DNA of 64,000 bases from Onthophagus taurus (lineage: Eukaryota; Arthropoda; Insecta; Coleoptera; Scarabaeidae). The position numbers were made by a program, and so were the translations under genes. Shown piece after piece: positions 1-64,000 of the stretch. A model generated the notes under the pieces. The model ran no database searches and had not been told where the DNA came from. It saw only the letters and a program-made list of their open reading frames with translations. How positions within the stretch are numbered: position 1 is the stretch's first letter; every line of letters begins with the position of its first letter. The DNA lies in contig NC_091970.1 in assembly GCF_036711975.1 (NCBI RefSeq), forward strand, positions 4,161,501 through 4,225,500, in the 5' to 3' direction.

Positions 1-2280
1 TAGAGTAAGTTTTTCTAGTTTTATTTTATTCGCCCCATTCGGTGCCTTTTGAAACGATGCGTTTATGCAAACCGGGGGAAATGAACGAAGAACGTAATGA
101 ATGGATCATGTGGTATACCAGCCGTGGGCCAATTTAAATAATAAAAGGGAACCAAGGAACGTTGAACGGAAAAAATAACCTATAACAGTATGCACGATTT
201 GCATCTCGTGAGTGAAGGTGGCGAGTAATTTATGCAAACACTCTATATAAATTTTTTTTATATTATTTTATCGAAATTAACCGTAAAGACTTGGTGTTTA
301 ACATATTTATTATAAGTAGAGATTGATTTTGAATGAATTAAATTAATTTTAGGTTATAACCTCCAAACTCCCGACGACATATAAACAACACGAAGTTCGC
401 ATTAAATTAGATGACGCTTAAAACAGTGTGAAATAGGTTAAGTTTATTGTCGAATAGGAAGAACCAAACCGTAAATATTCACTTACAATTTTCATAAAAT
501 CTGAGTTTAACATATTTATTATCTTTGTAAGTAGAAATGGATTTTAAATTAATTTAAAAAAAAATACGTAAAAATAGATTTTTGACATTTTAAACAACGT
601 AAACATAGGTTATGTTTTTACTTGATAGACATTGATAGATGTGTATTTAGAAGAATCAAAGAGAATTTGAAATTTTTTCTTTAAATCGTCTTCGTCCTTG
701 GCATTGAGGTCAATAATTTTCACTCAAACGGAAGTTGTGATGCCGTACAAAACTGTTAATTCTTCGAAAGTCGGCTGCTATGTTTGCCGAGAAACAATCC
801 GTCAACTTACCGTATATGAAAAACGATTTATTTTTTCTTTTTATTTTCGAAATCCTTTTCTAATTTTTTTTATCTTGAAGGGGACATTTTTATAAAATCG
901 AAAGAAGCGAACCAAGAATTAATTTAAATGATTCTCCCGTTCGAACGGCTCTGGAAACGTTTGGTTCATTCGGTAGCAAGAATTCTCAATTATCCGGTTG
1001 AGTGCGTCCTCGTTGTTTGTAGGAAATAAAAATAAACCCCTCCGGGGTAGGTAATCTTCGCGTTTCCCATTTTTTAATGAATCGCATAAAAAATTAAAAT
1101 CCTTCTTTAGTTTAATTTTATTGAAAATGCTTCGTTGTAATAAAAAGATGAGTCAATTCTCGTATGTCATCACAGAAAACTACTTCCATCTGGAAAGTTT
1201 TATTACGAAAGTTCTCTTCGCTGCGAGAGGAAAATGTCACATGGTTCATATATTCCAAGAAGACATTCTCAATTTGAATACTTAAATTTTTTTGTTGGTG
1301 TAATCGAATTATTAACGAGGTTTTAAGCCGCTGAATTGCCCCAATTTCCCCAACGTAACCAAATTAAGCCAAGGAAATTTATGTAGTAACACTTTTAGGG
1401 TTGTATTAAACACAGAAATAGTACTAAAATAAAAATTGGCACCCACAAACGATCATAAAATCACTACATAACATAAATTTTATGTTTTATTTTTTCCAAG
1501 TTATTTTTAACTTTTAAATTTGTTAGAAATTTCCTTAGCAAATAAAAAATAACTCATTTCACTCGTTTAAAACGGGCTCTCATTTCTAATTAATCTTTTC
1601 TCGGCTTAAAAACGTTTCGCAATTGAGTTTCGATTTGGCAACGTTAAATCCGCATCTGTTTAACCGCGGTAAATATCTATTTCATTAGCATCCTTCCGTT
1701 TGTTAAAGATCTCTTAGTTAAATAAATAAATTGGAGAATTGCATGCGAAGTTGCACAATTTTCGGTGAGAAAAAAAATGGATAAAACGTAATTACAATGA
1801 TTAAGATTTAAATTTCAAGGATTTTTTTGATGAAATCGAAAAGGTTACGAAATAAAATTTAAAAAATATTAATTAATTACGTGATCGATTTGAATTCGTT
1901 TAATTTAATATCGGTAATTAATTTTTCCGGGTCGTAAACGATTGCGAATTTAATCAATTTACACGTTCGTGTAATTCAATTTAAATTAAATATCAACAAA
2001 TCAACGTGGAAATGTAACGTTTATTTTCTCATTAAATGTTTTAGCCAATTTTCCCATTCAAAAATAAATAAACAAAATTAAATTTCTTTCCCACACGCAA
2101 TTATAATTGTTTAATAATTCATTTTTGTGGGAGAACTTTCGATTCCAACATTTTAAATTGTAAATAAAAATAATTGGAGGGGAAAAATTATTTTTCAAAA
2201 CGTAAATAACAGTAAAAAATTTCTTGAATGAATTAACCGGGAATTTAACGCATTTGTTATCTGTAACAGGCAGAGACGGA
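1..2280. other. Gene-free AT-rich stretch
   Basis: No open frame here resembles a protein and no splice-supported exon chain was seen. About 260-620 contains fragments related to the ends of the foldback element at 2281-3900. The rest is AT-rich with no recognisable structure. It could be the first intron of a minus-strand gene whose leader exon may lie at 4466-4830, but that is inference only. Confidence 0.5.
260..620. repeat. Fragments related to foldback element ends
   Basis: Two adjacent blocks resemble the left arm of the element at 2281-3900. Block 1 (about 280-470) shares the order: TTAGGTTATAACCTC, then a GACGAC-like run, then GATGACGCTTAAAACAGTGTG. Block 2 (about 500-620) shares TTAACATATTTATTATCT followed by GTAAGTAGAAATGGATTTTAAATT. 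They look like decayed or partial copies of the same family. No complete inverted repeat was seen around them. Confidence 0.5.
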
Positions 2281-3900
2281 TTTTAAATTTTCTTTACGTC
2301 AAAACAATTTTAGGTTATAATATCTTCAAAAAGTTTAGATGACGTCTAAAACGACGTGAACATCGCGTTAATTCCTATGACGCTTAAATAAGTGTGAAGT
2401 TGGATTATGGGTATTTTAATTGTCACACGTCAAATTAAATACTTGAAAGTCACGTCCTGATACTTTTAAATACGATTTACTCGACGACACACAACAAAAC
2501 TTGGAAATTAAAGTGCTACGTGCATTAAAAGCGATTGATTGGGAACTAAACACAACGAGAGAAGTTGAAAAACGAATCAAGTGATGTCGTCGATATTAAT
2601 TAAGCAGAGATCGCTTGCGGCCGAGGCTCAATGTTTAATGTTATGGTAACTTGATGGTGCCCATATTGTAGCACCTGTACTTAAGCCGAGGTCGCTTGCG
2701 GCCGAGGCTCAATATTTAATGTTTTATTAAACTGAGAGTGCTCATATTGTGGCGCCTGTACTTAAGCCGAGGTCGCTTGCGGGTGCGGGTACTTTAAATG
2801 TCTAGACTATTGTGCTTCGACCGCATCAACCTCGGTATCTATCTTTAACAACGCATAAATATAATATGTCTTCGCTACTTTGATATACAATAGTTACTGA
2901 TGAGTAAGGTCACCACGTTTTACTTTCACCTTAATCGCACTTTAAAGGTTTTACTTTTAAAGGTCTAGATCGTGATGACCCGGATGTAATCGACCTCGGC
3001 TTAATTAGAGACGCCACAATATGATGACCAACATCAGGTTGACATAACAGTAAACACTGGGCCTCGTCCGCAAGCGACCTCGGCTTAAGTAGAGGTACAA
3101 CAATATGATGAGCACATTTAGGTTGACATAACATTAAACACTGGGCAGCGGCCGCAAGCGACCTCGGCTTAATTAGAAACGGTACAATATGATGAGCAGT
3201 GTCAATTCGATATAATATTAAGCACTGAACCTCGGCTTAAGTAGAGGTGCCACAATATGAGCGCCATCAGGTTGACATAACATTAAATACTAGGCCTCGG
3301 CCGCAAGCGACCTCGGCTTAAGTAGAGTCGCCACAATATGAGCACTATCAGGTTAATATAAGATTAAAAACTGGGCCTCAGCCGCAAGCGACCTCGGCTT
3401 AATTAGAGGTACTACAATATGATGAGCACATTTAGGTTGACATAACATTAAATACTGAGCCTCACGATGTATTGTTATCACTAATTGAGGGAATGAAGCC
3501 GAGGTCGCTTACGGCCGATTTAACCGTTTTGTATTTTTAAAAGCTTAGATTGTAGCGCTTTGGCTTCATTGCTTAACAACTCATAAAAATGTATCTTATT
3601 ATCTTAATTAATTATTATCTAAATGTATTTGTTATCTTATTCTTAAATATACAACAGTTACTTGTTGATATTTATCTAAATAATTGAAATAATTTCCGAA
3701 AGTTGATTTAATCACTTGACACCTGTCAATTAAAATATTCATAATGCAACTTCACACTGTTTTAAGCGTCTTCGTAGTAAACACGATGTTCACATCGTTT
3801 TAGATGTCATCGAAACCTTTTGAGGTTATAACCTAAAATTAAAATGTCAATTTTTTGACGTGATTAAATTTTAAGTTATAACAAAAATTGCTTGTTTAAT
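2281..3900. mobile_element. Foldback (long terminal inverted repeat) element
   Basis: About 2281-2460 and about 3700-3900 are inverted copies of each other over some 170 bases. Both contain the ordered blocks TTTTAGGTTATAA, AGATGACRTCTAAAACGA, GTGAACATCG, GACGCTTAAA, GTGTGAAGTTG and TATTTTAATTG in matching (inverted) order. The interior carries a minisatellite in two opposite orientations. No transposase frame is present, so this is a non-autonomous foldback or MITE-like element. The outer ends are diverged and no clear target-site duplication was found. Confidence 0.7.
2600..3530. repeat. ~82-base minisatellite in opposed arrays
   Basis: The core AAGCCGAGGTCGCTTGCGG recurs at about 2602 (variant), 2684 and 2765 on the plus strand, and as its complement at about 3070, 3154, 3303 and 3384, with a partial copy near 3229. 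A further forward copy lies near 3485. Spacing is 81-84 bases. Each unit also carries a TGACATAACATTAAA-like segment and an ACAATATGATGAGCAC-like segment. The two main arrays point toward each other inside the foldback element. Confidence 0.85.
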
Positions 3901-4465
3901 ATTAAAAACACGATCCATTTAGATAAAATATACACTGCGACGCTTTTTTAAGCCTTGTGGGTTTGAATCATCATATTTTATATCGTCAATCCGGAAATTA
4001 TAGATGCCGGAAATTCAAAATAAGTTGAAATCGTTAGAGGTCATTCTCCTCCGCGAAGTAAACACTTCGATGTTAATTAATTTAGTTGCAATAATGAATT
4101 TTTAATAAATAAGTAAACCCGGTCCTGGTAATGAGTGGTAAAAGAGGAATAATTAATACTAGAATTTACTTTTTTCTTGGTTGGTTCACTCCGTTGACTT
4201 CACCTTGAATTAGAATTAATTATATTCCTCCTCACATTGACACAGAAAACACAATAAAATAATTACGCACTCCCCTAATTAAATTAAGATAATTAAGATA
4301 ACCAGAAATCAATTTGTTTGGGAAAGTTTATGTTAATCTCCATTGATTTTAAATTTAATCCTACTCTAGATAAAATTTAAAAATTAAAACCTAACAACGC
4401 GAAAAACAAAGTCTTGAAATGCATTAAAACCATATTAATAATAAATTAATTAAAGAAAAACTCAC
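3901..4465. other. AT-rich gap, nothing recognised
   Basis: No coding frame, repeat of note or RNA gene was seen between the foldback element and the possible leader exon to the right. Confidence 0.5.
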
Positions 4466-4830
4466 CTTATCATTAATTTTTTCGATTTCTTTTCTTCGAC
4501 TCAAGTTCAATCACCGCAAAAACTTGTAACGTGAAAAACGAAGAAAACCAAACAAAAATGTTGTTGTAATAGTAGAGATGTATCGCGTTTCTTTGGTTAC
4601 GGTTTAACTCGGTGCCCTCACACGGTTGCTCGATCAGTACTGTTAGTTAACACCACAAACTGACCTAAGGTTGCTTGATTCCAGTACCGCGACGCGGTAT
4701 CTCCTCCTTTTCCCCTCCAACCAACCAATTCCAAAAAACCTTCTCCACTACCTCTCCTCGTCGACGTTTCGTCCTCTTTGTTGTTCGAGTGGCTTCCAAT
4801 GCTGCGCGCCACCAACACTAACACGTTTTA
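4466..4830 (-). promoter_or_regulatory. Possible 5' leader exon and promoter region
   Basis: On the minus strand a good donor (AAG then GTGAG) lies just left of position 4466. The 300 bases to the right are richer in GC and CpG than the surroundings and contain the perfect palindrome TACCGCGACGCGGTA at 4685-4699. This would fit a non-coding first exon and promoter of a gene whose coding part lies left of the window. No coding exon of such a gene is visible, so the call is tentative. Confidence 0.25.
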
Positions 4831-5157
4831 AAACGCATGCAAAACCGACGCATGCGTTCATTTTACGCGTTTAGGATATGGATTTTGTTGAGTTGAAGGG
4901 TTTTGGGATGTCCCCGGGATCAGAATTCGTTTTGAGGTGGAAGGGATGATACGATTTTGTATGAATAAACCTAAAAGTTAAAAAATAAGACAATTTTTTA
5001 TAAATCATTTTCTTTATAGATTCATAACATATCAACAATTCTTAAAAATTAAAAAAGGTAGAGATCAACAGTAATTAATAGGAAGATAATTCGAATACAA
5101 ACCCAACAAAAAATAAATTAATTAACTAAAATTTCTTTTTTAATTTTATTTTAATTA

Positions 5158-6275
5158 TTAAAACCACGAGAAATATCCTTTTTTACTTGGCGTTTTAGGA
5201 GATTCTAAATTAACATCTTCATCTTTGTTATTGGCTTCCTCCACAACCTTTTTATCATCCTCGTTTTGAAGAATATTATTCGTTTCTTTCTGCAATTGCG
5301 ATTCATACTTTTTAACATCCTCGTAACTCATATTGTACCACTCATCGATCCAAGTAAAAGCTTGTCGATGCCCCAACAACAAAACTTCTCTTATCGACTA
5401 AAAAAAATTAATTTAAATAAAATTTTAATTCCCCCAAAGCAATTTACAGCATGCAAAAAGTCCTCCACTTTCGTTTGGAGCCCCCACACTTCGAAATAAA
5501 CATTAACAACTTTGTAGGAACACATAACCGGTGTGAAAGAGTTCCTCCAACCATCAACGAGAGGGCCACGATGGGTTAATCGTGATTGGAAATATAAAGG
5601 ATCTTCTTCTTCTTTATAATGTTTTGAGGATAACTCATCGTAGGCTATATCGATGTATTCGACGATTCTCTCCGATAATTGTTCGGGAGTTAAATTTAAG
5701 CACTAAAAGAATTAATTAATAAAATTAATACAATAAAGGAATTATATTACATTTTCGGTAGATCCATTATTATCTTCGTACTTAGTTTGAATCGTTATGT
5801 GAAATTTAGGAATGAAGGAACACTAAAAAATAAAAATTAATTTAATTTTTATAGGTTAAATCAAAATTTACATCATATTCAGTTATTGTTAATGGGTAAT
5901 AATTCCACGCCCGCTCCGTTATATAAAATACTTTTGGGATTAAGGCTTGAATCCAATACGGTAATCGACTAAAACATTAAATTTAAATTAATTAAATAAA
6001 AATTGTACAGATTAAAATTAACCTGGATAAATGGATCCTTTTTTCAGTGTAATGCCCTGTTCCGTGTTCGGGATCACTACACTCTTTATTTTCGACAACT
6101 TCAACTCCTTCCCCATCTCCGGATTGCTCCAAACTATGTCTCGCAATCATATAAAGCTGCCCTATTTTGTACTAACAAAAAATCAACCTCAATTTTAAAA
6201 CAACACCGAAAAAGTATTAATTACCTCCTCAGTAGTCATAGGCATACAAACACGATATTCCTTCGTTAAAACCAT
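5158..6275 (-). CDS. rdgBbeta: PITPNC1 / RdgB-beta phosphatidylinositol transfer protein
   Basis: Six exons: 6225-6275, 6023-6171, 5872-5968, 5751-5822, 5448-5702 and 5158-5397. All junctions are GT-AG and phases agree, giving 287 residues. The protein is a START-like lipid-transfer domain that moves phosphatidylinositol or phosphatidic acid between membranes. It begins MVLTKEYRVCMPMTTEEY and continues with KIGQLYMIARHSLEQSGDGE, EKRIHLSSRLPYW, AWNYYPLTITEY, EEEDPLYF, MCSYKVVNVYFEVWGLQT and GHRQAFTWIDEWY. Several of these, notably the YYPYTITEYTCSF-like region, match the soluble class IIB protein PITPNC1 better than class I PITP alpha/beta or the N-terminus of RdgB. The C-terminal ~50 residues are acidic then basic and low in complexity, ending SKKGYFSWF. 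The start codon faces that of Derlin-2, 352 bases away. Confidence 0.88.
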
Positions 6276-6627
6276 CCTCTCAATCAAATCAATCTTTTAA
6301 AAAATCACAACTTACAGAAGCTTACGTCAAAATTTGACATTTGACATTTCTCGGTAATGTAACCAACTGAAACATAAAAAAAGTTACTAGAAAAGGAAAA
6401 AAAAACTGTTTATTTTTTTAATGTAATGTCACTTTGACAGCTATGACTTTACCCATACGTTTTGTTATCGTACGCAAATTATTGTTGCACTGATGTGGCC
6501 AAAAGATACTATAATAGTATAATAGTGGGGAGCAATGTTGTTTAAAAGAGGCTAATTACAAATAAGTATACCTAAATATTAACGAAGATCCCTCGAGGTA
6601 AAGCAACACATAAAAATATAATAAACC
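6276..6627. promoter_or_regulatory. Head-to-head intergenic region, PITPNC1 / Derlin-2
   Basis: The two start codons face away from each other across 352 bases, so both promoters must lie here or overlap. The stretch is AT-rich and no TATA box in a convincing position was seen. A shared bidirectional promoter is inferred from the spacing only. Confidence 0.5.
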
Positions 6628-7579
6628 ATGGCTTTTCGTTCATTTAGATCAGAATATATGCAAATACCGCCTGTGACGAGAGTTTACACGACGGCATGTG
6701 TCCTAACAACTTTAGCGGTCGTAAGTAAAATAAAATTTTAGGTTATGTTAATTTTGAGGTTATAATTTAATTTTTTTTCATAGCAATTGGACTTGGTAAC
6801 GCCATTTCAATTGTATTTCAACCCAATTTCGATTTTGAGACAGGGTCAAGTTCATCGATTAGTTACAGCGTTTCTATTTTTCGGAACATTTGGTTTTAAT
6901 TTCTTCTTTAATATGATATTTACGTATCGGTATTGTAGAATGTTGGAGGAGGGATCGTTTAGGGATAGAACGGCTGATTTCGTTATGATGTTTTTGTTTG
7001 GAGGAATATTTATGATTGTAAGAGGGAAAACAAAACATATTTTTTTATTAATATATCTTTATTTAGGCCTTCGCCTTTTTTGTTAATCTCTTATTCTTGG
7101 GGCAAGCATTTACAATTATGTTAGTTTACATTTGGTCGAGGAGAAATCCAGCTATTCGTATGAACTTTTTTGGAATATTAGATTTTTACGTAAGTTACAA
7201 TAGCAAAAGAGGAATTTTTTAATAATTATTTTCATTTTAGGCTCCTTATTTACCATGGGTTCTTTTGGGATTCTCACTTCTATTAGGAAACGCAGTTTAT
7301 GTCGATTTAATGGGGATAGCCGTCGGTCATATTTATTATTTCTTAGAGGACGTTTTTCCGAGGGAACGGGGTGGATTTAAGGTGTTAAAAACACCTTCGA
7401 TATTGTAAGTTTAAACGTTTTGATTTGACGTTATTATTATTTTTTTAATTTTTAGAAAGCAACTATTAGATGGACAAAACGAACAAGAATATCATGTTTT
7501 ACCGGAAGAACGACCTGGCGGTTTCGAATGGGGTAATGAAGGTCGTCCAAATCAAAACGCCGAAGTTCGAAATGAATAA
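6628..7579 (+). CDS. Der-2: Derlin-2 (ER-associated degradation)
   Basis: Five exons: 6628-6720, 6784-7017, 7067-7189, 7241-7404 and 7456-7579, GT-AG with consistent phases, 245 residues. Derlins are rhomboid-like pseudoproteases of the ER membrane that help retrotranslocate misfolded proteins to the cytosol for p97 and the proteasome. The protein follows Derlin-2/3 closely: [20 protein letters not shown] at the start, [77 protein letters not shown] and [16 protein letters not shown]. The C-terminal tail contains [12 protein letters not shown], as in vertebrate Derlin-2. Length and the YRYC and LGQAFT motifs separate it from Derlin-1. The start ATG has good context and gives the full family N-terminus. 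Confidence 0.95.
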
Positions 7580-9291
7580 CAAATTTTGCTATGAAATGTT
7601 AAATAACTAATAATAATAACTAGTTTCCTAATATTTACTTGTTTATTTTATTGTTAAGTTATGTTTACAACTTACGATTGAGGTTAATCTAATTCAGCAG
7701 CCTTCATTACAATTTTTTTATCGCAACGTCGTCTTTGTTTCTGATAAGCTAAGGCTTTTTGAGTGTTTTTCCATTCATATCAGTCGTTTTTTAACGATAA
7801 GTTTTGGTAAGATGTTTCGAATGTAATTATACAATTTTCTTTTCATATTAAGGTATTTTGTATTAAAATTTTGAATTGTAAATATATTTCATTTTTCTTT
7901 GCTTAATTTCGATATCAATCTAAAAATAATTTAAAATTTTTAAATAATTTTTTAACAATTTCAAACATAACCTAACTTAATAGTTCTTCCTTTAAAGTGC
8001 TAAATATTATTACTTGTAAAATAATCTTTACGCCTATCCATTTAACACAGTAAGGTAGGTATTATTGCCCCTTTATATTATGATATAAATTAATAAATAA
8101 AAACTTACCAAAAACACAAAAAGAACTCTATCGAAAAATGTTGAGGTTATATTGTGACATTTACATCTGATTTGTTTATGACGATTTAACTTGATATTAG
8201 CAGCAAATCTTTTAAATCAACGCTCCATCTTGAGAGTATTGAAGAATCTCACTTTTTTAATATTAATTTACTACTTTATTCAGTTTAATATTTAATAATA
8301 ATAAGAAAAAATCAAATTGATAAATATAAAATATTAAATTGATGGGGAAAACTAGAATTAATAATTAAAATTAAAAAAAATTATTTTGAGGTTATATTTT
8401 CTTGACATAACATAACCTAAACGCAAAATGCTATTAAAATAAATAAAAAATAGCAATAAATTTTCTCGCAAAAAAAAATCCCAAACAATCAAAGATAAGG
8501 CCTTTAAAAACATCTAAAAATACATAAAAAAGGATCACATACTCTCCTAAACTTTTTTTTTCGTTTTAGAAAGGTGCAAAAAATTAGCCTTGGGGCCAAA
8601 ATCTCGACGTGACCATAACCCGAGACCGTTATTAGAATTATTACACCGAGAAATCGCCTCACAATTTGATCGTCTCTTTCAATAAACTTTAAAACGTGCC
8701 AAGAAATTTCTGTAAACTTTTCAAAATTGGCTGAAGCCTCTAACAATAAGTGATACTTTTTTAAATTCATATGCACGTACAAAAAAGCGATCTCCAATTG
8801 AAACCAATTTAACCCTAACTTTTCCTTTTAATTGGCTCAAGATATTGTTAAATTATTGTGACGTTATTTGTTTCGATTACGAAACAACTTGCGGTACAAT
8901 TGGTTTGAGTGTTATTAATCGTTGCGTGAGAGAATCTAAAATTTTTTTTATTATTTTCTGAACAACACGGCGTGGTTTATGAGGTTTTTTTATACATCTA
9001 ACAGAAATTAACAGTAAAAAAACGTAAGTAAAATTAAACAATTTTTCCCAAAAACATTAAAAATAGCAACAAAATTTACAACTTTCACTTTAGAAATAAA
9101 AGATTAACTTTCACACAATTCGCTCACATTGTTGAAAGGTTTTGCGAAAAAAGAAACAATTTTTCGCGCGTCATTCTCCTTAAAATTTCATTTATAAATA
9201 TATTCAAAACGTTAACGCCTCATTATTTATCCATCAGATTTATTGAATTTGGATTGAAACAAGAAGTAAGTTTGCTTTTATAATCAGCAAG
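7580..9291. other. Intergenic, mostly AT-rich
   Basis: Contains the Derlin-2 3' UTR and the upstream region of the sugar transporter. A short coding-looking frame on the minus strand at about 7691-7780 (residues include ALAYQKQRRRCDKK) has no acceptable start or splice acceptor. A good minus-strand donor (TTTTTG then GTAAGT) near 8108 could belong to a non-coding transcript. A TATA-like TATAAATATATT sits near 9192, about 100 bases before the next start codon. No protein family was recognised. Confidence 0.4.
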
Positions 9292-10820
9292 ATGGAAATT
9301 AAAGATTTAGAATCGAATTTGGTCAACGGAGAAGTTAAAACGTACGTTTTTAACGTTGAGAAACCACCTCAAATGGATAATGTTAAGAATACATTTTGGA
9401 AAATATTTCCATCTTTACTCGGTAAGATTTAAAATTGTTAATTGCAAATATTTATAATCTAACTAATCAAACTTTCGAGTACAAAAATAACTAATAGATG
9501 GCGCAAATTTTTGTAAACGATATAACCTAACTTAACATCATCAAAATTTGAGTTTATAACATTCTTTAATTATAATTGTTTTTAGTTTCCCTACCATGTT
9601 TATCATTCGGATTAATGTTAGGATGGCCATCACCAACATTTCCAAATTTACTCCAAGAATCAGCCCCAATTAAAATAACCTGGGATCAAACGGCTTTAAT
9701 CGCAGGATTTTTAATGATCGGAAACTTGTTTGGAACAACATTTTCTTGGGTAAAACCGTTCGGATTAAAATACGGGATATTGGTCTCAACGTTTCCCATC
9801 ATAATCGGTTGGCTAATAATCTGGAAATCATTCGACGTCATTTATATTTTAATCGGACGATTTTTAATTGGGTTCGGAAACGGTTACGTGACTCCCCACA
9901 TCTCTGAATACATCAACGATTCAACCGAAAATGTAATTCGGTTGGTTTTATTAAAGTTTACTTATTTCTTCATCATGTTAGGGGTTTGTTTAACGTATTG
10001 TGTGGGGCCGTTTTTAGATTTCCGGATATTTTCTTTATCGGCGTTCATTTTGAGTGTAATCATATCGATTATTTTGATGTTTATCCCCTATTCACCGAGC
10101 GAATTATTCAATTTAAATAAACCAGAGAAAGGTGAGAAAAGATTAAGTTGTTTGAGGCCAAATACGGATGTTGAATCGTTTAAGAATAACTTAGAGAATC
10201 AAAGTGATGAGTTAGGCTTAATCGACATGGTGAAAAATAAATATTACTTAAAAACGATTCCCATTTTATTAATTTTAGTTATTTTCCAACAATTTACTGG
10301 TCCCCCTCCAGTTTTAGTTTATTCAAACATAATTTTCGATAAATTCGGGTGTCACAACCCTGAATTATACGCGATCGTTTATATTTTTTTTTATATGATT
10401 TCAATCATATTTACCTCATTTTACTCGCATAAAATCCACGTTAAATATTCTTTACTTTCAACTTGTTTCATTTCAACCATTTTAATGTCCGCGAATGCTT
10501 ATTTAAACCATTTTTACCCACAACCATCTTGGGCTTACGTCAAATCATTAATTTTAGTTATTTACATTTTTATTCACACCTTCGGAATGGGTTTTATCCC
10601 ATCGATTATGGCCCCGAAATTCTTTGAACCCAACTCGATTAAATCAATAAATCGAATACAAGTCGGTTTACATTGCATTTGCGCTATCGTTTCGACGAAA
10701 TTGTTCCAAGTAATTATTACTTATCACGCATTTTATTTGGGATTCGTTTATTTAGCCGCAATTGCTGGGTTCGGCACAATTTTTATTTTAATGTTTGTAC
10801 CAAGCGAATTTAAAAAATGA
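9292..10820 (+). CDS. Divergent MFS sugar transporter (Tret1-like)
   Basis: Two exons, 9292-9421 and 9586-10820, giving 454 residues. The first exon supplies a 43-residue cytosolic N-terminus; the second holds nearly all membrane segments. It belongs to the sugar-porter branch of the major facilitator superfamily, near insect facilitated trehalose transporters and plasma-membrane sugar carriers. Visible landmarks are LGWPSPTFPNL in helix 1, GRFLIGFGNGYVTPHISEYI at the position of the family GRxxxGxGxG...PxYxxE signature, ILVIFQQFTGPPPVLVYSNI for the QQxxGxxxxxYY region, and a PSEF tail in place of PETKG. The usual central PESPR is replaced by PYSPSEL. These changes suggest a diverged paralogue whose substrate cannot be assigned. 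An AGATGGCGC motif lies in the intron. Confidence 0.8.
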
Positions 10821-11305
10821 AATTAATCTTACTTATATTATCTCCTGTTTTTAGATTTACGTACATTTTGATTTAACGATTTCTGTGATGAAATGTACCT
10901 CATTTTTCTTTTAATAATTTTTAGGTCAAAAATTTAATTTTAATTTAGAAAATAAGGGCATGTATTATATCTTAGTACAAAATAAATTGTTATTATTACG
11001 TAAAGCATTAAAAAATAAATCTTAACATTTACTAACCTACAAATTTTTTACAAAAAATTTTTCGTTTTTATAAACTCACCTTATTTGTTATCGAAATTTA
11101 ATATAAATCATTCTTTAATTCAAATAACACCTTTCTATTAATTTAATAATATCTAAGTAATTATCGATTTATTTATTGTTATAAAAAAGGTAGGTTATGT
11201 TTTAGAAATCACATGATCAATTTCATTTCCCCCTGAGACATAGATGGCGCTAACAAATAACATTTTTCCTTTTTTGAATTAAATTACACTTAATAATAAT
11301 TATAC
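10821..11305. other. Intergenic, 3' ends of convergent genes
   Basis: Convergent spacing between the transporter and the unrecognised minus-strand gene. Holds an AATAAA-rich tail, one AGGTTATGTT motif near 11193 and an AGATGGCGC motif at 11242-11250. No coding frame was recognised. Confidence 0.5.
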
Positions 11306-11938
11306 TCACTCAGAAACCAAAACAGAATTTTCTATCAACTCCGGTTCTTCCTCCCACAACATTAAATGTTTCGTTAAACAACAACCGTCAAATTTAACAC
11401 CTTCCTCCTCTGTTTCAGATCTAATCGGTGGCACATCAACTTTGAAAACGTAATTAAACGTTTTTAAGGGATCACAATAATCGCTTAATTTCGGCTCGAT
11501 GTCTTTTTTTGGTAAAGGCTCCCGTGGGGATCTATAACAAGGTGGCTCCTTCTTTGTACATAATGGCACTAAATTTTTATAAATTACTTTGTCAATTGGA
11601 AAATTCATACGTTTCGTAATCTAAAATCAATTTTAATGATTAATAAGAATTAATTTTCGTTTTTTAACCCCACTTACTTTATATTCTAATATTTCCGACT
11701 TTTTTACATTTTTTTCGGTTTTAATCGCGTTTTGAATCGCACAAATATCTTTGATGATTTTCTTGGAAGAATTTAACTTAGGTTCGTTGAAATTGACCGT
11801 TTTTTGATGTAATTGAGTTGTTTTTCGTTGAGTTGTTGAAGATGGTTTTTTAAGCACTGATTGGGTTGTTTTTACGGTTATTTCGGGTAATTTTTGTTCC
11901 GTGTTTCTTACAAACGTCCTTTTTGTTGGTTTATTCAT
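11306..11938 (-). CDS. Unrecognised two-exon protein, 191 residues
   Basis: Exons 11678-11938 and 11306-11620, joined in phase 0 by GTAAGT...TTTTAG, give 191 residues. I do not recognise the family. The first ~87 residues are rich in Lys, Thr, Gln and Ser (MNKPTKRTFVRNTEQK, then KKPSSTTQRKTTQ), strongly basic and probably disordered. The second exon is more ordered in composition: Pro- and Cys-containing (KKEPPCYRSPREPLPKK), then DYCDPLKTFNYVFKVDVPP, an acidic ETEEEG, and LTKHLMLWEEEPELIE near the end. No signal peptide or membrane segment. The stop codon overlaps a GTGAGT donor-like string, so a further 3' exon cannot be excluded. The gene is head-to-head with Caf1-55. Confidence 0.65.
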
Positions 11939-12315
11939 CTTGTTTTCATCAATTTAAGTTTAAAACTAAATTTAATTATGACATGTGTCAATGTCTTATT
12001 AAAATACAATCTAGGTGCAATCTAGGGATATTTCGATTATTAAAGAATAAAAATTTTAATTTCTCTTATTAAATCGATTAAATCAAAATTATAATTATTT
12101 AATTTAAATAACCGATTTAATTTGCAATGTATTCGTGATTTTATTGCAATAAATAATAAACAAGATTTAAAATATTTGGGGATTTTTCGTTTAAACTCGG
12201 TTTACGTTGGGTTGGGTTTTTATTAATAACGCGAAGTTAGCTGCAGAATTTGGCGGGATAGCGTCAGTTTGTTACACACTAACAAAAACGCCGAAAATTT
12301 CTTTAATTGGGTCCA
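11939..12315. promoter_or_regulatory. Head-to-head intergenic region before Caf1-55
   Basis: 377 bases separate the start codon of the unrecognised minus-strand gene from that of Caf1-55. The right part is more GC-rich (GCAGAATTTGGCGGGA near 12242) and contains GGCGGGA, an E2F-like site, which would suit a chromatin-assembly gene. The site match is seen in sequence; its use is inferred. Confidence 0.4.
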
Positions 12316-14974
<2,659 letters not shown>

Positions 14975-15164
14975 ATCCTTTTTTTTATTAAAACTTTAGT
15001 GTTTATATTTAATTTCATTTTTCCCATTAGTTTTTTTTGTCTTTCTTTTAGTTTTAGTTTAGATAATTTCGAAGTTAATATTGAGGTTAGTTTGTAATTA
15101 ATTTTAATCGAAATTTTTTCTATAATTAAAATAAAAGTGTGGATTAAAAAGACAAAATATAAAA

Positions 15165-16791
15165 TTAAATGGGATTAAAGTTCTTTTTTAAACCTTGCCA
15201 ACATTTGTAGTAATCCAAATCGAGTTTTTCGCAAGTTTTTAACCCCCATTTCGTTACGGCTAAACCGTAACAGCTTTCAAACATAAAAGCCTTTAAAAAA
15301 AGTATTTTTGTTATCATTTAAATAACATATTATTCATTTACCTGAGTTCCTTCAGCGATTCGAGTTGGTTTTAAAGCTTCTTCGCTAGCTTCAGAAAAAC
15401 ATTTAAAATCAGGGCCATGTGGTGTCATTATTGAATGTAAAGTAGCCCCACCAGGTAAAAATCCTCCCTTTTTAGCTTCGTATTGCCCCAAAATTAACCC
15501 CATAAACTCAGACATACAATTACGGTGATAATAAGGTGGTCGAAACGTGTGCTCTTGCACCGACCATCTCGGAGGGAAAATAACAAAATCAGCGATTGCT
15601 GTACCTTTCTTTTCTGATTGGCAGCTTAAAACGGTGAATATAGAGGGGTCACAATGGTCGAAAGAAACCGAATTGATCACCATGAAATTCTCCAGGTTGT
15701 ATTTATAAGGTACGTAATTCCCGTGCCAAGCAACCACATCGAACGGAGAATGATTTTGGTGGCAAATAAATAGCTTTCCTTGATATTTCGCGATAATTTC
15801 GTAATTGTCAACATCAATGTCTTCGTATAATGCTACAGGCGTTTGAAAATCTCGAGGATTTGCCAATCCGTTCGCCCCAATCGGGCCTAAATCCGGTAAA
15901 ATAAAGTGTTGCCCGAAAACTTCTAATATGTAACCTCGAGAAGGTTCGTTTACATCGATTTTAAATCGCATTCCTTGTTGGATTACAGCAATTTCATTTG
16001 GGCCCACCTCCATTTTTCCAAATTCTGTTGTTATAAATAAAACTCCACTTTGAGGAACTAAAATAGAATAAAAATTATTAAAATTAAGTTATTCATAAAG
16101 TCATAGTTATATTTAATTTAATTTTTAAATAATTTATTAATTTTACAAATGTCAAATTTGACACATTAAGTGTTAAGTAATTCAATTTTAGATGGCGCCA
16201 CTTAAATTTAATTATTTTACCAATTAAAAAATCTCCATCTGAATTGTAAAATGCGCGATTTCCCATCGATACATTACAAATATAAACGTGTATAGCCAAT
16301 CCTGATTTCATCTTAGGATCCCCGGCTCCACAAACTGTGTTTAAACCCTCAACGAAATCAATTTGATCTTTCGGAAAATCAAAAGGATTCCATCTCATCT
16401 AAAAAAAAAAAATAATTTAATCATAAAATAGATAAATATATATTATATAGATATAAATTAATACCTGATTAGGATCTGGATCTTGTTCATTCCAATCATG
16501 AGTAACATTTCCTTTCAAAAATTTTTTAAATGGAAAATGCCCCACAGATGGTCGAATTCGATAAAACCAGGTGCGCTTATTTTCGGTTCGCGGAGCCGTA
16601 AAAGCGCTCCCAGATAATTGTTCGGCGTACAACCCATAGGGGCATTTTTGTGGGCTATTTTGACCTTTCGGTAACGAATTGGGACGTCGAGGATCTTCAG
16701 ATTGAAACTCGGAATCAAATCCGTTTAAATACTACAAAGAAATCAAATTCAAACATTCCACTAAATGTGTCCTTACCTTTAACTCGTTCAT
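15165..16791 (-). CDS. hgo: Homogentisate 1,2-dioxygenase
   Basis: Five exons: 16777-16791, 16465-16731, 16221-16398, 15342-16057 and 15165-15290, GT-AG with consistent phases, 433 residues. It opens the aromatic ring of homogentisate to maleylacetoacetate in tyrosine and phenylalanine catabolism. Landmarks are MNELKYLNGF at the start, [95 protein letters not shown] and a late MTPHGPD. The HRNCMSE segment holds the His and Glu iron ligands and TPHGPD the second His ligand of the family. Length is close to the usual 438-445. The first exon carries only five codons. Intron 3 contains an AGATGGCGC motif at 16190-16198. Confidence 0.96.
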
Positions 16792-17136
16792 GTTGATGCG
16801 TTTAAATCACTTTAAAGACTGCGATTGGAAGATATAAATGGCGTGATTTCAAACAGCCAAAGACATGAACATTATTTAAATAAGAAATCTTGAAAAACCA
16901 GTATGGAAATTAAACAACAAACTTGTTTAAGTGTTATCAAGAACGTTCTATGTTAATTTAAAACCTTGTTTGGAATCTAAAAATTCTAAAAGTCATTGTA
17001 CAGAACTGGTTTGTTTGAATATATGAATTCTTTATTATGTTTATTTTACTTTATCTCACTATTACATAACCATAATTAAAAACTTGCATTCAAAAAATCT
17101 CTTTATTATTTAATTCAAAGACATCAAAATCATTTT
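16792..17136. other. Spacer between eEF1B-beta and HGO
   Basis: Holds the HGO promoter side and the 3' end of the eEF1B-beta gene, both on the minus strand. AT-rich; nothing else recognised. Confidence 0.4.
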
Positions 17137-17843
17137 TTAAATCTTATTAAAAGCGGCAATATCCACAGATTGAACAAAATCTTCAAATTCTTGAATAGTC
17201 TCTGTTAACAAATCAACAGAAACTTTTGCATCTTCAACAACACACATAATCTGCAATTTATTAATTCCATAACCAACTGGAACCAATTTAGAAGCGCCCC
17301 AAACTAACCCATCCATCTGGATCGTTCTAACTTGCGTTTCCATCGCTTTCATATCTGTCTCATCATCCCAAGGCTTCACATCCAAAACAATACTTGACTT
17401 CGCAATCAATTCTGGTTTCTTCGATTTTTTCTCGTTGTAAGCTTTGAGGCGTTCCTCGCGAATCTTCGCTGCTTCCGCGGATTCCTCTTCGTCATCAGAC
17501 CCGAAAAGATCGACGTCGTCATCATCATCGTTAGTAGTTGGTTGGGCCGTTTTCATGGGGCAAGCTCCCACCGCGAAAGTTTTACGTTCGGCTTCCGAGA
17601 ATGATTTGATGTGGTTGTACCATCTTAAAGCGTGTTGGTAAGAATCTCCGGGTGCTTTTCCAAGCGTTTTAAACGTGTCTACATCGAGTTGACTAGGAAC
17701 GAATCTAATAAGAATTCAACAAGAAAAAGTGAGGTTAGGATCATAAAATTAATTCGAATTTACCCAGAGATGTAACTTTTATCTTCCAAGAAAGTATTGA
17801 GGGCTTTCACGCCTTGTTCGGTTTTTAAATCTCCGAAAGTCAT
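17137..17843 (-). CDS. eEF1beta: Elongation factor 1-beta (eEF1B-beta)
   Basis: Two exons, 17764-17843 and 17137-17704, give 215 residues, the usual length. It is the guanine-nucleotide exchange subunit that reloads eEF1A with GTP during translation elongation. The N-terminal GST-like part includes [20 protein letters not shown] and [15 protein letters not shown]; a central acidic linker reads [20 protein letters not shown], containing the conserved DLFGSDDEE; the C-terminal exchange domain has [33 protein letters not shown] and ends [14 protein letters not shown]. It is head-to-head with the complex I 75-kDa subunit gene. Confidence 0.96.
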
Positions 17844-18337
17844 TTTTGAAAAGATTTTTAATTAAGTTTAACACGATGACACGAACCCGGCTTTTGACAG
17901 GAAAAGAAAGGGTTACGTCACGTAGATGGCGCAATAATCTTTCCGGTTTTTAATTTAATTAAAACGTATTTTAATGGATTTGTAATAAATAATAAAATGA
18001 TTTAAATCGATTTTCAATAATAATTAAATTTATTATTAAATCAATAACTCTTTATGTAATTAAATCAATACTTTTTACTTTCTCTTTCACATTTTTCAAT
18101 AGATGTCGCAAGTAATGGCTGTCAAATTTTCGGTTTTCTGACGTTTACGAAAAAAAATAATCTCATCAAAAGCAAGGTACAATTCAAATAAATCCCTTTT
18201 AATCACCTCCCTTGTTTATTTTCTTCCAACTCCCTTAATAAAACCTTTAAATCCCTTAATATATAAAAAGTTTGAGGTTATGTTAACTTTGTTACATAAT
18301 TAAAACCTATCAAAAACAACCCTTTTCAGATAAAATC
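17844..18337. promoter_or_regulatory. Head-to-head intergenic region, eEF1B-beta / ND-75
   Basis: 494 bases lie between two divergent, presumably highly expressed genes. The stretch has an AGATGGCGC motif at 17924-17932, a variant AGATGTCGC near 18102, and a GAGGTTATGTTAAC motif near 18272. A shared control region is inferred from position. Confidence 0.45.
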
Positions 18338-20686
18338 ATGCTGCGTTTAACACTAAGCAAGGCCTTAAGGGCCCCAAAACAACTGGCAGTATTAGCCCAA
18401 GGTTACGCTGATGTTGCAAAACCCCCGGAGAAAATTGAAGTATTCATCGATGATAAATCCGTGATGGTTGAGCCGGGAACCACAGTATTACAAGCCGCGG
18501 CGTTAGTTGGGGTTGAAATTCCAAGATTTTGTTATCACGAACGATTAGCTGTGGCGGGGAATTGCCGGATGTGCTTGGTGGAAGTAGAAAAATCGCCTAA
18601 ACCTGTAGCCGCTTGCGCTATGCCTGTTATGAAAGGATGGAAAGTTAAAACAAACTCAGATATGACCAGAAAAGCTCGAGAAGGCGTAATGGAATTTTTA
18701 TTAGTAAACCATCCTTTAGATTGCCCCATTTGCGATCAAGGAGGCGAATGCGATCTTCAAGACCAATCGATGGCTTTCGGCTCTGATCGTTCTCGATTCA
18801 CAGATAACGATTTCTCCGGAAAACGCGCCGTCGAAGACAAAGATATTGGCCCATTAATAAAAACAATCATGACTCGGTGCATTCATTGCACCCGATGCAT
18901 TCGATTCGCCTCCGAAGTTGCTGGAATAGACGATTTAGGAACAACGGGGCGTGGGTCTGATATGCAAGTAGGGACTTATGTAGAGAAATTTTTCTTGTCT
19001 GAGTTATCAGGGAATGTAATTGATTTATGCCCGGTTGGGGCTTTAACAAGTAAGCCTTATAGTTTTACCGCAAGACCTTGGGAAATTCGTAAAGTCGATT
19101 CAATTGATGTTTTGGACGCTTTGGGGTCAAATATCGTTGTTTCTACGCGGACGGGAGAAGTTATGCGTATTATGCCGAGAGTTAATGAAGAAATTAATGA
19201 GGAATGGTAAAAATTATTTAAAAAAAACATTTTTTTAGGTTATGTAACGTAATAATTAAATAATTATGTATACATAACCTTAAAAAAGATTATTTTTTTA
19301 GGTTATGTTTAAATAATTTTTTTTTAAAGGATTTCAGATAAATCGCGGTTTTCTTACGATGGTTTAAAGAGACAACGTTTAGTTACACCGATGCTAAAAG
19401 ATTGTTCTGGGGAATTAAAACCGGTTGATTGGGAGGCAGCTTTAATTACGGTTGCTAAACAAATCAAATTTGCAGGTTAGAATCACTTATATTTTTTATA
19501 GTTTTTTTTTAAATTCTGTTTTATAATAGGATCAAACATTGGAGCAATCGCCGGTGGTTTCGCTGATGCAGAAGCGCTCGTAGCATTAAAAGACCTTTTA
19601 AATCGTTTAGGTTCTGAAGCTTTATGCACTGAACACACTTTTCCGATGGACGGTTCTGGAACGGATATTCGTTCAAATTACCTTTTAAACACAAAAATCG
19701 CACCTGTAGAAGAAGCTGATGTTATTTTATTAGTTGGAACTAACCCGCGATTAGAAGCTCCGATTTTAAACACTCGTATTCGTAAAGGTTATATTCATAA
19801 TGAATCGGAGATTGGATTAATTGGTCCAAAAGTCGATTTGCGTTATGATTACGATTATTTAGGCGCTGAACCTAAAGTATTAGATGAATTAACAAGTGGT
19901 AAACACCCGTTTGCGAGGAAATTACAAAACGCTAAGAAACCTGTAATAATTGTTGGCTCAGAAACTTTAAAGCGTAAAGATGGAGTGGCTATTTTAGCGG
20001 CTCTTCAAGCTTTGGGTGCTCAAAGTAAAGCAGATAAAAATTGGAAGGTTGTTAACGTTTTGCATAAAGTTGCAAGTCAAGTTGCCGCTTTAGATGTAGG
20101 TTACGCCGCGGGAGTTTCGAAGATTCGTTCTAATCCCAACCTAAAAGTTCTATTTTTATTGGGAGCCGATGATAAATCTATTGACCGTTCCGATCTTCCT
20201 AAAGATTGCTTTGTGATTTACCAAGGACATCACGGCGATTATGGCGCAACAATTGCTGATGCTGTTTTACCCGGAGCTGCGTACACCGAAAAACAAGCCA
20301 CTTACGTCAACACGGAAGGAAGGGCGCAACAAACTTTACTTGCCGTGTCCCCTCCAGGCCAAGCTAGAGAAGATTGGAAAATAATTAGGGCGTTATCCGA
20401 ATTTGTTGGGGTTAAATTACCTTATGACAGTTTGGAGGAGATTCGTTATAGGTTAGAAGAGGTTTCACCACATTTAGTGAGATATGGAACAGCTGAGGAT
20501 GCAAATTTCTTCAAGCAGGCTCTCGAAATGAACAAGAAAATACAAAATAAAATCGATAATTCTCCTTTGGATGTTGAACAAAAGAAATTGGAAGATTTTT
20601 ACATGACAGATTCCATTAGTCGAGCATCCTCTACAATGGCAAAATGCGTACAAGCCGTTAAAAAACAGAAAGAATCAAAGTTTTAA
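18338..20686 (+). CDS. ND-75: NADH-ubiquinone oxidoreductase 75 kDa subunit (NDUFS1)
   Basis: Three exons: 18338-19206, 19330-19475 and 19530-20686, 723 residues, near the 727 typical of the family. It is the iron-sulfur subunit of mitochondrial complex I that carries electrons from the flavin site into the N-module chain. A mitochondrial targeting N-terminus ([20 protein letters not shown]) precedes a 2Fe-2S ferredoxin-like domain with [20 protein letters not shown]. Then come the 4Fe-4S cysteines in [20 protein letters not shown] and [24 protein letters not shown], and the molybdopterin-oxidoreductase-like C-terminal half ([43 protein letters not shown]). All cluster-ligand cysteines I would expect are present. 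Confidence 0.97.
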
Positions 20687-20973
20687 TGTTTATATTTAAC
20701 TAAGAAGGGGCTATTAATAAGAGTAAAAGATTATCAAGGAATTAAATAAGTAAAGAGGTTAAGCATTAATAAAATGATAGTCGATGGTAAATTTTTAAAT
20801 TAAGATAAAATGGATAGTTGTTTTAATTTTTGCTCTTATTTTGTATTAAAAATAAACTCTGTATTACATCGTAATTGTAAATAAAGAAAATTCAAAAAAA
20901 TAACATTTATTTTCAACAAATATGATCAAAAAGCACCTCTTCAAATACAAATAAAACATGTATAAATTTTTTT

Positions 20974-21909
20974 TTATTCTCCGATATATTTGGGTGGTCT
21001 TTTCTCATGGAAAGCATTTAAAGCCTCCGTTCTATCCTTCGTTGGGATAACCTGGGCGTAACAAGCCTCTTCAAATGATAATCCCGTGTTTAAATCAACT
21101 TCTAATCCTTTATTAATCGCTGCTTTTGCCATTCGAACACCAACGGGGCCATTTGGAACAATTTCTCTCGCAATATCTAATGATTTTTGATACGCAACAT
21201 CATCACCATCATTTTGTTTTAATGAATGATTAACGACGCCCATTTTAACAGCTTCGTCACCATCGAAAACTCGCCCGGTGTAAATTAATTCTTTAGCGAT
21301 TGACGGGTTAATTAACCTAGTTAATCGTTGAGTGCCTCCAGCTCCCGGAATAATAGCTAATTTAGTTTCAACCAAACCTAATTTAGCACTTGATGATGCA
21401 ATCCGCAAATCGCATGCTAATGCAAGTTCTAAACCTCCTCCTAAAGCGACACCATCCAAAGCAGCGATTACGGGAACTTGTAGATTATGTACAGTGTTTA
21501 TGACGCTTCTTAATTGATTGACAAACGTTTTAACTTGTTGAGGACTCATTGATAAACGTTCTTTTAAATCGGCACCAGCGCAAAACGCTCCTGGTACCAA
21601 ACTTCGGATTATTAATACCCTAAGATTACAATCCATGGAAGCTTCAAATAATTTCGATGACAATTCATTTACGAGGTTCATACTGAAGGCATTTTTCTGT
21701 TTGGGGCGATTCAATCCAAACACGGTAATTCCGCTATCTACACCTTCGAGTTTTTCAACAATCAAGTCTTTATGGGCGGCGTTACTCGCATACTTTCGAA
21801 CCATATTGGCTAAAATCGATGATTTAATGTTATTAAAGCGACGGAAAAACACCATTTTAGACACCATTGTGACACGACGAGATTTTACGAGAATTTTGGT
21901 CGAAGGCAA
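20974..21909 (-). CDS. Methylglutaconyl-CoA hydratase (AUH)
   Basis: A single uninterrupted frame of 311 residues. AUH hydrates 3-methylglutaconyl-CoA in mitochondrial leucine breakdown; vertebrate AUH also binds AU-rich RNA. The enoyl-CoA hydratase/crotonase core is clear: [39 protein letters not shown] (CoA and oxyanion region), [40 protein letters not shown] with the catalytic Glu, and the C-terminal [19 protein letters not shown]...FHEKRPP. The [11 protein letters not shown] and ACYAQxIPTKDR segments point to AUH rather than mitochondrial ECHS1. The first 45 residues are basic and hydroxylated, fitting a mitochondrial presequence; translation may start at Met1, Met15 or Met19. Head-to-head with licorne. 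Confidence 0.9.
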
Positions 21910-22642
21910 AGTACAAATGAAAATATATTAATACCACCCAGAGAGGTGCTTTTTGAAGATTATTTTTAACGTTAATTTTGATTTAGAACGATTTTAAACA
22001 TATTTTTATACGTGAAATTTCTCTAAGATGACATGTTAAAAACGAAAATAAAAACAAAAACATCTGTCAAACTTTTTTGGTCATAATAATTAATTAATTA
22101 TTATATTATTAGTAATAAAAATAAATTGAAAAAAAATAATTCATTTATTATTATTTTTTTAAAATAAATAAAATTTTATCATAAATTAATTAATTAATAA
22201 ATATTGAAATTGATATATGTTGCGTTATTTTATTGTTCATAGATGGCGCTTAATATTTAAAAAATGTTTCTAATTAATATAAATTAATTATTTATAAACA
22301 ATTAAAACTAAATTAATTTTAATCTAAAATTGTTTCTAAAAAAATTATTTATGCAAGATAAAATAAATAAATAAAAAAAAATACCTAGTACTTGAAAACG
22401 TTGATAACATTTCAAAATAAAAATCCCTAAATTTTTCCCTAACATCATTTATAGTAAAGCTTGGTGCCGTATTTTGCCCGATTTCGTATACAAATAAGGT
22501 AATTTATCGACGTTTTAAGAGTTATCATTCATATCGAAACATTTAAAAAAATTAATTCCCACTTTTCGTGGAATTATTTTTAACCCGATCCTTGTAGGGT
22601 CGGATTTTCTTCTCAATCAATTAGGTCGTAAAGCGATAAACG
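21910..22642. promoter_or_regulatory. Divergent intergenic region, AUH / licorne
   Basis: Very AT-rich 0.73-kb spacer between divergent start codons. An AGATGGCGC motif lies at 22241-22249. The right 100 bases are less AT-rich and probably include the licorne leader. Confidence 0.4.
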
Positions 22643-23903
22643 ATGGCCACCCCTAAATCGGGCAGAAAGAAACCTTTCCCAAAGATTAGTCTCAGCGTTG
22701 AAGAACCACCGAAAATGTAATTAAATCTCTCCGAATTAATAATAATAATTGTTAACATAACCTAATTTTTTTTTAATGCAGAGTTCCTCCAGCTAATTTA
22801 GATAAACGCACCACAATCACGATTGGGGATCGTACATTCGATGTTGAAGCCGATGATCTGGTGAAAACCGACGATTTAGGTCGAGGTGCTTATGGAATTG
22901 TAGAAAAAATGCGACATGTTCCGAGTGATACAATTATGGCCGTTAAACGGATTACCGCCACGGTTAATACACAAGAACAAAAACGATTACTTATGGACTT
23001 GGATATTTCAATGAGAAGTAGCGATTGTCCGTACACCGTGCAATTTTATGGGGCACTATTTCGTGAGGGTGACGTTTGGATTTGTATGGAGGTTATGGAC
23101 ACGAGTTTGGATAAATTTTATGCTAAAGTTTATAAGAATAATAGGAAAATACCTGAGGATATTTTAGGTAAATTCTATTCATTAAAAGATTTAAAAATTT
23201 TCATAATAAATAATTAATTTAGTTGAAGCGCCATCTCGCGGCAAACATCCTTTTTAAGATCTAAACAACAACATAACCTAGAAAATAATTTTTCTTTTAG
23301 GTAAAATATCAATAGCTGTAGTTAGTGCTCTTCATTACCTTTATAGTCGTCTTCGAGTGATTCATCGAGATGTAAAACCATCAAATATCTTAATTAATCG
23401 TAAAGGAGAGGTGAAAATGTGCGATTTTGGAATTAGCGGTTATCTAGTCGATTCTATAGCGAAAACGATTGATGCTGGATGTAAACCATATATGGCTGTG
23501 AGTACTTTTTAGTCCTATTTAATCAATAATAATGCATTCAATTTAGCCCGAGCGCATTGATCCACAAGGAAATCAATCGAATTACGATATACGTTCAGAC
23601 GTTTGGAGTTTTGGTATTTCCCTAATTGAATTGGGAACAGGGAAATTTCCTTACAACCAATGGGGTACCCCTTTTGAGCAATTAAAGCAAGTTGTTAAAG
23701 ATGATCCGCCCCGTTTACCCACAGACGGTGGATTCTCGGCTGAGTTACAAGACTTTATCGCAAAATGTCTTCAAAAAAAATACGTTGACCGGCCTCATTA
23801 TGAAGGACTTTTAAATCATCCTTTTTGTTTGGAACATAAAGATAAAGAGGTTGACGTTGCTTCTTTCGTGTCAGAAATACTCGATTTACCCGATAACCCG
23901 TGA
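22643..23903 (+). CDS. lic: MAP kinase kinase 3/6, licorne
   Basis: Four exons: 22643-22716, 22782-23167, 23301-23497 and 23547-23903, 337 residues. This dual-specificity kinase activates p38 MAP kinase in stress and immune signalling. The N-terminus ([20 protein letters not shown]) has the basic-hydrophobic look of a MAPK docking site. Kinase motifs in order are the glycine loop [13 protein letters not shown] with the ATP-binding Lys, [31 protein letters not shown] and YMAPERI. SIAKT holds the Ser and Thr phosphorylated by upstream kinases, exactly as in MKK3/MKK6. The domain ends near [12 protein letters not shown] and the C-terminal [13 protein letters not shown] region matches the family. 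Intron 2 carries a GCGCCATCT motif at 23228-23236. Confidence 0.95.
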
Positions 23904-24987
23904 GATTCGTGCAATATTTCTTAATTTCTTTTTTCAATTTTAATTATTGGCAGAATTATTTTAAATACGTTTAAAAACTAGTCGAGTTTTTTTTTTATTT
24001 CTTTTTATTACTTAAGATTCATCACATTAAATTCAGGTTAATTTTATTAAAAATAAAATAAGTAATTAGTAATAACGATCGATAAATAAACGAGTAATAA
24101 AGATTAAATAATAAAAGTAGAGAAAAATATTTTTATATAAATTAACTAAATATCTGTACATGTTATTTTAAAGCACAAAGAAAAAGTATGAATATAAACT
24201 TAACCAAATTAGAGTTAAACGCGGAATGTTAAAGTTAGGTTAAGGTTGAAAAAGTAGAAACTGCCAATTTTCTTTCTTTTGGAAATTAAAAGTGAATCGT
24301 TTTATTTTTTTAATTGAAATATCGCTCAAAAAGTTTATTAACCGTTAAAGAATTAAAAATGAGAATGTATTGTATCAATATGTATCGTATTAGAATATCG
24401 CACTACGAGGAATTAATTATTTCTTTTTTTTCAACATAATTAGAAGTCTATTATTATTTCGTGTTTATTAAGATATAAAAGAGAATTTAATCTCTTTATT
24501 TTGTGAAAATGATAGAAATAAATTTAAAAATATCTTAAAAAATTTTGAGGTTAGGATTTTTTTTTCATCCTAATTTCATTTCAAATCAACACAATCCCGT
24601 TTCAAATTATTAGTAGATTACTATTAACTAAGATTTAGTACTCCACTTACCCCAAATGATTATAAGACGAATAAAATTGCGTTAAATCGCATCAAATAGG
24701 GCACACACTATTTAGTTGATTTTCACTTAACCAAGTTCGAAAGTTTAGGATCCAATTTACACTCAAAATAACGTATAGGGCTTCGTATATCCCTAAAATT
24801 TAATACAACACGAAGATAACTCGAAAATGTAACCTGAAAATGTTTTGAACTTCCATACAGAGATGGCGCTGTCATATGGATTTTTTTATTAGTTGATTAA
24901 ATTAATAATTTTTAATAAATATAATCGTCATATCTTAATTAATTTATATATGCATTATTATTTTTATATATTTAATTATAATTCAAT
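23904..24987. other. Convergent 3' regions, AT-rich
   Basis: Holds the 3' ends of licorne and the SLC26 transporter gene. Many AATAAA and TTAAAA tracts; AGATGGCGC at 24861-24869. No additional coding frame recognised. Confidence 0.45.
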
Positions 24988-26965
24988 CTATTTTAAAAGA
25001 AAATTTTCCTCGCTAGTCATAACCTCAAACTCATGATCCAAACTGTCAAAATCATAAAAAATCACTTTTTGATGAATTAGAGCATCTTGTAGCTTATTTT
25101 GAACGCTCTCATTCGGTTTATAAATTAAAACTTTCCTCTTCGCATTCATAATTAACGTTTTGATTCCCTAAAATAAAAAACAAATTTTTTAAGGTTAATT
25201 TTTCCTCCACATTTACCTCCACAGCTGTAAAATCAACATCCTTAATGTTACTAAAATCCAAAATAATCGGTAACGATTTAGGTTCATTTTTAATAATTTC
25301 GGTTACATAATTAACGGCTGAAAAATAAAATCCCATTTCTAATTTGACGATAATGTAGTTCATCCCGTTTTTATCCGAATTAACGTTAAGTATGATTTTG
25401 GGTCTGCACCAAGGGACCAATAAATTTCCTGTACTAATAATTATTCCTACGAATAATCCGGTTTCAACTCCGCATGATAAACAAAGAATTAACGTTGTTG
25501 AATATGTCACTAAATCAAACTCTACGAGAAAAAAATTAATTTACACAAAATAAATTTGTTGTAAACTTACTATGTTTTGGATATAATTTAAAAACGATTT
25601 TATAATCGATCATAAAAATAACTGCAGCGATTAAAACAGCGGAAAGTGTAGCTTTCGGAATATAATAAAAATAAGGTGTTAAAAATCCCAGCGCCATCAA
25701 AATTATAGATGCTAAAAAAATTACTTAAATCCACAATCTTTTTTATTGGATGAAAATACCAGCGTAGAATCCAGCTAAAGGAGTTCTAACCCCGCTTGCA
25801 TTACTAACAGCAGATCTTGTAAAAGCTCCCGAAGCTGGAATCGCTTGAACGAAACTCCCCAACATATTCGCTAATCCTAATGTAATCATTTCTTGAGTTG
25901 CATCAACAACACCGTTTGCTTAAATAAATAAATAAATAAACATTATTTTTAATATAATATTTCCTTACAGAATGCTTTTGCGATTGCAATATTTTGTAAA
26001 ACAGCCACTAAAGGAATCACGATTGTTCCACTTCCCAAATTTAAAATCATTTCGTGCAGATTAATTGTTTGATTGTTATGGATTGTTGTGGTATTTGGAA
26101 ATGATAGCGGTGGTAATCCCGCGGGGATGTTTCCGGTTAATATAAACGGGACTCTCTTCCCATTTTGAATCATTTGGTAAGCTATCGATGAAGTTATTGC
26201 TACAATTAATCCATTTCGACTGTTTGATAATAACCACAATGCTTTTTTCCATTTTTTATTGGAAACTTTTTTTTGGCAAATATACTTAAATAGATAAATA
26301 ACTAATTAATAATAAGTTAAAACTTTTGATTAGTTTGTTAATAAGGTTGGTAGAAAATATACTTACCCTGATGATTAATAAGAAAGATGTAGCCGATAAT
26401 CCAAGTAAGAAATCAGGAATTTTTGTTTGATGCAAGTTCTGAAAAATTTTTTTATACAACTCGACCAAACCTTTACCATCGATATTAATCCCCAATAATC
26501 CTTTAATTTGGCTGGATAATATAATGATTGATGTAGCGGTTGTAAAAGCTGATGTAACAGGAGTTGAAATAAAATCGATGAGAAATCCCAACTTTAAAAC
26601 ACCCATCAAAAAAACGATTAATCCGCTTAGAAAACATAATAAAATAACATGATCGAGAGATAATCCATCGGTATATGAAAAAATTAAGATTGAAAGGAGT
26701 GATGTTGGTCCGATTGAAACTTCTTTGATTGTTCCAAAGAATACGTAAATGATCGATCCCATAAAAGCCGTATATAAACCATATTCAGGGGGAACTCCTG
26801 CTAAAGAAGCGTAAGCAATCGCTTGAGGGATCATTGTAACCCCCAAAGTTACCCCACCGATTAAATCAGCTATTAAATCGATTTTGTTGTATTTTGTGAT
26901 CCATTTTAAGATCGTAACACGATTTAATACGATGTTATTAAGGTTAATACACTTTTCTATTGGCA
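24988..26965 (-). CDS. SLC26 sulfate/anion transporter (SLC26A11-like)
   Basis: Coding exons recognised: 26367-26965, 25969-26284, 25760-25918, 25571-25711, 25217-25521 and 24988-25167, phases consistent, about 566 residues. SLC26 proteins exchange sulfate, bicarbonate or chloride across membranes. Landmarks are GGVTLGVTMIPQAIAYASLA, GVPPEYGLYTAFMGSIIYVF, FGTIKEVSIGPTSLLSILIF (the family signature), RNGLIVAITSSIAYQM, NGVVDATQEMITLGLANMLG, SFVQAIPASGAFTRSAVSNA and a C-terminal STAS domain (LPIILDFSNIKDVDFTAVEG). Similarity is best to the SLC26A11 branch. The first coding exon recognised starts with TG after an AG acceptor. If the upstream exon ends in A, as at a GTAAAG donor near 27016, the start codon is split by the intron. 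Confidence 0.85.
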
Positions 26966-27892
26966 CTAAAAGAGAAATTAATTATAATTATGTTAAAAAT
27001 CTTGTTAATACTTTACTTTTTACGCAAAAATAAAATAAAGGGGGTTTAATGACGAGAAAATATCTTAAACAACAAGTTTTATCATTGAAACTTTTTTTAT
27101 TATTAAAGAAAAGTTAACAAGATAATTAATTTTATTATTTATAATCTTTTTGTGTTATTCGCTTAAATTATAGAGATTAAGGTTATTTGTTTTACTATAT
27201 TAATTCATGGTTTAAATGGTTTGTTCAGTTTTTATTACTTTAATTACATCATTTTTCTTATAAATTAAACCATAAATAATTAATTAATCCGTTTATTAAT
27301 TTCTTTTTTCATTTTTAGGTTATAAAATAGGAATTTGTCACATTTGACAGTTCGTCTTATATTGTGGAACATCAACCAAAGGTGGCGCTAAATGTAGTTT
27401 AAAATACGAAATACTTCAAAAAATCCGTAAGTTTTTAATTTTTTTATATATAAGCTCTTTATATAAAAGTATTTATTACGTAAATTAAAATAAATACTTT
27501 ATTCAAACCACTTTTTGATAAGCACCAACTTCAGGTTGAACTGTCAAAAAAATTGAGGTTATATTAATACAAAATTTCTTCCTATAAATATATTTAAACA
27601 TTTAAAACATAAAAAATACCACCCTAAAAATCTACATAAAAATTATAAACATAGAACATACTACACAATGCGCTTTATAGCAATAAAATAAAACTAATAA
27701 TTAATTAATAACGTTAACATATTTTTCTTCCCTTAATCTTCTTTGTGTTGTTGTATTAATGTTTATATACAATTATGCTTTTCGCCTTAGTATTTTTTGC
27801 AGTAAAAATATATCTAATCTCATTATATCAGTATTTATTAATAAAAGGATAAAGAATACTTATCCCATTGAAATCCCACTATTCAAGGCGTT
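26966..27892. other. AT-rich spacer upstream of SLC26 gene
   Basis: No coding frame was found between the SLC26 5' end and the WBP2 3' end. An AGGTGGCGC motif lies at 27380-27388 and GAGGTTATATTAA near 27555. The SLC26 leader exon and promoter must lie in the left part. Confidence 0.4.
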
Positions 27893-29151
27893 TCACTGAG
27901 ACTTTTTGGTCGCTTCATCATACGTTGGGGGGTTTTCCTATAAAAAAAAAGTTCATAAACTACGTTTTTGAGGGGATTCTTAGCTTACGTAATAAGCCGG
28001 GGGTGGCACATAGGCCATCTGAGGTTGGTTAGGATCGTAATACGCTGATTGTGCTGCCTCGGCCGCTTTAGCAAACGCCCCCGGTGTGTTCGGTGTTACT
28101 GTGTGCGAAAGTTAAATAGTTTTTATGTTAAAACAAAAATAACTAACTATTTAGACGGTTAGTACAATAAAATTAATAAAAAAAGTGTGGCTTTAAAGCG
28201 TTTCGCCCCTTTTTTCAACAACCAAAATTAGTTATTAAACAACTCAAGAAAAAGTCGTTTTAATTTGAAAATTTACCTTAATAGTACGTGTTTGAAACGT
28301 ATTTTTGTTGATAAAACGCTAAATTAACACAAAGAAAAAATAAAAAATAAATTTATTTTTGATTTTAATTATTACCTCCTTGTTGTTGATTAATTCCGGG
28401 ATACGGAGGTGGGGCATCGCTCATATAAACGGAGTTTTGAGGGGGGTGATCCGGGAATACGTTCGAAGGGGGAACCCATCCATAATAACCGTTCGGTGGG
28501 GGAGCGTAAGCTGGGGGTGGAGCCGGGTAAGATTGCCCCATTGATGGTACGTAAGGTGGGGGAGCATTTTGACCATTTCTTCTAGCTAATTTTTAAGTTA
28601 AGTTAAAAATCAAATTTTATTTTTCTTATCAACAAACCTAAACTCGCTGCTTTTAACATAGCTTGACCAAATTCAATAGCCCCACCATGTTTAAAAGTTA
28701 ATTTAAACGTTTGCCGTCCTTGCCAATTTCCATTTTGTTGTGCGACAACCATCCCTTTAATAAAATTGGCCCCAAAAACTGGTTGCTCAATCTCAACCTA
28801 CACAACAATTAACTAATTTATAAATCAAATCATCATTAACCCACTTACATTCGACAAAGTTACAAAAGGGAAACTAAAAGAGAGCATTTTATCATCGTTA
28901 CTTGACGAATTAAAAATCATTCGATGTGTTGTTAAATAAATCCTCCCTTTTTTAGTACCCTTAAAAGCCGGGTCGTTGGTTGATTCAAGCCATTCGATCG
29001 TGACCTTGTCCGAGAACACCAAAATACTAAGTAAAAATAGAAAAAAAAATCTTTTAATTAATCTCAATTCTAAGACAATAAATTTTATATCTCACCACTC
29101 CCCGTTATGAATTAGAACCCCCCCGTTGATGTGGGCCGTATTTAACGACAT
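27893..29151 (-). CDS. Wbp2: WW domain-binding protein 2 (WBP2)
   Basis: Six exons: 29096-29151, 28849-29026, 28638-28797, 28376-28585, 27989-28098 and 27893-27937, giving 252 residues with consistent phases. WBP2 is a transcriptional co-activator that binds WW-domain proteins such as YAP/Yorkie and WWOX. The N-terminal GRAM domain includes [33 protein letters not shown] and [17 protein letters not shown]. The C-terminal half is Pro/Tyr/Gly-rich with repeated PPxY-type motifs: [30 protein letters not shown] and the terminal [13 protein letters not shown]. The [16 protein letters not shown] block is also typical. A candidate extra exon (about 28279-28320) that would end the protein early is treated separately. 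Confidence 0.92.
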
Positions 29152-29622
29152 TTTTTAGGCGAGAAACGAATACAATCACTTTAAATTTGCGTAAGATTTC
29201 TGAGAAATGGAATTTTTAACGCAACAAAATGAGTAATGTGTGTACACAAAAGTGACGTTTATGACGTTTCTAATTTCTAACGTCAAAATTAATCATACCA
29301 ACTTAATTTTTTTTTCGATTCTTTTTAATTTATTAATTAATGTTTTATAAACAAATTGTTATTATATTTAAATATTAAATTAAATTTGATGGATGATGAT
29401 AACTAAATTTAAAAAAGGATACATCAAATTTAGTTAAAAATAATTTGTGTGATGCAGGTTGCCTACTTGCGCTTAAAAATTATGATAAAAGATAAAAGAA
29501 TAAATAAGAATGAAAAAAAGAACCAAATAAACTTTATTTCCATTAAAATACATTTAAAAAAAAACACACGGTGTGATTTATAATTAAATTTTAAATCATA
29601 ACCTCAATTTTTTTAATCAAAA
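29152..29622. other. Spacer between SRP68 3' end and WBP2
   Basis: WBP2 promoter side and SRP68 3' UTR, both on the minus strand. AT-rich; nothing further recognised. Confidence 0.4.
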
Positions 29623-31385
29623 TTATTTTTTGCCCCATCCCCAAAGTCCTTTAACAAAACCAGTAAGTCCCGCGCTTTCCTTCTTTTCTTTATCTTCTTC
29701 TTTCTCGGGCATTTTCGGGAATTGTACGTAATTAAATGCTAAATCATAGAATAAAGGTTTAGCCTCAACGGGAACCATCGGAGGTGGTAATTGAACAACA
29801 TTCGGATTTTTAGATAATAATTGCGGGTCTTCGCGGAATTCATCGAGTCTTTCAGCCAAAACTTTTTTACTTTTATATGTTTTCGTTGGAACGGGTGCTG
29901 GGGTTTCATCAGATTTTTCAATTGCCAAATTAGCCATAGCGACGCTTTTTTCTAAAGCCGCGTTTTCATTTAGGTTTGTAACCATCGTTTTTAAAAGTTT
30001 TGTGAAAGTTTTAGTGTTTAATTCTTTAGCCATATTTTCAGATAGATGGAAAACGTAGGATGCTTCTTTCCATCGCCGGAATGTAGCATGGGTTTTGCCC
30101 ATATAATACGCTCTAAGTGCTTTGTACGCAAGTAATTCATCGGTGTATTTTTTTTGAGCTTCTTGCTGATCCTTCAAATTTTCCAACGACATTAATTCGT
30201 TGATTTGTTGAATGATTATGTCAAATAATCGACACACTTCTTGTGAGCGCCGCGTCTGTTGGATCAAAAATAAATTTCTTTGTACTGTTCTTTCGATGCG
30301 GATTGAAAGCAAATAAGAAAGGACTATTTGTTCTTTAGGATCACTACGTACTTCCTCGCGTACCAAAGAAATAATATCGCGTAAATCAATAAATATATCT
30401 TCGATAATTTTTATTTTCCCTTGATTATCTTCAGCACGATCAATCGATTCATCTAATTTCTCAATACTCGCCAAAAATAATCGTACACGCTCATTTTTAA
30501 TCAAAACTTTAGCCCCGTACCAACGAATTTCTTGCAACACTGTAGCTGTTTTTTCCTTCTTTTGAGCAACCAAAGCTTCGAACGTTTCCAAAATCCCTTG
30601 ACTTCGTAACTCTAAAAGATCGACCCCTTTATCTTCACCAATATTATAAGCGCAATAACGCAAACTTGGCGCAATTTCATCAACTTTTTGTTTATACGGG
30701 AGTTGTTCTTCCTCCGATAAAGCTGAAGATAACTTTTCATAAATAACTTGCGCCTTTTTTAAGTTTTCGTTGGCTTTCACCCAAAGTTGGAGCTCAAAAT
30801 GCAACGTTCCGTGCATCCAAGCAACGTAAGCTTGCGCTTCAAGTTTCGTTCGAGCGTCACATCGCTCAACTTTACACAATTCCTCTAATTGCAAAGCATA
30901 ACCGCAAGCTTTTCGTAATTTTTGTATCAAATGAAATTTTTTTCGGGGTTCCGTATTGGCTTCTTGGCGTAATTGCATTGCGTACGCCCAACATCTTTCT
31001 GCAAGAATCAATGGAACGTGTAAATATCTCTCATCGGCTTTGATATTAACAATATGTCCCTCAGTGACATCTTTTTTCTTAAAATGTCTCCGATCACCCT
31101 GCGGCAATTTCAAAACTTTTCTCAACCTCCGTATACGCCTGGAACAATATCCACGATATCTTTGGTAGTCCCCGTGACGTAATCCATGTTGTTGATGTTG
31201 CTCTTTTACCACTTTCAGTACTAAAAGAATTATTAAAGAAAATATGATTTTAAACAGATGTCAAATTTTTAGGTTATGTTTTTTTAAAGGATACTTTCGA
31301 GAGTAAATGGGTTTAACGACTCTGTTTTGATTTCTTGCGGTGGTTCTTCTTGTTGTTTGTTTTGGTCTATCTCAGTTAATACCAT
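29623..31385 (-). CDS. Srp68: Signal recognition particle subunit SRP68
   Basis: Two exons, 31295-31385 and 29623-31220, give 562 residues. SRP68 binds 7SL RNA as a heterodimer with SRP72 and is needed for targeting nascent secretory proteins to the ER. After a Gln/Glu-rich start (MVLTEIDQNKQQEEPPQE), the RNA-binding region has QQHGLRHGDYQRYRGYCSRR and RRLRKVL with dense Arg/Lys, followed by VPLILAERCWAYAMQLRQEA and TPR-like helices. Internal LRYCAYNIGEDKG and the terminal GLTGFVKGLWGWGKK are family hallmarks; the C-terminal part is where SRP72 binds. Slightly shorter than the ~600-627 of other animals. Head-to-head with HADH. Confidence 0.95.
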
Positions 31386-32064
31386 TTTCAGTTAGATTTT
31401 TAAGAAATTTCTCTAAAAATGAAGGTGTACACGATGGCAGGTTATGTGCTGCCACCTAGAGTAAACATGTCACAAATTTATTAAGCACAATTTAATAAAT
31501 TTTATAATTCAAATATAAAATTCGCGTGATGGAGTTATGATTCAGTATTAAGAGAATCGATTATACTTTTTATTATATATGTTAATTTAAGCATTAATTA
31601 ATTGTAAACATTGTAGTTACATCTAGTGAAAGGAAAATTAAGGTTGTCATAAACAACGTTATATGATGTTATATGCAGTTATAGGTCAAAAAAATTAAAT
31701 TATTACTTTTTAGGTTTATTGGTTTATATGCTATTTTTATCATAATTATTGTTATAAATATAAATATACGCTCAAATTAACATGCAAATTTAGTTGCATA
31801 TCGTTAGGATACAAAAATGGAGTCTTACAATTAATCCTTGTAAACATTTTTTGTTATAAATATTTATCCACAATCTTTATAATCCATAAATTGCGTAAAT
31901 CTAACAATGTATAAGATTAAAGTATTAACCTTTACAACAAATTTTTTTATCAGATTTTTTTTATCTCATAAAGTGTATTTTGTACTTTGACCCTAAACCG
32001 GGTGGCCAAATACAGCTACAATTCGTCTTCCACATCATTTTCGTTGCAAATTCTCCATTAAACC
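31386..32064. promoter_or_regulatory. Divergent intergenic region, SRP68 / HADH
   Basis: Divergent start codons are 680 bases apart. CTGCCACCT at 31449-31457 reads AGGTGGCAG on the other strand, a good match to the CTCF core. The remainder is AT-rich. Confidence 0.4.
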
Positions 32065-33805
32065 ATGTCTTTTTCCGTTTTAAAACGTTCGTTTTCAACG
32101 ACCGTTGGTAAAAATGCCATAAAAAATGTTGTGGTGATCGGAGGGGGTTTGATGGGCTCAGGAATAGCTCAGGTAATAATAACAATAACGCTTTAAATTC
32201 ATTTATTTATTTTATTAATAAAAATTTAATAAACAAGGTAACCGCCCAAGCAGGCCAAAATGTAACTTTAGTTGAAGTTAACGGAGATATCCTCAAAAAA
32301 GCTGAATCAAACATTGGAGTTAGTTTGGGGAGAGTTGCTAAGAAGCTTTTTAAAGATAAACCGGCTTCGGAAGCTGAAAAATTCGTAAATGACACCAAAA
32401 GTCGTATTAAAGGCACCACCGATGTTAAATCGGCTGTAACTGATGCTGATTTAGTCGTTGAAGCAATCATTGAAAACATTGATATCAAACATAAACTGTT
32501 TAAAACTTTGGATGAAACCGCTCCAGCAAAAACTTTATTTGCTTCAAACACTTCTTCGTTATCAATCGGTGAAATCGCTTCTGTTACTAACCGAAAGGAC
32601 CGATTCGGAGGATTGCATTTCTTCAACCCCGTTCCGATGATGCGTCTTTTAGAGGTGATTAGAATCCCGGAAACGAGCGATGAAACTTATAAAAGCTTCA
32701 TGGAATGGGGAAAAGCCATCGGAAAAACTTGCGTCACCTGCAAAGATACCCCCGGGTTCATCGTTAACCGCTTATTAGTTCCGTACATGGCCGAAGCTGT
32801 TCGATTATACGAAAGAGGTAAACAAAATTAATTTAAGTAATTAACAAAATTAAATTAAGTTAGTTTTTTGGTGATTTTGAGTGATTTGCATGCTAAAAAT
32901 TATAAATAGTAAGTAGTTGTGAGTAAATCTTTTATTTTTATTGAATCGTAAAAGTTAATTTTGTGATTTTATTGTTTTTAGGGGACGCTTCGGTGAAAGA
33001 TATCGATGTTGCGATGAAGTTAGGGGCCGGATACCCAATGGGGCCTTTAGAACTCGCCGATTACGTCGGGTTGGACACAACTCATTTTATTTTGCAGGGG
33101 TGGCACAAAAAGATGCCGAGCGAAAAACTTTTTAACACATTAAAAACCGTCGAGAAATTGGTTAAAGAGGGGAAATTGGGGGTTAAGTCCGGGGAGGGTT
33201 TTTATAATTACAAAAAATAGTTTAAATTGAATTTGAGGTTAGAAAGAGGTGAGGTTATGTCAAAAATGTATTTTGGCGTTTGTAATTAGTCGTTTTAATG
33301 AAATTGAATTAATTTTATTCATTAAATTAGGTGAATTTCATTCATATTTTAATTTAAAAGTAATAAGAAATTGTTTTAAAGTTTAATTAAATTTAAAATT
33401 ATATCAATTTCACATTTTTTTTTGACAGAGTGATATTTTTGTAACTTTTTTTAATAAAGAATTCTTATTGTAATTTCTTTTTAATTAATTATTATTATTA
33501 GATTGATTTTTGTTTTATTCTTGATGTTTAGATTATTTTAATAAGTAATTTTTTTTTTGATTTTAGGTGATGCTAGTTTTGAAGATATCGATATTGCAAT
33601 GAAATTGGGGGCTGGATACCCAATGGGGCCTTTTGAACTTCAAGATTATACTGGTTTAGATTTAGGCGTTCATATAATGGATGGTTGGGAGAAAAAGTTC
33701 CCGAACGACCCTCTCTTTAAGACATCAGAAACAATGAAAAAACTGGTTAAGGAAGGAAAATTCGGGAGAAAATCCGGCGAAGGTTTTTATAAATACACAA
33801 AATGA
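32065..33805 (+). CDS. Short-chain 3-hydroxyacyl-CoA dehydrogenase (HADH) with alternative last exons
   Basis: Common exons 32065-32172 and 32238-32817 are followed by either exon 3a (32982-33220) or exon 3b (33567-33805). Both 3' exons are 239 bases, start in the same phase and end in their own stop, so each gives a 308-residue enzyme. HADH oxidises L-3-hydroxyacyl-CoA to 3-ketoacyl-CoA in mitochondrial beta-oxidation. The N-terminus ([18 protein letters not shown]) looks like a targeting peptide. The Rossmann NAD site is [32 protein letters not shown] holds the catalytic His-Glu pair, and [11 protein letters not shown] follows. The swapped part is the helical C-terminal domain, [20 protein letters not shown] to SGEGFYxYxK, which forms the dimer and part of the acyl pocket. 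Confidence 0.93.
32982..33220 (+). CDS. HADH alternative last exon 3a
   Basis: Preceded by TGTTTTTAG and read in phase with exon 2. It encodes a 79-residue C-terminal domain containing [15 protein letters not shown] and ending EGFYNYKK. The YVGLDTT string equals the vertebrate HADH form. It has a somewhat higher GC content than exon 3b. Confidence 0.85.
33567..33805 (+). CDS. HADH alternative last exon 3b
   Basis: Preceded by TTGATTTTAG and in the same phase as 3a. The 79 encoded residues are about two-thirds identical to 3a by hand count (53 of 79). Differences cluster in the middle: [20 protein letters not shown] against [20 protein letters not shown]. The equal length and phase make mutually exclusive use the simplest reading. 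Confidence 0.85.
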
Positions 33806-33859
33806 AGTGGATTTAATAAATTCTTATTAAGTTTTTATTTAAGTGAGTAAAAAAAGTTA

Positions 33860-35557
33860 TTAACCCTCTAAATTTTCGATCTTATCGAGGTTATTTTTAT
33901 TTTTTGATCGGTTCAATTTGATTTGAATGTCACCAAATGATTTACCTTTAGTTTCTGGGACAACGCACCAAACGAAAACCATCCCCGCTAAGCAAACTCC
34001 TCCGAAGATCCAAAAAACCGTGTACAACCCCCACATTTCTAAAACTGGTTGATAAAATTTCGAAACAACAAACGACATAGAAACACCGTAAAAAATTATT
34101 AATGTTATAGCAGATTCTTTAATATTAACCGGAAATAATTCACCCATTAAGACATAGGGTAACGAAGAGACTCCAAGCGGAGTGCTTATTAAGAATACGA
34201 TTATCCCCGTTGTGGGGATCCAAGAGATATTCTTTAAATCTGATTTAAGTACATCTTGAATATAAAAATAGATTCCTTCTGATATTAAAGCTAAAGCACA
34301 TCCGAAGGCTGAGATTATTAAAAGTGGTTTACGACCAAGTTTGTCTACGATTGCACTTGCTAAAAAAGCTAAAAAAGAGATTGATTAATTTCATTTATTA
34401 ATATTATTAATAAAATAGGATGTTTTACCTGCAGGGAACTGTATGGCCCCAAAAATAATACTTGAGATTTCCGGAGATATCGAACTGGAACTCGACCCTA
34501 TAATACTTTGCATGTAAGATTCAATAGCAACAGTCCCACTCATACTATGCAATACTTTAACACCTAATTAAATCAAATTAAAAAATTTACGTAAAAAGTA
34601 AATTAACTCAAATGTCACCTGTCATAGTTAATAAACCTTTCCGATATCGAGGATTTCTAAATAACTCCACCATTCCGGATTTATTTCTCATATCCTCATT
34701 AACAACTTTTTCGATTTCATTCATTTTGCGTTCAAGATCATTCTCGTTTAACTCGTCACTCCCCAATATGGCCAAACTTTCTTTCGCCCGATGCTTCTCC
34801 CCAATTTTTAACAAATAATACGGCGATTCCGGCATAAAATAAATCGTACAAAAACAAATTAACGGCATCACACCGCAAATCACGCATAAAACTTGATAGG
34901 AAACGAACGGGCCAAAAGTCAAAACGACAAAGTGCCCCATTAACTTCATTATGGTGAAAGCTGTACCGAGTTTACCGCGAATTTCTTGATCGGCTATTTC
35001 GCTGTTGTATATTGTGACACCCTATAACAAAAATAAGGATGAAAATGATTTTTTTTGTTGTGGGGAAGATTATTTTACCGCTGTTATTGTGCCCGTTGCC
35101 ATTCCGGCGATGAATCTGCTGATGTATAAGATCCAAACTGAGTTTGCTAAGGTGATAGGGATCCAAGGGAGCATGATAAAAATTGATGAGAATAATAATG
35201 AGCGTCTGGGGCCGAATTTTTTGACGAAACTCGCTGAAAATGGGCATGTTACGATCCCTCCGAGGAGGATTATTGAGACAACCCATGAAGCCTCCGCCTA
35301 AAAAATAAGTCATTAATAACTTAAAATGAAATTAAATCATTTACATTTGTGATTTGAACCCCAATCGGTGAATTTTTCGATGTTAACTGAGGTAAAATCG
35401 GTGAAGACCATGTCACATAAGCCGTGTTTGAGCCGATTGTTAAGGAAGCTATAAAAAAAAGTTACCAAAACATTTTTTTTATTACTTTATTGTTTGCTTT
35501 AACCTTACCTGTTAACGCAGCTAAATATTGAACGTACTTTGATTTTTTTATAAACAT
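33860..35557 (-). CDS. Tret1-like MFS sugar transporter with apparent frameshift
   Basis: Exons 35509-35557, 35345-35448, 35079-35297, 34619-35021, 34429-34563 and 33860-34369 encode a sugar-porter MFS protein like facilitated trehalose transporter Tret1. Landmarks are YVQYLAALTASLTIGSNTAY, WSSPILPQL, RFIAGMATGTITAGVTIYNS and EIADQEIRGKLGT. These are followed by FMPESPYYLLKIGE, SAIVDKLGRKPL, PLGVSSLPYVLMGELFPVNI and VPETKGKSFGDIQ, so all family signatures are present. In the last exon the frame changes by one base at a run of five T (minus strand) near 34320, between GRKPL and the following helix. The sequences on both sides are well conserved, so this is either a recent inactivating change or a homopolymer sequencing error. 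Confidence 0.8.
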
Positions 35558-35614
35558 TTTTTTTAATGTAACCCTATAAAACTTTATTGGTAATATTATT
35601 AAAGGGCCGATGAA

Positions 35615-35640
35615 TTAGCTTTTATATACAGTTGGAAGGC
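35615..35640 (-). promoter_or_regulatory. TATA box of the Tret1-like gene
   Basis: The minus strand reads GTATATAAAAGC about 65 bases upstream of the start codon of the Tret1-like transporter, a good TATA match at a plausible distance from a transcription start near 35595. It could also lie upstream of the plus-strand small gene, but its orientation favours the transporter. Confidence 0.5.
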
Positions 35641-35746
35641 ACTTGAATTCGCGGTGTGATTACCACTCGTCGTCATTAAGTCTTTGTTTGTTGAACAATC
35701 AGAAACAATCAGGCCCCAACTAGTTCACAAAAACCACGAATGATAA

Positions 35747-36248
35747 ATGTGGAAAAAATTTAATGGGACGATTTTTTATAAAGGTATTTTTAACGAAATT
35801 TTTTTTAGATTAATCGCGCTGATTTTTTTATCGAAATCGATTACGAAAAGAAGAAATATTTCGTAACAGGTGCATTAAATATCGTTATTTTAACAACTTT
35901 ATTAGATTATGCGAAAATTTTCCATTAATTCAAATTATGAAATTTTTTAAATTTTAACCTAACAATTATGTCATTTTTATGTCAAAATTTGAGAGTTTAT
36001 TTGAATGACACCTTTTTACCTCCGAAGCAAATCTTCAAATATAATCTAAAAGTAATATTTTAAAATAAAAACATTTTTTAAGCTTCTAATTGAAGCTTCC
36101 AAGTTTAATTAAAGTTCCTCTTTAAAAATTAAATATAAAACTTCCTTGATTTTTTTTCCTGATTCCAGAGTTTCCCTTACTTAATCCATCTCCGTTAATC
36201 CACGCTCCGAAGAAGAAAAAAGTCCTGCAATTAATTTTAACTCAATAA
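35747..36248 (+). CDS. Candidate small two-exon gene, 38 codons
   Basis: Exon 1 (35747-35783) starts ATGTGGAAAAAATTTAATGG and ends AAAG before GTATTT. Exon 2 (36169-36248) follows a strong acceptor (TTTTTTTTCCTGATTCCAG) and ends TAA. The phases join to give MWKKFNGTIFYKEFPLLNPS followed by PLIHAPKKKKVLQLILTQ. I do not recognise this peptide. The exon 2 frame has a protein-like composition with a Pro/Leu stretch and a Lys cluster. An overlapping upstream ATG lies five bases before the start. The gene would be divergent from the Tret1-like transporter. Chance is a real alternative for something this short. Confidence 0.3.
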
Positions 36249-36620
36249 AAAGGGATCTCACCGAATTATGTAAGTACTTAGCTTAATTTATCATTTTACT
36301 TAACAATCAAATAACATAACCTCAATTATTTTTTCTTTCTTAACAAAATCATTTTATCTCACTTCTTTAATATTATATCCTTTTAGTACTTCTAACACGA
36401 TAAAAAATTATCAAAATGGTCCAAATTAAAACCGAAATTATTTCTTGAACTAAATTCAAAGTTCTCATACCAAAATGAGCATAACCTCACTTTAATCTGT
36501 CAAAAAAATTTCATTTCAAGAAAAAATTTTAACGTTTAGGTTATTTTAGAGTAAATTAAAACCAATATTAAACAAATATACTCTTTATATTCGAAAATTA
36601 AGATTAAATAATAATAAGTT
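36249..36620. other. Spacer, AT-rich
   Basis: Holds two CATAACCTC-type motifs (near 36316 and 36482). No other feature recognised. Confidence 0.4.
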
Positions 36621-37397
36621 TTAAACAGAATCAATATTAGCCATCGTTTCTTCATACTTTTTTAGTTCTCCTTTATAAAATCGATAAGATTTCAAAATAT
36701 CATTAAACTCTTTGCTAGAAACCGACTTATATTTTTCCTTCAATTCTTCGAGTTCTTTAATTTCATTTTTAACTTTAATTTGTTGTTTTACGATTTCATC
36801 GAGTAGTTTTTGATAGGCATGTTTCGCCATAGATTCCTCGGTGAAAACGGCAGTGCCAATTTGCTGCTGTAAAATCTCCACCTTCAACTCTAAACTTAAA
36901 AATTGCAATTTGCTATGTTCGATTTTACTGTTGATTAAATCCTTGGAATCGTTTAGTCGTATTTTTAAGATTTCCTCCAACATCTTATGATAACCAATAA
37001 GATTTTCGTAATACTTTTTTTGTATTTCATCTAACTCTAATTTTAATTTTAGTAATTCCGATTCTTGTTTGCTGGGTTTCGTAAAGTTAAAATCTTCGTT
37101 AAATTCTTCATGTTTTAAATCGGGTTCTTTTGATAATTTCGAATGGACTAATCTGTGAAGTTTTTGTTGCTCGTTGATTGGTAAGTTTTCCGGTTTTAAG
37201 GATAATCCCAACACGTTATCGTCGTTTAACTTCATAGAAGGGGAAACTTCTTTTGAGTAAATTAAGTAATCGACTTTATTTTTTAGATTGGGATCTAAAG
37301 CGCACTCATCAACTAACTGTAATATTCTTTTATACTTAGCTAATTCAGCTCGTTTCATAGAGATTTTTTGGAAAATCTCGCCCGGTAAATTTTCCAT
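36621..37397 (-). CDS. Coiled-coil protein, possibly HAUS4-like augmin subunit
   Basis: A single open frame of 258 residues starting MENLPGEIFQKISMKRAELA. Nearly the whole protein is predicted helical and charged, with heptad-like Leu spacing, notably from residue ~110 to the end (SELLKLKLELDEIQKKYYEN and KVKNEIKELEELKEKYKSVS). The middle block (MLEEILKIRLNDSK, LQFLSLELKVEILQQQIGTA, TEESMAKHAYQKLLDEI, LKSYRFYKGELKKYEETM) resembles the C-terminal half of HAUS4, an augmin subunit for spindle microtubule branching. Coiled coils give false resemblance easily, so the call is weak; the gene itself looks real. Between it and gawky a run of 15 T lies near 37420. Confidence 0.6.
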   Translation of the reverse strand: MENLPGEIFQKISMKRAELAKYKRILQLVDECALDPNLKNKVDYLIYSKEVSPSMKLNDDNVLGLSLKPENLPINEQQKLHRLVHSKLSKEPDLKHEEFNEDFNFTKPSKQESELLKLKLELDEIQKKYYENLIGYHKMLEEILKIRLNDSKDLINSKIEHSKLQFLSLELKVEILQQQIGTAVFTEESMAKHAYQKLLDEIVKQQIKVKNEIKELEELKEKYKSVSSKEFNDILKSYRFYKGELKKYEETMANIDSV

Positions 37398-37762
37398 TTT
37401 ATAACCACAATGACCAGGGTTTTTTTTTTTTTTTTGTGGTTTTTACCCACAATGCATTCCATTTATCTGTCAACCAAAAAAATATAAATTAAATTATTAT
37501 ATTTATAAAATAATTTTCTTAAAATATAATCTTTTTATTTATATTAATTAATAACAAATTAATATATTAAATAATTAATTTTTTTTAAGTATTCATTTGG
37601 TAGATTTGGCGTTTAATAGACACATCAATTTTTTTTTATAAAAGTTAATTAAGAGTTAGTTAATTAATATTTATTTTTGTTTCTTTTTCTTTATTAAAAG
37701 ACATAAAAGAATTCATTTTAAATTCTAAATTTTCAAATAAGATTCGAAACGGAAACAATCCG

Positions 37763-37922
37763 GATGCGCGGTACATGTTGCGTAGAAAACAGTCGAGCAG
37801 CGGTATTCACAATGGCGTATGGTCGCATACGTTTAGTTATATGACTTGAATTTCATCTGAATCTGTGTGATTTTTGCAGTGATATTTGTGCGAATTTTTA
37901 TCCAAAAGACTTTCTCAGTATA
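37763..37922 (+). promoter_or_regulatory. gw: Candidate 5' non-coding exon of gawky
   Basis: A locally GC- and CpG-richer stretch ends in TATAG followed by the donor GTGAGT at 37923. It contains a ten-codon upstream frame (37812-37844) with strong ATG context (CACAATGG). The next convincing plus-strand coding exon is gawky at 41700. The start of the exon is arbitrary. Assignment to gawky is by position. Confidence 0.4.
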
Positions 37923-40900
37923 GGTGAGTAGTTAAAATTGCACGATAAAGATATTTAAATGGTTCTTTTTGGCCCCCTTTTTGTGTATTTACGAGTATTG
38001 TATAATAGGCCCCCCTAATAAAAATGGCGGACCAACTCCAAATGATGGTTATTTTTAGTAAAGATCTTTTTTCTCGGGGAATCTACTCGAGAAGTACTTT
38101 ATAAGTACATAAAAACTCCTTAATTATTATTTATATTCCATATTATTTAATTTTTTCTTTTTTGGGTTATTTCCATAAATTAATTCCGCTTATTTCGATT
38201 GCCACCGAGATAATAAAAACATAAATTATTAGATATTTAGATCGTAGAGTGTGTAATTACAAAAAAGTGTTGTATTGTTTTGAATAATTTCCAAGAAATT
38301 TTTCCAAGTTTAAAAAGTGAAAGTAAGTTTTGTTTACTTTGAAATAATACTACGTTTTATTTTTACGCAAAAATATTTTAAATATTTTTTTTATTCTTCA
38401 TCTCCATGAAATAGATCCAAATGAAAACGCAGGTTTCTAGATTATTTTTTTTTGTCGTTTACGTTTAAATTCACGCTGTTGCCAGGTCTGTAGAAACCAG
38501 TTTTGATTGCAACCGATCTCCTCTGGCCGCCCCCCACCACTTTACAACCATTTTCTTCGTCTCTTTTTTTCTAACTTGCCACCTCTCTTTATTCTCGCCA
38601 AAACAAAACGTTTTTCATTTGTTTTGATTGCACCGCTTGTTTTGATTATTACGTAATTTTCGTAAATCTGTTTTGTTTATTTTTTGGTTATAACTAACAC
38701 AATTTTTAACAATTAAAATTATTAAATTTAGAATAAACGTTGACCCATTTTGAGGTTAGTTTTTAGTACGGCCCCGAATTGGTATCTTTAACCTCACCGC
38801 GTGACGTAATTACCGTTATAAAAGGAGTGGAAAAAAGACGAAAAAGGCTCCAAACAAGATTGTTAATAAATTTTTGATGATTGAGTGTTTTTTTTTTTTA
38901 ACATTTTTATTTTATAGAGTTATCAAAAATAGAGAAATGTTTGTGGATTTTGAGAGAAAAGCAAACTTTACAGCAAATATATGAAGTTAAGTTTGATAAG
39001 ATTAACGATTAAACTCACAAGTGTCTATTTTAGATTGAATTTGAGGAATATTAAATTTATTTACTCGCATCGAAAATAAAAAAGGATTTTTTCGACTTTG
39101 AAAATCCAACGTCTCGTCAAAGCCGCACGTCTTTAAAGACGGCTAAACCCGAGTGATTCTAGTTCTAGGTATACTGTTACACTAGTTTTACACTTGCACT
39201 ATCACTAGAACTAACATGAGACCTAGATGTAGAAACATTTTGGTATAAACGTATGGCGAAACGTCTCTTAGGATTGCTAAACCCGAGTGATTCTAGTTCT
39301 AGGTCTAGTGTTAGTTCTAGTTTTACACTAGCACTATTACTATGTAGAACTAACATAAGACTGGAACTAGAATCATTCGGCTTTAGGAATAGTTCTAGGT
39401 CTAATGTTAGTTCTAGTGATAGTGCTAGTATAAAATTGTGCTAGGGTTAACCGAGGTGCTTCAATATGTCATGGTCTGTTCTGGGTAGATTAATTTCCTC
39501 GGTTAAATAATAATAAAGTTAACTGCAAAATGACAACGTCACATAATAATAATAAATTAAATGATTTTTTAATCGTAAAAACAATAATTTGAGTAAAAAA
39601 GTGTTTAAATCTCAATTTGAAATGATATTGAGATAAATTCTTGACTTTCTAGATTTTATTCCATAGGGTTTCTATGGAAACAGCCAAGGTTGTAATAGTA
39701 ACGCGAAAAAGTGCAACTAGAGGGCGTACTACGTTGCGAGAGAAGGTGGCGAGAATCACAACACAACAGACGCGTCGCGGGTTTTAGTTGTTGCAAAACA
39801 CCACGCGAATTCAATAGCAACAGTAAAAGCTATTATAACGCGCGTTCCAGACCCCGATTGTTGTTTTCTTTCTCCGTGTTGCCATTCAAATAAGTAAACA
39901 AACAGCTGTGAATATCTTGCGTGGTTCTGTATCAATGAAAAAATGTTATTCAAACTGAAAAACTTTTAAGGAGGAAAAATCGAAAAAGTGAGGTTAGAAT
40001 TAATTTATTTTTTTAACAATATTTTTGTGTTATGATTTGACCTATATTGTAAGGGTAGCTAAAAGGGGGGTTAAATTTAGAGGTTGAAGGTCGGGAATAT
40101 AGCGACTATCGGGTCAGGCTTGGGTTGGTGTGACCTTCTAGGGGGAAATTGGGTCATGGCACATTTATCGGTGCGAAGTGTTCCGTCCTGGTGAATTCGT
40201 TTCATCTCTCTCTCTCGATTCCGTTATTACCAACCCCCAAAAAATTTTTTTTTACGTTGTGAATATAGCAACAAAAAAATGTCACTTTTTAGAATCAATA
40301 CTTGTTGATCATGGTGTTATTTTTAGTTCCAATTTGTTAATTAATTAAGAGATATCAAAATAGACTCTTCCATTCATTTTGTTTATACACATTTTGTTTA
40401 TAAAGAAAGAAAGAAAGAAATTGTGCATTACTGCAATTAGTTCCCCTCTATTCTCTGTAGAATGAAATACGGGGGGCTAAGCTAAATAACGCGCCGTTGC
40501 TGGCTGTCGATTTATCAAAATTGTCTTCCGCCGGGGAATCGAAAGTCACACAGGACGTCCCGTTTCAGCAACGTGTACTGTAATGGCTCCTGTTCTCTCT
40601 CCCCTTCGACGCCGATCAATACGCAAATCTGTGGACGGGACGTTTCTTTAAAAGCGAACAAAAATTCCCTCGTTATTATGAATGAATATTTTTGAGAAAC
40701 TGCCACGCAATCTTAACTTAAATTTATAACTTTATCGCTCGCTTTTTATTACCGTATGAGTGGATGAGATTATTTTCGGTGATGATACCTGTTCAAAAAT
40801 GTGTCTAGTTTATCTCGCGGTTGAATAAGGTTACGTACAGGATTAATCAAAAATTAAATCAAAATTCTTATTTATTTTTAGTATTATTTTTTTTAACAAA

Positions 40901-40979
40901 TTTTTTTAATAAAAAATCTTTATAATAATAAATAAATAAATAATTTTTTATTTATTCGCAAAATAATCGTTTTATAAAA
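37923..40979. other. Long 5' intron or intergenic region upstream of gawky
   Basis: No coding frame recognised. 39120-39440 holds a small repeat cluster. 39690-39970 and 40440-40710 are GC- and CpG-richer islands in AT-rich DNA and may be alternative promoters or leader exons; the first is followed by a GTGAGG donor-like site near 39988. GAAA microsatellite near 40403; CT-rich tract near 40206. Confidence 0.4.
39120..39440. repeat. CTAGTTCTAGT-rich repeat cluster
   Basis: GCTAAACCCGAGTGATTCTA then GTTCTAGGT occurs at about 39142-39170 and again at about 39276-39304; an inverted form (GGAACTAGAATCATTCGGCT then TTAGG) lies at about 39363-39387. A related stretch (CTAGAACTAGCAGTACACCT) recurs at about 63150-63210. 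Likely a small dispersed repeat with internal duplication. Confidence 0.6.
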
Positions 40980-41564
40980 TAAACCGTTTGTTCTACTTTT
41001 GTCCGACGCTGTACGCGCGACACTCTAATATTGAGTTTCACGTCTCGGCCGTCAGATGACGTCGCGATCGTGTCGTCGTCCGTATAAAAATGGTGGTGCG
41101 TCCCAAGCGTACGTTGTCGGTTCAACGAAGAAGAATAATTTCAAGTTGGAACGAAGTACAAAGCAGGTTATAAAGACTGAAATCGTATCCGCATGTGATA
41201 GCCGAACTATTAAGCGTGATATCTCATCGACTAGTGATATATTCGAAGTGTTCCCGTTTAAATTAACCCGTCTCGTTAGTGTGTGTGTGAGTGTGTTGGT
41301 TTGTTTGGCAGTGTATGTGTGTGTTCGTGTGCGCGGACTCCGTCGTCGTTCTCCGCGTCCTACTCCTCCTACTCCTCATCCCGTACCGTGTGCACTACGG
41401 ACATATTATTTTAAGAAAGATCCGCTTACTACTGAGACTGATCCCCGAATCATCGCGCGAATTTATTGTGAATTGTGGTTAATTTTACGTACAATATCTA
41501 ATAAAAATAAAAATCGTAGTGCCCCCATCATTGGAGAATTCCCTTAGAAGTTATTTGTAGAAAA
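40980..41564 (+). promoter_or_regulatory. gw: Candidate alternative promoter and long leader exon of gawky
   Basis: CpG-rich segment with a CRE-like TGACGTCG near 41057, a GT-rich tract near 41280-41335, and a good donor (AAAAGTAAGT, exon end 41564). The following acceptor (TTTTTACTAG) at 41698-41699 opens the first gawky coding exon. An open frame of 163 codons (41056-41547) lies inside; its Arg/Val-rich, repetitive make-up and lack of family resemblance suggest a leader, not a protein. The exon 5' end is not determined. Confidence 0.5.
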
Positions 41565-41739
41565 GTAAGTTTTATGCGTCGTATTAGCCGTATACAGGGG
41601 TACTTAGTATTGGATTGTTGACACTCGCGAATATAGGTGGTCTAAAAGTTCGTGTACAAAATTTTTTTAAAGTAACTAATTTTTTTTGTTTTTTACTAGA
41701 TCTCTGGCTGGCCAGAACTGACATGGAGCACTAGCTACG

Positions 41740-44700
41740 ATGCGCGTCCCCACTCCCTCCGAGCCGAAAAACTATACATTTCCTACCTTTCAAGTGCCTC
41801 AACTGTCAGCCATGAGGGGCCGCGCACCCCTAGTACAACAGAAACATCAGCAGCAGCAAGAGTATGAAGAAGGGGCGCCGCCGCCGATAGAAAAGTTGAC
41901 GTTGATGAAGATGGCGGCGCCGCCATCCACACCGCACTGGCAGCGGCAAGCAGCGTCCGGGGCCCAGCGGGGGGGCAGAGCCGACCCCCCGCCGCCGGCT
42001 CCGTCCCACGTCATACACTCTGTGATAGCCGGCTCAGGTCGTAGCGGAGAGAACGGTTTAAACCCACCGCTGAGGGGCAAAACCGATCTGCGCTGCGACC
42101 CGACTAATAACGTTAGGACGATGCAATCTGTGACCGAAAACTGTCTTCTGAACTCTGTTACCGTACCAAATAAATGTAATAAGAATAATATTATTATTAA
42201 TAATAGTAAGGATAATAACGATGATATAATAGTAATAGTTAATGAATGGGGTTACGACGACGAGCGAAAGAAACAACAGCAACAACGTAATAATGATAAG
42301 TCAAATTTAGCCATTAAGTGTATCGGTGCTTTAAACCATCATTTCTCTTCTCAAGACATTCCCTACGAAAAGTCTGATGACCTCCTCGAAAAATACTATG
42401 ATAACGATGACGACGATTTTGAACCTACTATTACTGCTACTTCTACGGACCTACCGACAATTAATAATGCCTACTTCGGCAATTCATTCTACCGCCAACG
42501 TGATATCACAACCACCACCAACACTTTCAGTACCTCGAAATTAATCTATGAAGACAATTATGATTATTCTAGGGCGTACGCGCCTCCATTGAGGTTACGA
42601 GGTGGAGGAGAAAGCTCTATCAGCGCAGGCACTACCGGGTGGGGTACACCCCCATCACAACAGGCCAGTAATAATAACGGTAAGAAAATATCACAATAAC
42701 TAATTCGATTGAAAACAAAATGATTAAAACAACGGATCCAATTCCTGAAATAATTTGATTACGATAAGTTTATTATGATTTTAAAATATGTTTAATTAAT
42801 TAATTAATAATTACATTTTTTAAAATTTTGTTTAAAGGAAACACCAGCGGGTGGGGCACAGCAAATTCGACCAATCAAAACAACGCGGGTACACAACAGT
42901 GGAACACAAATTCTAACAGACCGCCTACCTCTGGCCCTGGCAACTCTCAGGATTGTAAGTTCTCTTTTTAAATTTTGTTTTAATTTTAATTATAAACAAT
43001 TTTAGCCAATAAACAAAACTCGAACCTGCCACAAAACGGCCAACAACCGCCCACGACGCAATCGAACAACGGTTGGGGTCAGCCGAGTAAGCCCCAACCT
43101 GGTGGCTCAGTACCGAACGCCGTAGCCACCGTTAACAACCCATCGGCAAACGCAAACTCGAACAACGCGCAAGGACAACAATCGAACTCGACCAAACAGC
43201 AATTGGAACAATTAACGAATATGCGAGAGGCTATCTTCAGTCACGATGGATGGGGAGGCGTAAGTTATTTATTAAAAAAATCTTAATTAAAAGAAATTAA
43301 TAATTTTTTATTAATAACAGCAACACGTAAACCAAGATACCAACTGGGACATTCCTGGTTCTCCTGAACCCCAATTAAAAATGGACGGATCTGGAACGCA
43401 AGCTTGGAAACCGACTGTTAATAACGGAACTGAATTGTGGGAGGCTAATTTACGCAACGGCGGTCAACCACCACCACAACCCCAACAAAAAGCTCCGTGG
43501 GGGCATACACCTTCCACTAATATTGGGGGTACTTGGGGCGAAGATGATGATGTTACTGATAGTTCTAATGTATGGACTGGAGTTCCACCCGCACAGCAAC
43601 CTTGGGGTGGAGCCAATAATGCTAACACTGGGAATACAAGCAATACTACAGCTATGTGGGGTGGTAAGACTAAATTATTTTACAAAAAATAACATACATA
43701 ATCATAAATTTGACGTATTAGGTCCTAAAAAAGAAAACGATTGGGGCACGGGTGGTGCAACTAACGCTGCCGCTTGGGGCGATCCTAGAACCGCAGATCC
43801 ACGTGCTGCTGCAATGGATCCTCGTGATATGCGTCCGGATCACCGTGATATTCGCACTGGAACTTCTGATCCAATGCGTATGCTTGATCCAAGAGATCAA
43901 ATGAGGCTTGTTGGGGGAGATATGCGAGGAGATCCTAGAGGTAAATTATTAATTTTTTAAATTGATATTTTTAAATACATTATTAAATATTTAAGGTATA
44001 ACTGGAAGATTAAATGGAGCAGGAGCAGACGCATTTTGGACTCAAACCGCTCAACAAACAACCACACATCACATGCATCAACCCAAGATGCCGATGGGTC
44101 CTGGAAATAACACCGGATGGGAGGAGCCTTCACCACCATCGCAAAGACGAAATATTCCTCCTAATTATGATGATGGAACATCTTTATGGGGTAATCCTCA
44201 ACAAGGTATGATTAATAAATAAAAGAATCCTTTCAATCCAAGGTGATATCGCTTTATTATTGGCGTGTTACAATTTCAGAAAGGAAAATTATATTAGGAT
44301 AACAAATCTAGATTGCATTTATTATTTCTATAAATGTAAATCAACACAGTTATCTACATTTCTTTTTTTTTTTTACTTAATTTAGGGATTAATTTGAATT
44401 ATTTTTTTGTTTTAAGGTGGGGCAATGGGTAGAAACAACGCAGCCGGACCACCGGGTATGCCTCAATCGCGCATTAAACCAGATGGAGCCGTTTGGGGTC
44501 ATGGTCGTAATGGTTCTTGGGATGATTCTGGTCCGGGATGGGATGAAACGGGTCCATGGCCAAAACAAAAACTTCCTGGCGCCCCAATTTGGGATAACGA
44601 CGGCGATTGGGTTGGTCACAAACCGGGACCTAAACAACCACCAATTAGTAAAGAATTGCTGTGGAATTCTCGCCAATTCCGCACCTTGGTCGATATGGGA

Positions 44701-47576
44701 TATAAAAAGGAAGACGTCGAAAACGCGCTTCGTATGCGCGATATGAACATGGATGATGCCCTTGATATGCTCGGCACTTTGAGGAATCAAAATTTAGACG
44801 GCTGGAGAGGCAGGCATGATGATCATTACGATCACCCACAATTCGCGGGGCAACGATTCCCGACGGGGCCGGCTGCACAAATGAATTTCCCCCCGGGTGC
44901 AAATCCTCCGAGCTTGTTGAACAATTTAAATAGCGCCGCCGCTGGCGCGAATAGTTCGCTTATAAACAACATGTCGCCGGCTATAGTACAAAAAATGCTG
45001 TCGCAGAGCGGTGGAAATCAAAGCTATGGAGCTTCTAACCTGCCCGGCGCCAGGTCAGCTTTGCAACCCCCCTCGCAACCATCTACCGCTCAATTGAGGA
45101 TGCTGGTACAGCAGATTCAGATGGCTGTTCAAGCTGGATACTTGAATCATCAGGCAATAATAAATAAATTATATTAAAATTATTTTTTATTAATTATTTT
45201 TTTGTTTCGTTAGATATTGAATCAGCCATTAGCACCGCAAACGTTGGTGTTACTGAATCAGCTGCTTCAGCAGATCAAAACGTTACAGCAATTGGGTAAT
45301 CAACAGAATATGGCTCAGCAGCAGTGTATTGGAGGCAAGGCCAATAATACCTATCTGCAGTGTTCAGTTTTAATTACAAAGACTAAACAGCAAATACAAA
45401 ATTTGCAGGTAAATTTTAATTTTGTTTATTTTAATATGTTACCTTCTTGACCCATTTGATATGGACTAAATGAAAAAGTTATCCGTGTCTATAGTAACAA
45501 GAAGGAAATAAAACTGAAATTAATTGTGAGTGATTTGTATTATTTTGTTACAAGTTTATAATTAATTTCAGACATTAATTAATGATTTGTATGTATTTAG
45601 AATTTTTTTAAATCTTTATTTTTATTGATTATTTATTTTTTTGTTTTTAAGAATCAAATAGCAGCTCAACAGGCAATTTACGTTAAACAGCAGCACAACA
45701 TGGGTTCAGGCGGTGCGCCGACTGACTTATTTAAGTCCACCGCAATGCACGATTCCATCAATTCGTTACAAAGCAATTTTGCCGATATTGGTCTCAAGGA
45801 TACTCAGATGGTAGTAAATGAAATTAAATTAAATAAAAAAGTTAATGTTTGTTATTGTAGAGCCAGCAGCAATCTCGTTTGAACCAGTGGAAGCTGCCCA
45901 CGCTCGATAAAGAGGAGGGCGGGGAATTTAGTAGAGCCCCTGGATCCGTTTCTAAGTCACTCGCCCCCTCTCACAGTTCTCCGAATCTCAATAATCCTCT
46001 TGGTCTAACTCAACCGGATGGGTAGATTAATAAAAATAATTTTTTTTATTTAAATTTATTTCAATTAAATTATTAGGCCTTGGTCTAGTGGACGTTCTGG
46101 TGATACAGGTTGGCCAGATTCCGGAGCAGGAGATGCTGGAGCTCCTGATCTTAAAGATTCTTCCCAATGGGTTAACGATTTAGTACCTGAATTTGAACCT
46201 GGAAAACCCTGGAAGGTAAATTAAATTTTTGTATCAAATTAAATTGTTGAATTTTTTAAAAATTTTTATTTTGATTAGGGAACACAAATGAAATCAATTG
46301 AAGATGATCCAAGCATCACCCCAGGTTCAGTCGTGCGATCTCCACTCTCCGTTGCCACGATTAAAAACGACAACGAACTATTCAATATAAACGCTAATAA
46401 GAGTCCGCCATTAGGCGATAATTTAACTCCTCTCAGTTTAAGCTCGTCCACTTGGAGTTTTAACCCGCCCGCATCAACTGCTACGATGATTTCAAGGTAT
46501 AACAAAAAACATATTCATTAAAAATGAATTAAATTCAATGATTATAAAACACGGATCCAATTCCTGAAAGATTTCTTGATTACATTTAATATAAAAATGA
46601 TTTTTTTTAAATAAAAGTTTTTTTTTATTAATTTTTGATGGGGGATTAATTTATAATTTTCTTTTTTAGTCCGCAAAATAAACTGCCCACTTCGAAAGTA
46701 GTCCTCGGAGACTTAAACACGCCTACTGCCGTCACAACTGAATTGTGGGGCGCCCCGAAACCGCGCGGACCTCCACCTGGCCTATCCGCCAAAGGAATCA
46801 ACGGTTGGTCGAGTAATTTGGGTGGAAATGCTTCGGGTCCGTGGGGTGGAACCCAAAGGAATTGGTGCCAAGGAGGCGGTTCTCCATGGGTTTTACTTAA
46901 AAATTTAACTGCCCAGGTTTGTATCTATTGAATTATTCTCATACTAATTCTTAGATAGTTCATCGGTTTTATATGATGAATTAATTTAATGAATTTTTTA
47001 ATGATCATTACTAAGAGGACGTAATTCTGATTAATAAATATTTAATTAATTAATTATATTAAAAAAAAAGGAAATTAAGATTTTTTTCTTTGTTTTAGAT
47101 TGACGGTTCTACTTTACGCACACTTTGTATGCAACATGGTCCGTTACAGAGTTTCCATTTACATCAAGGATTTGCTTTAATTAAATACACAACTCGCGAA
47201 GAAGCTGCTAAGGTATTTTTAATTAACTTAGAATTGTTTTTTTATTTATTAAAACATTTTTTAGGCTCAAACTGCATTAAATAATTGCGTTTTGGGTAAT
47301 ACAACAATTTTGGCTGAGAATCCATCTGAATGGGAAGCAAGTCTTCATTTACAACAAGTGTCGAGTCAACAAGGTGGTTCAACGGGATCGTGGCGTAACT
47401 CTGGTAAACAACAAGTTGTCGGTACGGCTGATACATGGAGTACTGGTTGGCCAAATGCTTCGTCGACGAGTTTATGGGGATCAAGCGCCCTTGATTCAGC
47501 CGATCAATCTAGGGCCACCCCATCGAGCCTCAATTCTTATCTACCCGGTGATCTTTTGGGTGGTGAATCTATGTAA
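41740..47576 (+). CDS. gw: Gawky / GW182 (TNRC6) microRNA silencing protein
   Basis: Fifteen coding exons: 41740-42679, 42838-42954, 43006-43259, 43321-43663, 43722-43940, 43996-44205, 44417-45153, 45214-45408, 45652-45810, 45861-46021, 46077-46215, 46279-46496, 46670-46916, 47099-47212 and 47265-47576; 1454 residues. GW182 links Argonaute to poly(A)-binding protein and deadenylases in P-bodies. Residues 1-313 are low-complexity. GW/WG repeats follow ([31 protein letters not shown]) with the conserved [24 protein letters not shown] domain lies near 770-815 ([20 protein letters not shown]). Then come a Q-rich region, [22 protein letters not shown], an RRM near 1300-1370 ([20 protein letters not shown]) and the C-terminal GGESM shared with vertebrate TNRC6. 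Start at 41740 follows a three-codon upstream frame. Confidence 0.95.
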
Positions 47577-50500
47577 GAAAAAATAATTAAAAACGGAAGT
47601 AAAAAAAAGGAGTGGAGAAAGAAAAAAATCAAGTAAGTCGATAATTATATTTTTTGACTCTTCAATTGGTGATTTTTAAAAAAGGACCGCTAAAGATCTA
47701 GGATATTTTGTTATCAATGTATTATTAGAATTATTGTTTTTTTTTAAGAAGATTTAAACATTTATTGTTAACTATTTACATTTCTGAGTATTTTTTTTAA
47801 TTTACAAAGTGATTTTTATTTTATTTTTTCTGCATCAGTCATTAAAAAACGTTAAAAAAATGAAATCAATCTGATTGTTGTTTATTGTAAAATTTAGGGC
47901 TTTAATTTTTTTAGTTTCGACATTTATCTTTTTTCACTTTGAAATTGACTTTCAAAGAACTTCCGTTTAAAGTGAGATAAAAAAACTCTATAAAAGTATT
48001 AGCCAAAATAAACCTGATTCTGAGATGACTGAGCTGTGTTAAAATTAAATGATTAATTAAATGATTTGAAAGAGAATTATTTAAAACGACGAATAATAAC
48101 GAGTTGTTGTATGAATAGTTTTTTTCCTTATTTAATCGTAAAGTGTTTCGACGAAACGCTTTGAGGGAACGATTTGAATACGCTCAACATTACGCACTAA
48201 ACGATGAAAATGAGATGATAATGCAAAATGAATTTTTTTGAAAGACTGCCTCTTTATGTTTATGGCTCAGAAAAGGGGTGAGATCTTTTTAAAGACTTAT
48301 CAACACTTAAAAAAAATGTGTGAAACCAAAACTAGTCCCTTAACAAGGTTTACTCTTACGACCAAAACTCAGTTTTATATCGATAATCGTAATGATTTCT
48401 ATTATTATTATTGTAATTAATAGCTTTTTTCTGTCCGAATCATCGCACCAAAATGATTAATTAAAAGAACCTTTACAAAATCTAATTCTCTTCCCCGATT
48501 TTAATTCAAATACGAAGTACCTTTATTTTGTTTGTTTGTTTATTATTATTATTATTAAAAAATAGGGTTGATTATGATTTTTCTACTTCCAGTGCGATAT
48601 GTATATTATTTGTAATGTTATTTAATTATTAATAGTTATGATTAGGTTCAATACATATTTTTTATATCACTTTATCTAATTTTTTTTTAATTAATCGCTC
48701 TCTATGTGTAAATATATTATTATTATGATTATTATTACAGGATAAAAAAAATTTTGAGGTTAATTTAGAGCTTTTAAGAATTTTATTAATGCTTTTTTAA
48801 ATCATTTTCAGTGAGATGAGGAGAATTAAAGCTGAGGAGGGTTCTTACAACCTCCGATTACGAGATAAATTCATCTAATAAGAAATCTAGTCAAATTTTA
48901 CATAAATCAGATTACGATCAGATGAAGTGATATAAAAAATTGTAAGGATTAAGCCCCCCTCTTTAAATGTTAGAGTTTAACTTTAAATTAAGTTTTTTTT
49001 TGTTGATGGCCCCTCCAATTATTGAAAAAGAAGTATATATATATGCCCGTTGAAGGAAACCGGACGTTTATATGTATATGTGTATAAAAACCTGTGATCT
49101 CTTTTACTTCACTTCCTAAAAAATATCAAAATAAGCGAAATACAAATTGAGTAAAAAGTAAAAAAAAGAAATTATTAGGGATAATAATTTTATTGTTATA
49201 TTATTATTTTGGGGGTAACCTCAAAAAGCTCTGCATAACACCACAATCAATTCTTAGACTGCACTACTAAGTATTAAGATTTAAATAAATGTAGTAGTAA
49301 TAATGGTTAATTATTAAAAAAGGAAAAATATGATTGAAGAAATAATGAAATCGGAGAAAAACTTAAAAATCAGAGAGGATATGTAGTATATAAAGTTTTA
49401 TTCAAAGAAACTAATAATAACTGTGTCGTGAAAAACAGAAAACTCTGACAAAAAAAAATTAAATGTACTTTGTGTCTAGCCATAGAAGAAAAGAAAATTA
49501 AACGTTTATATTTAGTCCATTTTATAATAATAATAACGGTAAATGTAGAGTTATATACTACCTGTGATTTTAATTAAAATTTAACGCCGATTTTAAATCC
49601 TGCTTGAACGCAATAAATAAAATAAATCGTTCAGAAAACTCAAATTAAAAAGCAATAAAAACTTCCTTCTCCTTACGAGATGTCGCCTCAAACAAAAAAC
49701 GTATTAATCAATCAAATAGAGATGGCGTTCAAAGCGGGATTTAATTTCATTAATTCGGGGTTAAATCATTCAATAAATCACATTAAAAAAAATTCGTTCA
49801 AGAAATCGATTTTCTATTAATATTAATCGGCAATGACAGCCAATGTGAGTCTAAATAATTAATTAAAGGGTTAAATCGCTGATTGGGGAAAAAATTAAGA
49901 ACGCAAAATCTCTTAATGTAATGGATTAAATATTATTAAAAATATTAATAAATAAATAAATGAAATGAGCGTTACCTAATCCAACTCTAGTGATCAAAAG
50001 ACTGATTATTATGCGAAAGAGATCTTAATTAATTAATCGTGAAGCGTGCATTTAACTTACATAGCGTTTTATTAAAAAAATACAAAAATTTTATTAAATA
50101 ATAATGAAATAAAAAGATTTTGCGTTCTTTTTTTTGGGGTTAAGTCAGCGAAAAAAACCTTCCTGATTTTTAAGAAAAATCCTTTTGTTTGTTCTATTTC
50201 TTTCGTTAGTCTGTGTATAAAAAATTATTATTACTATTATGATGATGATGATAAAAAGATTACGGTATATTATTATTATTATTATTAAACGATAGATTAT
50301 ATCTTCTTAGAAAGTAAAAAGAGAGTACGATGTTAATTAATTAATTAATTTTGTTAATTGATTAATTAATGATTATTTAATTGATTTAGGGGGTGAGGAT
50401 AATTAATATGGAAAAAAGCGTTTCGAAAATGAGAAAAGAAACGATCTGTGCCACATAGGTTAAAAAAAAATTAATGAGAATGAAAAAAAAATCCAATTCG

Positions 50501-53500
50501 TACAAAAAAGAATAACTAAAGAAAAACGCAACACCATTTAAATTTTAAATGAGATAAAAGAATTAAAAGTGAATTTGTTGTTCCATTTTTCGATGATAAG
50601 ATATAAAAAAAACAAAAAAAATTAATAAAAAAAATATAAAACGTATTTTTAATTGTAACACAACTTGTGCTGTGACTCTTAGTGGCTTTTTAATTTTTAA
50701 AAATAAATAAAAAAATCCAAAAAAAAATCACACAAAAAAAATGATACGAATGTTTTTTAAAATTTGCTCTCGTGTTTTTATTATTATTATTATTATTTTT
50801 TTTTTATTTGAAAAGGGTTAAATTTAAAGGAAAATGTTTCTTCTCTTATTCGTGTGTGTATAAAATAATTAATGATAAATGGGAAAAAATAAGAAGCTTG
50901 TCGTCTTTTTAGCTTTAACAATGAGGTGCAACAAAAAAATAAATAATAAAAAAAATTAACCTAATCGTGTATGATGCGCCTTAAAAACGGCGCCATCTGT
51001 CGTACAACAAAACAAACAAGTTCCACATGATGAAAAACTTTCTAATCAGTAGTTGTATAATGCCAATATAATATTTAATATAATATATTAATTAAATATA
51101 ATAAATATATATTAAATGTATATTTAGAAACTTAGCAATTTTACTTATGATATTATTATTATTATTAATTTTTTTTCTTTTTACTTTTTAATTTTTTCTT
51201 TTTCTCTGGTAGTAGGGTATATTATAAAAAAAAAATTAAATAAATCATGTAAGCTTAAAAACGAGGAATATTTAAGGATTAAAAAGAAAATGCGCAGTCT
51301 GACAACCCAATTTCTGAATCTTTTTGAGAGGAATTAATTCTTATTGAAATTTTTAAATCCAACAAAAACGGGTTCAGATTCGAATTGCCAAAAAGAAATT
51401 AATAAATAAATGAGAACGAAAAATTAATAACAACTTTGCCATAAAAGTAATCTATGTACTAAGAATTAAAACGATATATGCCACTGGTACAATTACAAGT
51501 AAAATTACAATTTGACGTTTTAATACAAAGTATAATCACTATAATCGCATTAATGTACCAAAAAAAAATTAAATTTATCGTTGTGATTTATATTAAGAGG
51601 AATTAAACTATACAGGTGATTATTAAGTTTGAAATCAATTTTGTTTTGCTCGAATAAAAAAATTAATCGGTAAATCGAAATAGTACAAAAAAAATTAAAT
51701 CAAAAAATTTTTATTAATTAAAATAATCCCTGTATAGTTGATTTTTCGTTGTCTGATGTTTGTGTACCTTTATTTTTCGTGTCGAAATGAAATTAAAAAT
51801 TAAAAACAAATAGATTAGAGATAAAACGTAAAAAATCCAAAAAAAAAAAAAAAATACAATAACTTAATAATAAACGGTGTATAAGCTCAGCTTTATATTC
51901 TAATTAATGTATAATTAAGCGAAAATTAATGTTTAACCTGGATAATATAAATAGTAACAAAAAAGGGAAACGATATCATATTTAAAAAAAAAAAAAACAA
52001 CAGTAGGTTTTGTAGATTTTATTTTATTCATGTAACTTTTTTTACTAAACGAGAGAGAGTTAAAATTTCGAAATTAATTAACATTTTTATTATTTATTTT
52101 CTTTTTTAGAGTTGGAGATCTTTTTGAGGCGCAGAATTGAATCATCACGTTTTTGAGATATCTACCTTAAATAATTTATAAGAAAAAGTATTGAAATTAT
52201 AAAATATTATTGGTAACAGTTATTTTTGCAATTTTTAATCAACATTTTTTATTAATAATCAATCGGATTAACAATTTTTGTTTTAATTGGGCCATCTATT
52301 ATTAAAAGTTTGAGTTAGTTCGTTTCCCTAACAACTCCAATTAATAATAGCTGCTTGTGAAAGCGTTTCCATGGTAACCATCCATGACATTTGTTTCTTC
52401 TAACCTCAAAAATAAAAATTTTTAATCTCGAAAAAACTTATCTTGATCGGATTCATATTATGTGATAAGCATGTTCAAAATCGTTTTATCTTATCAACAT
52501 TGAAAGCTTTCCAAGATTTACTTTTTATCTATATTAACTAGTAGTTCCCTGATTATTAATTAAACACAAATTTGGATTTGAATCGGTAATCTTCCATAAA
52601 ATTTCTTTTCCAATCTCATCTCCAATTTACAAATTTTAACATTTGAGTTGTTAAAAATGATCGTTACTCATCAAAATTGGATTTAACTCGCAAAATTTTT
52701 TGATTTAACAATATTTAAGAAATTTTAACTAAATAAATAATTATAAATGCTGTGAATTTGATAGGTTTGCTAAAATAATTAATTTAATATCTTTTAATTA
52801 ATCTAAATGAATTAATTTTTAAATGTAATTTCAGCGAGGAGAAGAAAAATGCGGCTTCTAAGGTAAAAGATATCTCAATAACTTGACTTAATTCGATTTC
52901 TGCGTTTTATTTGATTGAATAGGAAAGAAATTAATTTAATGTAACGATTTTTGTTGAACACTACATACACAGTATAAAAAAGTAAAAAAAAAAACACAGT
53001 ATTTGTGATCCAAGTGCCACTTGTGTTTTCAAGTATTTTGAATAAAAAACGTAAAAAAAATTTACCAATGAATAATCGCCACTTATAAACGATAAAGTAA
53101 AAAATACTATGATATATATCTTATATATAAATATAAACGAGAAAAATGGGAAAGTATATTAAACGATAAAAATATATATATATATACATTTAAACTATAT
53201 TATTATGATGATGAATAATTATTAAAAATATATATGGTATTTAGCAATTTTTTCGGGGCATATCTCTGCCTTAGGTCTAGGTCACTTTTATTAATAATAA
53301 TAATAATTGTAATAATATTATACGAAAAAGAATGAAATAATAAAGGTGGTTTATTAATAAGAAAATGAGAATCGTAAGCAAATTGATGAAATAAGCCACT
53401 TTAATCGGTGTTCCATGAAAAACGTAGGTAAATAAGTGTATATTTAGAAATATTTAAAATGAAAAAAAAGTTTTTGAGCTTAAAATAATTAAAAAGAAAG

Positions 53501-55458
53501 TTTGTAGTGGCTCATCTTTTTAATTAAATTAATTTTTCATTCCAACGAAACATTTTCCGTTGACTTATTTACGAAATGCCAAAGATTTTTCATATCAACC
53601 TTAAAGAAAACGCCAATTTTCTCAAAAGATAATTAAATTAAACGACGCCTTTTTCGAGACAATTAATCAAGAATTAATTAAAAGTTTATTTTGATTTATT
53701 TTCTTGGACATATCTTGATTTCTAAATTTTTCTATCAAAAACGATTAAAACAAAACAAAAAAAATACGTATTATTCTTAATAATGATTAAATTAAAAAAA
53801 AAGTGTAGTTTAAAAAGAACATTCTCATACAACACACACCATATTTTGATAATATACCAAATAATGTGCCTATTATAATTATTAATTGACTAATTATTAC
53901 TCATAAATAAATGTCACTCTCTCTCTTCTCTCTCTTTATCCATATATCTTTAGTGGTTATTAAACTTGAAATACCAAAAAGAATTATTAAATGAAAATAA
54001 AATAAAACAATTGTGGCTTTTAAATAAAAAACTGGTCTCAAAAATGAATAAGAAAACCAAATCGCCCTTAATATAAAAAGATGAATAATGAGAAAATGTC
54101 TTCTAGACTTCTATTATTAATAAATTAATAAAATATCTTTAATTATTACTGTTATACGATCAGCTTTAATGATTAATCGTTACATTAAAAAGATGAAATA
54201 GGTGCTTTTTAATCAACAACCGAAGGAAACGAAATCGTTTTGCCACCTCTCGATTTATGACCCAAAAAAAGCTCTGTGTTTAATCTAAGTCTTTATTATC
54301 GTTAAGGTACATGGTCTTTTTTCTTAGATGATAAGTTTCTTTTTTAATTTACTTAATCGACTACAAAGAACACGAACAATAATTAAAGAAAAAAAGATCC
54401 TGATTGTGTTACTTAATGCAGCATTTTTCTTAGTCAATAAATCATAGTATTATTAAAGAATAATTACTATTACTATTAATTAATTATCATCGATTGATTA
54501 TTATTGATTAATTATTTTAATAAGCAATCGAATGTGTAGCCTAAACGTGCAATACTTCCTGAATAACTAGTATTATTTTCTTATTAATTAATTAAAAGAT
54601 ATTATTATTATTATATTTTTTTTAGGGTTTTCAAATCTAGTTCTTTTTTAAAATAGATTTCTTGCCATTTTAAACGTCATCTAACAATAATTTGTAATCA
54701 CCTAACACCACCGCAATTTTTGACACAATTATTGTTAGATTTAAAAATTCTTTCTTGATAACTTGTAAATGTATACCAAAGACATTTTGTGTCATACACC
54801 CCTTTTTTATTTCAAAAAAGATAACCTCTTCCATTTCAAAAACGGTTGTGATCTTGTTAAATGAAAAATTTTAAGGTTATGTTTTTCCCCCACATTTTTT
54901 TATTTTAATTAATTAAATTAAAAAACGAATCGTTCCATGCACACAAAATATTAATTAATTAATTATAAAATTGAATAATAAATAACCAACTTTTAATGTT
55001 TAAGCACAAAATAAAATAATTATTACGAAAAGTGCCTATACACAATATTTATTATTATTAAAAGAAAAACACATTAATCAATAAGAAATCGATTGTAAAT
55101 GTGCAATTCATTCGTTTTAATAATAGTGATTAATTAATTAATCGTAATATTTAAAAGAAATTAATCATAAACTGGGCCTGATTTCAAGAAAAAAAATTAA
55201 TAAATAAATAAATCGTAGTACAGGGTGTTCAAAATAAAATAAAATTTAATAAAATATATTTTAAAAACTTGGAATTAGAACGAGAATGTAAATGAATACG
55301 AAAAAATAATCACTTAATATGTAAAATGTACAAAGGTTTACGCAAAAAAAAAAACGATTGATGAGGTTTCATTTAGACAAAAAAATAATATAAAAAAAAC
55401 TAGTTGAAAACTTTGCTTGAATCGAAGTGAAGTAAGTGGATATTTTGAAGTTTGACTT

Positions 55459-55487
55459 CTTAACCCCGCTTAACGAGCGGGGTTGAG
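55459..55487. other. GC-rich perfect hairpin
   Basis: CTTAACCCCGCT and AGCGGGGTTGAG pair over 12 positions (one G-T) around a TAACG loop, in otherwise very AT-rich DNA. Could be an RNA structure, a processing signal or part of a decayed repeat. No T-run follows directly. Confidence 0.6.
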
Positions 55488-58335
55488 GTTATGAGCTAGC
55501 TTGGTACTGCCAACCTTGTAAAAAGATAATGTATGTTAAAAAATAAAGTTATTAGAGGTTAGGGTTAATTAAAATTAATACAAAAAAATTGTATTTATAT
55601 CAAAGAATGAAAAAAAAACGAACATTCTTTTTATTTCTTAATCATTATTTATTTCTTTTTATATTTAATTCTTTTTGGTTAATAAGCAGGAATCTAATCG
55701 ATCGTAGATTAACGGTCGAGTACAGGCCCTTTTCTCAGGTTTTTTAAAGTAATATAACTTATAAATACGATTAGCTTAAAATAATTAAATGTAAGATATC
55801 ATATGTAATAATTAATTGGGTTAAAACCGTCACAAAATTGAAAAAAATTAAAAACGATAAAAATTCACTTCATAAAATTAATATAGGCAACCAATTTTAC
55901 ACCGTAACCATGGAAACAATGTCAAATTATATGTTAACACAATCTCTCTTTGAGATATTAATCCATAATGAATTAATTATCTATTTAAATTCATTCCTGT
56001 GTCTTTTACGACAGGAATTCAGTTGTTATAAACTTTCCGCTGCATTCTTTTAATCCATAATCTAAAATTTTTTATTACTTAATCGTCAATCAAATTTATA
56101 TTCCGATACCTTTAATATCAGTCTTTCATCTTGAATCGACGAGATTAAATAAATTTTTATTGTTACGACTCTCAGAAATATAAATTTGATCATTTTAATA
56201 GTCATTTAAAATGATTTCTCATCATTATCAATATTCTCCGAATATTTTTTTGTATCCACGTTAATATCTGAATGAGTTGAGTTGAAATTCCAATACTAAA
56301 TCCTTACAAACTCTCCAAAAAGGATCTAAAATTAGATTTATGGTTCACAACACAAAAATAATTCATTTTTAATCATTTTAATCTTCCCCCAGATTATTAG
56401 ATCTTCTTGGTGAAAAATCTTTTTGTGTTTTTTCCTGTAATAATTAACATTATTAACTCAATAAAGAGTTGTTACAAATTCTGTTCCTAACCTCATTTGT
56501 TTTACCTTATTGTATACTCATTTAACACAATTCACCAAGCTAATTAAATTAACAATTGATTTCCCTTCTTATTTAATCGATAAATATATCTTTCAACTAA
56601 TTAATAACTTCATAAATAATTTGAATTGAGCGTTAAGAAAAAAGCGAGGTTGTGTTTACATGTTTCTTTAGGCAGAGTTGCCAACGTAAATTTTTTTCCC
56701 GTATATAATACAAATCTATTTTGATCGAAATTTCTCGTTAATATCAATTCCTTTTTTAAATTAATTAAGTTTGATTTAACATTTAAATTCCAAATAAAAT
56801 TCATTAAAATAATTTTTTGTAATAATGAAATAACTCAATTATTGGTACCCCTGTAGTGTTGAATTGCATTGTGGGTAAAAAAAATTCCATTGGCATAATA
56901 ACAGAATTATGATTAAATATTTAATATTGATAATTAAATTATACTTAAACATTTTAATTATTAATGTTTTTCGTTAGTACTCAATCAAATAAAACGCGCA
57001 TTAAAAAACTATAAATTAAATATTAAAGTTTAATTAATTAAATATAAAAATGTCTGAAAACAATTGATTTAAGTCAATTATTAGGTGACGCTAAGATGTG
57101 TTTTTTATTGAGGTGAGTTTTTATCGTTTTTCTAATTATTGGTGGTTTATTTGCGCAATATTCTTTGTTTATTTGAAAGAGATGGTTAAAAAGCGTTTAA
57201 TTAAAAAGAATAATTGTATTTCAAACATTTAAATTAACCAGAATTTTAGATATTAAAAAGGTTTGGTTAGAATTCGACGGATTTTTTTTTGATTCATGAA
57301 TTAGTAATAAAAATCGCTTTAAAAACACATTCCACAAAATAAAAACAATAATATTTATAACAACAACCAAAAATTAAATTAAAAACCGATTAATAATAAA
57401 GATGAAGCGAGATATGTGAATCAAATCCAATAAATGCCTTATTATCAGTAAAAACAACATAAAAATAAATTAAAACTGTTTTAGCGTTAATTTATTTATT
57501 GATTTAAAATAAGTTTGATCAAAAAAATAAGCTCCGGGAAAATAAGTAATAAAATAGGGGCTCTTTTTAATTTTAAAAGACTGTAGTAGGGATAACCAGG
57601 TGATTAGAACGTGAAAAATTCATTTTAAAACACTTTCTTTCTTAGTTTTGTGTTTTAAAGTGATCGTTCTAACATTATTATTAAATGTTAAGGTTTTAAA
57701 AGAGAAAATTTGTTCGTTTTTGATGATTATTTCGAACCAAAAATGGTGCTTTCCCGTAAAAATAAATTTTCAGTTCGTTTTTGTGCCAAAAAAGTAAAAA
57801 AATTAAAGGAAAAGTGAAGCTTTTGATTAAAAACTATTCAAATAAATAAAAAAAAAAAAAAAAACGACAAAAAAAGAAATTTGCTCACTGCGTTTAGGGA
57901 AGAAAAATCTTTTTCTTTTTTCATTTTAAGTGAAAAGGAGATTTCCCAAAAACGCTTACGCTTAAAACATAGCTGTGTAAATGGAAAATATAATGCAATA
58001 TCGTGTATAAAAAGTAAATCGTACAATTGTTATATTGTTTCATAGTATATATATATATTATATATTGTATAAAAAATTACTTAAATAAAACGATTTTAGG
58101 GTTAAAAAGAAAATACGAGGAAATTAGGTGTTAAGGGTGTGTCTTATCTTAAGATGTCCATAGGTTTTAAGGAACAAATTTAAGATAATTGATAGAAAAT
58201 AAAAAACGATTAAATCGAGAGGTAGCAAAATGATTTTTTTTAAAGGAAAAAGTACGTATTATTAAAACGAACCTACTGTTCTTTTTATTTTTTTCATTTT
58301 AATGAGAAATAAAATAAAAATTATCATCAAAAATA

Positions 58336-58423
58336 CAACCCGGACTCGCGTGAAGTTTGATCCATAAAAAGAACTAAATCTAGTTACTTTCCGTTTTGAG
58401 CCAACTTCACTCGGGTCGACCGA
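58336..58423 (+). ncRNA. Possible microRNA-like hairpin
   Basis: Positions 58343-58362 pair with 58398-58417 (about 17 of 20 including one wobble). The central AACTAAATCTAGTT forms a small terminal stem. The arms are much GC-richer (GGACTCGCGTGAAGTTTGA and GAGCCAACTTCACTCGGGTC) than the flanks, and the total length of about 85 bases suits a precursor. The sequences match no microRNA I can recall, and either strand could be transcribed. Confidence 0.3.
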
Positions 58424-59900
58424 CACATATCAATTAATTGTTGATTTTTAATTAAATACTACATTTATGTTTTTCGTGAAAAAAACTATAACTATTAAGG
58501 CCTAAACATGTTCCCTCCTTGAATAATCTAGTCCACTTCACTCTGTATATTCCGATTTGTATAAGCATTTTTCCAAAAAAAAAAATTAATAAAATAATTA
58601 TTTAAAAAAGAGAAAAATAATCGAAAAAGTTATTAAGTTCCTTTTTTAATTTGACGTTTAAAACGTCAAAATTTGATAGTTATCCGCGTTTATTCCTCAA
58701 TTTCTTTTTTGTTTGTTGAGTTGTTATAATTTATTGATGGCAATAATAACAATTTTAATTTAATTTAAAACGCGTTTCATTCTAGGGTTCAAATATGTGA
58801 TATGCTGACAATTTTTAAATCAATTAAAACGGTAAGATTTAGAGAAAAATTACAAGAAAAGAAATACCTCTAAAATTAGATGAAAAAATGAGTTTAAACT
58901 ACTTACTACAAAAAAAATTAATTAATTAATTAAAAATACTGAGAAAACATCACTGCTATTATACACTTAGATGAAAGAAAAACCAAAAAAAAAAAATAAA
59001 AATTAATGAGTAATAAGTAAATTTTAAAGTTAAATTTGAAACAAAGCGACGAAAAAGAAATTAATTAATTAAAAAAAAAATATGGCCGTCTCTAAGACAT
59101 TATCGATTATAATTAAATCGGGTTTAAAATGTTGATCTTTTTTTTAGATCTGAAATAATGAGAATCTCTTATAAATTCAAAAAAAAAGATCAATTAGGCG
59201 AAAAATCATCAAACATCAAGGGGTGTTAAACTCAGGGACCAGGGCCAAATTAAAAAAATAAAAAAATAAAACATAAACGGTGATATCATATAATAAACCT
59301 AATTGAACACAAAACCTGAAATATGACGCGAAAAAAATTGATTTAACGAAAATTATTTTAAAAAGAAAAAAAAGGGGTTGAAGGGAAATTTTTAAATTTT
59401 CTCTGTTGTCACAAAACAAATAAATAAAATTTAATAATACACATCTAATACACATAACACGATTTTGATCGGTGAAAAAAATACATTTCAATAACGATAA
59501 TTATTAGTGTTTAAGGAACTCAATTGTACGGTTACAAAAAATACAAAAAAAAATGAAATTAATAAGGAGACGAAACAAAGAATGAATAAGATAAAACGAG
59601 GTGAAAATGATTTATTTAATGAAAACAAAGATTAAATAAACGAGACGCGAATCAATATTATTAATAATAAAGACAAAAAAAAGGCACGAAATAAAAGCCA
59701 GGTTATAACACGGTGAAGTTTTTTTAAGAATTGACGTTCAAGAATAATAATTATTACTAAAAAAACGGAATGTGTTGTAGCGCGACTTTTTCGATACATA
59801 GGTTAAATTACTAAATATAATGAATTTAGGTTATAAGTGCTTTCGAGTGCAACTGTGTAAGTTGTTTCGACGCTCTGTACTCTGTAACCCAATTTTGACC

Positions 59901-60339
59901 AGTATGCATTCAGTAATAAAGGTTGTCTTACATGTACAAATTAATTATTATTATTTATTTACCCTTTCTTGTATTTTATAAAAACTATCTCGGGTTAAAA
60001 GAAAGTTATCCCCAGTTTAGTTCAACTTTTAGATAATAGATGTCGCTATTATTTTGGCGAGTGTAATCCAACCATGTTTTTTTAAAGGTTTCTATTTTTA
60101 CAGCATAATACAAGTGTTATTGAGAACTTTATTTAATAGTACGCGTACGAGAGATGGCGCTGCGACACGACATATTAAACGTGCAGATGCAAATTTGACT
60201 TGGTCGGTGAAATCAGATGGATTATGTACACTAATTAATAAAAGTATTCGTGAAAGTGTGTGAATTAATAGTGTATTAGAAAAATTTTAACGGAAAGTAA
60301 GGCAAGGAAGTTTTTTTATACAGAATTATTGTGTCCCAT
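59901..60339. other. Spacer
   Basis: No gene recognised. AGATGTCGC near 60039 and AGATGGCGC at 60152-60160. Confidence 0.4.
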
Positions 60340-61470
60340 TAGATATCTAATGATTTCTTAACCTTTTTAAGGATTCTGGACGATACACAACTACCAAAAG
60401 AAGTGGAGATGGATTATCTATCTACCCCAGTAGATGGGACTTAATAGAAATACAAGGAATCCAAGTTAACCATCTACTTGCAATAGATATGCGCTATAAG
60501 ATATTGAATATAGTACAGAGAAAACGCTCTACTAAAAGAGTTAACAACTAAATTATTAACACCAATTACTTCTAAATTACTGCAAAATCACTCACTGATA
60601 TTGACGATTATAGAAAACTTACCAATTTCTAGAGTGATAATAGTGATAATGAAGGAAGTGGAAGATGAACTAAATTAACTAAATCAGTCAATTAAAATAG
60701 ATGTAAGGCTCCAAATACAGATAAACAACCTATACTTATCTGTGGCGTTATTCTTGTTGAGAATGATAATGGCGAAATGTTTAATATCAAAGAAATACTA
60801 CCCGCAATAGTTCCTATAGAATATAGGAAAAAACTAAATACTATTGTACACTATCTCTTAAATGCAAACGTCTATTTTAACACCCTATATATTATAACAT
60901 TTGCCAACAGAGCGTTGGTATACTAATCTTAGTGTCATCATGCATAAAGCATTTTGACGACTGACCTGCCTTATGGTATGCGGCTTTTTCTCCACATAAC
61001 CACCGAAACCCCCAAGGCAACACATCGCCTCCACCTGCCAAATACTAGCAGAGAACACATTAAACCTAACCTATTTACAACGAATACAATAAAGCGAAAT
61101 ATCACCTACACTCACAATTTATACTTATTAAGCCAACTTAAACTAATTTAATACTACAAAAATAAATAAGCTAAGAAAACACAAGGAAAAGATACAATAC
61201 TGTCTTAAAACTACCTAACTTATGAATCACTCTCTAATACTAATATATAGACTGACTGTCAGAGAAATGGTAACTCATTTGCAATCGATTACGCTAAATA
61301 TGCCTAATATGCCTAGTTTAGGAATTATTTCAATTTTTTGTATGTTTTGATTACATACTCCTGCAAATATTGGAATGTAGAGATTAATAATAACTTCTTT
61401 GGCAACATATCGACTTCTCTGGATAGACTACACTCTAATACACATTTTAAGCCTGTAGATATCTAATGAC
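60340..61470 (+). repeat. Decayed coding-like segment between direct repeats
   Basis: AGATATCTAATGA occurs at about 60341 and again at about 61458, bracketing ~1.1 kb that differs from its surroundings in being less A/T-run-rich and more even in codon-like composition. Short peptide-like stretches are visible but no family is recognised and no intact frame exists. Probably an old, broken element or gene relic of unknown type. Confidence 0.35.
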
Positions 61471-61514
61471 GCACAGTTTAACCCAAAACTTTTTCGTTCT
61501 AGGAGTAGTGTTTA

Positions 61515-61595
61515 ATAATTGTAGCGCCTGGTCCGCAAGCGACTTCGGCTTAATCAGGTAACCTCACTTTCATTTACTTTAAGCCGAGATTTTTG
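61515..61595. repeat. Stray copy of the foldback minisatellite unit
   Basis: GTCCGCAAGCGACTTCGGCT then TAATCAGGTAACC matches the unit of the arrays at 2600-3530, and a second half-unit (TTTAAGCCGAGATTTTTGC) follows in the opposite orientation. Confidence 0.7.
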
Positions 61596-61700
61596 CTTTG
61601 GTTGACATTGATAAACGTTTTGGAGGATTTTGGATTTTTTTTATTAGACGGTGAGATCATCGCACATAAATTTTTTTATTATCATCAATTAAGATCATTT

Positions 61701-64000
61701 TTATTTCTTAGGTGGTGGTGCCGCGGGGGCGTCTTTGTTCGCCGCTGCTTTAGCAGCTTCATCTTTCGCTCTTTGTTCATTATAAAAATCTTTTTCTCCT
61801 TGGGTCATGTCCCAAAGTCTTCGCTTCGAGCTCCCCATTATCGAATAAATAAACGTATTGAACAACGCGTTCATGGCGACTACGAATCCCACAACTTTCC
61901 AGCTCGTAAGCGAGTTCTAAAATAAAAGAATATGTATCGAAATTTGAGTGCGAAAATTAATATTTACTTTTTCTTTCGATATGTACATAAAATAGAACGG
62001 TTTTAATGCGAGTACTATAGCGCCGCACATACACATAATTCCGGTTACAAAGCCGGGGTAATTATTAGTTACTTCTAAAACGTTTGGGATTATAGAGCAA
62101 TAAAAAAGTGCTGAAAACACGATTCCGAGAGAGGCTGAAATAAAAATGGGTAATGTTTCACATTCGAGAAACACGACAGTTATAATAAAAATTGCGGGAA
62201 GTGCCGTTGCTAAAAAGATAATTCATTTTATTTCTTACAAAAAATAAATAATCAATAACTCACCGACTCCATAATAAACCTTTCTGAAGATAATTGGTTT
62301 AACTCCTCGATAATACACCAAAAAGTCTGCCAAATATCCCAGTAAAACTGCGAATGGCCAAACGATCATATAAGGTATTAAAATCATAAACAATTCATCT
62401 TGAAGCGATACACTTAAAGCGTAAGTGTAATAGGTCGTAATATTCGTTACTAAGCTGCAAAATATGTAAGCGTTGCCAACTTGAGCTGCTACTAACGCCC
62501 ATATAGCCGGGTCTAAAAAGATCGCCACCCAATCTAACGGCAATTCAAACCTTTGTTCTAAAAAAATTAAAGTTACACCCAAAAAAATTATAATAACAAA
62601 ACAATGACTTAAGTTTTCTTCTAAATAAGTCTTCTCTCTAGATGTCATTGAAGGATGAGTATCAGGCGTTGAAAATAACCACAACGCCGCAAATATACAC
62701 CACACACACCCGACTCCACCCCAAATATGAAAAACCAATTCCCATCTTAAATCTTTACTATCTCGGATATAATCAACATGGACTCCAATCATTGCGACAG
62801 TTACGCAAGTAAAAATGGCACCGCAAACGGTTGCTTGCTCAGATTTCGGTATCCATCGAGATACCAATGTAACCGAAGCTGTTGTGACGCAAGCGCTTGA
62901 AGCTCCGAGAAATGCTCTACCGGTACAAACCAGCCAAAAAAAACCGTTTTTTACTATAAACGGGTACAAACCGGATATTAACGAAGAGACGGACATTGAG
63001 ATTAAAAATATTTTTCTTGCACCGTATTTATCGGCTATAAATCCACTGGGAAGCATCATTATTACCAGACCGATTATAAATGAACCGAAAAGTGAAGCTT
63101 GTGCTAGCATTTGCCATTCGTCAAAGCTTTTACCCTAAAAGAAATAAAAATCTAGAATTAACACTATTATTATCACTAGAACTAGCAGTACACCTAGAAC
63201 AATAAAACTTTTGGATTAAGAAAAAATATTTGACGTTTCGGATGTCTTCTTGGTATTGTACCACGATATCGTTCACAGAAATCCATGTGTGGTGTTATTA
63301 GAAATAAAACTAAAACTAGAAACTTTCGGGTCAAAGACGCACGGTAGAACATAACATTTGTTTCAGATTTTATGCTTTTAACACTAAATCATAAAAACCA
63401 TATATACACAGTATGTTCGAAAAGTCACTTGAACGAGAAAATGTTTATCCTCATTAAGCCGAGGTCGCTAAAATCATCTAAAACTGACTTCATATTGATG
63501 GAATTGCTGAAATTGATTTAACTTCTTAAAATCGTTGACTTTGGGAAACTCTACCGCCTCGCCCGCAAGCAATTTCGGCGGTCGCTCAACTCAGTCAACA
63601 TTTCTTTCCAGGACAAACAGCGTGTAAGTAACTAATTTCGTCAATAAGTTGTTTATTATTGTTAGTTAATAGCATGTTTTTATATTAAATATGTACTTAT
63701 AGAAAGATAACAAAAATTTTATAACTATCCAAGAAAAGGTTGGTAACAATGTCGATAAAGCAGATACCTACAATAATATGACAGCGATGCGAAAAGGAAG
63801 CGTTACAAACAATTTTAATTATAATAAAGAAAGAAAATACAAGTGAAATAGTTCAATATTACTAGGAATTTAAGTTATTGATATAGTTGGTAAAATTTGA
63901 GTCGATTATTATACGATTAATACGAGATTATTTAAATTAAACTTACGAATTGCTCTTCAATGGGTCCACCACACGCAGATTCCTTTAAGTCGGAAAGATT
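61701..64000 (-). CDS. SLC17-type anion/phosphate transporter, 5' end beyond window
   Basis: Exons seen: beyond 64000 to 63947, 62264-63134 (with a probable 51-base intron 62558-62608), 61968-62209 and 61701-61916. About 460 C-terminal residues are visible. SLC17 members are MFS carriers for phosphate, sialic acid or vesicular glutamate. Landmarks are FDEWQMLAQASLFGSFIIGL, MMLPSGFIADKYGARKIFLI, GRAFLGASSACVTTASVTLV, SRWIPKSEQATVCGAIF, WIPKSE followed by the HIWGGVGCVWCIFAALWLF block, DTHPSMTSREKTYLEENL, DPAIWALVAAQVGNAYIF and NNYPGFVTGIM. The tail is charged then Ala/Pro/Lys-rich (DEAAKAAANKDAPAAPPPKK). The family is sure; the subfamily and substrate are not. Confidence 0.82.
63140..63600. 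repeat. Repeat fragments in SLC17 intron
   Basis: About 63150-63210 and 63310-63350 carry CTAGAACTAG-type sequence related to 39120-39440. About 63452-63472 (TCATTAAGCCGAGGTCGCT) and 63560-63585 (GCCCGCAAGCAATTTCGGCG) are copies of the foldback minisatellite core. All lie in the 0.8-kb intron 63135-63946. Confidence 0.55.

Follow-up and report, generated by a model that had tools for sequence, protein, structure and literature searches.

Putative alternative last exons from a tandem duplication in a mitochondrial HADH gene of Onthophagus taurus

Introduction

HADH is usually regarded as a single housekeeping enzyme. In the beetle Onthophagus taurus, the HADH gene ends in two successive and similar 3' exons, which raises the question of whether one locus may encode two versions of the enzyme and, if so, which parts of the protein would differ between them. 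We addressed this question in the window, i.e. the whole stretch of 64,000 nucleotides that was analysed (NCBI RefSeq assembly GCF_036711975.1, contig NC_091970.1, positions 4,161,501 to 4,225,500). The explanation that we consider highly probable from the DNA is that the last exon of this mitochondrial HADH gene was tandemly duplicated long ago, with both copies retained as alternative last exons that would provide two tuned isoforms (A and B).

Structure of the HADH locus

Exon borders were read from the sequence together with homology, and the position of helix alpha8 in exon 2 was taken from the worm structure (PMC3999109). The features of the locus, in positions of the window, are:

Upstream of HADH, opposite strand: open frame of SRP68
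32065..32172, plus strand: HADH exon 1, with ATG at 32065 and donor GT at 32173; N-terminal presequence-like stretch and beginning of the NAD fold
32238..32817, plus strand: HADH exon 2, common to both putative isoforms; remainder of the NAD domain, plus core dimer helix alpha8; donor GT at 32818
32818..32981, plus strand: intron 5' of exon 3a, 19% G+C
32982..33220, plus strand: last exon 3a (alternative), 239 bases that encode 79 residues and a stop; PF00725 at 81.4 bits
33221..33566, plus strand: spacer, comprising the putative 3'UTR of 3a (AATAAA at 33453) and the intron before 3b, 17% G+C
33567..33805, plus strand: last exon 3b (alternative), 239 bases that encode 79 residues and a stop; PF00725 at 88.9 bits
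33815..33820, plus strand: AATAAA, candidate poly(A) signal of 3b
Just downstream of HADH, minus strand: open frame of a sugar transporter, stop at 33860-33862

The preliminary description had proposed two successive 239-base 3' exons in HADH, and the coordinates, phase, acceptors and stops all agree with it. Each exon has its own acceptor and its own stop, the phases match, both are open over 79 codons, and exon 2 joined to either 3a or 3b encodes an open protein of 308 residues in identical phase. Alignment of the spliced product with human HADH (3had, E = 7e-108) covers residues 11-307 and that with worm HADH (4j0e, E = 1.5e-100) residues 13-308, and the Pfam families 3HCDH_N and 3HCDH score 200.8 and 115.1 bits in isoform A and 201.2 and 122.6 bits in isoform B. 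By alignment with known HADH, the conserved catalytic His-Glu pair, the identity of whose two residues is our assumption, lies in the shared part. The existence of such a pair in HADH is described in PMC3999109.

The G+C content of the whole window is 31%. Along the HADH coding sequence, third-position G+C is 0.24-0.39 over codons 1-152 and rises to 0.53-0.58 over codons 153-304, which reach into exon 3a. In exon 3b the values are 0.23 and then 0.44, and in seven further stretches they range over 0.28-0.39. Exon 3a is thus like the adjoining end of exon 2 in its G+C-rich third positions, and 3b is unlike it.

The sugar transporter frame ends about 55 bases past the stop of 3b (33806-33862), and since this distance is so short, the convergent 3' ends of HADH and the transporter probably overlap. 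About 10 kb from HADH, at 20974-21927 on the minus strand, lies a gene of the enoyl-CoA hydratase/isomerase family in one open frame (ECH_1, 190 bits). Long open frames, partly rich in Gly, Asn and Gln, occupy 41035-45177 on the plus strand and presumably recall GW182/gawky.

Homology of the two last exons

Exons 3a and 3b, which are separated by 346 bases, share 70% of their nucleotides and 53 of 79 residues (67%), a count that bears out the protein identity of about 67% given in the preliminary description. The two last exons hit one another in tblastn at E = 1.75e-32, and each exon alone passes the Pfam 3HCDH cut-off of 22.1 bits (81.4 bits for 3a and 88.9 bits for 3b), so that their likeness is far beyond chance. 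No second copy of HADH was found in the 64-kb window by tblastn with both last exons and the part encoded by exons 1 and 2. Two adjacent and homologous 3' exons of this kind are a mark of alternative last exons from tandem duplication, and on its sequence the pair is a candidate for that class. The swapped exon does not hold the entire C-terminal domain, as had been claimed, since the Pfam domain spans residues 209-306 and the exon begins at residue 230.

Constraint on both copies

The two copies differ at 70 of 237 bases, with 20, 12 and 38 differences at codon positions 1, 2 and 3, respectively. A Nei-Gojobori count gives dN 0.27 and dS 1.02 (dN/dS about 0.26), where the dS near 1 is imprecise, with 10 of 22 fourfold sites differing. 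Only 26 residue changes are seen between 3a and 3b, compared to a minimum of 35 in 5000 unconstrained simulations of 70 changes. On a profile of 32 bacterial rows plus human and worm, 3a scores 119.9 bits and 3b 116.6 bits. In a neutral control that starts from the present-day copies, and whose profile includes human and worm, copies carrying 70 changes (1000 each of 3a and 3b) reach means of 29.4 and 27.9 bits and best scores of 66.2 and 59.6 bits, with 6.5% (3a) and 4.3% (3b) of them still free of stops; after 20 changes the means are 89.4 (3a) and 87.8 (3b) and the best scores 112.3 and 106.3.

The comparison of substitution rates that the preliminary description had called for finds neither copy visibly faster: 3b and 3a carry 6 v 7 lineage changes with human as outgroup, 6 v 8 with pig and 6 v 5 with worm, small counts at 11 to 14 sites that have little power and would leave a modest difference undetectable. 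Summed over all 26 differing sites, the log2 bacterial frequencies are -102.4 for 3a and -97.4 for 3b, and neither copy is therefore a clear outlier. These results support protein-level constraint on both last exons, with no sign of decay in the sequence of 3b.

An alternative explanation is that one copy, most likely 3b, is unused or decaying and is spliced in rarely or never. It would fit the loss from 3b of three residues conserved in the majority of the 32 bacterial rows, as well as the G+C-rich third positions that 3a, and not 3b, has in common with the adjacent end of exon 2. We nevertheless find it improbable, in that 3b is about equal to 3a both on Pfam and on the separate profile, is open over 79 codons with acceptor and stop intact, and has changed no faster. 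The status of 3b as a pseudogene or decaying copy was rejected on the profile scores, the stop-free frame and the relative rates.

Splice signals and 3' ends

The acceptors of 3a and 3b have a pyrimidine content of 72% and 78%, respectively. AATAAA occurs at 33453 (0.75 expected by chance) and at 33815 (0.27 expected by chance), and poly(A) signals were set aside as proof, the number of AATAAA motifs being not above chance. Competing RNA pairing between intron and spacer does not reach significance, since 17 of the 200 shuffles (first-order Markov draws) are as strong, and RNA pairing was for that reason dropped as a selector of exons.

A scan of all GT sites from the start of 3a to 33566 identified seven donor-like sites in the spacer (33221-33566), with those at 33249 and 33331 the strongest. 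Each fits the donor consensus in 6 or 7 of its 9 positions, and HADH's own donors score 7 of 9 (exon 1) and 6 of 9 (exon 2). No GT with a donor score of at least 6 of 9 lies in the coding part of 3a, the donor-like sites being found solely past its stop. Since the spacer sites score like HADH donors, the tail of 3a could be spliced to the acceptor of 3b, and by sequence some isoform A transcripts could carry 3b as 3'UTR. The same observations, i.e. seven spacer sites equal to the gene's own donors and a coding part of 3a devoid of them, would also suit a scenario where 3b is mainly 3'UTR, with a post-stop donor of 3a (e.g. GAG/GTGAGG at 33249) joined to the 3b acceptor and isoform A as the only product. 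Short donor matches are weak evidence, however, and an exon used as UTR would not retain its frame and its protein-level constraint along 79 codons, which leaves this scenario highly improbable in our judgement.

The preliminary description had termed the two exons mutually exclusive. This stands for the proteins, in that the stop of 3a ends the coding sequence and a dedicated exclusion device is unnecessary; it fails in the sense of an internal cluster, and an exclusion device has no support. An internal cluster of the Dscam or Mhc type was rejected, as 3a ends in a stop and has no GT of that donor score in its coding part. Usage of the term varies in the literature, with PMC3228551 reserving it for internal exon clusters and PMC9013439 applying it to terminal exons as well. 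Because 3a carries a stop, it is simpler to call the pair alternative last exons.

Age of the duplication

Within the part encoded by exon 3, 3a shares 49/78 residues with human, 50/78 with pig and 51/79 with worm HADH, and 3b shares 50, 52 and 50 residues with the same three proteins. Human and worm share 51/78, and either copy is about as distant from human or worm HADH as human is from worm. A tree built from 29 bacterial and 5 animal rows sets the animals apart by a supported branch (98/96), and 3a and 3b fall on that side with human, pig and worm, as fits an animal host. Within this group only human with pig is resolved, and 3a, 3b and worm are not; the end branches measure 0.30 (3a), 0.33 (3b) and 0.31 (worm). 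These distances and the unresolved tree imply either that the duplication is very old or that protein change was faster at a later time. The dS between the copies, which is imprecise and not plainly saturated, leans towards later, faster protein change. In a prokaryotic collection of genome contigs, 66 candidate stretches yielded 4 bacterial loci, and in a collection of viral contigs 6 candidate stretches yielded 0 matches, both collections being silent on insects.

Residues that distinguish 3a and 3b

The differences are unevenly spread along the exon, with 3/22 residues changed in the first part, 19/36 in exon residues 23-58 and 4/21 after. The segment of residues 23-58 corresponds to about helices 10-12, which would border the cofactor cleft and a mobile region responsive to the dimer interface; in worm HADH, regions of large fluctuation have been reported at 60-80 and 260-280 (PMC3999109). 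Identical in both copies is the motif LGAGYPMGP, which lies between alpha9 and alpha10. The tunnel that receives the pantetheine arm in human HADH is shaped jointly by the DH2-DH3 loops of the two subunits and a loop from the NAD domain (PMC5715344), and in our reading LGAGYPMGP is the pantetheine-tunnel loop. Models of the 79-residue pieces, predicted from 4-row alignments at low confidence (mean pLDDT 54.8 and 59.6), suggest four helices in like places in both.

Exon 3b has T253, L257 and G258 (human numbering), residues absent at these positions from the 32 bacterial rows, human, pig and worm. The bacterial rows have V at 253 in 30 cases, T at 257 in 28 and T at 258 in 26. Worm HADH has I at 253, T at 257 and V at 258, so that positions 253 and 258 vary among animals. 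Among 59 distinct bacterial domain rows, a larger set than the 32 above, L at 257 occurs in one (L047) and G at 258 in another (L062, in a long open frame), which is no more than a hint. Exon 3a has departures of its own, namely L at 278, where human, pig and worm have S and 26/32 bacterial rows have P, and V at 292, where 25/32 bacterial rows and worm have R and human and pig have K. Among residues mutated in human disease, P246 falls within the swapped part and is the same in both copies, and Y214 falls within the shared part. V253 is the cleft residue by which closure of the HADH domains is measured (PMC5715344 and a second paper). The three positions at which 3b breaks with the family (253, 257 and 258) lie near the cleft, and a different acyl chain-length preference of A versus B is therefore possible.

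Position of the swapped exon relative to the dimer interface

In worm HADH, the core dimer contact is helix alpha8 (201-219), and a further contact comes from alpha9 (224-235), which touches strands beta7-beta8 of the other subunit (PMC3999109). With W260 of PMC3999109 set on our alignment, the swapped exon would begin at about worm residue 220, just past alpha8, in which case alpha8 and the Arg-Glu salt bridge would stay in shared exon 2 and alpha9 onward would be replaced. The proposal that the swapped domain forms the HADH dimer consequently holds in part: the alpha9 contact would be swapped, and the core dimer helix would remain in the shared exon.

This placement bears on whether the exons might set the dimer partners, pairing A with A and B with B as separate enzymes; different partners were one of the possibilities named in the preliminary description. 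Although alpha9 of the swapped exon touches the other subunit as described above, and the two copies differ at three residues within or next to this helix (exon positions 5, 6 and 10), alpha8 and its salt bridge would lie in the shared exon, so that partner choice via the main dimer contact is less likely and A and B should pair freely. We therefore see strict partner choice as very improbable, and from the sequence two tuned forms of one dimer appear likelier than exclusive partners.

Proposed model and significance

Under the explanation of two retained alternative last exons, exon 2 would be spliced to 3a with cleavage in the spacer to give isoform A, or 3a would be skipped and exon 2 spliced to 3b to give isoform B. 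Both isoforms would have a common NAD domain, catalytic His-Glu pair, core dimer helix and the same pantetheine-tunnel loop, and would differ in the helices that face the cleft, mainly in exon residues 23-58. A and B may each be catalytically competent and tuned in closure rate, turnover or acyl preference, and mixed dimers might form too. We infer transcription of both exons, the cleavage sites, mixed dimers and a functional difference from the genomic sequence.

More tentatively, and with rather less than even confidence, we propose that an old and conserved exon pair yields two forms of HADH that have the catalytic domain and the dimer core in common, have different helices facing the cleft, differ in chain length or turnover, form mixed dimers and are switched between tissues or stages. 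Human HADH acts over a broad range of chain lengths, from C4 to C16 (PMC5715344). Human C-terminal disease mutations and worm dimer-interface mutants have raised the question of how catalysis is tuned from a distance (PMC3999109). A natural exchange of helices 9-12, in which the catalytic domain and the dimer core stay constant, would allow such C-terminal tuning to be tested cleanly. If the model is true, it would show that an insect can diversify a core step of fat oxidation by splicing rather than by gene duplication.

Comparison with known systems

Either copy belongs to the same family as human HADH (1F0Y) and the C. elegans enzyme (4J0E/4J0F), with 49-51 identical residues of 78-79 in the part encoded by exon 3. 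The human HADH gene has 8 exons, and a duplicated last exon is not mentioned in the consulted parts of the paper that gives this number (PMC3999109). Among the matches listed in the open-access literature, where part of the searching did not join the enzyme with splicing, no HADH with a duplicated last exon was found.

Other mitochondrial enzymes have comparable arrangements. Oyster AOX, which is not an HADH, has a duplicated exon and spliced isoforms (PMC5589949). Exons 4a/4b of OGDH are mutually exclusive and likewise yield isoforms, though this enzyme is not HADH and, judged by their numbering, these are not last exons (PMC7969005). In Drosophila pip and PGRP-LC, tandem homologous terminal exons are in alternative use (PMC9013439). 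A mechanism of competing RNA structure is reported for PGRP-LC, whereas the HADH locus has no significant competing pairing; pip and PGRP-LC encode other proteins, and the terminal exon clusters of pip are described in a UTR setting (PMC9013439).

Insect serpins offer a further parallel, with C-terminal alternatives in 192/731 genes of one clade (PMC10513286). As in PpSerpin-1, the HADH gene has a shared body, duplicated 3' coding exons and one fixed joint, and a functional C-terminal part is changed; unlike the 21 accelerated exons of 44-50 residues in PpSerpin-1, HADH has two well-constrained exons in a metabolic enzyme (PMC10513286). Duplicated alternative terminal exons are thus an established kind, as in insect serpins, pip and PGRP-LC, of which HADH would be a further member.
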